Assembly: GCA_020852815.1 (NCBI GenBank)
Contig: JADZAN010000024.1
Location: 62,001-126,000 of the forward strand
Source: Gemmatimonadaceae bacterium
Lineage (GTDB): Bacteria; Gemmatimonadota; Gemmatimonadetes; Gemmatimonadales; Gemmatimonadaceae
Length of the DNA: 64,000 nucleotides
Direction: 5' to 3'
This document shows, in pieces, positions 1 through 64,000 of this stretch (its first letter is position 1; each line of letters starts with the position of its first letter). The notes under the pieces are model-generated. The model did not search any database. It was not told the DNA's origin and saw only the letters and a program-made list of their open reading frames with translations. A program made the translations under genes and the position numbers.

Positions 1-364
1 CCGGGCGCTCGCTCAGCCACAGCGCGCCGTCCGGCCCCCACGCCACTTCCCAGATGGTGTCGAAGCCGCCAGCCACCGTGGTCACCAGCAGTTGATCGGC
101 GGTGGGCGGGGTGCCATTGCCGGGACAACAATCGGTGGGGTCGTCGCTGCCGCACGCCGTGGCCGCGAGCACGGCGACGGTCGCGATCGTGGCGATGAGG
201 GCGACAGGCGCACGCAGCGCGTCGCGGGAATGCGCGGCGAAGTGCCGGACCGCGGAGGCGCCGCCTACGGCGCGCGTCCCCCGCGCCCATCGCGTCCATC
301 GCGTCCATCGCGTCCGCCGCGTTGGCGCGTCCCCGATCTTGTCGCGACTTTCGGCCGTACCCAT
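1..364 (-). CDS. N-terminal part of a secreted sugar-dehydrogenase-like lipoprotein (cut by window edge)
   Basis: The reading frame opens at an ATG with GGGAG about 8 nt upstream and runs off the window start (about 121 codons seen). The first 50 residues are basic and contain a TRW triplet repeated three times (9-bp DNA repeat). A hydrophobic stretch then ends in LAATAC, a lipobox, followed by a low-complexity linker. The first folded part reads GGFDTIWEVAWGPDGALW and LSERPG, which resembles the opening of PQQ-dependent glucose/sorbosone dehydrogenase propellers. An NHL or SMP-30-like propeller is the alternative. It is divergent from the gene at 536, so both promoters lie in the 170 bp between. 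The long N-region before the signal peptide is unusual, and a later start is possible. Confidence 0.6.
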   Translation of the reverse strand, partial: MGTAESRDKIGDAPTRRTRWTRWTRWARGTRAVGGASAVRHFAAHSRDALRAPVALIATIATVAVLAATACGSDDPTDCCPGNGTPPTADQLLVTTVAGGFDTIWEVAWGPDGALWLSERP

Positions 365-535
365 TTCGCGTCTCCCTGACTCTCCTGCATCCTTAGCACC
401 GGCTGATGGGTACAAGTTCCGCAGTGCCTCCGCCGCCAGCGGTGACCGGGCACACGCCATGGGCCGTCAGCATCCGCCAGCACACACGGAAGCGCCTGCG
501 GCTGGCTCTTCCTGACCATTCCACGCGTACTCCGA

Positions 536-2479
536 GTGCTCCCCCACCCGCGCGGCACCACCTTCGTCAGATCGACGGCCGGTGCCATGGCTGGCACCAT
601 TCTCGGTGCCATCGCCCTGCTCGCCTCCTCCGCGTGCGCGATCATCAACCCGCGGCCGCTCGTTCCCACCCCTGCCGACTCGGCGCTCGCACGCGCGCTG
701 CTCGATGAGGCGCTGACCACCTATTGGCGACACGAACTCCCGCGCAACCACGAGCTCGCCCTCGCCAACGGGCTCGGTGTGTCACTCCTCCCCGACGTCT
801 CGTCGCAGGGACGCAAGGCCGACCTGCGCACGGCGCAGTCGGTGACGAACGCCCTGGACCGGGTCAACGTCGCCGCGCTCTCGCAAGGCGACTATGTCAC
901 GTCACTCGCCCTGCGCTGGGAGATGGACGCGCAGGCCGAGGCGGTCGCCTTCTCCAGCGCCGATTTCTCCTTCCTGTCGCCCGCCGCCTCGCCGGTGCGA
1001 ACGCTCTCGGAGATCTACCGCTTGCAGCCGATGGCGTCGACGGCCGGTGCGGAGCGGTACCTCTACTTCGTGGAGGCGATGGCGTTCGTCCTCGATCGCA
1101 TGAAGCTGGCGCTGGAGGAACGTCGTGTGCGCGGCTACGTGGCGCCGCGCGAGACGGTGGAATCGGCGCTGGCGTTCTATCGATCCCTTCGCGCGTTAGG
1201 GCCCAACGGACCGTGGGCGCTGTCGCCCGAACGCCTGGCGCCGTTCGACAGCGCGAGCCGCGAGGTCATTGTGCGCGAGGCGTCGCTCACGCTGTCACAG
1301 CGCGTGTACCCGGCGCTCGACGACTTCGTGGCATATCTCGATTCGGCCTACCTCCCGATTGCATCCAGCCGCGCCGGGCTGTGGCAGTATCCCGGGGGAA
1401 AGGAGCTGTACCGCCATCTCCTGCGCCGGCACTCCTCGCTCGACGTCCCGCCGGAGGAGGCGCACCGGGTGGGGCTGGGTGAGCTGCGCCGCATCGACTC
1501 GACGCTGGCGCTGCTGCGCGCGCGGGAGCACTGGAACCCGGGTGCGCGCGCCTTCCAGGACTCGTTGCGCCTGACGATGGTGGCGCCGTCGTCGCTCGAT
1601 GCCGTGCGCAACCAGGTCGAGGCACACCTGCGGCGCCTGGAGAAGGGGCTGGAAGCGCAGTTCGCCGAGGCGCCGGCGCGCGATGCGACCATCCGCGCCG
1701 CCTCGCCCGCCGAGGCGCTCCTCTGGCCCGACGGGACGTACCTGCCGGCGAGCATGGCCGCCGAGGTGGGGGAATTGCTGCTGACGGATCGCTGGCGCAC
1801 CCCCGCCTTCCAGGCGGCGATCGCGTCGCGCACCTACCGCGCGCTCGTTCCCGGCCGCCACCTCGAGGCCGCCATGACGCGCGGCAATCCCGCCGTCCCC
1901 GCCTTTCGCCGGCACCTCGAGACTCCCGGCTACTCCGACGGATGGGCGCAGTATGCGGCGTCGCTCGCAGGCGAGATGGGGATGTACGCCGCGCCGCTCG
2001 ATGCATACGGGCGCCTGCTCGACGAGGGAGCGTCCATCGCGTACCTGGTGATCGATACGGGAATCCACTACCTGGGGTGGTCGTTGCCGCAGGCGCGCGC
2101 GGTGCTGGGGCGCTACGTGCTTGCTCCCGACGCCCTCGTCGACTCGCTCGTCACGGAGCGAGTGATCAACGATCCGGGGCGTGCGGGGGCGGGGGCGCTG
2201 GGCGCGCGCGAGGTCGCGGCCATGCGCGCCTGGATGCAGGGAGAGCAGGGAAAGGACTTCTCCGCACCGGCCTGGCACCACGAGGTCCTCTCGTTAGGCG
2301 AGGTCCCGCTCCCCATTGTCGGGAGCCACCTGGAGTGGTGGCTCTACGACACGGCGCGCCAACGGGCCAGCGCACTCGCCGCCGAGCAGGCGGCGGCCAA
2401 GGCAGCGGCGGAAAAGGCGGCGGCCGCGAAGCAGGCGGCGGGGAAGCAGGTGCCAGCGCCGAAGAAGAAGCCCGGCTAG
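536..2479 (+). CDS. DUF885-like lipoprotein with degenerate zinc motif
   Basis: About 647 aa. A hydrophobic signal ends in LLASSAC (lipobox), so it is probably a lipoprotein. The C-terminal half matches the DUF885 layout: PGRHLEAAM, then SDGWAQYAASLAGEMG, then an HYLGWSLPQA-like segment. Known DUF885 proteins usually carry HEAxPGHHxQ. Here the first His-Glu pair is absent (the stretch reads YRALVPGRH), so classical zinc hydrolysis is doubtful. The last 45 residues are an Ala/Lys repeat tail. The start used is GTG. An internal ATG at 587 would also give a signal peptide but loses the basic n-region. Function is unknown; a peptidase-like or structural role is possible. Confidence 0.7.
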   Translation: MLPHPRGTTFVRSTAGAMAGTILGAIALLASSACAIINPRPLVPTPADSALARALLDEALTTYWRHELPRNHELALANGLGVSLLPDVSSQGRKADLRTAQSVTNALDRVNVAALSQGDYVTSLALRWEMDAQAEAVAFSSADFSFLSPAASPVRTLSEIYRLQPMASTAGAERYLYFVEAMAFVLDRMKLALEERRVRGYVAPRETVESALAFYRSLRALGPNGPWALSPERLAPFDSASREVIVREASLTLSQRVYPALDDFVAYLDSAYLPIASSRAGLWQYPGGKELYRHLLRRHSSLDVPPEEAHRVGLGELRRIDSTLALLRAREHWNPGARAFQDSLRLTMVAPSSLDAVRNQVEAHLRRLEKGLEAQFAEAPARDATIRAASPAEALLWPDGTYLPASMAAEVGELLLTDRWRTPAFQAAIASRTYRALVPGRHLEAAMTRGNPAVPAFRRHLETPGYSDGWAQYAASLAGEMGMYAAPLDAYGRLLDEGASIAYLVIDTGIHYLGWSLPQARAVLGRYVLAPDALVDSLVTERVINDPGRAGAGALGAREVAAMRAWMQGEQGKDFSAPAWHHEVLSLGEVPLPIVGSHLEWWLYDTARQRASALAAEQAAAKAAAEKAAAAKQAAGKQVPAPKKKPG

Positions 2480-2522
2480 CCGCTCGCATCGCAGCCTGGC
2501 CTGCGTGCGGCGAGCAGCCCGG

Positions 2523-4211
2523 CTAGTCGAGCGAGGCGACGACCTGCGCGCCGGCGTCCAGCAGGAGGCGCATGGCCTTGTCGTAGTCGTCGTGCACGGC
2601 GAGGACGACCAGGTCGCCCTCGCGCATCTCGCCCATCGCCAGTTGCAACGCCTCCTCCTCGGAGTCGGCGCGGCGCAGCGTCGACTCGCGCGCCCCCTCG
2701 CCCAGGAAGGCCTGCGCCAGGCGCTCGCGCGTCTCGAACGCCGCCGTCCCGCGGCGATACCTGGGCATCTCCTTGAGGATCACGACCTCCGGCTCCTCGC
2801 ACCACACCGCCGCCGCCAGCTCCACCAGGGCATGCTCGTCGCGATCGCCCGCCTGCCCCACGACCACCAGGCGGCGTCGCGCGAAAATCGGCGACAGCGC
2901 CTCCCAGATCGCGTTCCACCCGTCGGGGTTGTGCACGAAATCGACCACGACGCGCGCCCCGCGATAGCGCAGGAGCGAGAGCCGCCCGGGATTGTCCTCC
3001 GGGCGCTCGCCAAAGCGGTGCGCCACGGCACGTATGTGCGCCGGCGCGACTCCCATCGCCAGCGCCGCCGCGCTCGCGGCCAGGAGGTTGGCAATGTTGT
3101 GCATCGCCGAGCCGCCCAGCGTCATCGGCATGTCGGGGGCCATGCCTAACGGGATCTCGCCGTCGGGGGTGAGGATGAGCATTTCCCCCTCGCGATGAAC
3201 GCACGCCGTCCCGCCACGCGCCACGTGCGGCAGGACCACCGGGTTGCGCACGCTGAGCGCAAAGAGCGTGACGCGATGCGACAGCGCGCCCGGTCGCGCC
3301 ATGCGTCCCCTGAGCACCTCATCGTCGGCGTTGAGGACGAGCGTCCCCTGGGGAACCAGGGCGCGCGTGACGACGAGCTTGACGTCGGCCAGTCGCTCCA
3401 AAGTGTGCACGCCGTACTCGCCCATGTGGTCGGCGGTGATGCGCGTGACTACAGCGACGTTGCAGCGATCGATCGCCAGCCCGCGCCGCAACAGGCCACC
3501 GCGCGCCGTCTCCAGCACCGCGGCGCTCACCCGACGGTCGCGCAGGACCATGCGCGCCCCCACCGGCCCCGTGTAGTCGCCATGATCGACCAGCGCACCG
3601 TCGCACCAGACGCCGTCTGTCGAGGTGAGTCCCGCCACCTGCCCCGCCTCGCGCAGCATGGCCGCCAGGAGCCGCGTGGTCGTGGTCTTCCCGTTGGAAC
3701 CGGTGATGAGGGCGACCGGGATGTCGTGCACCTGCGCCCAGTCGATGACCGATGGCTCGGGGATGGCGCGCGCCGGAAAGGTCACGCTCCCGGCTCCGCC
3801 ACCAATCGACGCCGAGTCGTCATCGAAGGTGAAGGTGAGCCCGCGCGCGCGCGCCTCCCGCTGCAGCTGCACGAGCGCATGGTTGCGCTCGTGCTGCTGG
3901 TGCACCTTGAGGCGCGCTACCAGATCGCGTCGGTCGGGGGCCGGGCGGCCGTCGACGATCGACTCGGCAACAGCAAAGGCCTGCTCGTTCACCTCGGTGG
4001 CGGTGAGGAGGGCGTCGATGGGGGCGGCCAGAAAGGCATGCCCCCCGCCGGGGTACGGGCGAGCGTACACCTCGGGGCGCTCCCAGCCGAGGTGGTCGGC
4101 GAGGATGCGAACCTCCGTGCGCCACGCCAGGAGGAGCGCCGGGGCCTCGTCGTTGCCGCACTGGATGTCGAGCGCCGCCCCTTCCCGCTGGGAGAAGAGG
4201 TTGGGCCCCAT
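2523..4211 (-). CDS. Mur-ligase-like protein related to the C-terminal half of cyanophycin synthetase
   Basis: 562 aa. Residues 1-165 form an N-terminal region without recognisable ATP-grasp motifs. The P-loop GSNGKTTTTR lies at about 171-180. Further on it has TGPVGARMVL and ETARGGLLRRGL, which match the cyanophycin synthetase Mur-type domain, and VLNADD. It follows cphA on the same strand after 79 bp, so probably one operon. Mur-type domains of CphA add Arg to the beta-carboxylate of the poly-Asp backbone. A stand-alone ligase lacking the ATP-grasp domain could modify or prime the polymer, but the substrate cannot be read from sequence. It is not MurC/D/E/F by context. Confidence 0.75.
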   Translation of the reverse strand: MGPNLFSQREGAALDIQCGNDEAPALLLAWRTEVRILADHLGWERPEVYARPYPGGGHAFLAAPIDALLTATEVNEQAFAVAESIVDGRPAPDRRDLVARLKVHQQHERNHALVQLQREARARGLTFTFDDDSASIGGGAGSVTFPARAIPEPSVIDWAQVHDIPVALITGSNGKTTTTRLLAAMLREAGQVAGLTSTDGVWCDGALVDHGDYTGPVGARMVLRDRRVSAAVLETARGGLLRRGLAIDRCNVAVVTRITADHMGEYGVHTLERLADVKLVVTRALVPQGTLVLNADDEVLRGRMARPGALSHRVTLFALSVRNPVVLPHVARGGTACVHREGEMLILTPDGEIPLGMAPDMPMTLGGSAMHNIANLLAASAAALAMGVAPAHIRAVAHRFGERPEDNPGRLSLLRYRGARVVVDFVHNPDGWNAIWEALSPIFARRRLVVVGQAGDRDEHALVELAAAVWCEEPEVVILKEMPRYRRGTAAFETRERLAQAFLGEGARESTLRRADSEEEALQLAMGEMREGDLVVLAVHDDYDKAMRLLLDAGAQVVASLD

Positions 4212-4290
4212 CAGGCGCCGGGAGTCGAAGATGCGGTCGGTCAGGGTCCCACCCCTCGGCTTCTATTTGGAAGACGGCGGAAAAGGGCTT

Positions 4291-7134
4291 CTAGTCCTCC
4301 TGGTCGCGCGCGATGTGTACTCCGCGTTCGTCGCGCACCAGGACGAGGTCGTCCCCTAACGTAGCAACGGGCGTCACGTCGCCATCACGTGACAGGATCG
4401 GGGCTGGGGTGGGAGCGCCCTGGGTAGCCTGCGACGCCAGGAATTCCCCGGTGGAGCGCGTCGCCTCCTCGGCCGTCCGGTCGGCCGAAGAGCGGAAGTA
4501 GACCACCTGCTTCCAGCTCCGGACCAGGGCGTCGGCAAAGAGGAGAACCAGGTCGCCGGGGCGCGCCATGGCGAGCGCCGCCTCGTGCGCCTCCTGTTCA
4601 TCGGGGATGAGCGAGATGCGCTCGGCGGGAATCCCGGAGCGGAGCAGCGTATCGCGAATGAGGCGCGGGACCTCCTCGCCATCGCGACCGCGCAGGTCGT
4701 CGTCGCGGCGGCAGATGTAGTGGTCGAAGTTGCCGCGCGCCGCGACCTCTCCAATCTCCACGATGTCCTCGTCGCGCCGATCGCCGGGGCCGGCGACGAC
4801 GCAGATGCGCCTCCCCTTCACGTCGAGGCGTCGCACGAGCTGGCAGACCGAGTCGACCGCGGCGGCGTTGTGCCCGTAGTCCATGATCACCTTGAAGGGG
4901 TGTTCATCGAAGACGTTGAGGCGGCCGGGGGCCTGGTAGAACGTCGTGTGGAAGGTGCGCAGCCCGTTGCGGATGTCTTCCAGGCGCACCCCCATCGCGA
5001 AGGCCATCGCGGCGGCGAACATCGCGTTCTGCACGTTGAAGGTCGCCTTGCCTTCCATGGTGGCGGGGACCAGGTGCGTCCAGAGGAGCGGGATGTGGGC
5101 GCCGCGGTCGTAGATGGTGATCATCTGCCCGTTGACGCCCCCCTCGAGGGCGATGGCGCGCCCGCCGGCGCGGATGTGCTCGCGCACGAGTTCGTGCTGC
5201 GGGTTCATGGTCACGTAGCAGACCGACTTGGCCTCGGTGTACGCCGCCATGCGCAACACGCGCGGGTCGTCGGCGTTGAGCACCGCGGTGTCGCGCGCCA
5301 CCTCGGCGATGATGCGCTTTACCTCGGCGAGTTCGTCGAGCGTATCGACGCCGCGCATTCCCAGGTGGTCGCTCTGCACGTTGAGGACGGCGCCGACATC
5401 GACGCGCCGCACTCCCATGCCGGCGCGCAGCAGTCCGCCACGTGCAATCTCCAGCACCGCCACGTCGACCGAGGGGTCGCTGAGCACCATGCGCGTGGCC
5501 ACCGGCCCCGTCATGTCGCCGGCCACGGTGCGTTGCCCGTCCACGTACACGCCGTCGGTGCTGGTGAGGCCCACGCACTTCCCGGCGAGCTTGTGGATGT
5601 GGGCCAGCATGCGCGCCGTGGTCGTCTTCCCGTTGGTCCCGGTCACCGCGGCGATGGGGATGAGCGAGGGCGAGCCGTGGGGGAAGAGCATGTCGACCGT
5701 CTTGCCGGCCACATCGCGCGGCTTTCCCTCGCTAGGGGCCATGTGCATGCGGTAGCCCGGCGCAGCGTTCACCTCGCAGATGGCGCCGCCGATGTCCTTG
5801 TACGACTTGGCGATATCGGGCGTGAGGAAGTCGACGCCGCCCACGTCGAGCCCGATGGCCTTGATGGCGCGCACCGCCATCTCCACGTTGTCGGGGTGCA
5901 CGACGTCGGTGACGTCGGCGGCGGTGCCGCCGGTGGAGAGGTTTGCCGTCAGGCGCAACATCACCACCTCGCCCTCGGCCGGGACGGTGAAGCGCGAGTA
6001 GCCCTTGGTGTCCATGAGGCGCGTGGCCTCGTGGTCGATCTCGATGCGGGTCAGGACCTTTTCATGCCCGATGCCGCGCCGCGGGTCGGAGTTCACCTCG
6101 GCGACCAGCGCCTCGATCGTGCGGACGCCGTCGCCCACCACGTGCCCCGGCATACGCTTGGAGGCGGCGACCAGTTCGCCGTCGATGACCAGCATGCGGT
6201 GGTCGGCGCCGGAGATGAACGACTCCACCAGCACCGAGCGCGAGTGCTCCTTTGCCTTCTGGAAGGCCTCGCGCACCGCGAGCTCGTCCTGGAGGAAGAT
6301 CGAGACGCCGCGACCGTGATTCGCGTTGTAGGGTTTCACCACCACCGGGTAACCAATGCGCCGCGCGGCCTGTACCGCGCCATCCTCGGATTGCACCAGC
6401 CGCTGCTGCGGCACCGGCAACCCTAACGACGAAAGGATCCGGTTGGTCTCCTCCTTGTCCGACGCCAGTTCCACGGCGATGTGCGGGGTGAGCGAAGTAA
6501 CGGTGGCCTGGATGCGCTTCTGGTACTTTCCGTAGCCGAGCTGGATGAGGGAGAAGTCGTTGAGCCGGATCCAGGGGATGCCGCGGCGCGCCGCCTCGCG
6601 CACGATCGACGCCGTCGACGGGCCCAGCGCGCGGCGCTGCGCGTAGCGGATGAACTCGTCGCGTGCCACGTCCCACTTCCACTCGGCGTCCCAGTCCGCC
6701 GGCTGCAACTCGCGGGGGAGGAGCGAGTGGAGGAGGGCGAGCGCCAGGTCGGCCGCCTCGTTCCCCACGTCGCCCTGCTCGTACTCGAACACCACGTCGT
6801 ACACGCCGGGGCGATCGTCCATCGAGCGCGTCTTGCCGAAGGTGACGTCCTCGCCGGCGATGTTCTGCAACTCGATCGCGACGTGCTCGAGGACGTGCCC
6901 CAGCCATGTTCCCTCGTCTTCCGACATGCGGCGAATGAAGCCCCCGGCTTCGCCGTAGCTGCACCCGTGCTCCACGAGCCCGGGGAGGCGATCGACGAGG
7001 GCGTCGATGAACGCCTGCCCCAGTCGCATCGTGGGCCAGTACTCGACCTCGCCCAGGTCCACCTCGAGGCGGATGACCGGGAAGTGGGCGTAGATGCTGG
7101 GGCCGACGAAGGTGCGGCGGTCGGAGATCTTCAT
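4291..7134 (-). CDS. cphA: Cyanophycin synthetase
   Basis: 947 aa from the ATG giving MKISDRRTFVGPSIY, close to the usual 870-950 aa. Order of domains: N-terminal domain with HVLEHVAIELQ, ATP-grasp domain (about 220-480, with VVVKPYNANHGRGVS), then a Mur-ligase domain with P-loop GTNGKTTTAR near residue 500, TGPVATRMVL and EIARGGLLRAG. CphA polymerises Asp and Arg into multi-L-arginyl-poly-L-aspartate, a cytoplasmic nitrogen store. It lies between cyanophycinase and a CphA-like ligase on the same strand. No Shine-Dalgarno is seen: the ATG directly abuts four 8-bp GTCYTCYC repeats. Two upstream Met/Leu codons exist in frame but would translate the repeat. Confidence 0.95.
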   Translation of the reverse strand: MKISDRRTFVGPSIYAHFPVIRLEVDLGEVEYWPTMRLGQAFIDALVDRLPGLVEHGCSYGEAGGFIRRMSEDEGTWLGHVLEHVAIELQNIAGEDVTFGKTRSMDDRPGVYDVVFEYEQGDVGNEAADLALALLHSLLPRELQPADWDAEWKWDVARDEFIRYAQRRALGPSTASIVREAARRGIPWIRLNDFSLIQLGYGKYQKRIQATVTSLTPHIAVELASDKEETNRILSSLGLPVPQQRLVQSEDGAVQAARRIGYPVVVKPYNANHGRGVSIFLQDELAVREAFQKAKEHSRSVLVESFISGADHRMLVIDGELVAASKRMPGHVVGDGVRTIEALVAEVNSDPRRGIGHEKVLTRIEIDHEATRLMDTKGYSRFTVPAEGEVVMLRLTANLSTGGTAADVTDVVHPDNVEMAVRAIKAIGLDVGGVDFLTPDIAKSYKDIGGAICEVNAAPGYRMHMAPSEGKPRDVAGKTVDMLFPHGSPSLIPIAAVTGTNGKTTTARMLAHIHKLAGKCVGLTSTDGVYVDGQRTVAGDMTGPVATRMVLSDPSVDVAVLEIARGGLLRAGMGVRRVDVGAVLNVQSDHLGMRGVDTLDELAEVKRIIAEVARDTAVLNADDPRVLRMAAYTEAKSVCYVTMNPQHELVREHIRAGGRAIALEGGVNGQMITIYDRGAHIPLLWTHLVPATMEGKATFNVQNAMFAAAMAFAMGVRLEDIRNGLRTFHTTFYQAPGRLNVFDEHPFKVIMDYGHNAAAVDSVCQLVRRLDVKGRRICVVAGPGDRRDEDIVEIGEVAARGNFDHYICRRDDDLRGRDGEEVPRLIRDTLLRSGIPAERISLIPDEQEAHEAALAMARPGDLVLLFADALVRSWKQVVYFRSSADRTAEEATRSTGEFLASQATQGAPTPAPILSRDGDVTPVATLGDDLVLVRDERGVHIARDQED

Positions 7135-7170
7135 GAGAAGACGAGAGGACGAGAAGACGGGAAGACGAGG
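7135..7170 (-). repeat. 8-bp tandem pyrimidine repeat abutting cphA start
   Basis: Read on the minus strand these are four 8-bp units of form GTCYTCYC directly followed by the cphA ATG. The same unit recurs before both fpg copies (38851-38875, 42473-42508). No ribosome-binding site fits between repeat and ATG. Confidence 0.75.
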
Positions 7171-7249
7171 TCGATGGTGCGAACGTCGGGGTATGGTCGC
7201 GCGTGGTTGGGCGCGAGCGATACTGCACACTCGCCTCGTGCCGGCGGCG

Positions 7250-8080
7250 CTACTCCGCCGGCTGCAACGTGCTGACGGTGGCCTTGCGGGTGTGGAGGTT
7301 GTAGGTGGCGCCGTGGGTGAGGATGTGCAGCTGCACGCCGACGAGCGAGACGGGTTGTCCGCGGTCGGTGTGGTCGGCGCTGGAGTACTCCACGCGCGAC
7401 GGGTCGATGCAGGTGATGCCGCCCGAGCCGCGGATCTCGATCACCTCGTCCGGGCCGATGAAGGCGGCGGTGTCCTCGTCGAGCCCCAGCCCCACGGCAA
7501 ACGGGTTGAGCGCCAGCGCCATCAGCAGGCGCCCCAGCCGGTCGCGCTGGCGAAAGTGCTGGTCGATGACGACGCGGTTGGTGAGGCCGAGCCCGGGGGC
7601 CAGCGTCGCCATTCCGACTTTAGGGGTCGGCCCTTCCTCGCCGAAGGCGATCATGTGCTCGGAGAGGAACGCCGCGCCGGCCGACGTCCCGGCGACGTGC
7701 TGCCCGCTGGCGTTGCGCCGTCGCAGGAGCTTGGCGACCGGTGTCCCGCCTAACGTGGTGGAGAGCTTGAGCTGGTTGCCGCCGGTGAGGAAGACGCCGT
7801 CGGCGTGCTCCAGCACGGCGAGGTAATCCTCGTCGTCGGCGTCGCTGCGCCGTTCGATGGCCACCGCCTTGGCCCGCTTGGCGCCGAGCTTGAGGAAGAG
7901 CGTCTCGTAGTCGCGCCCGGTCGATGCATCCGACGAGGCGGTTGGCAGGATGGCGATTGTGGCCGAGCGCGCGCCGCACAGGTAGACGAAGTGCTCGAGG
8001 ATATCCGAATCGCCAATGCGGCCGCCGATGGGGATGATGTAGCCGCGGCTGGCGTGGGCGGGGACTTTGGAAGGGGACAA
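7250..8080 (-). CDS. cphB: Cyanophycinase
   Basis: About 276 aa from a TTG. The conserved opening is GYIIPIGGRIGDSDILEHF, followed by VFLTGGNQLKLS and the nucleophile motif GTSAGAAF, typical of the S51-family serine exopeptidase cyanophycinase. It hydrolyses cyanophycin to beta-Asp-Arg dipeptides in the cytoplasm. cphA follows after 115 bp on the same strand, so synthesis and breakdown are together. There is no ATG between the conserved opening and the upstream pyrimidine-rich element; TTG at 8078-8080 is the only reasonable start seen, so the exact N-terminus is uncertain. The isoaspartyl dipeptidase expected downstream in the pathway is not in the window. Confidence 0.9.
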   Translation of the reverse strand: MSPSKVPAHASRGYIIPIGGRIGDSDILEHFVYLCGARSATIAILPTASSDASTGRDYETLFLKLGAKRAKAVAIERRSDADDEDYLAVLEHADGVFLTGGNQLKLSTTLGGTPVAKLLRRRNASGQHVAGTSAGAAFLSEHMIAFGEEGPTPKVGMATLAPGLGLTNRVVIDQHFRQRDRLGRLLMALALNPFAVGLGLDEDTAAFIGPDEVIEIRGSGGITCIDPSRVEYSSADHTDRGQPVSLVGVQLHILTHGATYNLHTRKATVSTLQPAE

Positions 8081-8083
8081 ACT

Positions 8084-8138
8084 TGGGACGGGAGACGGGG
8101 GAGGGGAGACGGGAGTGGCGACGCGCGTTGCGCATCGC
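8084..8138 (-). repeat. Hairpin plus CCCGTC element before cphB
   Basis: On the minus strand: a hairpin at 8138-8118 (GCGA and TCGC at the foot), then CACTCCCGTC and CCCGTC-type units ending just before the TTG start. It has the same layout as the elements at 8344, 26518, 36108, 37419 and 43424. Confidence 0.7.
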
Positions 8139-8343
8139 CGGGGGGCGTGGAGGGGCGTGGGGGCAAGGTACCGGGGGTGGGTGGGGATGGCGAGGCGCGG
8201 GGAAGGGCGCCGGTCTGTCGCGTCTGTCCGAGGTTCAAACACTCTGCAGCATGAAAGGCGTTGCACACACCGCCAGAAGCGCGACTCATCCCCCGGGCTA
8301 TCGACACCACCCACCACGCGCTGCACCTTCCCGCCCCCCGCAC

Positions 8344-8407
8344 GCGGCAAAGCCGCGCGCACTCCCGTCTCCCGTCTCCCGTCCCGCCCCCTTTCCCCGG
8401 AGCCCCC
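8344..8407 (+). repeat. Hairpin plus TCCCGTC element before the VOC gene
   Basis: GCGGC-AAA-GCCGC hairpin at 8344-8356, then CACTCCCGTC followed by two further TCCCGTC units and a C-rich run up to the ATG at 8408. The start lies directly after GGAGCCCCC. Confidence 0.75.
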
Positions 8408-9199
8408 ATGCCCGCCTCCCCCTCCCCCTCCCCCTCCCCCCACGGCCGCTTCACCTGGCACGACCTCGTTACCACCGACAGCGCCGGAGCCCAGGCCTTC
8501 TATACAAAGGTCGCCGGGTGGGGGACCGAACCCTGGGGCCCCCCCGAGAAGTCGTACACCATGTGGACCGCCAACGGGCGTCCCATCGGGGGGATCGGGC
8601 CACTCTCCGCCGAGGAGCAGGCCAAGGGGATTCCCCCCTACTGGATGGGGCACATCGCGACCACGGACCTCGACGCCACGGTGGCCCAGGTCCCCGCACT
8701 CGGCGGCGCGGTTCTCCTCCCGCCGACCCCGATTCCCACTGTGGGGCGCTTTGCCATCGTGCAGGACCCGTACGGGGCGACCTTCTCCGCCTTCCAGAGC
8801 GACAACGAGGCGCCGGGGCACGACGGACCGGCAGCCGTGGGAGAGTTCTCGTGGCGGGAACTCGCGACCAGGGACCTGGACGGCGCGCTCGCCTTCTATG
8901 GAAAGCTCTTCGGCTGGACGCTGGGGAGTGACATGGACATGGGGGCCAACGGGATCTACCGGATCGTCAACCGCAATGGCCAGATGCTGGGGGGGATGTA
9001 CCTCATCACGGAGGCGATGCCGATGCCGCCGTCGTGGCTGTACTACGTGCGGGTGGCCGACATCGACGCGGCGGCGGGGGCGACGACTGCGGCTGGCGGT
9101 ACGATCGTGCAGCCGATCATGGACATTCCGGGGGGAAAGATCTTCATCGCGGTCGATCCGCAAGGGGCGACGTTCGCGGCGCACTGGGATCCGAGCTGA
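8408..9199 (+). CDS. Two-domain VOC (glyoxalase-fold) protein
   Basis: 263 aa. Two tandem vicinal-oxygen-chelate modules: the first from FTWHDLVTTDSAGAQAFYTK to VQDPYGATFSAFQ, the second from FSWRELATRDLDGALAFYGK to VDPQGATFAAHW. This is the layout of the bacterial 'VOC family protein' related to hydroxylase CFP32/glyoxalase-like proteins. Metal and substrate are not predictable. The N-terminus is a Pro/Ser repeat (PSPSPSPH) encoded by the tail of the CCCGTC-rich element. It stands alone, between the divergent cyanophycinase and a lower-GC patch. Confidence 0.85.
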   Translation: MPASPSPSPSPHGRFTWHDLVTTDSAGAQAFYTKVAGWGTEPWGPPEKSYTMWTANGRPIGGIGPLSAEEQAKGIPPYWMGHIATTDLDATVAQVPALGGAVLLPPTPIPTVGRFAIVQDPYGATFSAFQSDNEAPGHDGPAAVGEFSWRELATRDLDGALAFYGKLFGWTLGSDMDMGANGIYRIVNRNGQMLGGMYLITEAMPMPPSWLYYVRVADIDAAAGATTAAGGTIVQPIMDIPGGKIFIAVDPQGATFAAHWDPS

Positions 9200-9271
9200 T
9201 CCGGGAATCGAAGCGAGCATGTTGGCGGAGATCCTGTGAAGTAATCACGTGTTGACGTCGGTTGCGTCTGC

Positions 9272-9553
9272 GTGCGTTTACTTGACAGGATCTTCCAGTG
9301 CGCTGAACTTGCTGCTGACGGCAGGAGAGATCTCCTAAACGATCACAGAAGAAGGTGGATCAGGAATGCACGCCGGACAACAGCGCTGATCGCAGAAGCT
9401 GACATTGCCGCCGCCCGTTCAGCCGGAGTCAACGCAACGCCGAACCTGTTTCTGAATGATCTTCGACTGGTTGGCGTAGTTGACGCAAGCACGTTGGACG
9501 CACTCTTTCGTATGCAGCTCAGCCGAGCGACGCGGCACCAATCCGACAGGTGA
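9272..9553 (+). pseudogene. C-terminal remnant of a DsbA/thioredoxin-fold protein
   Basis: The only recognisable part is the C-terminal half, with IAAARSAGVNATPNLFLNDL then RLVGVVDASTLDALF. This is the cis-Pro (TP) strand and final helix of DsbA-like oxidoreductases. The CxxC half is missing and the GTG start is weak, so it is probably a truncated gene. Codon use differs from the core (TTA, TTT, CTT codons). Its TGA overlaps the next ATG as TGATG, so the pair was, or is, translationally coupled. Compare the intact DsbA-like gene at 40221. Confidence 0.6.
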
Positions 9554-10689
9554 TGCAGACGCGGTTGACAACGACTTTCGCGTGCGCCTTTGCCGACTAC
9601 GTCCAGCCCAACGATCGCCCACCGCGACGCAAGTTGCCGGCAAGGCCTGTCGGTCGACGACGGGCGATGACTCTACTGCTACTGCTCTTGCCCCTGGCCG
9701 CGGCTGCCGTGCTACCCACGCCAGCGGACGCACAAGGGGCGACAAGAATCGTTGACGATCGCGGTAGGCCGATCGCGGGGGCTCGCGTCGAAGTCTGGAA
9801 TGGCACATCTCGCGAATCGATCGCCTTCTCTGATGATTCGGGATGGGTATTCATTCGAGATGGGGATCCTGAGCGTGGAGTTCTGATCAGGAAGATCGCG
9901 TACCAACCAGCGAACCTGCGGGTGGGCGACACCCGAGTCCATAGCGAGATCGTCCTCCGACCGGTTGTCGTACCTCTGTCGCGCGTGGTTGTGGAAGACC
10001 GGCGCGACGCCTGCAAGGCAGGGAATCCAGACTCGGCACTCGCCATGCTTCGCGTCCTGGGACGCACTTACTCGCGGGTACCTCCTGCGCATGGCGTTGC
10101 ATGGCGCGCAGTAGTCGATTCCAGCCTGGTCGCGACGAGCGATCTCGGTGACTACTCCACTGCGCACGATGACTCGACTGGAAGGCTCGTGGGCGCCGCC
10201 CAGATCGAAGCGGATTGGCATCGATTGGAACGCGGCGAGTATGCGGTGCGAACGGGTCTGGTTTCCTCGCGCGCTCGAAGGGCGGAAAGCTGGCGAACGG
10301 TCCCATTGGAAGTGTATCTCCTAGCGTTCCTGCTATCTCCCGCCTTCATCGATCAACACCGCGTGGGTTTGAGCCGGCAGAACGACCGGTTCAGAATCTC
10401 CTTCTGCCCAAAGCGCGGGGGACAGGGTCTGATCGGCGATTTGATCGCGGAGTCCGATTCTTCGCTCTCCAGTGTCTCGTATTCAATCCGTCTCGAAGGC
10501 GTCCGCCGCGCCCCATCCGCGCAGGTGGTCTTCGTCCCGCCGCGCCGAACGGACCCGCTTCCTCGCTATCTGTTCCCGGCTCAGTCGGTCTCATGGTGGC
10601 CGAGTCAGATCGGAGTCGATTGGTATGTTCAACGCCGGATGACGTTCAGCTTCTTTGAGGTGCGATCCTGCGATTACGGACGCTGCTAG
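9553..10689 (+). CDS. Secreted protein with carboxypeptidase-regulatory-like domain
   Basis: 378 aa. A basic stretch and a hydrophobic segment (MTLLLLLLPLAAAAVLPTPA) end in ADAQG, a likely signal peptide. Residues after cleavage match the carboxypeptidase-regulatory-like beta-sandwich: RIVDDRGRPIAGARVEVW, DDSGWVFI, RKIAYQPANL, VVVPLSRVVVEDRR. The rest (VLGRTYSRVPPAHGVAWRAV onward) is unfamiliar but has strand-like periodicity. The N-terminus overlaps the DsbA remnant (TGATG). An internal ATG at 9667 is the alternative start. Codon usage is less GC-rich than its neighbours, suggesting transfer. Function unknown; probably surface or periplasmic. The 298 bp downstream show no gene. Confidence 0.65.
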   Translation: MQTRLTTTFACAFADYVQPNDRPPRRKLPARPVGRRRAMTLLLLLLPLAAAAVLPTPADAQGATRIVDDRGRPIAGARVEVWNGTSRESIAFSDDSGWVFIRDGDPERGVLIRKIAYQPANLRVGDTRVHSEIVLRPVVVPLSRVVVEDRRDACKAGNPDSALAMLRVLGRTYSRVPPAHGVAWRAVVDSSLVATSDLGDYSTAHDDSTGRLVGAAQIEADWHRLERGEYAVRTGLVSSRARRAESWRTVPLEVYLLAFLLSPAFIDQHRVGLSRQNDRFRISFCPKRGGQGLIGDLIAESDSSLSSVSYSIRLEGVRRAPSAQVVFVPPRRTDPLPRYLFPAQSVSWWPSQIGVDWYVQRRMTFSFFEVRSCDYGRC

Positions 10690-10987
10690 CGCGGGGTCAT
10701 CTCATCGATGCTCGATCGCACTCGGCCCGCGCGTTCGCGTCGGTCCAGGTTCAAGCCCGGCGGGCGATTGCCGCAACAAGCGCGTGGCACCCGTGATGGC
10801 TGCGCCCAGCATGTCGGAAATGCAGGGCGATTTGTTGCCTCGTCCATCGATCGGAGGTCTGTTTAGCACCGGGCCCGCCCGGCTCCCATAGCGCGCGCCA
10901 GCGTTACTCGCGAGCATACGTCGCGGGCGCGCAAGGAGTGAGGGCGGTGAATGACCGCGGGACCAGCAGCGAGGCATAAGCAACTAC

Positions 10988-12268
10988 ATGGCGACGGGCG
11001 AATCGCATCGTCGGACTCCGCCGATGAATCGGCGCGTGGGCGATCGGCTCACGCCGCGCGAACTCTCGGCCGTGGGATACGGCGGCAAGTATCGCGTCTG
11101 CGTGATTGTCGGGACGCGCCCCGAAGCCATCAAGATGGCGCCGGTCATCCTCGAACTCTCGCAGCACCGCCAGGTGATCGAGACGATGGTGGTCACCACC
11201 GCGCAGCATCGCGAGATGCTGTCGCAGGCGCTCGATGCCTTCGGGATCAAGCCGCACGTCGACCTCGGGCTCATGTCGGCCAAGCAGGCGCTGGCCGACT
11301 TCACCGCCCGCGCGATGCTGGCGCTCTCGTCGTGCTTCTCCGAGCTGCGCCCAGACCTTGTCCTGGTGCAGGGCGACACGACCACGGTGCTCTGCGCCGC
11401 GCTCGCCGCGCACTACCTGGGCATTCCGGTGGGGCACGTCGAGGCGGGGCTGCGCTCGGGAAACCTGCGTAACCCGTTCCCCGAGGAACTCAATCGCCGC
11501 CTGGCCTCGGTGGTGGCCGACCTGCACTTTGCCCCGACGGACACGGCACGCCAGAACCTCCTGCGCGAGGGGGTCCCTGACGACCGCATCACCGTCACCG
11601 GCAACACGATCGTCGACGCGCTGCGGCGCATTCCCCGCAAGGCGCAGTTTGACGATGCGCGCCTCAACGACCTCCCATGGGAGAAGCGGCGCTTCGTCCT
11701 GTGCACCATGCACCGGCGTGAGAACCTGGGCGAGCCGCTGGCCAACATCTGCCGCGCGCTGGGCGAGCTGGCCACGATGCACACCGACACGCACTTCGTC
11801 TTCCCGGTGCACCTCAACCCGCACGTGCGCGACGTGGTGTTCGACGAGCTGTCGGGGATGCCTCGCGTCGAGCTCCTGGACCCGTTAGGCTACTCGGACC
11901 TGCTCGAACTGCTGCGGCGGTGCGAGTTCGCGATGACGGACTCCGGGGGAATCCAGGAAGAATGCCCGTCGCTGGGAAAGCCGGTCCTGATCCTGCGCAA
12001 GAACACCGAACGCCCCGAAGTGGTGGAGTCGGGGTTCGGGCGCGTGGTGGGGACCGACACGCTGGCGATCGTCGATGCGGCGACGCTCCTCCTCGACGAC
12101 TATCGCGAGATCGAGAAGATGACCTCGGGCGACAATCCCTTTGGCGATGGACTCGCCGCGCAACGCATCGTACAGACGCTGATGCGCCGCGCGCCGCGGC
12201 ATGCCGGGGGACACCCGGTCCCCGAGGGGCCGGCGCTCCTCCCGACGCGGCGAGTCGTGGAGCCATGA
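10988..12268 (+). CDS. wecB: UDP-N-acetylglucosamine 2-epimerase (non-hydrolysing)
   Basis: 426 aa. Family motifs in order: VIVGTRPEAIKMAPVILEL, VTTAQHREM, VQGDTTTVL, GHVEAGLRSG, TMHRRENLG, DSGGIQEE, RKNTERPE. It interconverts UDP-GlcNAc and UDP-ManNAc in the cytosol. It is first of five genes with ATGA or longer overlaps, so its product probably feeds the glycosyltransferase at 14098. About 30 extra N-terminal residues precede the usual start region, so a later start (for example the M at 11024) is possible. Confidence 0.93.
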   Translation: MATGESHRRTPPMNRRVGDRLTPRELSAVGYGGKYRVCVIVGTRPEAIKMAPVILELSQHRQVIETMVVTTAQHREMLSQALDAFGIKPHVDLGLMSAKQALADFTARAMLALSSCFSELRPDLVLVQGDTTTVLCAALAAHYLGIPVGHVEAGLRSGNLRNPFPEELNRRLASVVADLHFAPTDTARQNLLREGVPDDRITVTGNTIVDALRRIPRKAQFDDARLNDLPWEKRRFVLCTMHRRENLGEPLANICRALGELATMHTDTHFVFPVHLNPHVRDVVFDELSGMPRVELLDPLGYSDLLELLRRCEFAMTDSGGIQEECPSLGKPVLILRKNTERPEVVESGFGRVVGTDTLAIVDAATLLLDDYREIEKMTSGDNPFGDGLAAQRIVQTLMRRAPRHAGGHPVPEGPALLPTRRVVEP

Positions 12269-13176
12269 CATCCCGACGCGGCCGCCGCACGGAGCGGCCG
12301 CGCCCGGAGCCGCCTCGCACGGAGCCGCCGCGCACGGCCGCGATGCGGCGCCTCGCCGCACGAGCCTTCGCCGCGCTGCTCGCCGCAGTCATGGGAGCGG
12401 CTACACTCCCCGTCTCACGCGCGCACGCGCAGGAGCGCGCCAGCGCCCACGACGGCGCCCGCCCCTTGCTCGACCGGCGCGTCGACCTCTTCGCCGACCG
12501 GCACCAAGTCACGGGCGGCTACGGCGACTGGCGTGGCGTCGGGTTGCGGCTGTCGGTCCCCGTGGGGCAACGCGACACCTGGTTCGCCGAGGCGCTCGAG
12601 CGCCGCGCCTTCCGCGACGAGGGGACCTACCTCAGCGTTGCCAACCAACACGTCTGGAGTGAGCGCGTCTACACCTATGCAAGTGTGGGGGGCGGCTCGG
12701 GCGACTTCGTCCTCCCCGACCTGCGCCTCGACGCATCGCTCTCCACCAAGTGGGGGGCGCGACGCGCGCTCGTGACCACGCTCGGCACCACGCTCATCGA
12801 CGCCAAGCGCGGCTACCGCGACGTGGGGGGCTTTGCGGCGCTCACGGGCTACCTGTCGCCGTGGGCGGTGGCCGAGGGCGGGGTGCGTGTCACGCGCAGC
12901 ACGCCGGGCGACGTGGACGCCGCCAGGGGCAACGGGGCGTTGACGTTAGGCAGCCAGGGGCACACGGTCGTCGTCGTACGCGGCTCGTCGGGGCGCGAGG
13001 GGTACCAGTTGCTGGGGGCGGGGGCGGCGGTGCGGCGCTTCTCGAGCCAGGAGGGGAGCGCATCGGTGCGGCAGTGGGTGGGGGCGCACGGGGGGGTGCT
13101 GGTGCAAGGCGAGCACTATCGCAATCCGTTCTACCGTCGCACGGGGGTGACGCTTGGCGTCTTTGCCCACTGGTAG
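12265..13176 (+). CDS. YaiO-like outer-membrane beta-barrel protein
   Basis: 303 aa. ATGA overlap with wecB. A long basic N-region (Arg/Pro/Glu repeats), then a hydrophobic segment and a cleavage region at RAHAQE. The mature part alternates short beta strands ending in the C-terminal GVTLGVFAHW; a terminal Trp/Phe strand is typical of outer-membrane barrels. The central pattern, with WAVAEGGVRVTRS and HTVVVVRG-like strands, resembles YaiO-family barrels, which occur next to polysaccharide synthesis genes. It may export or anchor the polymer; this is inference. Confidence 0.65.
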   Translation: MTSRRGRRTERPRPEPPRTEPPRTAAMRRLAARAFAALLAAVMGAATLPVSRAHAQERASAHDGARPLLDRRVDLFADRHQVTGGYGDWRGVGLRLSVPVGQRDTWFAEALERRAFRDEGTYLSVANQHVWSERVYTYASVGGGSGDFVLPDLRLDASLSTKWGARRALVTTLGTTLIDAKRGYRDVGGFAALTGYLSPWAVAEGGVRVTRSTPGDVDAARGNGALTLGSQGHTVVVVRGSSGREGYQLLGAGAAVRRFSSQEGSASVRQWVGAHGGVLVQGEHYRNPFYRRTGVTLGVFAHW

Positions 13177-14101
13177 CCGCGGCGCCGCGCGCACGCCGCG
13201 CGACCTGGCCGCGCTCCCGCACACGGGCGATGCGCGTGCGCGCCTGCTGGGCGAGCTGCGCGTGCGCGGGTCGCGCGGCGGGATCATCGGCGCGCATCGT
13301 GCCATGGTCACCGGGCGCCTCACGCCGTCGCGCGTGTCCAGCATGGTGGTCATCCCCGCGTTGCTCGCCGCGCTGGTCACCGTCCTCCTTCGCCCGTTAG
13401 GCGAGGCGTGGCGCCTGGCGTTCGAGCGCCTGGCGCCGCTGCTGGGGATGGACGAGCCCATCGGCTTCGCCGCCGTCTCGCTGGGCGACTACCTCACCTT
13501 CTACGTCCCGCACGTCACCACGCCGGCGCCGCTCCCCGGGGTGTGGCACTTCTGGGTCGTGGGAGGGATCTGCGCGCTGGTGCTCGCGGCGTCGTTGCTC
13601 CTGCCGGATCGCTTCACGCCGCTGCGCTACTACCTGCGCTTTGCAACGCTGGTGCAGCTGTCGAGCATCCTCTACTTCGCCATCAGGCCCGGCTTCTTTC
13701 CGTACGCACTGCCGCAGTACACGCTCGGCTTCCTCCAGGCGGGGTGCGCCGTCCTCGTGCTCATCCCGCTCGTCCTCGGGCTGACCTTCTTCCCGTTCGA
13801 CATCGCGCTGTGGCGCAAGGTGCTGCTCACCGTGCTCACGGTGGGGCACATCGCCGTCCTCCTCCCGCTGCAGGTGCTGCTGCACGCCTACGTGGTGCAG
13901 CACCTCTCGCTTCTCGCGCTCCCCACGATGTTCTTCCTGTGGGGGATGCTGCTGGAGATCTTCGTCTTCGTCGGCTTCTACGGCTGGGGGATGAGCTGGC
14001 CCGATGCGCCACGCGCCACGCCGTGGCTGCGTGAGCGCGGCGACGGACGCGTGCGCCCGACCAGCGGCGCGCACACCGCACAGCGCGGCGGGGCGCGATG
14101 A
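13154..14101 (+). CDS. Polytopic membrane protein of the exopolysaccharide operon
   Basis: 315 aa as drawn from a TTG that overlaps the previous gene by 23 bp. A start near 13301 (MVTGRLTPSRVSSM) would fit the hydrophobicity better. About seven membrane segments follow (for example SSMVVIPALLAALVTVLL, VWHFWVVGGICALVLAAS, MFFLWGMLLEIFVFVGF). No catalytic motif was recognised. It sits between the barrel and the synthase gene (ATGA overlap with the latter), so it may be a partner of the synthase in the inner membrane. Confidence 0.6.
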   Translation: MASLPTGSRGAARTPRDLAALPHTGDARARLLGELRVRGSRGGIIGAHRAMVTGRLTPSRVSSMVVIPALLAALVTVLLRPLGEAWRLAFERLAPLLGMDEPIGFAAVSLGDYLTFYVPHVTTPAPLPGVWHFWVVGGICALVLAASLLLPDRFTPLRYYLRFATLVQLSSILYFAIRPGFFPYALPQYTLGFLQAGCAVLVLIPLVLGLTFFPFDIALWRKVLLTVLTVGHIAVLLPLQVLLHAYVVQHLSLLALPTMFFLWGMLLEIFVFVGFYGWGMSWPDAPRATPWLRERGDGRVRPTSGAHTAQRGGAR

Positions 14102-15411
14102 TCGTCACGATCCTCGTCGCGCTCCTGTGGTCGGTGGTCGCGGTGCTGGCGATCTACACCGTGCGCCACTACGTCTTCACCTTCAATCGCCTGTTTGGGC
14201 GCCACCGGCAGCCGTACGTCGACATCACCGTTGCCGACTGGCCGCCGGTCACGGTCTTCATCCCATGCCATAACGAGGCGCAGGTCATCCACGGGTCGAT
14301 CGATGCGCTCCTGGCCGCCGACTACCCGCGCGACCGCCTGACGATCATCCCGATCGACGATCGCTCGACCGACACCACCGGGGCAATCCTGCGCGACTAC
14401 GCGTCACGACACCCGGAGGTCATCAGGCCGGTGTGGCGCACTGGGGGGACGCCGGGAAAGGCAGCGGCGCTGGCCGAGGCGAGTGCGCGCGTGGGGAGCG
14501 AGGTCCACCTCGTCTTCGACGCCGACTACATCCCCGGCCCCAAGCTCCTCAAGCAGCTCGTGGCCCCCTTCTTCGATCCCGAGGTGGGAGCGGTGATGGG
14601 GCGCGTGGTGCCGCAGAACGTGAAGCGCTCGCTCCTCACGCGCCTCCTCGACCTCGAGCGCGCGGGCGGCTACCAGGTGGACCAGCAGGCGCGCATGAAC
14701 CTGGGACTGGTGCCGCAGTACGGCGGCACGGTGGGCGGCGTGCGTCGCGAGGCGCTGTCGAGCGTTGGGGGGTGGCGCACCGACACCCTGGCCGAGGACA
14801 CCGACATGACCTTCCGCCTGCTCCTGCGCGGGTGGGAGGTGGTGTACCAGAACCGCTCCGAGTGCTACGAGGAAGTACCCGAGCACTGGCCGACCCGCAT
14901 TCGCCAGATCCGGCGCTGGACGCACGGGCACAACCAGGCGCTGCGGCGCTACGTGAATCGCGTGCTGGCTCGGCGCGGGAACGTGTCGTGGCTGCAGGCG
15001 CTCGACGGCACGCTGCTGTTAGGGGTCTTCGCGGTGGGGCCCATCCTTCTCGCGGGTTGGATCCTTGCCCTGGTCCTCTATTACCTGGGCTACCAGCCGT
15101 CCTCGGGGATCCTGATGGTCCTCGTCATCTCGGCGTTCAGCACGCTGGGGAACTTCGCGGCCTTCTTCGAGGTGGCAACGGCCACGCGGCTCGACGCGTC
15201 GCGCAACCGCGTGCGCCTCCTCCCGTTTCTCTTCTTCGGCTTCCTGGTCTCGCTCATGGCGGTGTCGCAGGAGACGCTGCTGCAGTTCGTGGGACGCGGG
15301 CTGGGATGGCGCAGCAACAAGCGCTGGGACAAGACGGAGCGCTACCGTCAGGCGCAAGACGGCGGCAACGGCGGCGGCAGCGGCCAGTTGGGCCATGGCG
15401 GGGCAGCATGA
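14098..15411 (+). CDS. Processive family-2 glycosyltransferase (cellulose/PNAG-synthase type)
   Basis: 437 aa. N-terminal membrane helix, then a GT2 domain: VTVFIPCHNEAQVI, IDDRSTD, DADY (DxD), AEDTDMTFRL and the QIRRW polymerase motif. Three to four C-terminal membrane helices follow. This is the layout of PgaC, cellulose and hyaluronan synthases, which polymerise and extrude a beta-linked chain. The wecB gene in the same operon suggests a ManNAc- or GlcNAc-containing chain. No deacetylase (PgaB-like) is present nearby. It overlaps both neighbours by ATGA, so expression is coupled. Confidence 0.85.
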   Translation: MIVTILVALLWSVVAVLAIYTVRHYVFTFNRLFGRHRQPYVDITVADWPPVTVFIPCHNEAQVIHGSIDALLAADYPRDRLTIIPIDDRSTDTTGAILRDYASRHPEVIRPVWRTGGTPGKAAALAEASARVGSEVHLVFDADYIPGPKLLKQLVAPFFDPEVGAVMGRVVPQNVKRSLLTRLLDLERAGGYQVDQQARMNLGLVPQYGGTVGGVRREALSSVGGWRTDTLAEDTDMTFRLLLRGWEVVYQNRSECYEEVPEHWPTRIRQIRRWTHGHNQALRRYVNRVLARRGNVSWLQALDGTLLLGVFAVGPILLAGWILALVLYYLGYQPSSGILMVLVISAFSTLGNFAAFFEVATATRLDASRNRVRLLPFLFFGFLVSLMAVSQETLLQFVGRGLGWRSNKRWDKTERYRQAQDGGNGGGSGQLGHGGAA

Positions 15412-16520
15412 GCGTCGTCGCCTTCCTCGCACTGTTCGCGGTGGCGGTGGCGTGGTTCCTCCTCCCCCTCCTCCCCGCGCTGCGCGAGTTGCTGTCACCC
15501 ACCGACGCCGAGCCGCTGACGGCCGTTGGGCAGGACGCGGGCGACCTCACGGTCTTCGCCGATGGCTTTCGCGACTACCTCGCGCGCCAGCTGCCCACCG
15601 CCCCCTCCTCCGCCCCCTCCACCGACCCCTCCACCGCCGCGTCACGCGTGGGGACGCTCGTGGACGGGACCCCCTTCGTGCAGCTGGCGGAGAGCGCCGA
15701 GCTGCTGCGCGAAGTGGCGCTGACCGACGGCTCGATCCCGCGCGTCGTCATCGCCGAGCGCGCGCTCACCCTCCCCGGCGGCGAGACCTTCCCGCTCGAG
15801 GTCCTCGCGCGTGGCCCGCTGCGCGCGGGGAAGGGGACAATCTTCCGGGCGCTCCTTGGCATGGATGACCTCACGCTCGGCGCCGGCTCCGAGATCCTGC
15901 GCTGGGTGCACGCCGATGGCACGTTGCGGCTGGCGGAAGGGTGCACGGTGCACGGGCGCGCCTCCGCCACCGCACGCATCCTCCTCGGACCCGACGTTGC
16001 CTTCTCGCGCATCCGCGCCGCGCACATCGCCGCTGTCCCCGACCCGACCGCAGACGACGCGCTCGCACTGCTCGACGACGCTCCGTCTCTCCCTCCCGTC
16101 ATCAGCGGCACCGCCAGGCTCCCCGCCGGGACGTTGCGCGAACGCGGCTACACGCGCGTCCCCGGCGACCTCACCATCCCCGCCGGCGGAACCGTGACCG
16201 GGGCGCTCGTCGTGCAAGGGCGACTCTCTGTGGGCGAAGGAGCGCGCGTTGGCGGGAGCGTGAAGGTGCACGGCGAGTGCACGCTCGCCGCCGACGCGGT
16301 GATCGACGGGACGCTGGTGTCGCGCCGCGGGGTCACGCTCGGCGCGCGCTGCCTGGTGCAGGGCTCGATCGTGGCCGAGGGCGACGTCGTGGTGGGAAGC
16401 GGGAGCTGGGTCGGGTCGCCATCGACCCCGGCCTCCATCGCCGCCGTGCGCGTGACGATCCGCAGCGGGGCGCAGGTGTTCGGGGCTATCTCGGCACGTT
16501 TGGGCGCCCAGACCGGCTGA
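15408..16520 (+). CDS. Membrane-anchored bactofilin-like (polymer-forming) protein
   Basis: 370 aa. One N-terminal membrane helix (SVVAFLALFAVAVAWFLLPL), a linker rich in Pro/Ser/Thr, then Gly-rich repeats with the periodicity of a right-handed beta-helix: TIPAGGTVTGALVVQGRL, SVGEGARVGGSVKVHG, VIDGTLVSRRGVTLG, CLVQGSIVAEGDVVVGSG. Bactofilins and 'polymer-forming cytoskeletal' proteins show this pattern. It is last in the five-gene operon, overlapping the synthase gene by ATGA. A scaffold for positioning the polysaccharide machinery is a reasonable guess. Confidence 0.65.
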   Translation: MSVVAFLALFAVAVAWFLLPLLPALRELLSPTDAEPLTAVGQDAGDLTVFADGFRDYLARQLPTAPSSAPSTDPSTAASRVGTLVDGTPFVQLAESAELLREVALTDGSIPRVVIAERALTLPGGETFPLEVLARGPLRAGKGTIFRALLGMDDLTLGAGSEILRWVHADGTLRLAEGCTVHGRASATARILLGPDVAFSRIRAAHIAAVPDPTADDALALLDDAPSLPPVISGTARLPAGTLRERGYTRVPGDLTIPAGGTVTGALVVQGRLSVGEGARVGGSVKVHGECTLAADAVIDGTLVSRRGVTLGARCLVQGSIVAEGDVVVGSGSWVGSPSTPASIAAVRVTIRSGAQVFGAISARLGAQTG

Positions 16521-16870
16521 TTCTTCCGCTTTTGGCGACTTCGCCTTCTGGATCGTAGACCGGGCTCGGCGTTGTCGCCGGGCGGGGAGAGCGAGAGTCG
16601 GAAGATCCGACCACCAGTCAGCGCCCGATCCGCATCGCGATCTCACGAGTCAAGGCTTTGCAGGGAAACAACTTCCACGGCTCGGCTCACCGGGAATGTC
16701 TGGCGCGCGTGCCCGTGGGGGACCCGGCACGGATTGGGGGGATACCGCTGGCACCCCCGGGCACACGGCTTGCCTACCTTGTTTGTGACCTTTCTCACGA
16801 TTTCTGCACACCGCGCGCGAGGGTGGGCGATGTAGCGTGAGATGGCTTCAAGTCTCAGACGGAGTGAGTG
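16521..16870 (+). promoter_or_regulatory. Intergenic leader with sigma-54-type promoter for the PEP-CTERM gene
   Basis: This 350-bp gap holds no gene. GGGCAC at 16759-16764 and TTGCC at 16770-16774 are separated by 5 bp, matching the -24/-12 layout of sigma-54 promoters (TGGCAC-N5-TTGCW) apart from G for T at the first position. Transcription would start near 16785, about 85 nt before the gene. In characterised bacteria PEP-CTERM genes are controlled by RpoN with the PrsK/PrsR pair, so the site fits its context. Confidence 0.6.
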
Positions 16871-17734
16871 ATGAGCACGATGACGCGCATCCTGCGGGGT
16901 GCCTTGGCGAGCGCTGTCCTGGTTGGGGTTCTCCCGGCCGGGGCGCAGGCGCAGCGCACCGTGTACCCTGGTGGGCCATGGATCTCGGATGTTCGTGGCT
17001 CCGGTGGATCGGCCGCGATCACGGGGAACAACCCGCGCAACGGCAACGGATCGTTGGAGCTGGCAGTAAGCGGCGACCTGCGGGACTGGGGGTGGTTCAA
17101 CCTCTTCTCGGGCGATCCGGCGACGACGCAGGGGTGGGGGCAGCTGTCGCAGTTGACGCAGGTGGGCTTCGACTGGTATCGCGTGGCGATGGGGCCCACG
17201 GGCGATGCACCGTGGCAGGCGCAATCGCCGGCGCTTCGCCTGTACGTGCGCAGCGGCCCGATTGGCGCGCCGGTGTACAGTGAGCTGGTGTGGGAACGCT
17301 GGTACACGCTGGCGCAGCCCGCGCCCACCAATCAGTGGATCTCCGAGAACGCGACCAACCAAATGTTCTGGCGCTTCGTGACGGGGCAGGGATACACGAT
17401 CGACGATTGCAGCAGCCCCGCCACCATCACGCCCGGCATCCCGGTCAAGACCACGTCGCCGTCGGCGTGGGGGAACGGGAACAACTGCTACGCGTTAGGC
17501 GATGCGGTCGTCTACGGCATCGGGGTGGGGCTCGGCAGCAACTGGCCGCATGCCTACAAGGCCTTTGCCGACAACGTCACGCTCGGCTTCAACAACGACC
17601 CCGTGCTCGCGGTGCACGATAACTTCGAGCTCCAGTCGAGTACGACCCCCGAGCCGGCGACGATGCTCCTGCTCGGCAGCGGATTGGCCGGGATCGGCGG
17701 GGCGATGGCGCGTCGTCGCCGGAAGGGCGTGTAG
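16871..17734 (+). CDS. PEP-CTERM sorting-domain protein
   Basis: 287 aa. A signal peptide (LRGALASAVLVGVLPAGAQAQ) precedes a beta-rich exported domain. The C-terminus is a complete PEP-CTERM signal: PEPATMLLLGSGLAGIGG, then a short hydrophobic remainder and RRRRKG. Exosortase cleaves such tails and these proteins go with exopolysaccharide loci. Here the gene directly follows the five-gene polysaccharide operon. GGAG lies just upstream of the ATG; a GTG three bases earlier is the alternative. No exosortase gene is in the window. Confidence 0.9.
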   Translation: MSTMTRILRGALASAVLVGVLPAGAQAQRTVYPGGPWISDVRGSGGSAAITGNNPRNGNGSLELAVSGDLRDWGWFNLFSGDPATTQGWGQLSQLTQVGFDWYRVAMGPTGDAPWQAQSPALRLYVRSGPIGAPVYSELVWERWYTLAQPAPTNQWISENATNQMFWRFVTGQGYTIDDCSSPATITPGIPVKTTSPSAWGNGNNCYALGDAVVYGIGVGLGSNWPHAYKAFADNVTLGFNNDPVLAVHDNFELQSSTTPEPATMLLLGSGLAGIGGAMARRRRKGV

Positions 17735-17818
17735 CGCGCGCTGCCCCCTACACTGCCTCGTACACGGCGACGTCACGCGCCGGAACGCTGGCGACGCGGT
17801 CGACGCTGGTATCACTGC

Positions 17819-17844
17819 GGGGTCCGGGCTTTGGCTCGGGCCCC
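17819..17844 (+). terminator. Possible terminator after the PEP-CTERM gene
   Basis: GGGGTCCGGG and CTCGGGCCCC pair as a 10-bp stem with two G-T pairs and a 6-nt loop. There is no T-run, so intrinsic termination is uncertain. Confidence 0.35.
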
Positions 17845-17934
17845 GCGTCGCGTTCGAGAGGACGAAGGACGCGCTTGCGATGAACGCTCGCTGGAGCGAG
17901 GATGCGCGCATCGTCATCGAACGAGGGGTTCGCC

Positions 17935-19221
17935 ATGTCCATTGCACCAGTCGCGTTGCACCGCGCCGCCATGCACCGCGCCGCCATGCACCGCGCCGCC
18001 ATGCATCGCGCCGCCATGCGCGCCCTCGCGCTCCTCCTGACTAGCGCATTGTCGATGGCGCACGCGCGGCCCGCGTCGGCGCAGGAGACGGTCCCGTCGC
18101 TGTCGCTTGGCTTTGGCGTGGACACGGTGAGCGCCGACGTGCGCGGGATCGTGCGTACGCTGCGCGACTACTTCGCGCTCCCGCAACCGTCGCGCACGCC
18201 CACGCCACTGTGGAACGGTGAAGAGCAGCGCGGGCGGCGTGTGTACGATGCGACGGGCGAGGCCTACCAGGGATTCCCGGCCACGATCATCGAGGTCGTT
18301 CCGGAATCGCCCGACAATGACCTGTACGTGGTGCGTACGCTCTTCGCGCGCTACGACTCGGCGAGTCGCGCCATTCGCCCGCTCGCGGTCCAGCGCCTCT
18401 ACGCGCGCCGCACCGGCGATCGCTGGACGCTGGAGAGTGCGTTGCCGCACCTCACCGCGCGGTGGAGCACGCTGCGCGTGGGACGCATCACCTTTCATCG
18501 TCCACCGGGTGAGCGGATCGACCGGGCGCGTGCACGCCGTACAGCGCAGCTCTTCGATGACCTGCAGCTTCGCTTCGCGATCGCCGACACGTCGACGCTC
18601 GACTACTACGCCTGCGGCTCGACGCGCGAGATGTACCGCATCGTGGGACTCGACTTCATGGTCGCTCCCTCGGGGCCGGGTACCGGGCGCGGTGGACGCG
18701 CGAGCGCGGAGCAACACCTCCTGCTGGCCGGCGATTCGTTGCAGGGCGAGGCGTACATCCACGAACTCGCGCACATCGCCTTCTGGCCCACGCTTCCCGC
18801 AGGCGGACGACATCACATGGTAGAGGAAGGGGTGGCGACATGGATCGGCGGTTCGCGCGGTGCATCGATCGATTCGCTCGCCGTGATCCTCGCGCGCTAT
18901 CAAGCGACGCACCCCGGCGTGACGCTGCGCATGCTGGTGGACGGTGACGTCGCCGGCGTGTGGGGGCAGCCGGAGACCGATGCGATGTACGCCACCGCGG
19001 GAGTGATTGCGGCTGCGATCCACGAGCGCGGCGGCGATTCGGGGATCCGGCGCTACCTGGGCGTCACGGACGACAGCGCCTCGTTCTGGCGCGAAATGCC
19101 GGCGCTCCTGGGAGTTTCCGGGGACTCGCTCGAGGGGTGGTGGCGGGGCGAGGCCGCCCGCCGCGTGGCGCGTCGCCCCCTTCCCGCAGCGCCCAGTCGC
19201 CGTGGCGCACGATCGCGTTAG
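17935..19221 (+). CDS. Secreted zinc metalloprotease-like protein (gluzincin type)
   Basis: 428 aa. N-terminus MSIAPVALHR followed by four HRAAM units, then a hydrophobic signal (RALALLLTSALSMAHA) with cleavage near ASAQE. A zinc motif HELAHIAFW at about residue 278 is followed by EEGVATWIGG, the third zinc ligand pattern of peptidase MA-like gluzincins. Thus it is probably an active secreted peptidase; substrate unknown. GAGGGG lies 9 nt upstream of the chosen ATG. Each of the next repeats also brings an in-frame ATG, so several starts are possible. It ends before a strong terminator at 19289. Confidence 0.7.
   Translation: MSIAPVALHRAAMHRAAMHRAAMHRAAMRALALLLTSALSMAHARPASAQETVPSLSLGFGVDTVSADVRGIVRTLRDYFALPQPSRTPTPLWNGEEQRGRRVYDATGEAYQGFPATIIEVVPESPDNDLYVVRTLFARYDSASRAIRPLAVQRLYARRTGDRWTLESALPHLTARWSTLRVGRITFHRPPGERIDRARARRTAQLFDDLQLRFAIADTSTLDYYACGSTREMYRIVGLDFMVAPSGPGTGRGGRASAEQHLLLAGDSLQGEAYIHELAHIAFWPTLPAGGRHHMVEEGVATWIGGSRGASIDSLAVILARYQATHPGVTLRMLVDGDVAGVWGQPETDAMYATAGVIAAAIHERGGDSGIRRYLGVTDDSASFWREMPALLGVSGDSLEGWWRGEAARRVARRPLPAAPSRRGARSR
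17956..18015 (+). repeat. Four 15-bp tandem repeats carrying start codons
   Basis: Units of the form (A/T)TGCACCGCGCCGCC repeat four times in frame at the 5' end of the metalloprotease gene. Each encodes MHRAA or LHRAA. Copy-number change would keep the frame but alter the n-region of the signal peptide and the number of ATGs. Confidence 0.9.
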
Positions 19222-19288
19222 GGGCCGTTTTCACTGGGGAAATCAGCGTTAGGCAGCGCGCATCGCCACGCGACATCCCGAAAACGAC

Positions 19289-19322
19289 GCGGCACCAGGA
19301 TCCCCGGAGATCCTGGTGCCGC
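19289..19322. terminator. Strong bidirectional hairpin between convergent genes
   Basis: A perfect 14-bp stem (GCGGCACCAGGATC with its complement) around a 6-nt loop, preceded by AAAA. It lies after the metalloprotease gene, with the convergent hydrolase gene ending at 19600. The 19323-19599 stretch shows no recognisable gene. Confidence 0.8.
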
Positions 19323-19599
19323 ATACGTTCGTTCGGGCGGTGGACTGCCCCGCCTGCGTAATTGTAAGACCATTCCCGCCATTGCGCGAGCCCACCTCGC
19401 CAACTTCGCCAACCGGTCACGCTCGCGCCGATACCCCGTGCCTCACCCGCGATGACCGCCAGCGACCGCCGCATTCCTCCCCGCACTCCGCCCCGCTCTG
19501 CGTCGCGATAGGGGAATCGCACATGCCTCCGCTCCACACCAAACACGACGGGACGGGATGCACGACGCGCCCGGCTCCGGCGTTGCAGGTGACGGACTT

Positions 19600-20754
19600 T
19601 CAGGGGGAGAGAAAGCGATCGGCGAGGCGGTCGGCGATGTCCCACGGCGCCGAGTCGGTCCGGTTGGTCAGGATCACGATCACCAGCCCGTCATCGGGAA
19701 AACGCGCCACCCAGTTGGTGAAGCCGCGTGTCTCGCCATGGTGGCGCAGGCGCCGATGTCCCTGGTACTGCTCGACGAACCATCCAAAGCCGTAGTCTGT
19801 CGGCTTGCCATCCTCGAGCACGTAGGGCGTCGTGGCCTCGCGCCAGATCGAGTCACCCACCAGCGGCGCATGCCAGAGTGACGCATGCCAGCGCGCGAGG
19901 TCGTCCAGCGATGAGTAGACGCCACCGTCACCAAGCACCGCCGAGGTGCTGCTCTGGTCGGTGCGCGTCACGCTGTCGCCGCGCACCGTGTAGCCCCAGG
20001 CGCGCCGCGGTACCTGCGTGCGTCCCTCCTCGTGGGCGTAGCTGTCGTGCATCTCCAGTGGCACGAAGATGCGTGCGCGCAGGAAGTCGCCAAAACGCTC
20101 CTTGCTCACGCGCTCGACAATGAGCGCCAGCAGCGCATACGCCGTGTTCGAATAGCGCCACGACGTACCCGGGGCGAAGTACAGCGACTCGGCCCGCGTG
20201 CTCACGAGCGTGAGCGCGTCGAGGTCATGAACCTGTCGCTCAAGCGTATCGGGGACGAACGACTCGTAGTCCCACAACCCCGAGGTGTGCGTGAGCAGGT
20301 GGCGGATGGTGACGTTGCGCGCGTAGGCGGGCAGTTCGGGGAGGAAGTCGCGGGCGTGCGCATCGATCGAGAGCTTGCCGTCGCGCGCCAGGAGGAGGAT
20401 CGCCGTGGCGGTGAACTGCTTCGTGAGCGAGGCGAGGCGATAGTTCGTGACGGGAGTGGCCGCAACGTTCGCCTCCACGTCGGCGAGCCCGAACGATTCA
20501 CGCAGGAGCACGGTGTCGTGCCGCACGACGAGAATGCTTGCCCCTGGCATCCCCGGCGCCGCGAATCGCGCAAAGAGCGAATCGATGAGTGGGCGTGCCG
20601 GTCCGGCACCGGCTGCGCTCGCAACGTCTCGCGGCGTGGCGGCGCCGTCACCACGCCCGCTGCATGCCGCCAGCGCGGCGGTGACACCCAACAGCGCGTG
20701 CAGGAAGACCAGTCGCGCGCCGCGCGCACGATGCGGAGAACGACGGAGAGTCAT
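19600..20754 (-). CDS. Class C beta-lactamase-related serine hydrolase, lipoprotein
   Basis: 384 aa. Signal HALLGVTAALAACSG with a lipobox. Serine-hydrolase motifs are all visible: SLTK (nucleophile SxxK), YSN (YxN) in APGTSWRYSNTAYALL, and HHGETRG (HxG) near the C-terminus. The family includes esterases, D-aminopeptidases and PBP4*-like proteins; a true beta-lactamase is not implied. Its start overlaps the stop of the upstream membrane-protein gene (ATGA), so they are co-translated. Confidence 0.85.
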   Translation of the reverse strand: MTLRRSPHRARGARLVFLHALLGVTAALAACSGRGDGAATPRDVASAAGAGPARPLIDSLFARFAAPGMPGASILVVRHDTVLLRESFGLADVEANVAATPVTNYRLASLTKQFTATAILLLARDGKLSIDAHARDFLPELPAYARNVTIRHLLTHTSGLWDYESFVPDTLERQVHDLDALTLVSTRAESLYFAPGTSWRYSNTAYALLALIVERVSKERFGDFLRARIFVPLEMHDSYAHEEGRTQVPRRAWGYTVRGDSVTRTDQSSTSAVLGDGGVYSSLDDLARWHASLWHAPLVGDSIWREATTPYVLEDGKPTDYGFGWFVEQYQGHRRLRHHGETRGFTNWVARFPDDGLVIVILTNRTDSAPWDIADRLADRFLSP

Positions 20755-21482
20755 GAGCGGGCGTTTCGTCGGGTGGATGGAGAGCGCGAGCCTTCGGTGC
20801 GCCACGTCGCGGCATTGCCCTTCGACACGGCTCGCTTCACGATTGCCGACATCCCCGCGATCTCCCACGTCCCGACAAGGGTGAAGTACACCGTCCCCAT
20901 GAAGAGCGGACGCCACGGTTGCTCGGGCCACAGCCCACCAGAGGTGAAGCGCTGCGCCGCGATCACATCGGGGGTGACGCCGAGTGCGGGAATGGGAAGG
21001 AGGACGGCCATGAAGACGGTGACGAGATAGGCGACCACACCCACCCCCCAGCAGGTCGCCATGTAGGTGCGCTGCGCCTCACTTGGGATTGCACCCGCCA
21101 GCACGGGGAGGACGCGGTTGAGCATGAGGGCGAAGAAGGCAACCATGGGCCAGTTGGAGTCGGTCCCCGCCGAGAAGGCCCAGGCAAACAACATGTAGAA
21201 GGCGCCAAGCCCCGCCACGGCGCCCACCTTGCGCACTCGCTTCATGTCGGAGAGGACAACGATCCCGGTGAACGGCGCCGAGTGCACGACGATGAACTCG
21301 AGCAGGGTGAGCGTCGTGAGCCGCTTTACCAGGAAGGGGTCGATCGCCATCGGGCGCAGCCACGTGAAGAGGCAAACGCCGGCGAGGAGGAAGTCGGGAA
21401 TGGCCGACAGCACCGCGCCGCCCACCGAGGCCTGCACGATGGCGGTGTTGCTCGCGGGGGATGCGACGGAGCGCGTGGGCAT
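20751..21482 (-). CDS. Membrane protein of unknown function coupled to a serine hydrolase
   Basis: 243 aa. About six hydrophobic helices (SAIPDFLLAGVCLFTWL, GLGAFYMLFAWAFSAG, MVAFFALMLNRVLPVLAG, VGVVAYLVTVFMAVLLPI, and a last one in FMGTVYFTLVGTWEIAG). I do not recognise the family. It ends with ATGA overlap into the class C hydrolase gene. A GTG start at 21503 is also possible. Confidence 0.6.
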   Translation of the reverse strand: MPTRSVASPASNTAIVQASVGGAVLSAIPDFLLAGVCLFTWLRPMAIDPFLVKRLTTLTLLEFIVVHSAPFTGIVVLSDMKRVRKVGAVAGLGAFYMLFAWAFSAGTDSNWPMVAFFALMLNRVLPVLAGAIPSEAQRTYMATCWGVGVVAYLVTVFMAVLLPIPALGVTPDVIAAQRFTSGGLWPEQPWRPLFMGTVYFTLVGTWEIAGMSAIVKRAVSKGNAATWRTEGSRSPSTRRNARS

Positions 21483-21554
21483 GCGAGTGCGAGGGGCGGG
21501 CACGTGGCGCGCTCCGCGCCGCTCCGTGGCTTCCCCGGCGCCGATGGCGTCGTG

Positions 21555-22844
21555 TTACATCCTGGGGCGCCCGTCGAGCTCCTCGATGGTGCGCGGCGAG
21601 GCGGAACGCTGCTTCTTGATGCGCGCGGCGTTCTTCTCGTTCACACTCATCACGCGCAGCACGTTCTCGCCGGCGAGCTTGCGCAGGTCGCCCTCGCTCC
21701 AGCCGCGCTTGGAGAGCTCGACGAGCAGGACGGGAAAGGTCGAGACGTCGCCCAGGCCATCGGGAAGTTCGTTCCCCGTGCCGTCGTAGTCGCTCCCCAA
21801 CCCCACGTGGTCGACGCCGGCCACCTTGCGGATGTACTCGATGTGATCGGCCACGTCGGCCACGGTCGCGTTCTTGAAAGGATGCGCGCGCTCCCACTCG
21901 GCCTTGTCACGCCGCACGGCGGCGCTGTCGCCGCCGTGCTTCTTGAGCGACTCGTTGACGACCGCCGACTGTTCGGCTTTCCACGTGGCGACGCGCTGCG
22001 AGACGAAGCCGGGGACGAAGGCGACCATCACTACGCCGCCATTCTTCGGCAGGCGCTTGAGGATCGAGTCGGGGACGTTGCGCGGGACATCGGTGAGGGC
22101 GCGCGCCGCCGAGTGCGAGAAGATGACCGGCGACTCCGACACGTTGAGCGCATCGCTCATCGTGGCCGGCGAGACGTGCGAGAGGTCGACGAGCATCCCG
22201 AGGCGGTTCATCTCGCGGACGACGGCTTCGCCGAAGCGCGTGAGCCCGCCGTGCCGCGCCTTGTCCTGCGCCGCGTCGGCCCAGTCGAGCGTGACGTTGT
22301 GCGTGAGCGTGAGGTAGCGCGCCCCCAGGTCGTAGTAGGCGCGCAGCGTCCCTAACGAGTTCTCGAGGACGTGCCCCCCTTCCATCCCGATGAGCCCGGC
22401 GATCTTCCCGCTGGCCTTGGCGCGCCGCACGTCGGCAGCGGTGAGGGCGAGCTGGAAGGCCTCCGGATACTTCTCCACCACGCGCCGCGCAATGTCGATC
22501 TGCTCGAGCTGCAAGCGCGCGTAGCCCGAGTCCTTCGCCTCGCCGTCGACATACACCGACCAGAACTGCCCACCCACCATTCCCTGCCGCAGGCGCGGGA
22601 TGTCGGTGTTTCCCGAGGTGTGCTTGCGGAGGTCGTACGCATCCACGTCACGGCGATTGGCGGCGACCTCGGAGCGGATGTAGCCCGGGAGGTCGTTGTG
22701 CCCGTCCATGAGCGGCGTGGTGCGCAGCACGCGGCGCACCTTGGCCCAGTGCGAGGCGTCGGCGCCCGACGGCCCCTGCGCGTGAAGGGGCGTGACAACG
22801 ACGAGGGCGCAGGCGGCGACGAGGGCGGGAAGTCGAGTGGTCAT
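21555..22844 (-). CDS. Secreted M19 dipeptidase (renal-dipeptidase family)
   Basis: 429 aa. Signal peptide to LHAQG. Binuclear-zinc motifs of M19: MDGHNDLPG, GMEGGHVLEN, LTLTHN, LVDLSHVSP, VIFSHSAAR, and DHVGLGSDYDG. These enzymes cleave dipeptides, including those with a C-terminal D-residue. It overlaps the upstream lipoprotein gene by ATGA. A second M19 gene lies at 26579; the two share layout but differ in the last ligand region. Confidence 0.92.
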   Translation of the reverse strand: MTTRLPALVAACALVVVTPLHAQGPSGADASHWAKVRRVLRTTPLMDGHNDLPGYIRSEVAANRRDVDAYDLRKHTSGNTDIPRLRQGMVGGQFWSVYVDGEAKDSGYARLQLEQIDIARRVVEKYPEAFQLALTAADVRRAKASGKIAGLIGMEGGHVLENSLGTLRAYYDLGARYLTLTHNVTLDWADAAQDKARHGGLTRFGEAVVREMNRLGMLVDLSHVSPATMSDALNVSESPVIFSHSAARALTDVPRNVPDSILKRLPKNGGVVMVAFVPGFVSQRVATWKAEQSAVVNESLKKHGGDSAAVRRDKAEWERAHPFKNATVADVADHIEYIRKVAGVDHVGLGSDYDGTGNELPDGLGDVSTFPVLLVELSKRGWSEGDLRKLAGENVLRVMSVNEKNAARIKKQRSASPRTIEELDGRPRM

Positions 22845-23335
22845 TGGACGAGGTCGACCTTCACCGGCGGGGCGAAGGTGGAGTAGTTGAGCGCGAGGAT
22901 GGTGGCCGAGATCTGATAGGCCCCCGGCGGGAGCGCCGTGGTGGACACGCTGCTTGGAACGAAGTCGGTGAGCCCGGTCCAGACGAACTTGCGTACGATC
23001 TGTCCCTTGGGCGGGAAGGTGTCGGTCTGGAACTGCTGCAGGTTGATGCAGTTGCGCTGCCCGTTAGGCGGCACGACGGTGGTGCCGGCGCTGTTGCGAA
23101 TGGTGACGTTGAAGCGGCAGCTGGTGCCGTACGCGACGACGGCCGAATCGGTCAGCGTGCTGGTGGCGATGACGCTGATGGTGTCGGCCTTGCCGATCTT
23201 GAACGTGGTGGTGCTGAAGGCGAGGGTCAGGACGATCGGCTCTTCCCCCGTCTTGGGGATCACCGGGTCCTGGGTGCAGCCGAACGCGAGGGCGGCGAGT
23301 CCTGCGACGGCGACCGCAAGGGCGCGTCTGGTCAT
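22841..23335 (-). CDS. BsuPI-like lipoprotein
   Basis: 164 aa from the ATG giving MTRRALAVAVAGLAALAFGC (basic n-region, lipobox FGC). The mature part is a single beta-sandwich with TLTDSAVVAYGTSCRFNVTI and PPGAYQISATI, resembling the intracellular-proteinase-inhibitor (BsuPI) fold. A relative with the same layout is at 59478. It is coupled (ATGA) to the M19 dipeptidase downstream, so it may help or regulate that enzyme; this is inference. Confidence 0.6.
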   Translation of the reverse strand: MTRRALAVAVAGLAALAFGCTQDPVIPKTGEEPIVLTLAFSTTTFKIGKADTISVIATSTLTDSAVVAYGTSCRFNVTIRNSAGTTVVPPNGQRNCINLQQFQTDTFPPKGQIVRKFVWTGLTDFVPSSVSTTALPPGAYQISATILALNYSTFAPPVKVDLVQ

Positions 23336-23445
23336 GGCTTGATTGTACGGGGCGGGTGCGGATTGCGACACCCGCGCGGGGGCGAACGGAACAGGACGCT
23401 AGAGGCGATCTGGGCGCTGGGCGCTGGGCGCTGGCGCCCGGGTGG

Positions 23446-24519
23446 TCAGTGTCCGGGGATGGCGGTGTTGAGGTTGTAGCGCATGATGCGTCCGTGGCGC
23501 CCGGTGCGGTCGCGTTCCAGGTGATAGATGTCGCCGGCGGGACCGGGCGATTGCTCGAGGAGGGCGTCGATGGCGCGCCGGTCGTCGTCCGTGAGCTGCA
23601 ACGTGAGCGCCGCCAGGGTCGGCGCGAGGTGACGGGCGTGCCGCGCGCCAACGATGACCGCCGTCACCCCGGGCTGGTCGAGCACCCAGCGAATGGCCAC
23701 CGTGCCGATGCGTACGCCGTGGCGCTGGGCGACACCGCGCAGCAGCTGCAACAGCGACTGGAACGACTCCCACCCCCCATACTCGTCGATGACGAGCTTG
23801 TACTTGGTGAGCGAGCGGTTCTCCAGCGGCTCGGTTGGTTCGCGGGCCCCCAGCCACTTCTCGGAGAGGAAGCCGCCGGCGAGCGCGCCGTAGCAGAGCA
23901 GCTCCACCCCGTGCGCCTTGCACAGCGCGGCCATGGCGCCGGCGGGGCGGCGGTCGAGGAGCGAGTATTGCAGCTGGTGCGAGACTACCGGGAGCCCATC
24001 GTCCAGCAGCGCCTCGAGGTGCGGCGTGTCGAAGTTGGTGACCGCCAGGTGGCGGAACTTTCCCTCGCGCCGCAACGCGTCGAGATAGCGCGCGGCGTCG
24101 AGCACACCGGGAATGTCGTAGTCCCACCAATGGAACTGCACGAGGTCGAGCGTGCGCACGCCGAGTCGCTCGCGCGAACGGTCGATGAGGCGGCGGATGT
24201 CGTGCGCGGTGAGCGAGGCCAGCGCCCCCAGGTCGGGGACGAACTTGGTGTGGACGCGCACCTGCTCGAGCGCGTGGCGGTGATTGTGCGCGGGGCGCCA
24301 CTCGCGCAGGAAGTCGCCGATGAGCTCCTCGACACCCGTGTAGATGTCGGCGCAGTCGAAGGTGGTAATCCCCGACTCGGCAAAGGCGCGCATGTCGGCC
24401 AGCGCCTGCGCGCGCTCGATCGTGCCGTGCCCGCCCGCCAGCTGCCAGCCGCCCTTGATGAGGCGCGAGATGCGATAGCCGGGAGCCAGGTCGACGTGCG
24501 TCCGGGAGGGGGGGCTCAT
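23446..24519 (-). CDS. Aldo/keto reductase
   Basis: 357 aa. AKR barrel: ISRLIKGGWQLAGG, ITTFDCADIYTG (catalytic Asp and Tyr), LDLVQFHWWDYD, HLAVTNFDTPHL, VSHQLQYSLLDRR, ELLCYGALAGGFLSEKW, VAIRWVLDQPGVTAVIVGAR. NADPH-dependent carbonyl reduction is expected, substrate unknown. ATGA overlap with the TIGR04076 gene upstream. Confidence 0.88.
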   Translation of the reverse strand: MSPPSRTHVDLAPGYRISRLIKGGWQLAGGHGTIERAQALADMRAFAESGITTFDCADIYTGVEELIGDFLREWRPAHNHRHALEQVRVHTKFVPDLGALASLTAHDIRRLIDRSRERLGVRTLDLVQFHWWDYDIPGVLDAARYLDALRREGKFRHLAVTNFDTPHLEALLDDGLPVVSHQLQYSLLDRRPAGAMAALCKAHGVELLCYGALAGGFLSEKWLGAREPTEPLENRSLTKYKLVIDEYGGWESFQSLLQLLRGVAQRHGVRIGTVAIRWVLDQPGVTAVIVGARHARHLAPTLAALTLQLTDDDRRAIDALLEQSPGPAGDIYHLERDRTGRHGRIMRYNLNTAIPGH

Positions 24520-24914
24520 GTCGCGTTCGGGGGAGAGGCGCTGCGTGCTAGCGGTCCCGTGCCGGTGGTGCCCGGCATCGGGACGAGCGTGACGTCGCTG
24601 TGGCGAAAGGTCCGGCGCGCGATGCGCGTGATGCGGAAGCGCGCGCCGCAGTGCGGGTCGACGCAGGCGACGTCGGTGTCGGTCGTCATCCAGTCGGCGG
24701 GGTGTGTCTCGCGCTGCTTGGCCGGGAGGATGGGGAGGATGCCGGCGAGCGAGTAGAGCGGGAACGTCTGCCCGTCGGGAAAGCGAAGGTTCTCTCCCGA
24801 GAGTTCGAACCAGTCGCCCGCGCGGTGGTTGCACACCATGGGGCGTTCGGTGGCGACGACTTCGACGCGCAGGTCGTAGAGCGTGAACGTGTCGTCGGCG
24901 TGCGGTGCAGACAT
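24516..24914 (-). CDS. TIGR04076 family protein
   Basis: 132 aa. TLYDLRVEVVATERPMVCNH, AGDWFELSGENLRFPDGQ, LAGILPILPAKQR and DVACVDPHCGARFRI match the small TIGR04076 family, with conserved cysteines (C of PMVCNH; CxxxxC in VACVDPHCG). Function is unknown, though family members often sit beside aldo/keto reductases, as here. Divergent from the antiporter gene with about 40 bp between start codons. Confidence 0.8.
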   Translation of the reverse strand: MSAPHADDTFTLYDLRVEVVATERPMVCNHRAGDWFELSGENLRFPDGQTFPLYSLAGILPILPAKQRETHPADWMTTDTDVACVDPHCGARFRITRIARRTFRHSDVTLVPMPGTTGTGPLARSASPPNAT

Positions 24915-24944
24915 CCGGTCCTCTCCCGTGGGTGCGACGCGTGG

Positions 24945-24950
24945 TATGAT
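24945..24950 (+). promoter_or_regulatory. Extended -10 box for a leaderless antiporter transcript
   Basis: TGGTATGAT is an extended -10 element ending 8 nt before a GTG in the antiporter frame. Transcription would start at or next to the GTG at 24958, giving a leaderless mRNA. No clear -35 box. Confidence 0.45.
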
Positions 24951-24957
24951 AACGCCC

Positions 24958-26391
24958 GTGTCATCCCCTCTCGAATTCCACGGCCGCCTTGCCGGGGCGC
25001 TCGCCCCCTTTCTCCTTTTCCTCACCGGCGTGGGGTGGTTGGCGCTGTCGGGGGCGCCCGACGAGAAGGGGTTCTGGCCCATCCTCCTGGCTGCGCTCGC
25101 GCTGGGGCTTGCCCTGGCGAAGGATCGCACGCGCTACAGCGAGGCGGTGCTGGCGGCCATGGCGCAGCCCGTCGTGATGCTGATGATCATGGCGTGGCTC
25201 CTGAGCGGTGTGCTCGCCGTGTTGCTCAACGCCTCGGGCTTCGTGGAGGCGCTGGTGTGGGGGGCGCGAGCGCTGCACCTGACGGGGGCGGCGTATGTCG
25301 CGGCGGCGTTCCTCACGTGCTGCGTCGTCTCCACCGCCACGGGGACGTCGTTCGGGACCATCATGCTCGCGGGGCCGCTGCTCTATCCCGCGGGTGGTGC
25401 ACTCGTCGCGCCGCCGGCGGTCCTGATGGGGGCGATCCTCGCCGGGGCGACGTTCGGCGACTCCATCTCGCCGGTCTCGGATACCACGATCGCCAGCGCG
25501 GGGTCGCAGCTGACGGATGTGCCCGGGACCGTGCGGGCGCGCCTCACGTACGTCCTCCCCGCCGGGGCGCTGGCGCTGGTGACGAGCGTGCTGCTGGCGA
25601 TGGTCAGCACGCCGGTGTTAGGTAGTGCGCCTGGAGTGTCGTCCGCCGCTGAGTCGGCGGCCGTGGGCGCGGCGGCGGCGAGCGCGAGCGGCGGCGCGCG
25701 TGGCCTGGCGATGCTCCTCGTTCCCGCCGTCGTCATCACCATGCTCGTGCGCAAGCGGCACCTGCTGGAGGGGCTCTTTGCCGGCATCGCGCTCACGCTC
25801 GCCCTGGCGCTCGCGCTTGGCCTCCTCGAGCCCGCGCAGGTCTTCTACATCGACCGTGCCGCCTTTGGCGCCAAGGGGCTCATCATCGACGGCCTATCGC
25901 GCGGACTCGGAGTGTCGGTCTTCACCATCCTCCTCATCGGATTGGTCGGGGCACTGCAGGCGTCGAGTGCCGTGGAAGGGGTGCTCGCCTGGGCGCGCAC
26001 CAGCACGCTCTCGCCGCGGCGCGCCGAGCTGTGGATCGTGGGAGCCGTGTCGGTCGCGGTGCTCCTGACGACGCACTCCGTGGTGGCGATGCTCACCGTC
26101 GGCGCCTTCACGCGTGAGGTCGGGGCGCGCGCCGGGCTGAGTGCCTATCGACGCGCCAACCTGCTCGACATGACGGTGTGCACATACCCGTTCATCCTCC
26201 CGTACTTTCTTCCGACGATTCTCGCATCGAGCGCGAGCGCGTCGGGCGCCGACTTCGGGATGCCGCGCGTGGCGCCGTTCAGCGCAGGGCTCCACAACAC
26301 GTATGCGTGGGCGCTGGTAGGGGCGGTGGCGCTGGCGGTGGTGACGGGGTGGGGGAGAAGGGGGGACGGGGGTTGGGGGGTAGGGGGGTGA
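24958..26391 (+). CDS. NhaC-type Na+/H+ antiporter family protein
   Basis: 477 aa from the GTG. About eleven membrane helices. The signature GATFGDSISPVSDTTIASAG is the conserved polar core motif of NhaC/ArsB-like antiporters. Probably exchanges Na+ (or a carboxylate) for protons across the inner membrane. An ATG at 24946 lies inside the proposed -10 box. The last 14 residues are Gly/Arg/Trp-rich, encoded by a G-rich tract that resembles the antisense of the CCCGTC elements, so the C-terminus may have been altered by such a tract. Confidence 0.85.
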   Translation: MSSPLEFHGRLAGALAPFLLFLTGVGWLALSGAPDEKGFWPILLAALALGLALAKDRTRYSEAVLAAMAQPVVMLMIMAWLLSGVLAVLLNASGFVEALVWGARALHLTGAAYVAAAFLTCCVVSTATGTSFGTIMLAGPLLYPAGGALVAPPAVLMGAILAGATFGDSISPVSDTTIASAGSQLTDVPGTVRARLTYVLPAGALALVTSVLLAMVSTPVLGSAPGVSSAAESAAVGAAAASASGGARGLAMLLVPAVVITMLVRKRHLLEGLFAGIALTLALALALGLLEPAQVFYIDRAAFGAKGLIIDGLSRGLGVSVFTILLIGLVGALQASSAVEGVLAWARTSTLSPRRAELWIVGAVSVAVLLTTHSVVAMLTVGAFTREVGARAGLSAYRRANLLDMTVCTYPFILPYFLPTILASSASASGADFGMPRVAPFSAGLHNTYAWALVGAVALAVVTGWGRRGDGGWGVGG

Positions 26392-26400
26392 GGGTGGGTG
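26346..26400 (-). repeat. G-rich tract at the antiporter 3' end
   Basis: Runs of four to seven G separated by A/T/C, including GGGGGGACGGGGG, which is CCCCCGTCCCCCC on the minus strand. It forms the last codons and the stop of the antiporter gene. Low-complexity relative of the CCCGTC elements; no hairpin module seen. Confidence 0.5.
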
Positions 26401-26517
26401 CGGGTGCGCACACTGAACCACTCCTATCGGTGCGCCGAACGCCGCACCGTCTCCCCTCCCATCATGGCCCCCCGCCCCCCCACCACGCACATTCCCCCTC
26501 ACCGGCGCCCGGCGCCC

Positions 26518-26578
26518 GGCGTCGCCCCTCGACGCCACCCCCGTCTCCCGTCCCCCGTCCCCCGTCCCACCAGGCCCC
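26518..26578 (+). repeat. Hairpin plus CCCGTC element before the second M19 gene
   Basis: GGCGTCG-CCCCT-CGACGCC (26518-26536), a perfect 7-bp stem, directly followed by ACCCCCGTC and three more YCCCGTC units, reaching the ATG at 26579. Confidence 0.75.
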
Positions 26579-27835
26579 ATGCGTCTTCGCCGCGCGCTCG
26601 TCCCCGCCCTCGCGCTCATCACGCTCTGCGCGCCGAACCTCCGCGCCCAGGCGACACGCGACTCGTTTCTCCCACGCGCGCGCCGCCTCATGCGCGAGGC
26701 CCCGTTCATCGACACGCACAACGACCTCCCCGAGATGTCGCGCCTCAAGGCGGGGTTCGATCTCGAACGCTACGACCCCGACAAGTCACTCCCCGACATC
26801 GACACCGACATTCCGCGCGCAATGAAGGGACAGGTGGGGGCGGAGTTCTGGGCGGCGTACGTCCCCTCGGCCTACGAAGGGAAGGGGGCTGGGACGATGG
26901 TGCTGGAGGAGATCGACATGATCCACCGCATGATTGCCCGCTCGCCGCGCCTGGCCTACGCCACCACAGCCGACGACATCGTGCGCATCCACCGCACGGG
27001 GAAGCTCGCCTCGCTCATCGGGATCGAGGGAGGGCATGCGATCGACAACTCGTTAGGGATGCTGCGCGACGTGTACCGCCTGGGAGCGCGCTACATGACG
27101 CTCACGCACGGCTCCACTACCGCGTGGGCCGATGCCGCCACCGATGCCCCGCGCCACGGCGGGCTCTCGCCGTTCGGCGAAGAGGTCGTGCGCGAGATGA
27201 ATCGCCTCGGGATGATGGTCGACATCTCCCACGTCTCCGACGGCGTCATGAGCGATGTGGCGCGCATCAGCGAGGCGCCGCTCTTCTTCTCGCACTCGTC
27301 GGCACGCGCCCTCGCCGATCATCCGCGCAATGTTCCCGACTCGATTCTCATGCTGGTGAAGAAGAAGGACGGCGTGGTGATGGTGAACGCCTTCCCCGCC
27401 TTCGTCGACTCGACCGGGGCGCGGCTCATGCGCGATGTCTTCGGCGTCGAGCGCAAGCTGCGCGCGCAGTATCCCGACAACCCCGCCCGTGCCGACTCGG
27501 CGTTCTTGGCCTACATCAACAGCGTCCCCCCCACTACGCTCGAGCGCTACGTCGACCACATCGACTACATCGTCAAGCTCATCGGCGTCGAGCACGTGGG
27601 CATCGGCGCCGACCTCGGCGCGATCGAGCAACACCCCAAGGGGCTCGACGACATCTCGATGTTCCCCAATGTCGTCGCCGAACTCCTGCGCCGCGGCTAC
27701 TCCGACGCCGACACGAAGAAGATCATGGGCGGGAACCTGCTGCGCGTGATGCGCAAGACGGAGCAGGTGGCCAAGCGGCTGCAAAAGGTGCGCAAGCCGA
27801 GCACGATGCGCTTCAATGACAAGGTGACGTCGTAG
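26579..27835 (+). CDS. Secreted M19 dipeptidase, second copy
   Basis: 418 aa. Signal peptide to NLRAQ. Zinc ligands as in M19: IDTHNDLPE, GIEGGHAIDN, LTLTHGS, MVDISHVSD, LFFSHSSAR. The last motif reads EHVGIGADLGAI where the paralogue at 21555 has GLGSDYDGTG: the family's usual D-Y/F-D-G is changed to D-L-G-A here, so specificity or activity may differ. Length and layout are otherwise normal. The start directly follows a CCCGTC element without a Shine-Dalgarno. Confidence 0.9.
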   Translation: MRLRRALVPALALITLCAPNLRAQATRDSFLPRARRLMREAPFIDTHNDLPEMSRLKAGFDLERYDPDKSLPDIDTDIPRAMKGQVGAEFWAAYVPSAYEGKGAGTMVLEEIDMIHRMIARSPRLAYATTADDIVRIHRTGKLASLIGIEGGHAIDNSLGMLRDVYRLGARYMTLTHGSTTAWADAATDAPRHGGLSPFGEEVVREMNRLGMMVDISHVSDGVMSDVARISEAPLFFSHSSARALADHPRNVPDSILMLVKKKDGVVMVNAFPAFVDSTGARLMRDVFGVERKLRAQYPDNPARADSAFLAYINSVPPTTLERYVDHIDYIVKLIGVEHVGIGADLGAIEQHPKGLDDISMFPNVVAELLRRGYSDADTKKIMGGNLLRVMRKTEQVAKRLQKVRKPSTMRFNDKVTS

Positions 27836-27843
27836 CCGCTGTC

Positions 27844-27891
27844 GCGCGGGGGCGAACGATGCAGCCACGTTCGTGCGCCGTTCGCCCGCGC
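27844..27891. terminator. Bidirectional terminator between convergent genes
   Basis: GCGC plus GGGCGAACG pairs with CGTTCGCCCGCGC (27879-27891) around a loop of about 20 nt. It fills nearly the whole gap between the M19 gene and the DUF6483-like gene. Confidence 0.6.
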
Positions 27892-27893
27892 CG

Positions 27894-28352
27894 CTACGCG
27901 TGCAGGCGGTCCCACTCCGCGAGTTGCGCGCGATAGGCGGCGTCGAGCGCGCGCTCGCCTCCGCGCGCACGCACGGCGGCGAACACGGCGCGCGTTTCCT
28001 CGTCCCACTCGGGCTCGCGCTGCCACGACTCCAGCAGCAGCTGCACGATGCGCAGGTCGGTCGCCGCGGCCTCGGCGTCGTGATGCATCTCGCGCAGGAG
28101 GGCGCTCTCCTCCTCGAGCAGGCGCGCCCACAGCCGGAGCCGGCGCGCGTCGCTCACGAGGTTCGCCGCGGTGCGCGTGTCGACCATCATCGCCATGGCC
28201 GAGGCGGGGCCAAGGAGCTCCATCGTCGCGCGCCGCACCTCCTGGCGCGCGCCCACCAGGTCGCCGTCGGTCTTGAGCTGCAGCACGCGTGCAATCGCCG
28301 CCGCGAGCTGCTCGATCATTCGCAGGATGTAGTCGCGCTGGACGAGGGCCAT
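27894..28352 (-). CDS. DUF6483-like helical protein
   Basis: 152 aa starting MALVQRDYILRMIEQLAAAI. Entirely helical with heptad-like Leu/Ala spacing; RDYILRMIEQ...ARVL is the opening seen in DUF6483-type proteins. No catalytic motif or membrane segment. Stand-alone gene, convergent with the M19 gene. Function unknown. Confidence 0.6.
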   Translation of the reverse strand: MALVQRDYILRMIEQLAAAIARVLQLKTDGDLVGARQEVRRATMELLGPASAMAMMVDTRTAANLVSDARRLRLWARLLEEESALLREMHHDAEAAATDLRIVQLLLESWQREPEWDEETRAVFAAVRARGGERALDAAYRAQLAEWDRLHA

Positions 28353-28546
28353 GGAGCTACCTGCCGGTGAGGGACACGACGCCATCGCATGAATGCTCGC
28401 CGGTGCAATGGCGCCCGGCACGGGGCAGGGGACGCCAACGGCTTGCCAGCGATGACCTAGTGTCCAACCTAACGCGACCACGCTCCGCCGGCGACCGTGA
28501 ACTACTCGGCCACCGACGGGGCGTGCCCCCCATGCTCCTCGCGCGA

Positions 28547-29914
28547 CTAGTTCCTCGGGACCGCGAGGGCGCCCGTGTAGTAGTCCATCACGGTCCCCTG
28601 CAGCACGAGGTTGTAGCGCGCGTTGACCAGCGCGCTCGCCGCTTGCACTTGCGTGGCGCGTGCCTGCGCCAGCTCGACCAGTGTTGCCGTGCCCGCGTTG
28701 TAGCGCTCGCGCGAGGTGAGCAGCGCCTGGTCGGCGGCCCGCACCTGCGCCTCGGCGGCGGCGAGCTGTTCGCGCGCCGAGGTGACGTCGAGCCAGGCCC
28801 GCAGCACCTGCAACCCCACCTCGCGCTTCTGGCTCTCGAGGGCAAGGCGCGCGTTGTCGGCCTGGATGCGCGCCTGCTGCGACGCGTTTGATGTGGAGAA
28901 GCGGTCAAAGACGGGGAGCGAGACGCCGAGGGCGATCGACCCGCCGCGCCGCTGGTCGAGCTGGTCGGTGAACGAGAAGTCGGAGACGCTGGAGAACGAG
29001 GTGTTGTACCCCAGGGAGAGCGAGAGCGTGGGCCAGCGGGAAGCGGCGGCGGCCTGTATCGAGGCGTCGGCCGCCTTGAGGCGCGAGTCGAGCGCCTGCA
29101 GGTCGGTGCGCTGCCGCGCCGCGAGCGTGATGAGCGAGTCCAGCGACGGAGCGGCCACGCCTGGCGCCTCCTGCGGAATGGTAGGTGTGACGAACTCATA
29201 CTCGCCCGCCGGGTCCAGCTGCAGCGTCGACATCACGTCGATGCGCGCCAGTTCGAGTGCGCGGCGCGCGTTGGTGAGGTCCAGGCGAGCACTGGCCACC
29301 GCCGCCTGCTGCGTGTAGAGGTCGGAGATGGGGCGCTTGCCGGCGTCGACATACGCCTTCACCAGCGCCTCCTGGTCCTGCTGTGCCGTCAGTGCCTCCT
29401 CGCGCACGCGGAGCTGTTCCTGCTGCGTGACGAGCGCGACGTAGTTGGACGCCACGGAGAAGACGGCCGTCTGGCGCGCGCGCACGACCGTCTGCTCGCT
29501 CGCGGCCTGCGAGGCCTGCGACGCGCGAATGCTGGAGAGGTTCTTCTGCCCGTCGAACAGGGTGAGCGACGACGACAGCCCGGCGTTCACGTTCTGCGTC
29601 GAGTTGTTGACGATCGCCCCGTCGTTCTGGTTGAAGTTGCGCCCGTAGCTCTGCGTGCCTTGTGTGGTGAAGCGCAGGTCGGGAAGGAGCTGGCTCCGCG
29701 CCTGGCGCACGCTCACCGCGTCGGCGGCGGCTGCGTTCTCCGACTGGCGCAGGGCGACGTTCCGCTGCTGCGCCAGCCGCAACGCCTCTTCGTAGGTGAT
29801 GACCTGACGCTGCGTTGCCTGCTGCCCCGCCGCGAGTGTGGGCAACGAGAACGCTGCAACTCCCGCCAGCATCACCGTCGCCGTCAAACGCTCGAGTCCT
29901 CTCGTGTATGCCAT
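28547..29914 (-). CDS. TolC-family outer-membrane efflux protein
   Basis: 455 aa. Signal peptide to LAAGQQ. Two OEP repeats: ITYEEALRLAQQRNVALRQSE at the N-terminus, SLDSLITLAARQRTDLQALD in the middle, with the long helical hairpins and short barrel strands of TolC. It forms the outer channel of a tripartite pump with the three upstream genes (MacA-, MacB-like). 108 bp separate it from the permease gene. Confidence 0.9.
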   Translation of the reverse strand: MAYTRGLERLTATVMLAGVAAFSLPTLAAGQQATQRQVITYEEALRLAQQRNVALRQSENAAAADAVSVRQARSQLLPDLRFTTQGTQSYGRNFNQNDGAIVNNSTQNVNAGLSSSLTLFDGQKNLSSIRASQASQAASEQTVVRARQTAVFSVASNYVALVTQQEQLRVREEALTAQQDQEALVKAYVDAGKRPISDLYTQQAAVASARLDLTNARRALELARIDVMSTLQLDPAGEYEFVTPTIPQEAPGVAAPSLDSLITLAARQRTDLQALDSRLKAADASIQAAAASRWPTLSLSLGYNTSFSSVSDFSFTDQLDQRRGGSIALGVSLPVFDRFSTSNASQQARIQADNARLALESQKREVGLQVLRAWLDVTSAREQLAAAEAQVRAADQALLTSRERYNAGTATLVELAQARATQVQAASALVNARYNLVLQGTVMDYYTGALAVPRN

Positions 29915-29995
29915 CGTCGGACGTCTCCGAATAGTTGTTTTGCTGTTCACATCCCCCCGCCCCCCCCGCACACCACCGCCGCACCGCGCACATCC

Positions 29996-30022
29996 GACCC
30001 TCCCGTCCCCCGTCCCCCGTCC
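29996..30022. repeat. CCCGTC tract between efflux permease and TolC genes
   Basis: TCCCGTC followed by two CCCCGTC units on the plus strand, immediately beside the permease stop codon. No adjacent hairpin was recognised. C-rich strand is antisense to both flanking genes. Confidence 0.6.
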
Positions 30023-31233
<1,211 letters not shown>

Positions 31234-31237
<4 letters not shown>

Positions 31238-32064
31238 GCGGTCACCGTCGGTTGCAGCTGGTCGTCGCCGGGCGCGGCGTCGAGCGTGGCCAGGTCGTCG
31301 CGCGCGATGTGGCGGTCGGCGACGGCGTGGTCGCGGATGATGCGCCCGTCGCGCACCTCGAGGATGCGGCGGGCATAGTCGGCGATGTCGTGCTCGTGCG
31401 TGACGAGAAGGATGGTGATCCCCTCGTCGTTGAGTTCCTGGAAGAGCGCCATGATCTCGATCGACGTACGCGAGTCGAGGTTCCCCGTGGGTTCATCCGC
31501 CAGCAGCAATCGCGGGCGCGTGACGATGGCGCGGGCAATGGCGACGCGTTGCTGCTGCCCCCCCGACAGCTCGTTGGGGAGGTGATGCATGCGGTCGCCC
31601 AGCCCCACGCGCCGCAGCGCCTCCTCCGCGGCCTTGCGCGTGTCCTTCCATCGCCCGGTGCGATCGTACAGCAGCGGGAGCTCGACGTTGTCGATGGCGC
31701 TGGTGCGCGCGAGCAGGTTGAACCCCTGGAAGACGAAGCCGAGCTTGCGATTGCGCAGGTCGGCCAGCGCGTTCACGTCGAGCCCCTCGACCGTCTCGCC
31801 GTCGAGTCGGAACGACCCTGTGGTGGGGACGTCGAGGCAGCCGAGGATGTTCATCAGCGTCGACTTCCCCGAACCCGACGCCCCCATGACGGCGATCATC
31901 TCTCCCTCGAACACCTCGAGGTCGACGCCGCGCAGCGCGTGCACGCGGTTGGCGCCTGACTCGTAGATCTTGGAGAGCGCGCTCGTCTGGATGAGGAGCG
32001 CCGGGCGCTCACCTCCCGATCGTGCGTGCGCGGCGTTCGTGGCTGGCGTGACCAAGGTCGACAT
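31234..32064 (-). CDS. MacB/LolD-type ABC transporter ATPase
   Basis: 276 aa from the ATG with GGAG 8 nt upstream. Walker [10 protein letters not shown], signature [14 protein letters not shown], Walker [14 protein letters not shown]-loop VTHEHD. The spacer [14 protein letters not shown] is typical of MacB/LolD ATPases. It energises the permease next to it. Confidence 0.95.
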
Positions 32065-32105
32065 GAAAAGCTCCTGCGGTGTGATGCGGTGCGTCACGTG
32101 GCAAA

Positions 32106-33461
32106 TCAGAAGCCGCGCGGCGGGCCGCCCTGCTGTGATTGCTGCTGGAACGGGTTTGTCGTCCCGGTGGTGCTGGAGTTCTTCGAGCCGGTGCTCGTCC
32201 CGATCACGATCTGCATCCCGGCGCTCACCCCGTCACCCGTCACGACCGTCCGCTGCCCGTCGCTGAGCCCCGCCTTGACCATCAGGGGGCGCAGCGTACG
32301 CCCGTTCTCCAGGACCCAGAGCATGGTGGGCCCGGCAGCTGCAGCGCTCGGCGCCGACTTCGTGGAACGCAGCGAGCCACCGAACCCTGGGCCGTCAGGT
32401 GCACGCGTGGTGGTGCGTGCCGGCGTCGTCGCGCCACTCCCCGCGCTCCCCGCGCCCGCCGCGCCCGCTGGCGCGTTGGCACCGCCCGCTCCCGGCATCG
32501 CCGGCATGTTCGCCGCGTCGACACCCGCGGCAGCCAGCACCTCCGCGCTCGGCCGGAAGCGGAGCGCCGCGTTCGGCACCACCAGCGCCGAGTCGGCCTG
32601 CCCGGTAATGAAATCCACCGTCGCCGTCATGCCGGGGAGGAGCTTTCCCGTCTTGTTCGCCACGCGCACCACCACGGTGTAGTGCACCACGTTCTCGGTG
32701 GTCGTGCTCTGCAGGCGCACCTGCCGCACCGTCCCCTCGAACTTGTCATCGGGATACGGCTGCACCGTGAAGCGCACCACCTGCCCCTCGTGGATGGAGC
32801 CGATGTCGCTCTCGTCCACCGACGCCAGGATCTCCATCTGCGAGAGATCGTTGGCAATGAGGAAGAGCTGCGGCGCCTGCAGCGAGGCGGCGACCGTCTG
32901 CCCCACGTCGACGTTGCGCTCGATGACGACGCCGTCGATGGGGGCGTAGATCTCCGTGTAGCCCAGGTTGCGGCGCGCGCGGTCGAGCGAGACCTGCGCC
33001 GACTTCACGTTGGCCGTCGCCACTTGCAGCTGGTACTGCGACGTGTTGTACTCGGCCTCCGTGAGGACCTTGCGTTCGAAAAGCTGCTTGTTGCGGTCGA
33101 AGTTGCGCTGCGCCTCGTCGCGATCGGCCTGGTTGCGCTCGAGTATGGCCTGCGCGTCGCGCACGGCCTGCTCCTGCAACGTGGGATCGACGCGGGCCAG
33201 GAGCTGCCCCTTCTTGACGCGATCGTTGAAGTCGGCATGGATCGCCGAGATCTGGCCGGAGACCTGCGTCCCCACCTGGACCGTGCGCACGGCGTTGAGC
33301 GCGCCGGTCGCCGACACGGTGGATTGCAGCGTCCCCCGCTCGATCGTGGCAAAGCGGAACGACGGGAGGTCGCGCGCTTCGGCGCGCGTGTACCACCAGA
33401 GGCCAGCGGCGCCGGCTACGGCGACTGTGGCAACGAGCGAGAGAAGCGTCTTTCTAGTCAT
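32106..33461 (-). CDS. MacA-type periplasmic adaptor (membrane fusion protein)
   Basis: 451 aa. N-terminal membrane helix, a lipoyl half (TVQVGTQVSGQISAIHADFN), a long coiled hairpin (120-190), second lipoyl half (YAPIDGVVIERNVDVGQTV), beta-barrel and a C-terminal part. A Gly/Ala/Pro/Thr-rich insert of roughly 60 residues sits near 325-385, unusual for MacA. First gene of the four-gene efflux operon and divergent from the LytS-like kinase. Confidence 0.9.
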   Translation of the reverse strand: MTRKTLLSLVATVAVAGAAGLWWYTRAEARDLPSFRFATIERGTLQSTVSATGALNAVRTVQVGTQVSGQISAIHADFNDRVKKGQLLARVDPTLQEQAVRDAQAILERNQADRDEAQRNFDRNKQLFERKVLTEAEYNTSQYQLQVATANVKSAQVSLDRARRNLGYTEIYAPIDGVVIERNVDVGQTVAASLQAPQLFLIANDLSQMEILASVDESDIGSIHEGQVVRFTVQPYPDDKFEGTVRQVRLQSTTTENVVHYTVVVRVANKTGKLLPGMTATVDFITGQADSALVVPNAALRFRPSAEVLAAAGVDAANMPAMPGAGGANAPAGAAGAGSAGSGATTPARTTTRAPDGPGFGGSLRSTKSAPSAAAAGPTMLWVLENGRTLRPLMVKAGLSDGQRTVVTGDGVSAGMQIVIGTSTGSKNSSTTGTTNPFQQQSQQGGPPRGF

Positions 33462-33476
33462 GGCAACCATCACACC

Positions 33477-33823
33477 CGGCAGGGGATCGTTGGGGGAGGG
33501 GGGACGCGCGGCCGGAGTCCACGTCGCCCTTCACGCAGTCTGACGGGAGGGGCGCAGCGATGTTCAGGGGGAAGTCACCAACGGCACCCGGGTGTAACGA
33601 ACGGCACGAGCAGGCACACGAACGGCAGGGAGCCCGCCCGCGCGGCGTTCATGTCACCGACGTGCCATTCGTGCGCACGCTCGTGCCGCTCGTGCCCGGA
33701 CACCGACCAGGGGTTTGCGATGGAGGACCGTGCGCCGCTACTCTTGGACAGGAGGGAGCGACGGCAACGCCAGGCGCCTAACGGGATGCGCGCCGGCGGC
33801 CGTTAGTCCGAGAGACGTTCACC
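33477..33823. promoter_or_regulatory. Divergent intergenic region with a long inverted repeat
   Basis: No gene here. Arms 33602-33627 and 33663-33688 are inverted repeats matching at about 22 of 26 positions, including a perfect CGGCACGAGC/GCTCGTGCCG. They are separated by 35 bp. The site lies between the efflux operon and the LytS/LytTR pair, so it could be a regulator site or an attenuator in the kinase leader. Confidence 0.5.
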
Positions 33824-35098
33824 ATGACGACACGAACGACGGGGCTCACGCAGGAGCTGCAACGACTCCGCACCGGCGAATGGAGCATCGCCGGCGAGGG
33901 CGAGCGCGCGAGCGCGTCGACGTCGCCGTCGACGCTCACCCGCGGCGAGCTGCTCCTCATCTTCGCCTTCTGGACCTTCATGGCGGTGCTCACCGCGGCC
34001 AACGGGCTGATGGACCCGCGGGCGCGCATGATGGAGCCCGTCATCGTGGCGGCACCGGTTGCCCTCGCGTTCATCGTGTCCTATGCGTGGGCGCTCCTCA
34101 CACCGGGAATCTTCGTCCTCGTCGACCGCGCGCTCATCGAGCGTGGCGTCACCGCCAGCAGCGTCCTGCTCACGGCGCTGGCCGGCTTCTGCATCGCCGT
34201 GGCGATGGATGCCATGGGCGCCTGGTTGCGGTTCGGCGTCTTCTTTTCCGGTGGACGTCGCATCCCGTACGGCCCGCTCTTCACCCTCGAGCACTTCTTC
34301 TTCCTCGACGACTTCGTCGTCTTCATCGCCATCGCCGCCGGCGGCGTGGCGCGCAGTTACTCGCGCCGCTTCCGCGCCCGGCAGGACGAGGCGGTGCGGC
34401 TGCAGGCGCACGCCGCGCAGCTGCAAGCCACGCTGCAGGCGCAACTGGCCGAGGCGCGACTGGCGGCGCTGCGCTCGCAGATCGACCCGCACTTCCTGTT
34501 CAACACGCTCAACGCGGTGTCGTCGCTGGTCGAGCGCGACCCCAAGGGGGTGCGCCGGATGATCGCGCGTCTCAGCGAGTTGCTGCGCATGCGCCTCGAA
34601 GGGGCCAACGAGCCGGAGACGACGCTCGACCGCGAGCTCGAGTCGCTGTCGCGCTATCTGGACATCATGCAGATCCGCTTCCAGAAGCGGCTCGAGGTGG
34701 AGATGGAGATCGAGCCGGCGGCGCGTGAGGCACTCGTCCCCACGCTGGTGTTGCAGCCGCTGGTGGAGAACGCCATCAAGCACGGCCTCTCGCACCAGGA
34801 GGCTGGTAGTCGCCTGGAGATCGGCGCGCGCATCGACACGAATGATCCATCGGGCACGCGCGTGGTGCTCACCGTGCGCGACACCGGCCCCGGTATCGCA
34901 ACGAGTGGCAGCGTGAGTGCCGGCGCGGGGATCGGTCTGCGCAACACGCGGGATCGACTGCGGCAGCTCTATGGCGAGGAGCAGTCGTTCACCTTGCAGA
35001 ACGCGGCGGGAGGCGGCGCGATTGCCACCGTCGCGCTCCCCTATCACACCGGTGCCGACCTCACCGTCACCGAAGTGAATCCGGGATCGACGCCGTAG
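33824..35098 (+). CDS. LytS/YehU-type sensor histidine kinase
   Basis: 424 aa. Four to five membrane helices (50-175), a coiled segment, then the His_kinase domain: ALRSQIDPHFLFNTLNAVSS (phospho-His), and an ATPase part with VLQPLVENAIKHGL (N box), RDTGPGI (G1) and GAGIGLRNTRDRL (G2). Partner of the LytTR regulator 24 bp downstream. The input signal is unknown; a 7TM-like membrane sensor is suggested. Confidence 0.92.
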   Translation: MTTRTTGLTQELQRLRTGEWSIAGEGERASASTSPSTLTRGELLLIFAFWTFMAVLTAANGLMDPRARMMEPVIVAAPVALAFIVSYAWALLTPGIFVLVDRALIERGVTASSVLLTALAGFCIAVAMDAMGAWLRFGVFFSGGRRIPYGPLFTLEHFFFLDDFVVFIAIAAGGVARSYSRRFRARQDEAVRLQAHAAQLQATLQAQLAEARLAALRSQIDPHFLFNTLNAVSSLVERDPKGVRRMIARLSELLRMRLEGANEPETTLDRELESLSRYLDIMQIRFQKRLEVEMEIEPAAREALVPTLVLQPLVENAIKHGLSHQEAGSRLEIGARIDTNDPSGTRVVLTVRDTGPGIATSGSVSAGAGIGLRNTRDRLRQLYGEEQSFTLQNAAGGGAIATVALPYHTGADLTVTEVNPGSTP

Positions 35099-35122
35099 CG
35101 CGCGCGTTGTAGGCTATTGCGC

Positions 35123-36004
35123 ATGGCACAGGGCTCGCACTCGCAACGCGCGGCGCCACTCCGCGTCCTCATCGTCGACGACGAGGAGCTGGGGCGGCAG
35201 CGTCTCGAAGACCTCCTGGCGAGCGAGGCGGGGGTCGCCATCGTCGGAACGGCGGAGAACGGCGAGCAGGCCATTGCCGCCATCCGTCGCCTCGACCCGG
35301 ACGTCGTCTTCCTCGACGTGCAGATGCCGGGCAAGAATGGGCTCGACGTTGTGCGCGCCATCGGCATCGACCAGATGCCGGCGACGATCTTCGTCACCGC
35401 GTACGACCAGTACGCCCTCAAGGCGTTCGACGTGGCCGCCGTCGATTACCTCGTGAAGCCGTTCGATGACGAGCGCTTCGAGCAGGCGTTGGCGCGGGCG
35501 CGCCGCCTCGTGGCGCTGGAAGACGTCGACCGTCTCTCCGAGCGGCTGAAGGCGCTACTCGGCGAGTCGCGCGAGCAACGCGAACAGCGCGAGCAACGCG
35601 AACAGCGCGAGCAACGCGATGCGGGCGCCGATTCCGCGACATCACCGGCGCAGTCCGCACCGCCGCCGTACCTGGAGCGCATCGCCGTCGAGATGAAGGG
35701 GCAGGTGAAGGTCGTCCCCGTGAAGCAGATCGACTTCATCGAGGCGAGCGGGCCGTACGCCGAGCTGCACGTGGGCGATAGGGTCTACCTCGTGCGCGAG
35801 CGCATGCAAACGCTCGAGGAGCGACTCGACCCCGCGCGCTTTCTCCGCATCCATCGCTCGGCGATCGTTCGTCTCGACCTGATCGAGACTCTGCTACGTG
35901 GCGCCGGCGGTGACTACGCCGTGCAGCTCAAGGGAGGTGTGCGCCTCAAGGTGAGCCGATCGCGTTACGAGGAACTCGCCCAACTGCTCGGCCTCACCCC
36001 CTGA
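35123..36004 (+). CDS. LytTR-family response regulator
   Basis: 293 aa. Receiver domain (RVLIVDDEELGRQRLEDL, phospho-Asp in DVVFLDVQMPG, Lys in DYLVKPFDD) and a C-terminal LytTR DNA-binding domain (IDFIEASGPYAELHVGDRVY, FLRIHRSAIVRLDLI). The linker carries REQ repeated five times (9-bp DNA repeats). It may act on the adjacent efflux operon, since that lies divergently beyond the kinase gene. Confidence 0.93.
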   Translation: MAQGSHSQRAAPLRVLIVDDEELGRQRLEDLLASEAGVAIVGTAENGEQAIAAIRRLDPDVVFLDVQMPGKNGLDVVRAIGIDQMPATIFVTAYDQYALKAFDVAAVDYLVKPFDDERFEQALARARRLVALEDVDRLSERLKALLGESREQREQREQREQREQRDAGADSATSPAQSAPPPYLERIAVEMKGQVKVVPVKQIDFIEASGPYAELHVGDRVYLVRERMQTLEERLDPARFLRIHRSAIVRLDLIETLLRGAGGDYAVQLKGGVRLKVSRSRYEELAQLLGLTP

Positions 36005-36107
36005 GTTATCGGCCGCCGCAGCGCGTGAGAGTGTGAGGATCATTGTCGCCGCCACGGGCGCAACGTGCGACGGGGCGGTTGCGAGACAGTCGCCGACCTT
36101 CCACCCG

Positions 36108-36187
36108 CCAATGGCGCCCCGGCGCCATTGGCACTCCCGTCTCCCCCCAGCCTTCGCTGGGGCAAGCTTTCCCCCGTCCCCCGTCTA
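36108..36187. repeat. Full-length modular hairpin/CCCGTC element
   Basis: Module 1: perfect 11-bp stem CCAATGGCGCC/GGCGCCATTGG (36108-36131). Module 2: CACTCCCGTC. Module 3: CCCCAGC-CTTC-GCTGGGG hairpin (36145-36162) and CAAGCTTT. Module 4: CCCCCGTC units. The hrpB stop codon (CTA on the plus strand at 36185) lies at its very end. It also sits at the 3' end of the response-regulator gene and may double as a terminator. Confidence 0.8.
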
Positions 36188-38818
36188 GGGTCTCCGTTTC
36201 GCCCGTCTCGTCGGCTCCGCCTCCAGCGGATCGTCCGGCCACGGATGCCGCGGATACCGCCCCTTCATCTCCTTCTGCACGTCCTTGTACGACGTACGCC
36301 AGAAGCCGGCCAGGTCGCGCGTGACCTGCAGCGGGCGATGCGCGGGGGAGAGCAGGTGCAACACGACCGGGACGCGTCCATCGAGCACGCGCGGCGTGTC
36401 CTCGCACCCAAACATCTCCTGCAGCCGAACGGCGAGGACGGGGGCGGCGGGATCGCCATAGTCGATCGCGATGCGGCTCCCGGTGGGGACCTGGAGATGG
36501 CTCGGCGCCAGCGCATCGAGTGCGCCCCGCTGCTGCCAGGTGAGGCGCCCCAGCAGTAACGACGCGAGGTCGAGCGCGGCCAGGTCGCTGGCGCGTCGCA
36601 CGCCGTCGAGGTGCGGCGCAAGCCACTCGTCGAGCGAGGCGAGGAGTGCGTCGTCGCCCACGTCGGGCCACGCCGCGTCGTGCGCATGGACAAAGGCAAG
36701 GCGCGCGCGCAGGCGCTCGGCTGCGTCGCCCCAGGGCAGCAGCTGCAACCGCGACCGTCGCACCGCCTCGAGCATCGCCTGCGCGACCAGTGCCGGTGAT
36801 GGATCGCGCAACGCGACTTCGCGCAGCGTGATGGCGCCCAGCCGCTCGATGCGAAGTGCGCGCACCGCCAGCGCGGCGTCATCCCACGCCACGCGCTCCT
36901 CGATCGCGATGTCGTCCGCGAAGTCGCGCCGGATGTCGTCCAGCGACAGCGGCGCCGCGAGGAATATCGCGCTCTCGGGGCGCCGCCCATCCGACTCCGC
37001 CACCACCAGGTACTCCGACTGCGCCAGCGCCGGCGAGTCACGCAACACCGCCCCCGTCCCGTTGCGCAGGAGATATCGCCCGCTCCCTGCATCGCGTCGT
37101 TGGGCCACACGGTCCGGATACGCCAGCGCCAGCACCCTCCCCGCCTCGGCGAGATCGCCGCTATCGACAGGCACCTCGCGCAGCGAGCGCCCCTCCGTAC
37201 CGCCCCCCATCTCCCGCCACCACGCATTCGCCTCCTCACGCGCGCGCATCGCCGCCTCCCGCACCACCCGCATCCCATGCACCTCCGCCGGCAGCCGCTC
37301 CCCCCGCCGCAACGCCCGCAGCAACTCCAACCGCGACCGAACATCCGCGTCATGGAGGTGGCCGGCCCCCTCCCCCCGCAGGATGTCCCGCTCACCCAGG
37401 AGCCCCGCGATGTCACAGGCGAGCCGCAGGCTCGCACTCCCGTCCCCCGTCCCCCGTCCCCCGTCCGCCCTTAACAGCATGTGCCCCACCCGCGGATGCA
37501 CGCCGAGCGCCGCCATGCGCTTCCCGTGTGGCGTGATGCGCCCTGCATTGTCCATCGCCCCCAGCCACTGCAACAGCTCGCGCGCCAACGCCATCGCCGC
37601 CGCAGGCGGAACGACGAGCCACGCCAGCTCTCCTACGTCGTGCACACCGGCAGTTGCAAGCTCCAACGCCAGCGGCGCCAGGTCGGCCTCGGCAATCTCC
37701 GGCACCGTATACGGTACCAGCCCCGCGTGTTCCTCGATGGCCCACAACCGATAGACCACACCCGGCGCCAGGCGTCCTGCCCGCCCCGCGCGCTGCTCGG
37801 CCGACGCGCGCGAGACGCGCACCGTCTCCAGCCGCGTCATCCCCACCTGCGGCGCGAAGCGCGCCACGCGTGCCAGCCCGCTGTCCACCACGCAGCGCAC
37901 CCCCTCGATGGTGAGCGACGACTCGGCGATCGACGTGGCGAGGACTACCTTGCGCTGTCCCGGGGGCGACGGCGCGATGGCCCGGTCCTGCTGGTCAAAC
38001 GAGAGGTTGCCGTAGAGCGGACAGACCGCGATGCCGCTGCCTAACGGCGACTCCGCCAGGCGGTCGGCCACGCGGTGTATCTCCCCCTGCCCGGGGAGGA
38101 AGGCGAGCACGTCACCTTCCGTCTCGCGCAACGCCAGGCGCACCGCCGCAGCCATCGCCCCCTCGAGGCGCTCGTCGCTACGGCGCGGGAGCCAGCGCAC
38201 CTCGACCGGGAAAAGGCGTCCCTCGCTGCTCACGATCGGCGCACGGCCTAACAAGCGGGCAATCGGCTCGCCATCCAGCGTCGCCGACATCACCAGGATG
38301 CGCAGGTCGTCGCGCACCAGCAGCTGCGAGTGGCGCGTGAGCGCGAGACCGAGGTCGGCGTGCAGCGATCGCTCGTGGAACTCGTCGAAGATCACCAACC
38401 CGACCCCGCCCAGCGTAGGGTCGCTGTTGAGCATGCGCGTGAGCACCCCTTCGGTGACGACCTCCACCTGCGTCCGCACCCCCACCCGCGTGTCACGCCG
38501 CACGCGATACCCCACCGACGCCGCGATCGGCTCTCCCAACAGTTGCGCCATCCGATGCGCCGCCGCGCGCGCCGCCAGCCGCCGCGGCTCGAGCATCACG
38601 ATCTTCGCACCGCGCAACCACGGCTCATCACGCAGCGCCAGCGGCACAACGGTCGTCTTCCCCGCCCCCGGCGGCGCCTGCAACACTGCGCACCCGTTCC
38701 CCGCCAGCGCCGAGCGCAGCGCCGGAATCGCCTCGACAATCGGGAGTGGTGGCGGTGAGAAGGAGCGCACAGTTTGGGGAAGGGAGTGGAGGAGAAAGGT
38801 AGACGCCCGCTCGCCCAC
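36185..38818 (-). CDS. hrpB: ATP-dependent helicase HrpB
   Basis: 877 aa as drawn from GTG; a GTG at 38770 (giving MRSFSPPPLPIVEA) fits homologues better. DEAH-type helicase motifs: GAGKTTVVP (I), EPRRLAARAAA (Ia), DEFHERS (II), MSATLDG (III), AEQRAGRAGR (VI). The HrpB C-terminal domain follows, with ending RYPRHPWPDDPLEA. RNA/DNA helicase of uncertain role. About residues 450-465 (GGRGTGDGSASLRL) are encoded by a CCCGTC repeat element, and the 3' end lies in another one. The 5' 390 bp are duplicated, together with the start of fpg, at 42193-42658. Confidence 0.93.
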   Translation of the reverse strand: MGERASTFLLHSLPQTVRSFSPPPLPIVEAIPALRSALAGNGCAVLQAPPGAGKTTVVPLALRDEPWLRGAKIVMLEPRRLAARAAAHRMAQLLGEPIAASVGYRVRRDTRVGVRTQVEVVTEGVLTRMLNSDPTLGGVGLVIFDEFHERSLHADLGLALTRHSQLLVRDDLRILVMSATLDGEPIARLLGRAPIVSSEGRLFPVEVRWLPRRSDERLEGAMAAAVRLALRETEGDVLAFLPGQGEIHRVADRLAESPLGSGIAVCPLYGNLSFDQQDRAIAPSPPGQRKVVLATSIAESSLTIEGVRCVVDSGLARVARFAPQVGMTRLETVRVSRASAEQRAGRAGRLAPGVVYRLWAIEEHAGLVPYTVPEIAEADLAPLALELATAGVHDVGELAWLVVPPAAAMALARELLQWLGAMDNAGRITPHGKRMAALGVHPRVGHMLLRADGGRGTGDGSASLRLACDIAGLLGERDILRGEGAGHLHDADVRSRLELLRALRRGERLPAEVHGMRVVREAAMRAREEANAWWREMGGGTEGRSLREVPVDSGDLAEAGRVLALAYPDRVAQRRDAGSGRYLLRNGTGAVLRDSPALAQSEYLVVAESDGRRPESAIFLAAPLSLDDIRRDFADDIAIEERVAWDDAALAVRALRIERLGAITLREVALRDPSPALVAQAMLEAVRRSRLQLLPWGDAAERLRARLAFVHAHDAAWPDVGDDALLASLDEWLAPHLDGVRRASDLAALDLASLLLGRLTWQQRGALDALAPSHLQVPTGSRIAIDYGDPAAPVLAVRLQEMFGCEDTPRVLDGRVPVVLHLLSPAHRPLQVTRDLAGFWRTSYKDVQKEMKGRYPRHPWPDDPLEAEPTRRAKRRP
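37419..37466. repeat. Hairpin plus CCCGTC element inside hrpB
   Basis: GCGAGCC-GCA-GGCTCGC (37419-37435), a perfect 7-bp stem, directly followed by ACTCCCGTC and three CCCCGTC units. It lies within the hrpB reading frame on the opposite strand and keeps the frame open as a Gly-rich insert. Confidence 0.8.
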
Positions 38819-39022
38819 CCGCCCCCTCGCTCCCAGCTCCCTACGGCAGTCCTCTCCTCCTCTCGTCCTCTCCGCAGGCGATGCCTGAACTCCCCGACGT
38901 CGCCGTCTACTGCGAAGCGCTCCGACGCCACGTCGTCGGTCACGAGCTCACGCGCGTGCGCCTGGCCAACCCGTTCCTGCTGCGCTCCGTCGCGCCGCCC
39001 ATCGATGCGATCGTCGGGCGCA
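38636..39022. repeat. Segmental duplication, left copy (hrpB start and fpg start)
   Basis: Matches 42193-42658 with scattered substitutions. It covers the first ~180 bp of hrpB, the intergenic leader and the first ~47 codons of fpg. Identity stops after GTCGGGCGCA in both copies. The two copies flank the foreign 3.1 kb segment. Confidence 0.9.
38881..39022 (+). pseudogene. Truncated fpg (5' part only)
   Basis: Starts with ATG and encodes MPELPDVAVYCEALRRHVVG and onward to about residue 47 (AIVGR), nearly identical to the intact Fpg at 42516, then runs into unrelated sequence. It lacks the rest of the N-terminal domain, the H2TH motif and the zinc finger, so it cannot be functional. It remains directly divergent to the intact hrpB, marking the ancestral hrpB-fpg order. 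Confidence 0.9.
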
Positions 39023-39778
39023 GCGTGCCCGGTCCGAGCCCCCAAGTAGCGGCTGAACTCCACAATCAGCGTCAAACCCGTCATGGAACGCGACAGCGCC
39101 TACCTGCTCCGATCGGTAGGTACGCGACTCGTTCGTGTGCATCCAGCCTCCTGCATGGTCCGGACAGGTTGGCCGTGGTGCGTTGCGCTCTCGTGATGGC
39201 GTTCAGCTTGGCTCAGAGCTCACACTATCCGTCGGCAGTTCATCACTCGCTGCAACGATCGCCTCATCGATAAGGGGGAAAGACGCTTCGTTCATGTTAC
39301 TGCGCCCTTTCCGTTTCTGCTTCCAGAGTCTCGACAGCAGCAAGGCGACGAACGAGCTCAGCACTGGGATGCGAGGCGTACATATCGGCTGCCGCGCCAG
39401 CCTACACATTGGCAGCCACATCAGAATCATTGCGCTCGTGGAAGAAGCCTCTTGACGCGCTTCGCCATGTCCGTTACAGTGATCGCGCCACCCCGCCTGG
39501 GAAGACGTGTCGACAGGTCGAGCGCAGATACCGCTCAGTCCGACAACCCCATGGGGCTGTAGTGCAACTGCGTTGCGCGTGAGGTTGCGCCGCATTGCGC
39601 ACCTAGGCACGCGTTGCGCACGCGAGAAAGTCGCGCGCTACTAGGAGGCGCGTAACGCAAGCCGGATGTTGTGCTTGGGACATCGGCTCATGCGTTGCTT
39701 GGTGTGGCGTGCCGTGAGAGGTGCGACAAGGGTTGTCGAGCGAGCGCGAGGTTCTAGAACTCATTCCATGAGGAGCTT
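39023..39778. other. Non-coding left part of the foreign segment
   Basis: Base composition is clearly less GC-rich than the flanks. No gene can be assigned with confidence. A minus-strand frame at 39203-39430 (76 codons, a hydrophobic stretch followed by KQKRKGR) is the best coding candidate but has no recognisable relatives or ribosome-binding site. TTGCGC occurs at 39573, 39585, 39595 and 39614, possibly an operator cluster. GAGGAG lies 6 nt before the ATG of the next gene. Confidence 0.4.
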
Positions 39779-40060
39779 ATGCGCAAGATGTCGCGAGCTG
39801 ATGCACTAGCGTCAGCAGTTGTTGCAGTAGGCGCAGTTCTCACTCTTCTAACGCCCTCACCCTCTCGGGCGGACGTTCAGTGGTCCGGTGGATGCGACTG
39901 GTGCATTACGAATTGCCAGGCGGCTTCAGGCAACTTCTGTTCGAATGTCTCGGGAAGTTGTGGGGGAGGCGGCGGCCAATGCATTTCCGGCTTGTGCTAT
40001 GGCGCCTACTTCGGAACGTACAACTACACTATTCGGTGCAACGCTCGCCCACCAGCATAG
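39779..40060 (+). CDS. Small secreted cysteine-rich peptide precursor
   Basis: 93 aa. Signal peptide of about 31 residues (basic MRKMSRADA, hydrophobic core, PSRAD cleavage). The mature ~62 residues hold eight cysteines, beginning with SGGCDWCITNCQ and including a GGGGG linker. Eight Cys and the downstream DsbA-like gene suggest four disulfides. Good GAGGAG ribosome-binding site. I know no exact family. The arrangement recalls Bacteroidetes NVEALA peptides, which are small exported Cys-containing proteins beside six-bladed propeller lipoproteins; the similarity is of context, not sequence. Confidence 0.75.
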   Translation: MRKMSRADALASAVVAVGAVLTLLTPSPSRADVQWSGGCDWCITNCQAASGNFCSNVSGSCGGGGGQCISGLCYGAYFGTYNYTIRCNARPPA

Positions 40061-40220
40061 TCACGACTCCTTGTCTCGCGATTCGTGAACACACGGCGTG
40101 TCTGCGAGAACTCGACGAACCAACGAACGATGCTCGTACTCGCGCCGCCAGCCGCAGCGGCTCGCCGCGTTTCGGAGCCGATCGACTCGAGTTGGTGAAC
40201 TGCCTGCCAGGAGCATTTGC

Positions 40221-40907
40221 ATGCCGCAGGGCTCAAGCAACGCCGGAGCGCTTCAGACCTATGTGCTCACAGGTGCCGCAGTGCTGATGGCGATCAGCGT
40301 CGCGTACAGGACGTTCGCGCCGGTTACGCAGCGCCAATCGGGACCTCCGCCAATGTCGGCCCGGCCGGTCCCCGAATGGAAGTCACTCGTGGCGAGGGGA
40401 CTCTCTTTGGGAGATTCTACGGCGCCCATAACCGTTGCGGTGTTCACCGATCTGCAATGTCCGTTCTGCATGGCCTTCCATCGATCCCTCGACTCGGCCC
40501 TGAAGAATAGCCCGAGCAGCTTCCGTGTCGTTTACTTGCCCTTTCCCCTAAGTGTGCACCCGCACGCAACAACTGCCGCGCTAGCGACTGAGTGCTTCGC
40601 CCGGCAGGCGCAGGTAGCCGAGTGGTTTACTACGGTGTACGCCCAGCAGGAGATGATAGAGTCCAAGTCGATGGCTACATTCGCACTTGAAGCAGGCGTG
40701 TCGGACACAGCGGAGTTCTCCAAGTGCATGTCAACGCCCTCGGTAGCTGAGAAGGTGAGAGTGCTCGTTCGCGATGCCGAGAGGCTTGGCGTGAAAGCCA
40801 CGCCCACACTACTTGTGAATCAGTGGCTGATAGATGGGGGCGTGCAGTCACCATATGATCTTCAGCGAGTCATCGCAAATGTTGCTCAGAACAAACGGCC
40901 CCTGTAG
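40221..40907 (+). CDS. DsbA-like thiol-disulfide oxidoreductase, membrane-anchored
   Basis: 228 aa. AGGAG 9 nt upstream of the ATG. One N-terminal membrane helix (TYVLTGAAVLMAISVAYRTF), then DSTAPITVAVFTDLQCPFCM with the CPFC active site, a helical insert, and ATPTLLVNQWLIDG with the cis-Pro. Closest to the DsbA/Thioredoxin_4 type acting in the periplasm. It lies 160 bp after the Cys-rich peptide and 5 bp before the propeller lipoprotein, so its client may be the peptide. Confidence 0.85.
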   Translation: MPQGSSNAGALQTYVLTGAAVLMAISVAYRTFAPVTQRQSGPPPMSARPVPEWKSLVARGLSLGDSTAPITVAVFTDLQCPFCMAFHRSLDSALKNSPSSFRVVYLPFPLSVHPHATTAALATECFARQAQVAEWFTTVYAQQEMIESKSMATFALEAGVSDTAEFSKCMSTPSVAEKVRVLVRDAERLGVKATPTLLVNQWLIDGGVQSPYDLQRVIANVAQNKRPL

Positions 40908-40912
40908 AGGAT

Positions 40913-42073
40913 ATGAGGGCGCTACACCAGTCGGCTGTGTTGGTGATACTGCTCGCCACAGGATGCACGGGCGATCACCCCAGAACTCTGAAGCGCACTC
41001 TGACGCTGCGCGATAGCGGTGGAATCGTCATCGCCGAACAGGAATCGGTCGAACAGTTCACAGCGAAAGTGGTGCTGTCGACGCGTCCGTTTCTTGACCT
41101 CGGCGGCGTCAGCGAAAACCCGGATGCCGAACTTAGCCCTCAAGCGCCTTGGCTTGAGCCAGTCCGCTTGTCGGACGGTAGGTACGCCGTTGCTGACATG
41201 CAGCGTATCGCGTTGTTTAGCGCCGACGGCCGGTTCATCAAGGGCGTAGGCTCGCAGGGAGATGGACCTGGAGAGTTTCAGCAGGTCGGCAGAGTGTGCG
41301 TGCTTCCCGACGACTCATTGCTCGCGATCAGCGAGAACGATGGGCGGCTTATCCTGTGGGACAGCGCGGGGCGTCACGTGGCCACGTATGCACGCGTCGG
41401 TCCAGTATTGATCGACTCGTGCTTCGCTGACGGCTCTGTCATAGTCCCGACGATCGAGGGCGGCGCGCCGGGAGACTCGGACATGAGCGCGCAGCGTGGT
41501 ACTGACCAGAGTCGTGTTGCGTACTATCGGGTGCGGCGAGATGGCGCCGTCATCGCGAACCTCGGCGAGTTTCCGCGATCGCGTCTCGATGCCGAAGTGA
41601 GCTACGTCGTACAAGTGTACTATGCACACGGACGCTTGATTGTTGCTGATCCGCGCTCCTTTCAGTTGCGCCAGTACGATACAACTGGCACTCTCCGCAG
41701 CATTGTGCGATTGACCAAACCTCCGCCTCCGCATCGACGGCCGGTATTCGCGCGACCGCGCCCTGGCCGGGCCCCTTTCTCTGTCACGGCCCCCGGAGTG
41801 TCATCCGCTGCTCAGGCCACCGAGCCTGCGTTCGGCAGAGTACTCGTGGATAGTCTGGGGCGCTACTGGATACAGGGAGGCGATACAGAGACGGAGAAGT
41901 GGACATTCATAGATGCAAAGCACGGCATTGGTGCGCGCCTGGCATTCCCGATACTCAAGGATCGCGTGACATCGCGGATCGTGAGCGCGGCAACTGATCA
42001 CGTCGTTGTGCTTTCGTATGATGACGATGGTGCGCCGCACTTGAGGTTCTGTCGATTTGCGGTGGTGCCGTAA
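40913..42073 (+). CDS. Six-bladed beta-propeller lipoprotein
   Basis: 386 aa. Signal SAVLVILLATGC (lipobox TGC). Repeating blade motifs: RLSDGRYAVADMQRIALFSA, GRFIKGVGSQGDGPGEFQQ, CVLPDDSLLAISEND, LILWDSAGRHVATYA. The GxGxGPGEF motif is typical of the six-bladed propeller proteins found with small exported peptides in Bacteroidetes and Gemmatimonadota. Only 5 bp from the DsbA gene stop. A receptor or binding role for the peptide is conjecture. Codon usage matches the foreign segment rather than the core. Confidence 0.75.
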   Translation: MRALHQSAVLVILLATGCTGDHPRTLKRTLTLRDSGGIVIAEQESVEQFTAKVVLSTRPFLDLGGVSENPDAELSPQAPWLEPVRLSDGRYAVADMQRIALFSADGRFIKGVGSQGDGPGEFQQVGRVCVLPDDSLLAISENDGRLILWDSAGRHVATYARVGPVLIDSCFADGSVIVPTIEGGAPGDSDMSAQRGTDQSRVAYYRVRRDGAVIANLGEFPRSRLDAEVSYVVQVYYAHGRLIVADPRSFQLRQYDTTGTLRSIVRLTKPPPPHRRPVFARPRPGRAPFSVTAPGVSSAAQATEPAFGRVLVDSLGRYWIQGGDTETEKWTFIDAKHGIGARLAFPILKDRVTSRIVSAATDHVVVLSYDDDGAPHLRFCRFAVVP

Positions 42074-42144
42074 CCGTTGGCGCCTGGTCCGTGGGCTTTC
42101 GAGGCCTCGACGAGAGGAAATCTGAGCCACAGCGCCGAGAGCAG

Positions 42145-42408
42145 CTCCGTCCCCACCGGTGTGAGGCGCCGCACGCGATAGCCTACCGACGCCGCCAGCG
42201 GCACAACGGTCGTCTTCCCCGCCCCCGGCGGCGCCTGCAACACCGCGCACCCGCTCCCCGCCAGCGCCGAGCGCAGCGCCGGAAGCGCCTCGACAATCGG
42301 GAGTGGTGGCGGTGAGAAGGAGCGCACAGTTTGGGGAAGGGAGTGGAAGAGAAAGGTAGACGCCCTCTCTCCGACCCGCCCCCTCGCTTCCAGCCTCCGC
42401 TGCGGCAC
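42145..42408 (-). pseudogene. Truncated hrpB 5' fragment with internal deletion
   Basis: Encodes GERASTFLFHSLPQTVRSF and APPGAGKTTVVPLA as in intact HrpB, then jumps to ASVGYRVRR, skipping about 118 bp (39 residues, including motif Ia) present at 38521-38638. Homology ends shortly after. Lies just downstream of the propeller gene and upstream of intact fpg. Confidence 0.9.
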
Positions 42409-42658
42409 GCCTCTCGTCCCCAGCCTCCGCTGGGGCAGGCCTCTCGTCCCCAGCTTTCGCTGGGGCAGGCCTCTCGTCCTCTCGTCTTCTCGTCTTCTCG
42501 TCCTCTCCGCAGGCCTTGCCTGAACTCCCCGACGTCGCCGTCTACTGCGAAGCGCTCCGACGCCATGTCGTCGGTCACGAGCTCACGCGCCTGCGCCTGG
42601 CCAACCCGTTCCTGCTGCGATCCGTCACCCCACGCATCGATGCGATCGTCGGGCGCAC
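42193..42658. repeat. Segmental duplication, right copy
   Basis: Counterpart of 38636-39022. It is longer because the hrpB-fpg leader has three 30-bp units (42391-42480) where the left copy has at most one degenerate unit. Confidence 0.9.
42391..42480 (+). repeat. Three 30-bp tandem repeats in the fpg leader
   Basis: Each unit begins CAGCYTYCGCTGSGGCA and ends CTCTCGTCC. The junctions form CCCCAGC/GCTGGGG hairpins like module 3 of the elements at 36145, 43455 and 44147. GTCYTCYC 8-bp units follow until shortly before the fpg start. Confidence 0.9.
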
Positions 42659-43403
42659 GGTCCACGACGTGCGGCGTATGGGCAAGCGCATCGTTCTCGG
42701 CTTCGGCGACGAGCTCTATCTCGTCATCCACTTGATGATTGCCGGGCGCTTACGCTGGCGCCCGGTGGGCGGGAAGAAGCTCCCGGCCAAACTCGGCATT
42801 GCCTGGTTCGACTTTCCGCACGGCGTCCTGATCCTCACCGAGGCCGGCACCAAGCGGCGCGCCTCGCTCACGTTGGTGCAGGGCGAGGCGTCACTCGAAC
42901 AATTCGACCGCGGCGGACTCGAACCACTCACCGCCTCGCGCGACGCCTTCGCCGAGCGGCTCCGCCGGGAGAACCATACGCTCAAGCGCGCGCTCACCGA
43001 CCCGCGCCTCTTGAGCGGCATCGGCAACGCCTTCTCGGACGAGATCCTCCACCGGGCCCGCCTCTCGCCGCTGCAGCTCACGTCGCGCCTCGATGACGAC
43101 GAGGTGGAGCGCTTGCACCTGGCGATCGTCGCCGTGCTGGAAGAGTGGATCCAGCGCACGCGCGACGAAGTGGGTGACGGCTTCCCCGAGACGGTGTCGG
43201 CCTTTCGCCCCGGGATGGCGGTGCACGGACGCTTTGGCCAACCCTGTCCCGACTGCGGTGCCCCGGTCCAGCGCATCCGATACGCCAGCAACGAGACCAA
43301 CTACTGCGCCCGCTGCCAGAACGAAGGGCGCATCCTCGCCGACCGCGCCCTCTCTCGCTTGTTGAGGGAAGACTTCCCCCGCACCTTGGCCGACGACTCG
43401 TAG
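42516..43403 (+). CDS. fpg: Formamidopyrimidine-DNA glycosylase (MutM/Fpg)
   Basis: 295 aa from a TTG (Met-Pro-Glu-Leu-Pro; Pro1/Glu2 catalytic after Met removal). H2TH region with LTDPRLLSGIGNAFSDEIL, and a C-terminal zinc finger CPDC...CARC. Removes oxidised purines such as 8-oxoG and nicks the strand. This is the intact copy; the fragment at 38881 has ATG at the same position, so the functional gene uses the weaker start. Its leader is built of repeats with no clear Shine-Dalgarno beyond CAGG. Confidence 0.93.
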   Translation: MPELPDVAVYCEALRRHVVGHELTRLRLANPFLLRSVTPRIDAIVGRTVHDVRRMGKRIVLGFGDELYLVIHLMIAGRLRWRPVGGKKLPAKLGIAWFDFPHGVLILTEAGTKRRASLTLVQGEASLEQFDRGGLEPLTASRDAFAERLRRENHTLKRALTDPRLLSGIGNAFSDEILHRARLSPLQLTSRLDDDEVERLHLAIVAVLEEWIQRTRDEVGDGFPETVSAFRPGMAVHGRFGQPCPDCGAPVQRIRYASNETNYCARCQNEGRILADRALSRLLREDFPRTLADDS

Positions 43404-43423
43404 CCCCCACCCCTCGCCCCCCG

Positions 43424-43497
43424 CGCGCGGCAAAGCCGCGCGCACTCCCGTCCCCCCCCAGCCTTCGCTGGGGCAAGCTTTCCCCGTCCCCCGTCCT
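43424..43497 (+). repeat. Full-length modular element before the DinB-like gene
   Basis: GCGCGGC-AAA-GCCGCGC stem (43425-43441), CACTCCCGTC, CCCCAGC-CTTC-GCTGGGG hairpin (43455-43472), CAAGCTTT, CCCCGTC units, and the ATG at 43501. Same order as 36108-36187, with a different first stem. Confidence 0.85.
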
Positions 43498-43500
43498 CAA

Positions 43501-43995
43501 ATGGACCCCCGCCTCGCCCCCCTCGCCGAAACGCTCGCCCTCAATACCCGCCTCTTCACCAACTGCCTGGCCGGGCTCTCCGACGACGAGGCGCACGTGC
43601 GCTTTGGTGATGAGGCGAAGCGCGCCAATCACGCCGCCTTCGTCGCCGCCCACATGGTCGACTCCCGCTGCTGGGGGCTCTCGCAGTTAGGCGTGAAGTT
43701 CGACAACCCGCTCGCCCACGCCCTGGCCGGTGCCCGCACCCTGGACGATGTGAAGGACGCGCTCCCACTCGAGGCCACACGCGCCGCCTGGGGCGCGGTG
43801 AGCGACGCCTTCCAGTCGGCGCTTGCCTCCGCAACGCCCGCGCAGCTCGCCGCCGAGTGCAAGATGCCGATCCCCGGCGTCACCCAGACAGTACTCGGCG
43901 TCCTCGCCTTCATCGTACAGCATGACGCGTATCACCTGGGGCAGCTCTCACTGTTGCGGCGGCAGGTGGGGTTGGCGGGGATGAGCTACGAATAG
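43501..43995 (+). CDS. DinB-like (DUF664-type) four-helix protein
   Basis: 164 aa. Four-helix bundle with His positions typical of DinB/YfiT metal sites: NHAAFVAAHMVDSR in helix 2 and QHDAYHLGQLSLLRR in helix 4. Possibly a thiol S-transferase or metal-dependent hydrolase; no specific substrate can be given. Single gene; its start follows a modular repeat element, and an inverted partial copy (GTGCGGC/GCCGC hairpin with CTCCCC) follows its stop at 44000-44040. Confidence 0.75.
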   Translation: MDPRLAPLAETLALNTRLFTNCLAGLSDDEAHVRFGDEAKRANHAAFVAAHMVDSRCWGLSQLGVKFDNPLAHALAGARTLDDVKDALPLEATRAAWGAVSDAFQSALASATPAQLAAECKMPIPGVTQTVLGVLAFIVQHDAYHLGQLSLLRRQVGLAGMSYE

Positions 43996-44130
43996 GGCTC
44001 GCGGGGGGCGGGGAGTGCGCGGCGAAGCCGCACGCGGGGGCGTGGGGGGCGGTTCTCACGTCGCCGTGACGCGACCGCCACTTGGTACGTTTCTAGCCAG
44101 AGGACGGGAGCAAACCTTCCCCGGCGCGCC

Positions 44131-44188
44131 GTCGAACTCCCGTCCCCCCCAGCCTTCGCTGGGGCAAGCTTTCCCCCGTCTCCCGTCC
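44131..44188 (+). repeat. Modular element before the sulfotransferase gene
   Basis: GGCGCGCC palindrome, GAACTCCCGTC, CCCCAGC-CTTC-GCTGGGG hairpin (44147-44164), CAAGCTTT, CCCCCGTC and TCCCGTCC, directly followed by ATG at 44189. Confidence 0.8.
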
Positions 44189-45295
44189 ATGCTGCAGCTC
44201 CTCTGGCTCCCCGCCGCACTCATCGCTGCCTACATCGCCTACACGATGTACCTCGCCACGGTGCTCAAGTGGGAGGATGAGCAGACGGTGGGGCTGGCGT
44301 ACTACGGGCTCCCGCTCGCCGGGCGCAACGCCTTCAAGGAACGCCTCCGCGCTCACGCGCGCCGGTTGCGCCCGCTCATCCAGTTCAACGCCAGGTTCAC
44401 CCGGCTCGACTTCGCCAAGTCGCACATCACCTACAAGGGCATAGCCGGGCCGAGCGGGAGCTGCAGCGCCGACACGTTCGCCAAGGCCGCAGCCTACACG
44501 CCGCGTGCTGACGATGTCTTCGTCGTCACGCAGATGAAGTGCGGGACCACGTGGATGCAGAACGTCGTCTACGAGGTGTTGAAGCGCGGAAAAGGCGACC
44601 TCGTCGAGACCGGCGCGGCGATGTACGCCATCGCGCCGTGGCTCGAGGGGCGCAAGAGCGTCTCCGTCGAACAGGCGCCGCTCGTCGGCACCGAACGTCC
44701 GTCGCGCATCATCAAGACGCACCTCCCGGTCGCGCTCTGTCCGTTCGACGCCAGGGCAAGGTACATCTACGTCGCGCGCCACCCCGTGTCGTGCTTCGCC
44801 AGCTGCATCGATTTCGTCGACACCAACGTCGGCGGGATGTCCCCCGACCTCGGCGCCTTCGAGGCCTGGTACACGTCGCCCGAGCACATGTGGTGGGGGA
44901 CGTGGACCGACCACGTGAAGGGATGGTGGGAGCGCGCCAAGGCGTCGCCCGGCAACGTCCTTTTTGTCTACTTCGAGGACATGAAGCAGGACCTGGGGGC
45001 GGTGGTGCAGCAGGTCGCCGCCTTCCTCGGCGTCGCCCCGCTCACCGCCGACGAACGCGCCGCCGTGGTGCACAAGTGCGGTTTCGCCTACATGCAGGAA
45101 CACCAGGACAACTTCGAGATGCACCCGCCGCACATCCTGCAGACCAACGCGGAGCTGTTCGTGTCGGGGAGTGCGGACCGCTACAAGAACGTTCCCGCCG
45201 AGATCCGCGCGCGGGTGGCGGAGTGGGTGGTGCGGGAGATGGAGGGGAGTGGGTTTCCGCTGGCGGCGAAGTATCCGGACGTAAAGAAGGGCTAG
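44189..45295 (+). CDS. Membrane-anchored sulfotransferase
   Basis: 368 aa. N-terminal hydrophobic anchor (LLWLPAALIAAYIAYTMYLA). PAPS-binding loop VVTQMKCGTTWMQNVVYEVL (family TYPKSGTTW; here Lys-Cys-Gly), ARHPVSCFAS (3'-phosphate loop) and VYFEDMKQDLG. Transfers sulfate from PAPS to an unknown acceptor. It converges on the FAD dehydrogenase, sharing CTAG for both stop codons. Confidence 0.85.
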   Translation: MLQLLWLPAALIAAYIAYTMYLATVLKWEDEQTVGLAYYGLPLAGRNAFKERLRAHARRLRPLIQFNARFTRLDFAKSHITYKGIAGPSGSCSADTFAKAAAYTPRADDVFVVTQMKCGTTWMQNVVYEVLKRGKGDLVETGAAMYAIAPWLEGRKSVSVEQAPLVGTERPSRIIKTHLPVALCPFDARARYIYVARHPVSCFASCIDFVDTNVGGMSPDLGAFEAWYTSPEHMWWGTWTDHVKGWWERAKASPGNVLFVYFEDMKQDLGAVVQQVAAFLGVAPLTADERAAVVHKCGFAYMQEHQDNFEMHPPHILQTNAELFVSGSADRYKNVPAEIRARVAEWVVREMEGSGFPLAAKYPDVKKG

Positions 45296-46947
45296 ACACC
45301 TCTCGCCACCGCCCGCCCCGCCGCCCGCCCCGAGAACAGGCACCCGCCGAGAAACGTTCCCTCCAGCGCCCGGTAGCCGTGCATCCCACCGCCCCCGAAC
45401 CCCGCCGCCTCGCCCGCCGCATACAGCCCGCCTAACGGCTCGCCGTTCTCCCCCAGCACCCGCCCCGACAGGTCGGTCTCCAGCCCGCCTAACGTCTTGC
45501 GCGTAAGCACGCGCAGGCGCACGGCGATGAGCGGCCCCGCCGACGGGTCGAGGAAACGGTGCGGCTTCGCCGTGCGGATCAGGCGGTCGCCGATGTAGCG
45601 GCGCGCCGCATGGATCGCCATCAGCTGCGCATCCTTGGAGTAGGCGTGCGCTACCTCACGGTCACGCGACTCCAGTACGCGTTGCAGCTCGCGCACCTCG
45701 ATGAAGTTCTCCCCCGTCATCTCGTTCATGCGCCGCACCAGCGCCGGCACGCCCGACTCGACGATGAAGTCGCTCCCCTTGTCCATGAACGCCTGCACCG
45801 GGCCCGGCACCCCGCCGCGCACGCGCCCCAGCACCGCCTTCCAGTCGCGATTGGTCAGGTCCGGGTTCTGCTCCGACCCCGACAACGCGAACTCGCGCTC
45901 GATGACCTTCCTCGTGAGGATGAACCAGGACCAGTCGTAGCCGATGCGGCGCAGGTAGGTGAGCGTCGCCATCGTGTCGAAACCGGGAAAGAGCGGCGCC
46001 GGGAGACGGCGCCCCAGCGCGTCGAGCCAGAGAGACGAGGGACCGGGGAGGATGCGGATCCCGTGCATGGGCCAGATCGGGTCCCAGTTCTTCACCCCTT
46101 CCACATAGTGCCACATGCGATCGCGGTTGATGAGGCGCGCCCCCGCCGTCTCGGCGACACCCAGCATCAACCCGTCCACGTGCGCCGGCACCCCGGAGAT
46201 CATCTCCATCGGCGGGTCGCCCAGCCGCGATGGCCACGCCTGCCTGACGAGTGCATGGTTCCCGCCAATCCCGCCCGACGTGACAATGACGGCCGGGGCG
46301 TAGAACGAGAAGTCGCCCGCCGGGATGCGCGATGACGCCTCCCCGCGCGCGACGCTGCTCGCCTGCAGCACCTCACCATGCACGCCGTCCACGGCCCCGC
46401 CACTCCTGGAGAGGCTGGTGACGCGATGGCGAAAGCAGAGCGTCACCTTTCCCGCCTGCTCCGCCGCACGCACGCGCCGCGTGAACAGCTCCACGAGCGC
46501 TGGCCCGGTCCCCCAGGTGACGTGAAAGCGCGGCACGGAGTTGCCATGCTCGGTGGCGATGTTCCCGCCACGCTCCGCCCACCCGACCACCGGGAAGATC
46601 CGGTGCCCCATCGCCTTGAGCCAGGCGTGCTGCTCGCCAGCCGCAAAGTGCACGTACGCCTCGGCCCATCGCCTGGGCCACTGGTCCTCGGGACGGTCGA
46701 ACCCCGCCGAGCCTAACCAGTCCTGCCAGGCCAGCTCGCGCGAGTCGCGGATCCCCAGGCGACGCTGCTCCGGCGTGTCGACGAGGAAGAGCCCCCCGAA
46801 CGACCAGAAGGCCTGCCCGCCCAGCGAGCACTCCGGTTCCTGGTCCAGGAGGATGACGCGCTTTCCGGCATCGGCCAGTTCGGCCGTGGCGGCGAGGCCG
46901 GCAAGCCCTCCCCCAACGACGATCGCGTCCGCATCGTATGTCTTCAT
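45292..46947 (-). CDS. FAD-dependent dehydrogenase (KstD/fumarate-reductase-like flavoprotein)
   Basis: 551 aa. Rossmann GxGxxG near the N-terminus (DADAIVVGGGLAGLAATAEL), LGGQAFWSFGG, and the C-terminal GGLYAAGEAAGFGGGGMHGY, which closes the FAD site. Matches 'FAD-binding dehydrogenase' flavoproteins related to 3-ketosteroid dehydrogenase. Electron acceptor and substrate unknown. Divergent from the M28 gene, with 27 bp between starts. Confidence 0.88.
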   Translation of the reverse strand: MKTYDADAIVVGGGLAGLAATAELADAGKRVILLDQEPECSLGGQAFWSFGGLFLVDTPEQRRLGIRDSRELAWQDWLGSAGFDRPEDQWPRRWAEAYVHFAAGEQHAWLKAMGHRIFPVVGWAERGGNIATEHGNSVPRFHVTWGTGPALVELFTRRVRAAEQAGKVTLCFRHRVTSLSRSGGAVDGVHGEVLQASSVARGEASSRIPAGDFSFYAPAVIVTSGGIGGNHALVRQAWPSRLGDPPMEMISGVPAHVDGLMLGVAETAGARLINRDRMWHYVEGVKNWDPIWPMHGIRILPGPSSLWLDALGRRLPAPLFPGFDTMATLTYLRRIGYDWSWFILTRKVIEREFALSGSEQNPDLTNRDWKAVLGRVRGGVPGPVQAFMDKGSDFIVESGVPALVRRMNEMTGENFIEVRELQRVLESRDREVAHAYSKDAQLMAIHAARRYIGDRLIRTAKPHRFLDPSAGPLIAVRLRVLTRKTLGGLETDLSGRVLGENGEPLGGLYAAGEAAGFGGGGMHGYRALEGTFLGGCLFSGRAAGRAVARGV

Positions 46948-46974
46948 GCCGTCAATTCTACAAGGGAGCCCTGC

Positions 46975-48570
46975 ATGCGCGCGAACGCACGTCGTAGCGT
47001 CGTCACCATCTTCGCCCTCCTCTGCGCGCTGCGCCTCCCGGCGCAGCAGCCGGAGCGCCTCGACTACCAGATGCTCGGACGCATCCGTGAGGAGGGGATG
47101 CAACGCTCGCAGGTGATGGACATCATCTCCTGGCTGTCCGACGTGAAGGGGCCGCGCCTAACGGGCAGCCCCGGCTTCAAGGCCGCCGGCGACTGGACCA
47201 TCGAGACGCTGCGCAAGTGGGGAATGTCCAACGTCCACTACGAGCCGTGGGCCTTCGGGCGCGGCTGGTCGCTGGAGCGCTTCAGCGCGCACATGATAGA
47301 GCCGCAGATCCAGCCGCTCATCGGCTACCCCAAGGCCTGGTCGCCGGGGACTAACGGCGTGGTGCAGGGCGACGTGGTCATGGCCATCATCGCCACCCCC
47401 GCCGACTTCGAGAAGTACCGCGGGAAGCTCAAGGGGAAGATCGTCCTCCCCCAGGCCGAGCGCGTGGTGCGCATGCTGGAAGGGCCCATCGTCCTCAAGA
47501 TGGGGGAGAAGGAGATCAAGGAAGCCGAGTCGACCCCCATTGCCGCTGCGGCCGGAGGGCCACGCTTCACCCGCCCGGCCGTCTCAGCGGAGCAGCTCAA
47601 CAAGTTCTATGTCGACGAGGGGGTCGTCGCCGTGCTCGATCGCGGCACCGACTCCGACATGTCGGCCGGCGGGAGCGACATGTCGTGGCAAACGCAACGC
47701 GTCGACGGCGGGACGATCTTTGTCGGCTTGGCGGGGAGCCGTGATGCCAACGCCGTGATGCCGCCGCAGGTGACGCTGGCCGTGGAGCACTACAACCGCA
47801 TGGTGCGCATCCTCCAGAAGGGGGTGCCGGTCAAGGTCGAACTCGACCTGCGCGTGAAGTTCCACGACGAGGGTGCAACGCCGAACGGCTTCAACATCGT
47901 CGCCGAGATCCCGGGAACCGACCCCAAGCTCAAGGACGAGATCGTGCTCATTGGCGGGCACTTCGACTCGTGGCATGCGGGGACGGGGGCGACCGACAAC
48001 GCGACCGGCTCGGCGGCCATGCTCGAGGCGTTGCGCATCCTCAAGACGTTAGGCGTGCAACCGCGCCGCACCATTCGCATCGGGTTGTGGGGCGCGGAGG
48101 AGCAGGGGCTGCTGGGTTCGCGCGAGTACGTGAAGCAGCACATTGCCGACGGCGCCACGCTCAAGCCCGAGCATGCCAAGCACTCGGCGTACTTCAACAT
48201 CGACAACGGGACCGGGCGCATTCGCGGCATCTGGTTCCAGCAGAACTTCGGCGTGCAGCCCATCTTCCAGCAGTGGATCACCCCGCTCGCCGACCTTGGC
48301 GTGAGCACGCTGGGGCCGCGGAGCGTGACCAGCACCGATCACCTGGCCTTCGACGCGGCGGGGATCCCCGGCTTCCAGTTCATGCAGGAGCGCCTCGAGT
48401 ACAACTCGCGCACGCACCATTCCAACATGGACGTGGTGGACCGGGTGCAACGCGACGACATGGTGCAGATGGCGACCGTGGTGGCGTGGTTCGCGTACAA
48501 CGCGGCGCAGCGGGACGAGAAGTTGCCGCGCAAGGCCATGCCGGCGCCGAGGCCGCAGGTCGTGCCGTAG
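46975..48570 (+). CDS. Secreted M28-family zinc aminopeptidase
   Basis: 531 aa. Signal peptide to LPAQQ. A PA domain (150-280) is followed by the M28 catalytic part: IGGHFDSWHAGTGATDNATG (His/Asp ligands), WGAEEQGLLGSREYV (catalytic Glu-Glu), YFNIDNGTG and SRTHHSNMD (last His). Exported exopeptidase feeding on peptides. Confidence 0.92.
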   Translation: MRANARRSVVTIFALLCALRLPAQQPERLDYQMLGRIREEGMQRSQVMDIISWLSDVKGPRLTGSPGFKAAGDWTIETLRKWGMSNVHYEPWAFGRGWSLERFSAHMIEPQIQPLIGYPKAWSPGTNGVVQGDVVMAIIATPADFEKYRGKLKGKIVLPQAERVVRMLEGPIVLKMGEKEIKEAESTPIAAAAGGPRFTRPAVSAEQLNKFYVDEGVVAVLDRGTDSDMSAGGSDMSWQTQRVDGGTIFVGLAGSRDANAVMPPQVTLAVEHYNRMVRILQKGVPVKVELDLRVKFHDEGATPNGFNIVAEIPGTDPKLKDEIVLIGGHFDSWHAGTGATDNATGSAAMLEALRILKTLGVQPRRTIRIGLWGAEEQGLLGSREYVKQHIADGATLKPEHAKHSAYFNIDNGTGRIRGIWFQQNFGVQPIFQQWITPLADLGVSTLGPRSVTSTDHLAFDAAGIPGFQFMQERLEYNSRTHHSNMDVVDRVQRDDMVQMATVVAWFAYNAAQRDEKLPRKAMPAPRPQVVP

Positions 48571-48758
48571 CGTGCGCTTGGGGGCGCAGCTTCCTCGAGT
48601 TCGTCGTCGTGCGCACGAGCCACGGGTCGTACTACCTGAGCCGCCGGGAAGGGGCGCGGGTCGCGGCCGTGATCGGGCGCTGGTAGACGCCTCGCTGGAT
48701 CGAGTTCACCGATCTCGAGGGCGCGCTCGTGCGCCTGCGTCCGCGCAGCGGGCCGCCT
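48571..48758 (+). other. Gap with fragments of small protein-like frames
   Basis: A plus frame reads SFLEFVVVRTSHGSYYLSRR and ends at a TAG (48685), and a later frame gives WIEFTDLEGALVRLRPRS. Both look like pieces of short beta-rich proteins but neither has a start. Possibly gene debris. Confidence 0.25.
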
Positions 48759-50567
48759 TCACGCCGGCGCGATCTCCCCCGTCTGCAACCGCCACAACGC
48801 CGCGTAGATCCCGCCGCGCGCCACCAGCGCCTCGTGCGTCCCCGACTCGACAATCGCCCCATCCTCGAAGACGTGGATCGCGTCGGCATGTCGCACCGTC
48901 GACAAGCGATGCGCCACCACGATCGTCGTCAGCGCGTGCGCCGCCGTCACCCGTGCCAGCGAGTGCTGGATCGCCGCCTCGGTCTCGTTGTCCACCGCCG
49001 ACGTTGCCTCGTCGAGCACCAGGATCGACGGCTCACGATAGAAGGCGCGCGCCAGCGCGATGCGTTGCCGCTGCCCGCCGGAGAGCTGCGTCCCCCGCTC
49101 CCCCACCAGCGCGTCGTACCCGTTAGGCAGCGCGGCGACGAACTCGTCGACCTCCGCCGCCTGCGCCGCGCGCTCCACGCGCGCGCGATCAACCGTCGCC
49201 GCCCCATACGCGATGTTCTCGGCGATCGAGCCGTCCGTGAGGAAGGGATCCTGCGCCACGTAGCCAATGAGCCGTCGCAGCGATGACGGATCGTAGGTCG
49301 TGATGTCGACGCCGTCGATGAGGATGCGGCCGCCGTCTGCATCCAGGTAACGCATCAGGAGCTTGAGCAGCGTGCTCTTCCCGCTCCCCGTGGCCCCCAC
49401 CAGCGCCACCGTCGAACCGGCGGCCACGTCCAGCGTGATCCCGCGCAACGCGGGGCGTCCGTCGTAGGCGAAGCGCACCTGCTCGAAACAGAGCGCCTGC
49501 GGCGCGCGCGCCACCGTTGGCACCGCCGCCGTTGCACGTGGCGGGAGCGGCGTGTCGAGCAGCTCCATGATCCGGTTCACCGACGCCATCGCCCGATTGT
49601 ACAGGTCGGTCATGTCGGCCAGCCGCGTCAGCGGCCACAGCAACCGCTGCGTGAGGTACACCAGCGCCGAGTAGGATCCCACGCCAATCTCGCCGCGCAG
49701 CGCCATCAGCCCGCCGTAGAGCAGCGTGGCGATGAAGCCGCACAGGATCGCCATGCGGATCACCGGGGTGATGGCCGCCGAGACGCGAATCGCCTCGGCG
49801 TTGCGCTGGCGATAGGCATCGCTCGCCGCTTGCAGGTGCGCTGCCTCGAACGACTCGGCCGTGTACGCCTGGATCGTCGCCATCCCGTACAGGTTGTTGC
49901 TCAACCGCGCCGAGAGCGTGGCCGCCGACTCGCGCACCGCTGCATAACGAGGGGCCAGGCGCCGCTGGAACCAGAAGGCGCCAAAGAGGATGAGCGGGAT
50001 GGGGAGGAGCGCCAGCACCGCGAGCGACGCTGTCACCGCGAAGAAGGCCGCCCCCACGAGGATCGACGAACAGAAGACCTGGATCAGGTCGTTGGCGCCC
50101 GTGTTGAGGAAGCGCTCGACCTGGTTCACGTCTTCATTGAGGAGCGCCATCAGGCGTCCGCTGCGCTGCCGCTCGATGAAGCCGGGGGGAAGGGCCTGGA
50201 TGTGCGTGTACGCCGCTTGTCGAAGGTCGTGCTGGAGATCCTGCGCCAGCCCGCGCCACTTGATGGCGTAGAGGTACTCGAACGTCGACTCCAGCACCCA
50301 GACCAGCGCCGTGATCGCGACGAGGACGGCGAGCTGCGTGGTGGGCTCGGCGATGCCGGAGCGGGCGAGGAAGGAGTCCTTCCTGTTGACCACGACGTCG
50401 ACCGCGACGCCGATGAGCAGTTCGGGGAGGACGTCAAAGAACTTGTTGAGGACCGAGAAGCATGCCGCGAGGATGGCGTTGCGGCGGTACGGTCCGGCGA
50501 AGGCGAAGAGGCGGCGGAGGGGGTGGGTCCCCGGGGATGGCGGCACCACGCGAGGGGGATGGGGCAT
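48759..50567 (-). CDS. ABC transporter, fused membrane and ATPase domains (MsbA-like exporter)
   Basis: 602 aa. Six-helix ABC membrane domain (25-330) and ATPase: Walker A VGATGSGKST, Q-loop YVAQDPFLTDGS, signature LSGGQRQRIALARA, Walker B ILVLDEATSAVD, H-loop VAHRLS. Type IV exporter, likely working as homodimer; substrate unknown (lipid or drug). A TATACT box ends 6 nt before the ATG, so the mRNA may be leaderless. Confidence 0.92.
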   Translation of the reverse strand: MPHPPRVVPPSPGTHPLRRLFAFAGPYRRNAILAACFSVLNKFFDVLPELLIGVAVDVVVNRKDSFLARSGIAEPTTQLAVLVAITALVWVLESTFEYLYAIKWRGLAQDLQHDLRQAAYTHIQALPPGFIERQRSGRLMALLNEDVNQVERFLNTGANDLIQVFCSSILVGAAFFAVTASLAVLALLPIPLILFGAFWFQRRLAPRYAAVRESAATLSARLSNNLYGMATIQAYTAESFEAAHLQAASDAYRQRNAEAIRVSAAITPVIRMAILCGFIATLLYGGLMALRGEIGVGSYSALVYLTQRLLWPLTRLADMTDLYNRAMASVNRIMELLDTPLPPRATAAVPTVARAPQALCFEQVRFAYDGRPALRGITLDVAAGSTVALVGATGSGKSTLLKLLMRYLDADGGRILIDGVDITTYDPSSLRRLIGYVAQDPFLTDGSIAENIAYGAATVDRARVERAAQAAEVDEFVAALPNGYDALVGERGTQLSGGQRQRIALARAFYREPSILVLDEATSAVDNETEAAIQHSLARVTAAHALTTIVVAHRLSTVRHADAIHVFEDGAIVESGTHEALVARGGIYAALWRLQTGEIAPA

Positions 50568-50573
50568 GCTGCA

Positions 50574-50579
50574 AGTATA
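50574..50579 (-). promoter_or_regulatory. -10 box directly before the ABC exporter start
   Basis: TATACT on the minus strand, 6 nt before the ATG. The expected transcription start falls on the start codon. No -35 match. Confidence 0.4.
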
Positions 50580-50740
50580 GTAGTGCCGGCGGGCTCCGGC
50601 TCCCGGTGGTGCTCGTCCCCGGGCTCGTCGTCCCTTGCGGGGTCGCCACGGATGATTTCCTCGGTGTGGCCAGAGCATATCACGGCAAGACGGCCCGCCG
50701 GGTCGCGTGAGTAGGGCGAAGTTCCGGCGCCTAAGGACAG

Positions 50741-50766
50741 AAAGCCCGACCGCGCGGCCGGGCTTC
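50741..50766. terminator. Hairpin terminator flanking the Rhs region
   Basis: AAGCCCG/CGGGCTT arms continue into CCGCGCGG, giving a near-perfect stem. It lies between the ABC exporter promoter region and the 3' end of the Rhs module. Confidence 0.6.
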
Positions 50767-50857
50767 CGTGTCACATGCTTTGCATGTGCCTAACCATGGG
50801 TGCACCTGACGGCGCATGCGACCGCGGTGCAGGTGACGCTAGGGTTAGGCTGCGGAA

Positions 50858-51175
50858 TCACTCCTCTTCGACGGGTTGAACGTAACCGAAGTACTTCGTG
50901 CTCCGAATGTGGTAGAGGATGTGCCTGTACTCCTCACCGATCGCGTTAAGGGCATCCTCGATGTCACTGTGGTCAGCGTCAGAGGCGGCGAGCGATGCAA
51001 CAAGGTCTCTGAGGCGCTCCGCGGACTCAAGGATGTCGGACAGGCCCGTGGCGATCTCCCACGCATCCTCTTTGGCCGACCCGCTACCTCGGCGCGTGAC
51101 AAACTCTCGGAGTACGTCACTCCGAAGTAGAGTGTCTGCAAGCTTCTCAGTTTGGTCCATCCGTGATGTGCTCAT
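50858..51175 (-). CDS. Putative immunity protein of the orphan Rhs module
   Basis: 105 aa from the ATG giving MSTSRMDQTEKLADTLL. All-helical, acidic (IEDALNAIGEEYRHILYH). No family recognised. It starts 4 bp after the stop of the Rhs C-terminal fragment, the standard position for a cognate immunity gene. Confidence 0.5.
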   Translation of the reverse strand: MSTSRMDQTEKLADTLLRSDVLREFVTRRGSGSAKEDAWEIATGLSDILESAERLRDLVASLAASDADHSDIEDALNAIGEEYRHILYHIRSTKYFGYVQPVEEE

Positions 51176-51179
51176 GCTG

Positions 51180-51722
51180 CTATTGGTCTCCCAGCACCCG
51201 ACGTGCCGCCTCGATCTGCCGTCGGAAGTTTGAGATCTCCCGCACGACCGATCCTGGATCACCACCGCGAGCCCGTATTGCCTCAAGCTTGCCGAGGTGC
51301 TCTGTTAGCCTGCCTTCGAGGCGCCGGATTGATTTTTCCACGGAACCCCTGCCGTGTTCCTCGAGCTGTCGTCCGAACTGCCGAAGCATGCCAGCGCTCG
51401 GAGCGACGGACTGTTCGACTGCAGCAGTCGCCGCTTTGCCAAAAAGCGCGCGGCCTGCAGTCGCGAGGGCCCCTCGGACAGCGCCGTAGACTCCCGTCGC
51501 GGCAGCAAAGGTGCCTGCTGAAACATCAACCAGCGGCTGATCCTGCGCCATGAGCCGCCTGACTTCGGCCGAGCAGTCCTCCAGGTTCTTGTCGTACGGC
51601 GGACACAGCCCAAACGGATCCGCGAAGTTGACCGGATCCCCGTTGGCGTAGCCATAGAGATTGAGCCCGCCCGCGAGCCCGATGGGATCTTCCTGCGTGA
51701 AGCGATCCCTTTGGCGGTGTGG
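51180..51722 (-). pseudogene. Orphan Rhs C-terminal module (core end plus toxin tip)
   Basis: Starts abruptly after a stop with RDRFTQEDPIGLAGGLNLYG then YANGDPVNFADPFGLC, the conserved end of an Rhs core, then a unique tip of about 145 residues (MAQDQPLVDVSAGTFAAATG onward; helical, rich in Ala/Arg). It has no start codon or Rhs barrel, so it is a displaced 'CT' module that could recombine into a full Rhs gene. The core part is nearly identical to that of the gene at 53128. The toxin activity is not recognised. Confidence 0.75.
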
Positions 51723-51851
51723 TTATGACGGCAGCTTCCGAAGTCGCTGACGTTTCTTCTCTTAGCCGCTCGCCTCCTCGGTTTTCCGTCGTACTTCGAG
51801 CCTTGAAGCCATGACGTGCACTTTTCGGGGTGACTGCTTAGCTGCGCCGCG

Positions 51852-52046
51852 CTAAGCGACGACCTGTTCGTAGGTGAAGGCCGGGATGCCCGTGCGCTCG
51901 GTGGCGTGCTCGATCGTGAGCGCGACGATCTGGCCCTCTGGGTCGAGCTCGAGGAGCGTGTTGTGGTCGAGGTCGCGCGTCTCGGCGATCGTTCCCGCCT
52001 TGAACTCGATGTAGAGTGTGTCCGTGTCGGCGAAGTCTCTGATGAT
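51852..52046 (-). pseudogene. DUF2283-like small protein without visible start
   Basis: Reads DFADTDTLYIEFKAGTIAET, RDLDHNTLLELDPEGQIVAL, TIEHATERTG: the DUF2283 pattern (ADxLYIxF...LDxxGxVVxIEI). No ATG, GTG or TTG in frame at the expected N-terminus. It may be a decayed gene or use a rare start. Divergent to the XRE regulator; DUF2283 genes can be toxin-antitoxin-like partners, but that is not shown. Confidence 0.5.
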
Positions 52047-52100
52047 CGTCGCCTCAGTCCCTGCGTCAGCGCTTTGCCGCTCGCTGCCCTCGAGCTCCCG

Positions 52101-52505
52101 ATGGCCAAACGCACTAAACGCACGCCCAGCGCTCTGCCGCCAGCAGAGGAAGGCTTCGGACCCCGCCTCGCCCGACTCCGCCGGGCCGCCGGGCTTACCC
52201 AGGAAACCCTCGGCGCCGCGACCGGCATCTCGAGCCGCATGATCGCCTACTACGAGCGCGAGGACGCTGAGCCGCCCGGGCCGCTCCTCGCCGTGCTCGC
52301 CCAGGCGATCGGCGTCCCGGCCGACACGCTCCGAGGGCTAGCGCCAGCGCGGCTCACGACGCGACCGGGCACGGCCAAGCTCCTCAAGCGCCTCCAGCGC
52401 ATCGAAGAGCTCCCGCTCCCCGACCAGCGCGCCGTCCTCAAGATCGTCGACGGCCTCCTAGAGACCCACCGCCGCACAAAACCGAGCCGACAGAAGGCGA
52501 GCTGA
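52101..52505 (+). CDS. XRE-family helix-turn-helix regulator
   Basis: 134 aa. Cro/C1-type HTH at about 20-75: RLARLRRAAGLTQETLGAAT, GISSRMIAYYERED, then LLAVLAQAIGVPADTLRGL. A C-terminal helical tail (LPLPDQRAVLKIVDGLLETH) is typical of stand-alone XRE regulators. It sits between two Rhs modules and may control neighbours. The 137 bp after it hold no gene. Confidence 0.85.
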   Translation: MAKRTKRTPSALPPAEEGFGPRLARLRRAAGLTQETLGAATGISSRMIAYYEREDAEPPGPLLAVLAQAIGVPADTLRGLAPARLTTRPGTAKLLKRLQRIEELPLPDQRAVLKIVDGLLETHRRTKPSRQKAS

Positions 52506-52642
52506 GCAGGCGCACGACGCACAGCGAAAAGAGAGAGCCCGACCTGGATCGCTCCCGATCGAGCTCTCGCTCATTCAGGTCCCCTGCGCTACCTCGCGTG
52601 AATACACCAGGGGACACGCCACCTGTTTGTCGGACCGCGTCT

Positions 52643-53128
52643 TCAAGGGATGAGCGAGGCTTCGATTTGGGTGATGTCGCCTGCCTCGAGCGCCGTCGCT
52701 AGGCTCATGACGCCAGCTGCTGAGAGCGCGCTCATGCGATGACGCACACTCTCAGGCCAGCGCTGTTCGGCAACAAACGACAGAAAACTCGTGCGGGTGA
52801 TTTCGCCTTGGGCATACTTGCGAATGATCCCCAGCACTCGCTCACGCTCCGCGATCAGTTCGAGCAGCAGCTCTACCGCTTCGTTCGATGAAGCTTCGTC
52901 CAGCAGCGACCGCACATCCCGAGCGAGGGTGAGCAGGCGAGTGTCGTCTCCGCTCGCGACATCCACCCGCTCGCTGATGCTCCGAACAAGCCGCTGATCG
53001 TCTGACTCCCACACGCCTGGATCTATGGTCAGCACACCGCGAAGCAAGTCGTTCACTCGCCGCGCCGGCTCGGGAGCGACAAGCGCCGCTCCTAGGTCTC
53101 GTGCGAAGGCCGTTCGATCTGGCACCAT
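52643..53128 (-). CDS. Putative immunity protein for the Rhs toxin
   Basis: 161 aa. Start overlaps the Rhs stop as TGATG. Helical, acidic, with EAVELLLELIAERERVLGII in the centre. No family known to me; identity is by position only. Confidence 0.55.
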   Translation of the reverse strand: MVPDRTAFARDLGAALVAPEPARRVNDLLRGVLTIDPGVWESDDQRLVRSISERVDVASGDDTRLLTLARDVRSLLDEASSNEAVELLLELIAERERVLGIIRKYAQGEITRTSFLSFVAEQRWPESVRHRMSALSAAGVMSLATALEAGDITQIEASLIP

Positions 53129-54576
53129 CACTTTGGTGGTCCTCCCACATACCAGTCACGCCGGAGGTAGTTACCACCCTGATCATAGACATCCTTGAAG
53201 AGTCGCATGGTGCTGCCCTTTTCGTCGAGAATTCTGTTCCACCTCACGTGGCCAGCACCCTTGTCGCCCGCCACGTCCGAGGTAGCCCGCGTGAACTTTC
53301 CGAGCTGGCTGAAGGCAACCTCCGCACCCTGTGCGCGATCGATGGCCTTCGCGATTCCCTTTGCAAGACCGCTAGCACCGCGGCCAACAGGCAGCATCGA
53401 CGCCAACGCAATCGCTCCTCCAACGGCATCTCCCTCGCCCACGGCACGACCGAGATCGTTCGTGCCGAGCGCCTCGGAGGCAGCGTTTAGGCCGGCACCG
53501 ACGTTGAGCGCGACTGCACCGGCTGCGCCGCCACGGGATGCGCCCCAATTCGCCATCCCCTGGAACATGCAGTCCGGCCACGGCGTGCAGAGCCCAAACG
53601 GATCGGAGAAGTTGACCGGATCCCCATTGGCGTACCCATACAGATTGAGCCCCCCCGCGAGCCCGATGGGATCTTCCTGCGTGAAGCGGCCGGTCTGGGG
53701 ATCGTAATAGCGGTGGCGTTTGTAGAGGAGCCCGGTGCCGTCGCGCATCGCGTCGAGGAGACTGCCGACCCAGTTCGGCACGTCTTCGAAGCCGCGGTCG
53801 AGGAGATAGGCTTCCGTGGTGCGCCCCGGGAAGCGCAGGCGCGGCAGGACGTTGAGGGCCGTGTCGACCTGCCCCCGCCAGGTGGTCAGGGGCGAGAGGC
53901 CGACCGGCACGGCACTCCCCGAGAAGAAGCCGATGCGTTCGATCCGCAGCGGCGCGTCGAGGCCGGAGCCGTGGACGTACATCGTGCGCCCGAAGAGATG
54001 CGCGAACGAGGGGGCCGTGTCCGACGGCACCTCGACGCAGTCGGGGTTCAGGACACACTGGGTTTGCCGCGGGGCGATCAGGGTGGTGGTATCGCGTTCT
54101 AGGCTGTCGCGGCGTACCTGGAACCGATCGCCCCGATAGCGGATCTCGTAGAGGACCTGATCGCCATCCCATACCGTGCGCTGGATGGCGCCCAGGCAGT
54201 AGCCGCCCCCCTGGTTGCACAGGTCGCGCCACGAGCGTTGCAGGACGCGGCGGCCCAGCGCGTCGTAGTGGTACTCCTCGTAGGCCTGGCGCAGAAAGCC
54301 GCCGGAGATGGTGGTGCAGTTGGGCCCGAGCTGCACGCCGCAGCTGCGCCGATCGACGACCCGCACGCGTTGCTCGGCGTCGTAGGCGGTGTACACCCAT
54401 TCCAGGGAGCCGGGTTCGCTGCGCGTGGTGGTGAGCGTGTTGCCCACCGAGTCGTAGGTGAGCAGGCTCCCGCGCGGCCCCTCGGCCTCTGCGGCACGCC
54501 GACCAGCTCCTTGGGCCGCGCGACCGATCCCCCGAAGTGGTCGTGCGTCGTACCTTGTAAATTGAGCGCTACACAC
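53128..54576 (-). pseudogene. N-terminally truncated Rhs/YD-repeat protein with toxin tip
   Basis: About 482 codons. YD repeats from SLLTYDSVGNTLTTTRSEPG and AYEEYHYDALGRRVLQRS to the core end HRYYDPQTGRFTQEDPIGLA and DPVNFSDPFGLC. A hydrophobic pre-tip follows and the unique tip ends GHVRWNRILDEKGSTMRLFK then DVYDQGGNYLRRDWYVGGPP. Full Rhs proteins are over 1200 aa; here the first ~35 residues are not Rhs and the gene meets the start region of an ATPase in the opposite direction, so the 5' part has been lost. The tip toxin is not recognised; a nuclease is a guess. Confidence 0.75.
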
Positions 54577-54583
54577 TCAATTT
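54559..54583. promoter_or_regulatory. AT-rich palindrome before the ATPase gene
   Basis: AAATTGAG and CTCAATTT with a 9-bp spacer, 5 bp before the ATG. Perfect 8-bp arms; markedly AT-rich in a GC-rich setting. Possibly an operator for autoregulation. Confidence 0.5.
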
Positions 54584-54588
54584 GCGAT

Positions 54589-55752
54589 ATGCCACGACTG
54601 CTCGCCCGCCCGGTGGACCGTGACCGCGTCTCGGCGCTGCTCCGCGACTTCCCCGTGGTGGCACTGATCGGCGCCCGGCAGGTGGGAAAGACGACGCTCG
54701 CGCGCCAGATCGTCGAGGGACGACGTGGGCCGTCGACGGTCTTCGATCTCGAAAGCTCGGCGGATCTCGCGCGGCTCGCCGACCCGCTCCTCGCGCTGCG
54801 CGAAACCCGAGGGCTCGTCGTCGTCGATGAGGTGCAGCATGTGCCCGAGCTCTTCCGCACGCTGCGCGTGCTCGCGGACGAGGCCGGACGGCGTCGCTTC
54901 CTCCTGCTCGGCAGCGCGTCGCCCAAGCTCCTGCGGCAGGGGGCCGAGACGCTGGCGGGGCGCATCGCGTACCACGAGCTCGGAGGGTTCCGGCTCGACG
55001 AGGTCGGGGTGCCGCACCTCAATCGCCGTTGGCTGCGCGGCGGCTTCCCGCGCGCCTTCCTGGCGCGCAGCGACGCCTCGAGCGAGGAATGGCGCGAGGC
55101 GTTCATCCGCACGTTCCTCGAGCGCGACATCCCCCAATTCGGGCTGCGCATCCCAGCGCCGGCGCTGCGGCGCTTTTGGTCGATGATCGCACACTATCAC
55201 GCGCAGACCTGGAACAGCTCGGAGCTCGCGCGCGCATTCGGGGTCGCGCACACCACCGTGCAGCGCTACCTCGATATCCTCACCGAGACGTTCATGGTCC
55301 GGCAGCTGCCGCCATGGTTCGAGAACCTCTCCAAGCGGCAGGTGCGTGCCCCGAAGGTGTATATCCGGGATACGGGGCTGCTGCACACGCTCCTTGGAGC
55401 AACGACACGCTTGGCGCTCGACGGACACCCGAAGGTCGGTGCGTCGTGGGAGGGCTTTGCGCTCGAAGTGGTACTCGAGCACCTGGGGACGCGTCCGGGT
55501 GAGCACTACTTCTGGCGCACGCAGGCCGGGGCGGAGCTCGACCTGCTCGTGGTGCGGGGGCGCACACGCCTCGGATTCGAGTTCAAGCGCACGTCGTCTC
55601 CGGCGCTGACGCCGTCGATGCGCACGGCACTGGCCGATCTCGGGCTTCGGCGCCTGTATGTCGTGCATGCGGGGAACGAGTCATTCCCACTGGCCGAGCG
55701 GGTGCGGGCAGTCCCGTTGGCGCGCGTCGGGGAAGAGGTCGAGGGGCGGTAG
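54589..55752 (+). CDS. AAA+ ATPase with DUF4143 domain
   Basis: 387 aa. P-loop GARQVGKTTLARQI, Walker B RGLVVVDEVQHV, sensor FLLLGSASP, then the C-terminal DUF4143 domain with a winged-helix part (SELARAFGVAHTTVQRYLDIL) and a nuclease-like end (VYIRDTGLLHTLLG, AELDLLVVRGRTRLGFEFKR). Widespread in mobile regions; role unknown (possibly toxin-antitoxin or defence related). It occupies the place where the Rhs 5' end should be, in the opposite direction. Confidence 0.88.
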   Translation: MPRLLARPVDRDRVSALLRDFPVVALIGARQVGKTTLARQIVEGRRGPSTVFDLESSADLARLADPLLALRETRGLVVVDEVQHVPELFRTLRVLADEAGRRRFLLLGSASPKLLRQGAETLAGRIAYHELGGFRLDEVGVPHLNRRWLRGGFPRAFLARSDASSEEWREAFIRTFLERDIPQFGLRIPAPALRRFWSMIAHYHAQTWNSSELARAFGVAHTTVQRYLDILTETFMVRQLPPWFENLSKRQVRAPKVYIRDTGLLHTLLGATTRLALDGHPKVGASWEGFALEVVLEHLGTRPGEHYFWRTQAGAELDLLVVRGRTRLGFEFKRTSSPALTPSMRTALADLGLRRLYVVHAGNESFPLAERVRAVPLARVGEEVEGR

Positions 55753-55790
55753 GCGGCGTTAGGCGGTGTTAGGCGGCGTTAGGCGGCGCC
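55751..55790 (+). repeat. Four 10-bp tandem repeats after the ATPase stop
   Basis: AGGCGGCGTT units (one AGGCGGTGTT, the last ending GCC) beginning inside the TAG stop codon. They contain the TTAGG word three times. Confidence 0.8.
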
Positions 55791-55824
55791 GAGAACGAGC
55801 GGCGCTCGCGAATCGGGACACGCG

Positions 55825-57618
55825 CTAGAACGCCTCCAACGCCATCCCCAACACCCCCTCCCCCCCCGCCGTGATCGCCTGGTACAACGACGCCGTCCGC
55901 GGCAGCATCCGCTCGAAATAGAAACGCGCCACCGCCAGCTTGGCCTCGTAATGCACGGCCGGGAACGCCCCGCCAGCTGCCAGCTTCTCGCTCGCCACGC
56001 GCGCGGTGCGCAGCCACTGGTGCCCTAACGCCACGTAGCCAAACAGGTGCAGGTACTCGCTCGCCGCCGCTCCCGCCTCGTCGGCGTTGGCCGCCGCGCG
56101 TTGGGCAATGAACGCGGTCGCCTTCTGCAGCGCACCCGCCGCCTTGGCCAGCGCTGCCACGTGCGGCGCCAGCGAGGCCACCTTCCCCGCCGCCTCGAGC
56201 TCGGCGGCGACGATGGCCGCGTAACGCTGCAGCAACCGCCCCTTCCCCTCGGGGAGCTTGCGCCCCACCAGGTCGAGCGCCTGCACGTGGTTGGTCCCCT
56301 CGTAGATCATCCCGATGCGCGCGTCGCGCACGAACTGCTCCATCCCCCACTCGCGGATGTAGCCGTGACCGCCGTACAGCTGCAATCCGATGTTGGTGGT
56401 GTCGAACGCCAGGTCGGTGAAGAACGCCTTGATGACCGGCGTGAGCAACGCCACCAGGTCGGCCGCCTCGGCGCGAGCGGCCTCGTCGGGGTCGCGCGTC
56501 TCCTGGTCGATCAGCATCCCCGTCCACGCCGACAGCGCCCGTGCCCCCTCGATGAACGCCCGCATCTGCAGCAGCGACCGCCGCGTCTCGGCGTGCACGA
56601 TGATCGGGTCGGCCGGCCCCTCGGGGTTCTTCGCCCCGGTCAGCGATCGCCCCTGCAACCGTTCACGCGCGTAGGTGACGGCGTTGCCATACGAGTTCCC
56701 CGCCAGCCCCAACCCCTGGATGCCGACGCCGAGCCGCGCCGAGTTCATCATCGTGAACATCGCGCGCATCCCCTTGCCCTCCTCGCCCACGAGGTAGCCC
56801 ACCGCGCCGTCGAAGTTGAGGACGCACGTCGCCGACCCCTTGATCCCCATCTTGTGCTCGATGGAGCCGCAGGTGACGGCGTTGCGCACGCCTAACGAAC
56901 CGTCGGGGTTGGGGATGAACTTGGGGACGAGGAACATCGAGATCCCCTTGGTTCCCGCCGCCGCCCCGGGGAGCTTGGCCAGGACGAGGTGGACGATGTT
57001 CTCGGTGAGGTCGTGCTCCCCCGCGGTGATGAAGATCTTCTGCCCCGTCACCCGATAAGTGCCGTCGTCCAGCTGCTGTGCCCGGGTGCGGATCATCCCC
57101 AGGTCGGTCCCCGCGTGCGCCTCCGTCAGGCACATCGTCCCGCACCACTCGCCACTCGTCAGGCGCGGGAGGTAGAAGTGCCGCAGCTCCTCGCTCCCGT
57201 GCCTGTGAATCGCCTCGTACGCCCCCTGCGTGAGCCCCGGATACATCGCGATCGAGAGGTTCGACCCCACCACCATCTCGTCCACCAAATAGCGCAGCGT
57301 CAGGGGGAGCCCCTGCCCGCCGTGTTCAGGATCGGCGGCCAGCCCGATCCACCCGCCGTCGGCGTACTGCTTGTAGGCCTCCTTGAACCCCTTCGGCGTG
57401 CGCACCACGCCGTTCTCCCAGGTGCAACCCTCGGCGTCGCCCGAGGCGTTGATGGGGGAGAGGACCTCCTCGCAGAACTTCCCCGCCTCCTCGATCACCG
57501 AAAGCACGAGGTCGGGAGTGACGTCGGCGTATTCCTTGTAGGCGAGAATCGAGGCGACATCGTAGAGTTCCGTCAGGATGAACCGGAAGTCGTCGACTGG
57601 AGCGCGATAGGAAGGCAT
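55825..57618 (-). CDS. Acyl-CoA dehydrogenase, long DmdC-like form
   Basis: 597 aa. Opening MPSYRAPVDDFRFILTELYD and FCEEVLSPINASGDAEG are typical of the ~600-aa acyl-CoA dehydrogenases of the DmdC/AidB-like group. Core: CLTEAHAGTDLG, YRVTGQKIFITAGEHDL, QLYGGHGYIREWGMEQFVRD, RIGMIYEGTNHVQALDLVGR (catalytic Glu region). FAD enzyme acting on an acyl-CoA of unknown chain. Stand-alone gene. Confidence 0.92.
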   Translation of the reverse strand: MPSYRAPVDDFRFILTELYDVASILAYKEYADVTPDLVLSVIEEAGKFCEEVLSPINASGDAEGCTWENGVVRTPKGFKEAYKQYADGGWIGLAADPEHGGQGLPLTLRYLVDEMVVGSNLSIAMYPGLTQGAYEAIHRHGSEELRHFYLPRLTSGEWCGTMCLTEAHAGTDLGMIRTRAQQLDDGTYRVTGQKIFITAGEHDLTENIVHLVLAKLPGAAAGTKGISMFLVPKFIPNPDGSLGVRNAVTCGSIEHKMGIKGSATCVLNFDGAVGYLVGEEGKGMRAMFTMMNSARLGVGIQGLGLAGNSYGNAVTYARERLQGRSLTGAKNPEGPADPIIVHAETRRSLLQMRAFIEGARALSAWTGMLIDQETRDPDEAARAEAADLVALLTPVIKAFFTDLAFDTTNIGLQLYGGHGYIREWGMEQFVRDARIGMIYEGTNHVQALDLVGRKLPEGKGRLLQRYAAIVAAELEAAGKVASLAPHVAALAKAAGALQKATAFIAQRAAANADEAGAAASEYLHLFGYVALGHQWLRTARVASEKLAAGGAFPAVHYEAKLAVARFYFERMLPRTASLYQAITAGGEGVLGMALEAF

Positions 57619-57676
57619 GAGCGCAACCTGGAATCGTGTGGAGTGCCTGACGCAAGATACTGCGGGGCGGAGATGG

Positions 57677-59377
57677 GTGCGCATCGCCTCCGCTGCCGCC
57701 CGCGCCGCGCTCGCCGCGCTCGTCACCGTCACGGCGTGCGTGCAGTCGCCCTTTCCGCCTATCGGGGGGACGCCCAGCGAACAGTTGGGGCGGCTCGAGA
57801 CGCTGTACGCCGATACGCGCGACCTCTACTTCCAGATCTACGTCACCGACGCGCGCTTGAGCGGGACCAACGAGCGCGGCGTCTCGATCGCCGAGATGCG
57901 GCGCGCCCACCAGGCACTCCGCGAGCGCCTCACCGAGTCGCTCCAGGCGCTCGATCCCGACGCATTCCGCGGTGAGGACCGGGAGGCGATCAGGACGATG
58001 CTGCGCCAGCTCGAGCAGTCGTCCTCCATCGAGCAGGGCGCTTCGTCGTCAGCGGCCGCGGAGGGGGAACGCACCCGCGCGCAGTGCGACGAGCCGCCAG
58101 CGAGGCTTGCGGCCGGCGACTCCGGCTACCTCCGCCTGTCGGAGCGCATCTATATGTGCTACGGCGCCGAGGCGCGCCGGGTGGTGACGCCGAGCGACAC
58201 GACCGATCGCCTCACCGTGCTCGGCCGGCTGGGAACGGAGCCTTCGAGCGAGAAGCGGCGTGCGCTCTTTCTCTCGCTCGCCCCGGTGTGGAAGACGATG
58301 GCCGGCGACGGCACGAGCGCCTCCCCCTATCGTACCCTTCTCCCGCTCAGCGCCGCGCAATGGCGGCGCGACGGCTCTCCCATCGCTGCCGCCGCGCGCT
58401 CGTTGGGAATGGAGCCGGCTGCGGTGGAATCGACGCTCGTGCGCGTGCTGCGCGCCTGGCGCGACCACACGCCTTCAGCGCGCGTGGAGCCGTGGGACTG
58501 GTACTACGACAACGGCGCCGCCGCGCGCATCCTGTCGCCAGCGATTCCGCGCAGCGCGCTGCGCGACATCAACGACGCCTTCTATCGCGACCAGGGGGCC
58601 GACCCTTCGGTCCTCAACATCCACTACGACCTCGACGCGCGCGACGGCAAGACGCCGGTCGCCTTCACGCAGTTTGGCAAGGCGGCGCGCCTCAAGCGCG
58701 GGCGCTACGGCGAGAGCGAGGCCTGGGTCTTTGCCACGTACCGCACCGGGGGCTTCGACAACCTCGTTGAACTCCTGCACGAGACCGGGCACGCCATTCA
58801 TGTCAGCGGCGTTGCCACGCGCCCGGCCTTTGCCGACTGGCCCGACGCCGACCCCGTCACCGAGGCGCTGGGCGACCTGCTGGCGCTCGACGCCTACGAC
58901 GCGCCCTGGCAGCAGCGCTACTTGCATCTGACGGCACCGGTCGCCGCCTCGTTGCGCGCGAAGTACGCCGCCATTGCCCTCGACGTCGCCTGGGCGCTGC
59001 TGGAGCTGCGCCTGCACGCCGACCCTACGCGCGAGCCTAACGCCGAGTGGGCGGCCATCACGAGCGAGTACCTCCACATCGTCCCGCACCCCGAGTGGGG
59101 GTGGTGGGCGATGCGCGGACAGCTCGTCGACTCGCCGGGCTACATGATGAACTACGCGCTGGGGGCGCTGGTCACGGCGCAGTTGCGCCAGCGCATCCGC
59201 GACCAACGCGGTCCCTTCTCCACGCCGGACAGGAAGCGCTACGACTGGCTCTCCGACCACATCTATCGCTTTGGGCTGTCGCGTCCGGCGCGCGAGGTGC
59301 TGGACGACGTGCTGGGGAAGCCGTTAGGCGTTGATGCGCTGGTGAACGACATGCGGCGGTTGGCGACGCCGGGGTAG
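57677..59377 (+). CDS. M3-like zinc metallopeptidase lipoprotein
   Basis: 566 aa from the GTG with GGAG 6 nt upstream, giving RIASAAARAALAALVTVTAC (lipobox). Zinc motif LLHETGHAIHV near residue 370, preceded by VFATYRTGG and followed by EALGDLLALDAYD (third ligand). Helical architecture like oligopeptidase (M3/M2) families. An earlier in-frame ATG at 57617 shares bases with the acyl-CoA dehydrogenase start on the other strand, which makes it less likely. Confidence 0.75.
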   Translation: MRIASAAARAALAALVTVTACVQSPFPPIGGTPSEQLGRLETLYADTRDLYFQIYVTDARLSGTNERGVSIAEMRRAHQALRERLTESLQALDPDAFRGEDREAIRTMLRQLEQSSSIEQGASSSAAAEGERTRAQCDEPPARLAAGDSGYLRLSERIYMCYGAEARRVVTPSDTTDRLTVLGRLGTEPSSEKRRALFLSLAPVWKTMAGDGTSASPYRTLLPLSAAQWRRDGSPIAAAARSLGMEPAAVESTLVRVLRAWRDHTPSARVEPWDWYYDNGAAARILSPAIPRSALRDINDAFYRDQGADPSVLNIHYDLDARDGKTPVAFTQFGKAARLKRGRYGESEAWVFATYRTGGFDNLVELLHETGHAIHVSGVATRPAFADWPDADPVTEALGDLLALDAYDAPWQQRYLHLTAPVAASLRAKYAAIALDVAWALLELRLHADPTREPNAEWAAITSEYLHIVPHPEWGWWAMRGQLVDSPGYMMNYALGALVTAQLRQRIRDQRGPFSTPDRKRYDWLSDHIYRFGLSRPAREVLDDVLGKPLGVDALVNDMRRLATPG

Positions 59378-59477
59378 GCCAGGCGTCGCGAGCCATGTCG
59401 GTTACGCTTGCGCTCGTCAGGGACGAACTATTGACGACACCGCTCCGGGACATCCATCGTTCGGCGGAGGTGAACCA

Positions 59478-59939
59478 ATGATCAAGCCACAAGAACTCTC
59501 CCGGTGCTTTGCCATGCTGATGGTGCTGGCTGCGTGCAGCAGTCCGACCAATACTGATGGTGTGCGTCTGAGGCTCGAAGTGGAGTCGTCCGTGCAGGTT
59601 GTCGACAGTATCGCGGTCCGAGCGGTTGTGACCAACAGCACGGGGCGACAACTCGCGATCGGTAGCGAATCATCACCACCAATCGTGAACGTTGAAGTGA
59701 GGCGGTCAGACGGACGGCTGGTGTGGAACCGCGTGCCGCCGACAGCCATGATTGGCGGTCCGCCAACCACCGTTCGATTGGTGCCGGAACAGGAGTGGGT
59801 GATTCCCGTTGTGTGGAGGCTTGTGGACGACACCGGTCTTCGGGTGCAGCCGGGCGAGTACACGATGAGAGCAGTCCTCCGTCTCGATGGAAGTCAGGTC
59901 CGCTCCCAGGACGCTCGGGTGGTAGTGACGCCGTCGTAG
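59478..59939 (+). CDS. BsuPI-like lipoprotein
   Basis: 153 aa. GGAGG 8 nt upstream. Signal to AACSS (lipobox). One beta-sandwich: LRLEVESSVQVVDSIAVRAV, VNVEVRRSDGRLVWNRVPP, LRVQPGEYTMRAVLRLDG. Same fold type as 22841. Codon use is less GC-biased than the core. Confidence 0.65.
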   Translation: MIKPQELSRCFAMLMVLAACSSPTNTDGVRLRLEVESSVQVVDSIAVRAVVTNSTGRQLAIGSESSPPIVNVEVRRSDGRLVWNRVPPTAMIGGPPTTVRLVPEQEWVIPVVWRLVDDTGLRVQPGEYTMRAVLRLDGSQVRSQDARVVVTPS

Positions 59940-60139
59940 GGGGCGCAGTGCTGACTACTCCGATGCCCGTGCCGGCCGATGCTCGAGCACGTTGCGAGCG
60001 AGGAATCAATCCGTGATGCAGCGCGTCACCTTCGTTCCAGTCGCGCCTGTACGTTCGTGGTGAACGTCCGGAAGTATCCGAGATTCGACAAGGTTCATAA
60101 CTGCCGCGTGGTGTAGGGTATCTATCTGAGGAAATCAGA

Positions 60140-60586
60140 ATGAATTCCAACGCAGCACTGATTGTTACTGCGATGATCTCGCTTCCTTGGGTTACGTCAG
60201 TCAGAACGGGAACGGTGGCGCCGTCTTATACTTGCGCGAGCTCAACGTCGGTGCCGTCGGTGGCATTGAAGAACTACGCCGTGAGGCTTGTCACTGCGTC
60301 ATCTGACACAGCATTAGTCGCGCAACGTGTCGCATATGGCTTGCCCTCTGGGACGGCGAACACTGTGTCGATCATCACTACTCTCGCAACCTGCAAGAGT
60401 GCGGGCGCTGCATATCATTCCCTGCTTTACAAGGCGGGCGGTATTGCGCCGAATAGAGCGATGGTAGTCATCAAGGTTGGCAACACTCGCTACATCCTTT
60501 TAGACCCAAGCGAGAAGCGAGGTGAGTTCCAGGTGAATGTTGTCACCGATGCGCAATGGGCTTCTGTTGCGATGTTCACGTCCTAA
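60140..60586 (+). CDS. Hypothetical secreted protein
   Basis: 148 aa with AGGAAA upstream. A hydrophobic N-terminus (NSNAALIVTAMISLPWVTS) could be a signal peptide. The rest (YAVRLVTASSDTALVAQRVA; MVVIKVGNTRYILLDPSEKR) suggests a small alpha/beta domain with two cysteines. No family known to me. The gap of 200 bp before it shows no gene. Low-GC codon use suggests transfer. Confidence 0.55.
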   Translation: MNSNAALIVTAMISLPWVTSVRTGTVAPSYTCASSTSVPSVALKNYAVRLVTASSDTALVAQRVAYGLPSGTANTVSIITTLATCKSAGAAYHSLLYKAGGIAPNRAMVVIKVGNTRYILLDPSEKRGEFQVNVVTDAQWASVAMFTS

Positions 60587-60701
60587 CGCGGGCCGTCGGA
60601 AGAGCGTTTCTTGGTTGGATGTGTCCACATGGGTCTCCGTCGGTTCTGCCTCAGTTGAAAGGCGACGGCCAGCCGCTCTATCCCGTGCGCCCGGAGGTTT
60701 C

Positions 60702-60797
60702 ATGAGTTGACCGACCAGCAAGCAGAAGGCACGCCGGCTGTTCACGCCGGAGGACAAGGCGACGATCCTGCGGCGCCATCTCGTCGACAAGGTCCCC
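60702..60797 (+). pseudogene. Remnant of an IS transposase OrfA N-terminus
   Basis: Reads ATG AGT TGA, then KQKARRLFTPEDKATILRRH followed by LVDKV. This matches the opening HTH of IS3-type OrfA proteins (RRxFTPEEKVAILRRHLxEKV). It has a stop at codon 3 and ends abruptly, so it is a dead fragment. Confidence 0.6.
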
Positions 60798-60920
60798 CCA
60801 CCGGTCTCATTCTCGCTGACCCGGGACAGATCCTTTCAACGAGAGTCCGCGTTGAAAACGACATCTGAAGCCGAGCGCGCGCGACAAAGGCTACGGAAGC
60901 GCTCGCGGAGAGAACTCGAT

Positions 60921-61292
60921 ATGACTATGTTCCGCCCACATGTGCCGTGCAGGCTCGGCAAGTCCGTGCTGGTCGCAATCGTGACGTGGCAATGCCTGGG
61001 TTGTGGCGATTCGAGCGTGACATCAGCGCCGTGCCCCAGACCTTCATTCACGCTCGTGCCGGCGCTCGATACGCTCGTCATCGGTGCGCGCCGAACGTTC
61101 GCCGTAGGACCGGAGCTCTCCCCGACGCATGGAGTCGTCAGGTGGACGACTTCAGACCCCAAGGTCGTGACCGTTGACCAGTCTGGCGTGGCGATGGCGA
61201 TGTCGTCCGGGCGTGTGGAGCTGCGGGCGATCGACGCAGGGTCGCCAGCGAACTGCCCGGACCAGTGGTACGGAGCACTCGTCGTTCGCTGA
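60921..61292 (+). CDS. Small lipoprotein with bacterial Ig-like (Big_2) domain
   Basis: 123 aa. Signal SVLVAIVTWQCLGC with lipobox. The mature part has VVRWTTSDPKVVTVDQSGVA then MAMSSGRVELRAI, the group-2 Ig-like motif. The start at 60927 is equally possible. Upstream coding potential from 60852 probably belongs to debris of the IS region. Confidence 0.65.
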   Translation: MTMFRPHVPCRLGKSVLVAIVTWQCLGCGDSSVTSAPCPRPSFTLVPALDTLVIGARRTFAVGPELSPTHGVVRWTTSDPKVVTVDQSGVAMAMSSGRVELRAIDAGSPANCPDQWYGALVVR

Positions 61293-61317
61293 GGCAGTCG
61301 TTAGGCGATACGGCACC

Positions 61318-61929
61318 TCACCGCCCTTCCAGCCGCGCCTTCACGTCCTTGAGGATCCGCGCCTCGAGCAACCCCGTCGAGCCGCACGCCGACGGCGCGG
61401 TCGACACACCGCTCATGTCCTGCGCCTCCGCCGTGAGACCGGTCCCCACGAGCGACTTCCCTTCGCCCGCCGGCTGCACGAACGTCACCATCGCCACCTG
61501 CAACCGCCACTGGTCGGCGTTGGGGCCGGTGATTCCCTGGCCGCAGTTGAGGTACGTCGAGAGCAACGCCCCGCCCAGTGCGTTGTTGGCGCGCATGCGC
61601 AGCGTCCCCAACTGCCCCGCCGACGAATCGCTCCAGTCACGCGGAATCTTGAGCGCGGCGTACGCGGCACGCACCGCCGCAAACACCTGCGCACTCGGCG
61701 CCGCAACGGTATCGCGCGTGCTGACCAGCGTGTCCAGGAAGACCTCGACCGGGTACGAGCGGAACTTCACGTGCGGGCGCGCGGGCCGGCCCTGCGCCTG
61801 CACCGCGCCACTCGAGACTAAGCACGCGAGCATTCCGGCGAGCGCGCTCACCAACCGCGAACGGCGCGCCCCCCGCGCACAACGCGTCCACCGCGCACGG
61901 CCCGTCCACCAGCCTCGAAGTCCTTCCAT
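61318..61929 (-). CDS. Secreted protein of unknown function
   Basis: 203 aa. A long basic N-region (RARWTRCARGARRSRL), hydrophobic SALAGMLACLVSSGAVQAQG (signal peptide). Mature part: VAAPSAQVFAAVRAAYAALK, MRANNALGGALLSTYLNCGQ, TFVQPAGEGKSLVGTGLTAE. No family recognised. It starts 1 bp after the M14 gene stop, so co-transcribed. Confidence 0.6.
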   Translation of the reverse strand: MEGLRGWWTGRARWTRCARGARRSRLVSALAGMLACLVSSGAVQAQGRPARPHVKFRSYPVEVFLDTLVSTRDTVAAPSAQVFAAVRAAYAALKIPRDWSDSSAGQLGTLRMRANNALGGALLSTYLNCGQGITGPNADQWRLQVAMVTFVQPAGEGKSLVGTGLTAEAQDMSGVSTAPSACGSTGLLEARILKDVKARLEGR

Positions 61930-61930
61930 C

Positions 61931-64000
61931 CTAAAAGCTCCCCCCCAGCAGTACGGCGTTGGCAAAGATCGGCAACATCCCGCGATAGAGATCGCGATAG
62001 ACCGGGTCGTGCGCAAAGGCAATCACCCGCCCGCGCCCGGCGCGCTCCGTCCACAGGTATGGCGTGAGCGCCACCTTGGCCGGCATCTCCGGCCAGAAGT
62101 ACCCCGACAGGCGCACCCGGTTCTCGGCGGCAAAGCGAATCACCGCCTCGCCCGCGCTGAGATCCTTGGGGACGGTGAGGATGCGATCGGAGTTGGCGAA
62201 GACCGGGATCTCCCCCGCGTCCACGCCGGCCATGAGCGGCGACAGCGTGTCGAAGGTCGCGCGCGCCAGCACCCCCGGCAGCCCCGCCGGCAACGGCGCC
62301 CCGCCTGACGAGTCGGCGCGCGTGGAGTCGCGCTTGATGCGCGTGCGCACGAGCCCAACGCGCTCCTGCGCCAGCCACGCCGTAGCCCCCTCCAGCGTGA
62401 TGAGCACGCCACCGCCACGCACCCACTCCGCCAACCGCGAGCGCCCCGCATCGCCCAGCGCACGATCGAACGCCGCCCCCTGCACGGACGGGATCACGAT
62501 CACCGTGAAGCGATTGATGTCGCCACCGGCCAGGAAAGCCGCATCCACGAGCGTGCTTGGGTAGCCGATGCGCTGGTCGAGCGCATACCAGGCGAAGCCG
62601 AAGGCGTTCCCCTGGATGGGGGGCGCGCCGACGAGTGCCACGCGCGGCGCCGGCACCGGCACCACCGAGTTGGAGCCCAGGTCGGTCCCCTCGTCCACGC
62701 CGGCAGATGCAATGGGGACAACCCGCGCCCCCGCCTCGGCGGCGCGCGCCGCGACCACGTCGTGCACGTCGCCTCGGTTCACCGCCACGCGCACCACAAA
62801 GGCGCCGCGCGCGAATCGTGCCCCTCCGGACGTGAAGGACTTGGGCGCGAACCACACACGCACCGAATCGCGCAGCAGCGTGGCCAGCAACCGCACGCTC
62901 GCCTCGCTCCCCGGCTCGAAGGCGTAGGCGTAGCGGGCACGCGCCACGGCTGGCATGGCCTCGCGCGCCAGCGTCGTTACCGGCGTTGCGCCTGGCGGCA
63001 CGCTGCGCACCCACCAGGCGCGCACACGGTACGCCATCGGCATCGACCAGGCGGTGATGTCATAGAAGCGATTGCGCTGCCCCGTGCGCCGCAACTCCAG
63101 CTCGAACTTGATGAACGCCGAGTCGAGCTCCGCGTCCGGCTCGAGGAGCGCCTTGGCCAGGTGCCCCTGCGGCTGCGAAAAGTCCACGACGTAGCTCCCC
63201 GACTTCACGCGCGCCGGGCCGCTGGCCAGCGCGACATACGGCGTTCCGTCGGCAATGGTCACGTCACTCGTCAGGCGCGACACCTCGATGCCATTGTCGC
63301 GCAGCTTGGCCACCAGCGAGTCGGCGCGCCCCTGCGCATCGCGCTCGAAGACGACCGCGCGCATGGGCCCACGCGCATGCTTCGCGATTGCCTCGGCGCG
63401 CGAGGCCGCGTAGTCGCGCACCAGCTCCGTGCGCCGGCGCGCCGACGTGCGCACCGTCGCCCACTCGGCCGTGTAGTGCTCCCACGCCGCCTGGCGCAAC
63501 GTGCGCAGCATCCCGTCGTTGCGCCTGACGGAACCGCCTGACGACGACGCCGACTCGAACAGCATCCCGATGCTCCCCGTCAGCATCGGCCACCCCTCGC
63601 CGTAGCCGGGATAGAACGAGTCGTACCCCTCGCGCCGGAAGTACGACCATCCGTGCTCGTCGAACGCCGCACCGTGCGCCGCCGCGAAAATGTCGAACCA
63701 CTTGGCAAGGTGCGCCGGGTTGTTCTTGTTGTCCGGCTCGCGCGGCGGCGCGAAGTAGAACGACGCGCTCGACCCCTGCTCGTGCAGGTCGACCGCCACG
63801 TGCGGCCACCACTGCATGAACGTCCGCACGCGCCCGCGCGACTCGGGATGCGACTGGATGAACCAGTCACGATTGAGGTCGAAGGAGTAGTGCGACGTTC
63901 GCGGTCCCGGCCACGAACCGGCGTTGTTGAGCGCCCCGGGTTCGCTCGCCACTCCCTGCGCGCTCCACGTGCGCTCGACGTCGTGCGTGTGTCGCTCGCG
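61931..64000 (-). CDS. M14-family zinc carboxypeptidase (N-terminus outside window)
   Basis: 690 codons seen, open at the window edge. DLNRDWFIQSHPESRG and VAVDLHEQGSS are M14-like motifs (Arg, His ligand), and FYPGYGEGWPMLTGSIGMLF continues the catalytic domain. The C-terminal ~300 residues look like a glutamine-amidotransferase-type fold often attached to these proteins (RFTVIVIPSVQGAAFDRALG; WVRGGGVLITLEGATAW). The first zinc motif lies outside the window. Probably exported. Confidence 0.85.
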   Translation of the reverse strand, partial: RERHTHDVERTWSAQGVASEPGALNNAGSWPGPRTSHYSFDLNRDWFIQSHPESRGRVRTFMQWWPHVAVDLHEQGSSASFYFAPPREPDNKNNPAHLAKWFDIFAAAHGAAFDEHGWSYFRREGYDSFYPGYGEGWPMLTGSIGMLFESASSSGGSVRRNDGMLRTLRQAAWEHYTAEWATVRTSARRRTELVRDYAASRAEAIAKHARGPMRAVVFERDAQGRADSLVAKLRDNGIEVSRLTSDVTIADGTPYVALASGPARVKSGSYVVDFSQPQGHLAKALLEPDAELDSAFIKFELELRRTGQRNRFYDITAWSMPMAYRVRAWWVRSVPPGATPVTTLAREAMPAVARARYAYAFEPGSEASVRLLATLLRDSVRVWFAPKSFTSGGARFARGAFVVRVAVNRGDVHDVVAARAAEAGARVVPIASAGVDEGTDLGSNSVVPVPAPRVALVGAPPIQGNAFGFAWYALDQRIGYPSTLVDAAFLAGGDINRFTVIVIPSVQGAAFDRALGDAGRSRLAEWVRGGGVLITLEGATAWLAQERVGLVRTRIKRDSTRADSSGGAPLPAGLPGVLARATFDTLSPLMAGVDAGEIPVFANSDRILTVPKDLSAGEAVIRFAAENRVRLSGYFWPEMPAKVALTPYLWTERAGRGRVIAFAHDPVYRDLYRGMLPIFANAVLLGGSF

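Follow-up and report, generated by a model that had tools for sequence, protein, structure and literature searches.

The stretch of DNA analysed here, hereafter the window, is 64,000 nucleotides long and covers positions 62001 to 126000 of contig C24 in an assembly of 5.38 Mb and 47 contigs that is 100% complete. The family is Gemmatimonadaceae, phylum Gemmatimonadota; G018, another genome of this family, matches plasmid NZ_CP007129 of Gemmatirosa kalamazoonensis with 100% identity along 3,001 bases. It contains a gene for a PEP-CTERM protein, hereafter the window gene, and the features of this gene and of its leader are the following.

16521 to 16870, forward strand: leader of the window gene, about 350 nt long, the frame upstream of it stopping at 16520
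16759 to 16774, forward strand: putative sigma-54-type -24/-12 promoter GGGCACACGGCTTGCC, recognised from the sequence, 12.2 bits
16784 to 16799, without strand: CRP/FNR-like palindrome TGTGACCTTTCTCACG, one mismatch to GTGAC-N4-GTCAC, covering the predicted start of transcription
16785, forward strand: predicted start of transcription, about 12 nt after the C of the -12 element, as derived from sigma-54 promoter geometry
16861 to 16864, forward strand: probable ribosome-binding site GGAG in the sequence, 6 nt 5' of the ATG at 16871
16871 to 17734, forward strand: PEP-CTERM protein gene, with signal peptide, C-terminal sorting motif and PF07589 match
17642 to 17719, forward strand: PEP-CTERM sorting motif, residues 259-284 counted from the GTG at 16868, the PF07589 match

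The reading frame of the window gene is open from a GTG at 16868, and the ATG at 16871 is its likely start. The protein is of the type that serves as exosortase substrate, with a C-terminal PEP motif, a membrane stretch and a basic tail, and its match to PF07589 scores 28.3 bits against a cut-off of 20.7. One exosortase was identified in the genome (209 bits). The region 5' of the window gene (10988-16520) is a polysaccharide neighbourhood that includes the UDP-GlcNAc 2-epimerase gene wecB and a family-2 glycosyltransferase gene; it also encodes a protein with a bactofilin match below the cut-off, and a similar protein is encoded upstream in G001, a genome of the same genus. On the other side, near the start of the next frame (17902-19221), a 15-bp unit (HRAAM codons) was seen by eye in four tandem copies at 17958-18017, the last with one difference, and this is possibly a misplaced start or a stretch prone to slippage.

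An earlier, sequence-only reading of this DNA had claimed a sigma-54-type promoter ahead of the PEP-CTERM gene, with the invariant GG and GC at the correct spacing of 10 bp. The spacing was borne out: the GG of GGGCACACGGCTTGCC lies at 16760-16761 and the GC at 16772-16773, leaving a gap of 10 nt. Compared with the consensus TGGCACR-N4-TTGCW, the box has two mismatches (the first T is G and the last W is C), both of which are outside the GG/GC core, and 96 nt separate its 3' end from the ATG of the window gene. Transcription from sigma-54 promoters starts about 12 nt downstream of the C of the -12 element. Taken alone, a match of this quality to the sigma-54 core is to be expected by chance in 64 kb. 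The exact pattern GGCAC-N5-TTGC was observed once in the window, with 0.88 expected, and six sites on the two strands reach at least 12 bits, compared to 12.2 bits for the window box, by a sigma-54 matrix that underlies all box scores given here and follows the published consensus, not the published motif 2.

The window box stands above chance because its core is identical at 14 of 14 bases in G001, because boxes precede 15 of 17 further homologues, and because a second PEP-CTERM gene of the same genome, on C2, has a box as well. The G001 orthologue shares 78% identity with the window protein, and the 14 identical bases of the two leaders are those of GGCACACGGCTTGC. Outside the stretch from the box to the palindrome, the two leaders are 44% identical (279 aligned positions) and the next longest identical run has a length of 9. 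The elements TGTGAC ... CACGAT, 10-11 nt past the box, are also common to both. The genome encodes the rpoN gene that the reading had pointed to (TIGR02395, 420 bits with a cut-off of 277; RpoN box ARRTVAKYR). The core conservation in G001, the presence of rpoN and the boxes in the family support the claim of a sigma-54-type promoter ahead of the PEP-CTERM gene.

The window protein was searched for in 179 genomes of the family and was present in 18, including the window genome; it was not found in two scans that covered named genomes. The box of the G013 orthologue (63%) scores 9.9 bits, with C changed to T at one core place and the spacing kept, and those of the homologues in G018 (50%) and G017 (47%) score 13.0 and 9.0 bits, respectively. 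In these three genomes the box begins 96-109 nt before the gene start. Boxes of at least 9.0 bits were found before 15 of the 17 further homologues, compared to 0 of 17 on the antisense strand, where the 17 are 19 loci minus L274 and L278, which are weak pieces of one gene of G139. The two homologues that did not reach 9.0 bits are L268, whose gene was already part of the earlier set, and L276, a fragment that lacks a signal peptide. A PEP-CTERM-like gene (L041) in G002, the third genome of the genus, had no convincing box, and the best site (8.5 bits) was inside the upstream gene. The gene in G013 (L260; G013:C5:194866-195549) is a clear orthologue for which no Pfam PEP-CTERM match was listed at E 0.005, and thus the PEP-CTERM counts obtained with that model may be too low.

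Three genes of the window genome are above the Pfam cut-off for PEP-CTERM, namely the window gene, one gene on C2 and one on C3. The leader of the C2 gene carries the box GGGCACGCCTCCTGCA with 12.5 bits. The C3 gene lies close behind the exosortase operon and lacks a box of its own (best site 5.1 bits), and a weak site of 8.3 bits is all that the 500 nt spanning the start of that exosortase gene contain. Both PEP-CTERM genes of this genome that have their own leader are therefore preceded by a box above 12 bits, while a box of at least 12 bits was present in only 3 of 199 control leaders. Just past the box of the C2 leader (G000:C2 near 178,700; L004, reverse strand) we noticed by eye a 14-bp inverted repeat, GCGCACATCGGCGG / CCGCCGATGTGCGC.

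PEP-CTERM matches were found in 43 of the 118 family genomes, with up to 49 in a single genome. From the best-scoring matches listed, 89 loci were taken (L072 was left out), and 85 of them provided usable leaders, as L116 contained no gene and three had no usable start or leader; removal of one duplicate left 84. Boxes of at least 10 bits occurred in 30 of the 85 leaders in sense and in 3 in antisense orientation, compared to 3 of 85 coding stretches and 3.1 expected from shuffles. When the threshold was raised to at least 14 bits, the corresponding numbers were 11, 0, 0 and 0.25. Control leaders of other genes had boxes of at least 10 bits in 7 of 199 cases in sense and 10 of 199 in antisense orientation. 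The box was enriched in the PEP-CTERM genes (30 of 84 distinct leaders versus 7 of 199 others; Fisher 4e-12), in a comparison where the control leaders begin at the start of the longest frame and the choice of start by signal peptide was applied to the PEP-CTERM genes only. The genus g23 (Gemmatimonas) had boxes of at least 8 bits in 27 of 46 leaders; no box of this strength was present in the 13 leaders from g16 (0 of 8), g14 (0 of 2), g31 (0 of 2) and g17 (0 of 1). Other PEP-CTERM leaders had been named in the reading as the place to look for the same -24/-12 motif, and it is present before the second PEP-CTERM gene (C2) and before many PEP-CTERM genes of the family.

The palindrome TGTGACCTTTCTCACG over the predicted start site resembles CRP/FNR sites by consensus only. 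Counterparts after the box were found in G001 (two mismatches), in G013 (GTGAC-GCGG-GTCAC, none) and at the C2 gene (two), at varying distances. With at most two mismatches, GTGAC-N4-GTCAC follows the box in 3 of 43 leaders and in 1 of 17 later homologues, while an equally long stretch upstream has it in 4 of the 43, and it was therefore rejected as a general partner of the box. The combination of the box with TGTGAC-N6-CAC gave five matches across 118 genomes, and a backward control pattern gave two. Three of the five are the leaders from which the pattern was derived (window gene, C2 gene and G001 orthologue) and therefore prove nothing. The other two are in G007, syntenic with the C2 gene, and in G019, inside a reading frame. 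At the window gene, the palindrome probably adds a second control, which would most simply be repression by blocking initiation.

The G007 locus (L163; G007:C8:20914-23945) has the box and the TGTGAC palindrome at 1501-1532, and the PEP-CTERM gene is absent between the flanking genes. As judged by eye, its upstream patatin-like gene and its downstream membrane gene are similar to those at C2, and a terminator-like hairpin lies about 160 nt further on. Because this hairpin follows the box, a short transcript or a small RNA is possible there.

Another palindrome, TGTnGC-N6-GCnACA, is present in about half of the PEP-CTERM leaders of the family and mostly precedes the box by 70-200 nt. Counting paired words 5' of the boxes gave GTTG/TGTC ... 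GACA/AACA pairs, and a palindromic motif search of the leaders gave gTGTnGCg-N4-cGCnACAc. This search reached a likelihood of 191 in the leaders and a higher one, 218, in coding stretches of the same paralogous genes (shuffles 33-53), and so we relied instead on validation across genera, mismatch counts and distances. When the motif was learned from random seeds in the 46 leaders of the Gemmatimonas genus only, matches of at least 12 bits were present in 20 of the 39 leaders from other genera, compared to none in 39 coding stretches and an average of 0.6 in shuffles. In the region 40-160 nt ahead of the box, 19 of 43 leaders have the core with at most one mismatch, compared to 0 of 43 coding stretches and 0.13 from shuffles, and 26 of 43 have it with at most two mismatches (1 coding stretch; 3.4 from shuffles). 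In 25 of 32 strong pairs, the 3' edge of the palindrome precedes the box by 78-121 nt, which is the classical position of an enhancer. The distances were more scattered among 25 pairs from other genera and later homologues, of which ten were at 78-121 nt and ten at 157-199 nt, and two were out of place, at -60 and 16 nt.

The leader of the window gene (16521-16870) contains no recognisable TGTnGC-N6-GCnACA, the best score being 1.4 bits. There is a site with two mismatches at 16573-16590, a quality for which the background rate is 0.36 per 500 nt. The homologue in G017 has both elements 83 nt apart, with a palindrome of 17.0 bits, and the G013 orthologue has TGTGGC-N6-GCCACA 135 nt upstream, a core without mismatch that scores only 5.2 bits by the matrix. 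These palindromes indicate that the family of the window gene belongs to the palindrome regulon elsewhere. At the window gene itself, the enhancer may be missing or too decayed to be seen.

Thirteen full sigma-54 enhancer-binding proteins are encoded in the window genome. One of them, the C36 regulator (C36:130995), consists of a receiver, a sigma-54 activation domain and a Fis-type HTH, and its best NCBIfam match is AtoC, with 378.7 bits against a cut-off of 714. The next gene encodes a histidine kinase in the window genome and is kinase-like, as judged by eye, in four of six other genomes. In seven genomes, the window genome among them, the activator gene of the C36 group is oriented divergently to a gene of about 810-860 codons. 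Pfam shows this gene to be Wzc-like in the window genome (AAA_31 and CbiA above the cut-off, GNVR and Wzz just below); in the other six it was assigned by place and size only.

The 500 nt before the C36-group gene contained 26 palindrome-like matches (at most two mismatches) in nine genomes, compared to a shuffle mean of 2.7 (maximum 9), with two pairs of the 26 overlapping (G027 and G006), the first codons of the regulator included in the stretches and G025 unscored. These regions had played no part in finding the motif. Considered singly, the counts of seven of the nine regions were attained in no more than 5 of 100 shuffles; those of G005 and G013 were not above the shuffles (29 and 7 of 100 reached them). 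Four palindrome-like matches precede the regulator in the window genome, the best with 11-15 bits. The recognition helix, NMSKAARLAxIDRTTLYRLMEKHG, was nearly identical in the ten genomes compared. In a comparison of 132 activators, the group was found in the window genome and in nine of ten other genomes examined, G021 being the exception. As it is thus present in 10 of 11 genomes, including genomes scored as poor in PEP-CTERM genes, its presence or absence gives no support for a role as activator; the PEP-poor class of this phylogenetic profile is also impure, because G013 has an orthologue of the window gene. The palindromes before the regulator, the kept recognition helix and the Wzc-like and kinase neighbours lead us to propose a C36-type regulator, an NtrC-type protein linked to exopolysaccharide, as the probable activator of the regulon.

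Palindrome copies also occur in G006, a genome without a Pfam PEP-CTERM match. Its locus L239 (G006:C11:38500-43500) has a perfect palindrome upstream of the exopolysaccharide-linked regulator (position 3867) and, at another place in the locus, a copy with one mismatch (position 1968). Because this genome has no PEP-CTERM match, the regulon marked by the palindrome may chiefly be one of exopolysaccharide genes.

It is possible that one of the 12 other enhancer-binding proteins activates the window promoter and that the C36-type regulator serves the palindrome genes only. The window leader without a palindrome and the number of full enhancer-binding proteins in the genome would agree with this, and we take it as a serious option, short of an even chance, since the homologues in G017 and G013 carry the box together with the palindrome.

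The box might also be a chance match, with a sigma-70 or ECF promoter reading the gene and another factor binding the conserved site, and the one match expected in 64 kb, the window leader without an enhancer and the conservation of the downstream palindrome could be cited for it. This is improbable, however, because the conserved bases are those that sigma-54 reads and their spacing is kept, in G001 and also in G013 (one C to T), and because the box is enriched in the family. A chance match was rejected by the conservation and the family counts, not by the match itself. A consensus scan found no sigma-70 promoter at the position of the box, and that candidate was rejected as well.

The sequence-only reading had further suggested that the circuit of RpoN with PrsR may extend to this lineage. 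The RpoN part of this suggestion is supported by the box, rpoN and the enrichment in the family; the PrsR part is not. Had the proteobacterial PrsK/PrsR circuit itself spread to Gemmatimonadaceae, the sigma-54 box before PEP-CTERM genes would be accounted for, and several enhancer-binding proteins do match the PrsR model (TIGR02915) below its cut-off. However, all 13 activators of the window genome are below it (best 391.5 versus 502.6 bits), and none of the 118 family genomes had a protein above it among the 12 best first-look candidates scored per genome (best 428.6 bits). PrsK (TIGR02916), for which the reading had also proposed a search, was not found above the cut-off of 300 bits in the window genome, where the best of 70 candidates scored 107.2 bits. 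None of 43 leaders contains TTTACA in the region 20-130 nt ahead of the box, compared to 0.76 expected, a small expectation that makes the zero weak, and it is absent from window positions 16401-16760, where the test covered the hexamer and motif 1 has 17 nt. A different enhancer is found instead, and by sequence the palindrome of Gemmatimonadaceae and the proteobacterial motif ending in TTTACA differ. Control by PrsK/PrsR was rejected on the cut-offs, for PrsR in the 118 genomes and for PrsK in the window genome, and we regard a spread of that circuit as very unlikely. It appears that the sigma-54 principle operates in this lineage with another activator and another enhancer.

That GGGCA-N7-TGCCT is the terminator hairpin of the upstream gene is hardly credible and was rejected, because the site that a consensus scan calls terminator-like has a five-pair stem, a poor T tail and an outer pairing that is lost in G001, and such sites number 2 in the scanned 1.45 kb, compared to 0.8 expected.

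We have good confidence in the following explanation as a whole. RNA polymerase with RpoN would transcribe the PEP-CTERM gene (16871-17734) from the box at 16759-16774, as a member of a PEP-CTERM sigma-54 regulon that spans several genera of Gemmatimonadaceae. The NtrC-type regulator encoded with a histidine kinase beside the Wzc-like gene most likely binds TGTnGC-N6-GCnACA and, once bound about 70-200 nt upstream, would drive the formation of the open complex, so that the export of sorted surface proteins would be tied to exopolysaccharide synthesis. The palindrome at the start site of the window gene is probably a second control. In this explanation, the window gene is an atypical member of a PrsR-independent sigma-54 regulon that has its own enhancer and is found in several genera of the family.

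Somewhat more boldly, and with odds that we put only modestly in its favour, we suggest that the Gemmatimonadaceae possess a separate PEP-CTERM regulon that does not depend on PrsK/PrsR, in which the exopolysaccharide-linked NtrC-type regulator binds TGTnGC-N6-GCnACA and activates, besides its own exopolysaccharide locus, many PEP-CTERM sigma-54 promoters in each genome. The window gene would be a member that lost the enhancer and gained the start-site palindrome. If this is true, a second phylum would have sigma-54 on PEP-CTERM genes, where the enhancer differs and the activator apparently differs too, and the coupling of sorted surface proteins to exopolysaccharide control by RpoN would either predate PrsR or have arisen twice. 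Gemmatimonas aurantiaca T-27 is a cultured strain, and our results give a defined site in it that can be tested, together with a way to list the surface-protein regulon in Gemmatimonadota.

Among open-licence papers, judged by title and the opening of the abstract, we found none on a PEP-CTERM sigma-54 regulon in Gemmatimonadaceae. A paper on Gemmatimonas reports a light-induced PEP-CTERM gene, and the words promoter, RpoN and CRP are absent from the part of its text available to us (PMC11406998). The C36 regulator is like the NtrC/AtoC-type activators in its receiver, sigma-54 activation domain and Fis-type HTH; unlike them, it is divergent from a Wzc-like gene and reaches no equivalog cut-off. 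The pepA gene of Aquincola tertiaricarbonis has, according to the accessible portion of the report, putative -24 (TGGCAC) and -12 (CTGCTT) motifs, a determined start site and RpoN1-dependent transcription (PMC9850573). The window gene is similar to it as a PEP-CTERM gene with -24/-12 motifs. However, that organism is a proteobacterium with prsK and prsR and was studied experimentally (PMC9850573, same portion), whereas the window gene is described from sequence evidence in a genome without PrsK/PrsR above the cut-offs.

The closest known system is that of PrsK/PrsR/PrsT, for which Haft et al. (2006) described a motif 1 and a sigma-54 motif 2 before PEP-CTERM genes. In the available text of that paper (PMC1569441), the proteobacterial motif 1 comprises 17 nt, ends in TTTACA and is on average 62.8 nt from motif 2; the motifs were found only in Proteobacteria, and many PEP-CTERM genes within and outside Proteobacteria have leaders of another class. 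Compared with what this text describes, the regulon proposed here is alike in the sigma-54 box before PEP-CTERM genes, the long leaders and the second upstream motif, and also in an NtrC-type regulator that is paired with a kinase near exopolysaccharide genes. It differs from the system in that text in having no PrsR or PrsK above the cut-offs, in TGTnGC-N6-GCnACA in place of the TTTACA motif, and in its occurrence in Gemmatimonadota.

Follow-up and report, generated by a model that had tools for sequence, protein, structure and literature searches.

A group of three genes in the genome of a Gemmatimonadaceae bacterium raises a question about exported peptides; namely, whether a small exported protein with eight cysteines, a thiol oxidase and a propeller lipoprotein encoded side by side belong to one system or are unrelated genes that share a piece of foreign DNA. 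Members of the phylum Gemmatimonadota abound in soil and have seldom been brought into culture, and what they secrete has been little studied. We investigated the genes in a stretch of DNA of 64,000 nucleotides (the window) and their counterparts in other genomes of the phylum. From genomic comparison, we consider it probable that these genes represent one instance of a system, spread across the Gemmatimonadota, that makes and folds disulfide-bonded exported mini-proteins and hands them over to a partner on the outer-membrane side.

Three genes in an insert between hrpB and fpg

The earlier note on this DNA had described three consecutive same-strand genes, for an eight-cysteine small exported protein, a CPFC oxidoreductase and a propeller lipoprotein, and a scan of all ORFs recovered each of them in place (Table 1); a codon-usage gene caller had missed these genes. 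The gap of 5 bp that it had counted between the last two also holds, with 5 nt between the DsbA stop and the propeller start. The N-terminal end of the peptide precursor has positive charge followed by a hydrophobic core, with likely cleavage after SRA31, and all eight cysteines lie in the 62-aa mature part. GAGGAG stands just 5′ of the ATG at a spacing of only 3 nt, so a second ATG at 39788 is a possible start. The DsbA gene begins at ATG 40221 with AGGAG upstream, and its product has one N-terminal membrane segment, the CPFC motif (40458–40469) and Pfam matches to Thioredoxin_4 (PF13462, 1.1e-20) and DSBA (PF01323, 9e-16). Its predicted thioredoxin fold, CPxC and TP loop place it in the Thioredoxin_4/DsbA oxidase family. 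The third product matches PF17170, ‘6-bladed beta-propeller’ (2.2e-6, 27.6 bits against a curated cut-off of 22.9), and carries a lipobox-like LLATGC with the Cys codon at 40964–40966; its AlphaFold model (pLDDT 81, pTM 0.80) retrieves NHL six-bladed propellers in Foldseek at 3e-14.

The segment that holds these genes is an insertion between hrpB and fpg, because the two flanking genes are adjacent, with a single junction copy and without the insert, in a genome of the same genus (G002) and in G007. To call the segment foreign, as the note did, was fair: its GC content is 60.2%, compared with 69–70% in the flanks, and it is absent from the hrpB–fpg junction of the congener. The left fpg copy is truncated and forms the edge of the insert; the right fpg is intact. 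The duplicated hrpB–fpg flanks are consistent with single-crossover integration, which would leave such copies. A GC-rich interspersed repeat resembling CCCAGCCTTCGCTGGGGCAAGC occurs at 42380–42510, 36131–36181 and 43442–43492, and dozens of copies of it are found in the genome of the window and in two congeners. Rfam gave no match, and promoter and terminator scans stayed at chance level.

Table 1 Features of the insert and its flanks, in window positions
Feature	Position	Strand	Basis
Left partial copy of hrpB 5′ end, intergenic region and fpg 5′ end	38480..39033		Repeat search and flank-versus-flank blastn, 83–96%
Inserted segment, ~3.1 kb, GC 60.2%	39034..42150		Composition; hrpB–fpg adjacency elsewhere
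Eight-cysteine exported peptide precursor gene, 93 aa	39779..40060	+	ORF; profile match; shuffling controls
Peptide leader	~39779–39871	+	Sequence
Mature part of the peptide	~39872–40057	+	Sequence
Membrane-anchored DsbA-like thiol oxidase gene, 228 aa	40221..40907	+	Pfam Thioredoxin_4/DSBA; profile; tree
Six-bladed NHL-type beta-propeller lipoprotein gene, 386 aa	40913..42073	+	PF17170; AlphaFold; Foldseek
Right partial copy of hrpB 5′ end and fpg 5′ end, running into intact fpg	42151..42666		Repeat search and blastn

Peptides and their neighbouring DsbA proteins

A direct protein search with the window peptide in 395 Gemmatimonadota genomes returned only near-chance matches and no clear relative, and we therefore relied on profiles and gene position. 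Close relatives of the DsbA from related genomes, and one from a second locus in the genome of the window (L056), are flanked by quite different short signal-bearing ORFs with 6–10 cysteines. A profile seeded with an alignment of nine DsbA proteins that have short Cys-rich neighbours was searched in the 395 genomes and found strong matches across them, at E ~1e-50 or better in roughly 70 genomes; about 80 ORFs of this subfamily were taken, with their neighbourhoods, for locus analysis. C76, C79, T190 and P191, which make up the CPxC motif and the TP loop, are invariant in 40 subfamily sequences. Against the PDB, the profile retrieves mainly DsbA/BdbD-type oxidases, and on the strength of these nearest solved relatives the locus DsbA is a putative oxidant of substrate thiols. 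The subfamily resembles these Thioredoxin_4 oxidases in fold, CPxC and TP loop, but is distinct in being membrane-anchored, in a conserved Trp before the domain and in its tie to peptide genes. The in-depth searches covered Gemmatimonadota; among 40 genomes reached via other DsbA loci, a sample that does not extend to Bacteroidota, a strong full-length match was found in only a Gemmatimonadota genome.

The tie to peptide genes was quantified under two rules. By the strict rule (same strand, within 1.6 kb of the DsbA gene, a signal-like start, at least 5 Cys and at most 130 aa), a peptide ORF adjoins the DsbA ORF in 56 of 80 cases; by the relaxed rule, for which 4 Cys suffice and the strand is free, the count is 69 of 80, with about 3 expected. 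Simple criteria for a signal sequence decided which ORF was taken in some cases. Random DNA of the same genomes contains 3 peptide-like ORFs per 340 kb under either rule, and none of 11 other DsbA-like ORFs has a peptide ORF beside it. The 11 of 80 subfamily ORFs that have no peptide by the relaxed rule include some near contig ends. The binomial probability of this recurrence by chance (P < 1e-70) overstates the case, as neighbourhoods in related genomes cannot count as independent; chance is nevertheless untenable as the source of the recurrence because the loci are diverse. According to the earlier note, its idea would fall if other loci with the DsbA–propeller pair had no peptide gene, or if the cysteines were unconserved in homologues; peptides are present at such loci, and the closest share the eight-cysteine framework.

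The peptides themselves form one family. When a profile was built from 12 peptides that adjoin other DsbA genes, with the window peptide left out, it retrieved the window peptide from 16,106 ORFs at 2.6e-6. The match is lost in 1,000 of 1,000 shuffles of the mature part and in as many of the leader, and when the cysteines are held in place 174 of 1,000 shuffles score as high; given these outcomes, the likeness of the window peptide to its relatives is mainly one of leader and Cys framework, which it has in common with the peptides at other DsbA loci. In 200 genomes, a profile built from 20 peptides matched 19 times, always in loci with the DsbA subfamily, propellers or both, and a few of these matches lie outside the set from which the profile was built. 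Of 72 curated peptides, 67 have an even number of cysteines (4, 6, 8 or 10; P = 3e-15), which fits their pairing in disulfides. In every close pair tested dN is lower than dS, with ratios of ~0.3–0.55, which argues that the peptides are translated, constrained and real proteins. Divergence is rapid in the mature part and its Cys framework, and most mature peptides are acidic (median pI 4.1, 87% net negative).

The statement in the note that the peptide matched nothing familiar holds for the whole family: searches of Pfam, NCBIfam and the PDB gave only scattered single matches at 0.001–0.4, which we took as chance, and matches at 0.006 to scorpion toxins and gamma-thionins were set aside in the same way. 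The structure model of the window peptide (pLDDT 74, pTM 0.48) has no match in the PDB. Peptide genes also occur in arrays, with tandem or repeated copies in one locus (L062:7625-8277, L187:1318-1797 and L303:12137-15500), including a CC...CC framework. A small Cys-rich exported ORF with the motif CCxVCxxGKACGDSCI (L253:4956-5147, L272:19317-19526) is also found away from DsbA genes; it was assigned to a different family and left out.

To determine the extent to which peptide type follows the enzyme, we compared it with a tree of the DsbA subfamily, in which the window DsbA sits on a long branch within a supported clade of 24. Peptides of the window type occur at 15 of 24 loci in this clade and at 4 of 54 outside it; once the members used to train the profile are removed, the counts are 6 of 15 and 2 of 52 (P = 0.001). 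None of 300 shuffles gave as few changes in Cys number as the observed arrangement on the tree. This tracking of the DsbA tree by peptide type is what a dedicated enzyme–substrate pair would give, and such a pairing is well supported by genomics. The proposal in the note of a disulfide-rich exported peptide with its own folding enzyme thus gains strong support from the recurrence, the even Cys counts and the co-segregation of peptide type with the DsbA tree.

Several further loci were recorded. The genome of the window has a second one (L055/L056, G000:C42) with an eight-cysteine peptide and a DsbA, on a 30-kb contig that also carries at least five propeller genes and another exported ORF with six cysteines (L056:5191-5367). 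At a third (L299:8287-10941, G000:C24), a DsbA remnant without its N-terminal part is followed by a propeller, and the locus is apparently decayed. A genome in a single contig (L247, G034:C1) has an eight-cysteine peptide, a DsbA and a plug protein. Ten loci (L190, L191, L194, L198, L203, L207, L214, L218, L223 and L224) have a short gene for a PDZ-domain protein no more than 100 bases from that of the DsbA; most of these loci have four-cysteine peptides with Oar-like transporters. MacB-like permeases adjoin a few loci (L061–L063 and L200) and are present in controls too.

Partners encoded by the third gene

The third gene is less constant. The note saw a binder in the propeller, which is a candidate role; across the loci the propeller is one of several exchangeable partners, TonB-plug and outer-membrane proteins being the others. 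Of 77 loci, 39 have only a propeller, 26 only a TonB-plug or outer-membrane protein, 3 both and 9 neither (P = 6e-10, Fisher’s test), although two of the nine have propellers after all (L229 and L254), and the exclusivity may partly reflect taxonomy. By domain searches, the TonB-plug group splits into two families: Oar-like transporters with CarboxypepD_reg, Plug and OMP_b-brl_4 domains (for example, at L062), and proteins with CarboxypepD_reg and a C-terminal TonB Plug in which no barrel was recognised (L185:316-2838 and relatives). The window locus has a propeller and no TonB protein. Many locus propellers overlap the DsbA gene by 4 nt, and a recognisable lipobox is present in only 16 of 54.

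On the DsbA tree, partner type needs at least 17 changes, compared with a minimum of 20 in shuffles, and is therefore partly inherited with the DsbA clade. Within the clade of the window, one peptide type is accompanied now by propellers and now by plug partners, from which we infer that the two kinds of partner do a related job at the outer membrane; the partner may import or display the peptide. The propeller link is weaker than the link between peptide and DsbA, because propellers are common in these genomes without peptides.

A proposed working and its alternatives

In the working that we propose from these sequences, the precursor would be exported by Sec and its leader removed. In the periplasm, the neighbouring DsbA, anchored in the inner membrane and specialised for its type of peptide, would oxidise the cysteines, a step with strong genomic support. 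The folded peptide would then pass to the partner on the outer-membrane side, here the propeller lipoprotein and elsewhere a TonB-plug protein or an Oar-like transporter, which most likely binds, displays or helps to release it at the cell surface. Divergence of the mature part points to action outside the cell, and its fast pace suggests that the peptides act against or among varying partners, for example in competition, recognition or signalling, and not in housekeeping.

Other explanations fit parts of the evidence. In NVEALA systems with BF3164-type propellers, a small exported protein is encoded beside a six-bladed propeller lipoprotein, and the earlier note had drawn attention to these Bacteroidetes pairs. 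The locus shares that layout, its propeller belongs to PF17170, and the Bacteroides exported propeller 4raa BF0058 is among the structure-search matches, all of which might suggest that it is the Gemmatimonadota version of the Bacteroidota pairs (PF14055 with PF15869/PF17170), related by descent. However, PF14055 (NVEALA) is found in 0 of 72 peptides and, under a search that did find it in a Bacteroides control, in 0 of 21 related genomes; PF15869 (the BF3164 family) has no match to the window propeller at E up to 1; and the more constant partner here is a membrane DsbA. The likeness is thus at most one of layout, and descent, largely refuted at the sequence level, is very improbable. We regard as scarcely credible that the peptide is a precursor of a thioether RiPP, for which its shortness and Cys content would otherwise speak, as would the ranthipeptide clusters reported in Gemmatimonadota (PMC11651109): it has a Sec-type leader, its recurring neighbour is a DsbA, no radical SAM gene occurs in the three-gene insert or was recognised among recurring neighbours, and TIGR04117 matches 1 of 72 peptides weakly (0.004). 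That three unrelated genes came together by chance might be argued from the foreign origin of the segment and from peptide relatives that a simple protein search misses, but the recurrence statistics rule it out, the profile and tree results speak against it as well, and we accord it a negligible probability.

The peptide could also be exported as a messenger or scavenger and then be sensed or taken up again, with the propeller or TonB-plug protein on the receptor or importer side and the DsbA only stabilising the ligand. Classical TonB-dependent proteins import, the partner proteins include TonB plug and outer-membrane barrel domains, and mostly acidic mature peptides are unlike cationic membrane-killing ones; yet acidity alone does not discriminate, the neighbourhoods have no recurring gene for signalling or regulation and the window locus does without a TonB protein, which leaves this reading unlikely, though not far-fetched. 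That the peptide is never released, and serves inside the periplasm or envelope in structure, redox chemistry or metal binding, would suit an acidic, Cys-rich product encoded with a membrane oxidase and a lipoprotein, both of them envelope proteins. Rapid change in mature sequences and in their Cys frameworks, and an arrangement in arrays, would be unusual for housekeeping envelope parts, and no conserved metal-site pattern was seen in the peptides; we think retention distinctly improbable.

The reading that we prefer, of a peptide folded by its own DsbA and handed on at the outer membrane, has parallels in known systems. The disulfide bacteriocin sublancin has the gene of the oxidase BdbB beside the peptide gene (PMC4336743), and the activity of EntV requires disulfide formation (PMC6606811). 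The locus peptides resemble these in being small, exported, Cys-containing and oxidase-dependent, a dependence that here is predicted, and the arrangement of bacteriocins with a dedicated oxidase, an oxidase gene beside the peptide gene, recurs at 69 of 80 loci. They differ in a Sec leader, a double-membrane envelope, acidic charge and a propeller or TonB-plug partner; the recurring neighbours include no recognisable peptidase-ABC exporter, glycosyltransferase or immunity gene, and the predicted acidic charge does not favour membrane killing. Oar is a TonB-dependent transporter needed for secretion of PopC in Myxococcus (PMC6434023), and by analogy the partners with CarboxypepD_reg, Plug and barrel domains at 15 other loci are good models for export from the periplasm, as a candidate role; at the window locus a propeller takes their place.

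That a secreted peptide can have an oxidase of its own is a known principle. The peptide family and the DsbA subfamily appear to be undescribed, and a limited search of the open-access literature found no description of the system. A bolder proposal, which we advance tentatively and rate as possible rather than probable, is that Gemmatimonadota have diversified secreted disulfide-stabilised mini-proteins, each with a conserved leader and a variable Cys-framed mature part, that each is folded by its own co-evolving DsbA, and that a partner open to exchange (propeller lipoprotein, Oar-like TonB-dependent transporter or TonB-plug protein) carries it over the outer membrane or displays it there; this would be an undescribed peptide-delivery route. 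A single small ORF without matches thus leads to exported Cys-rich peptides that form a family across the phylum and have a probable oxidase of their own, and the DsbA subfamily provides a genomic handle on hypervariable peptides that sequence search misses. The locus names an enzyme–substrate pair that is open to test, and prompts one to ask whether propellers share with TonB-plug proteins the task of moving a folded peptide, or holding it, at the outer membrane.
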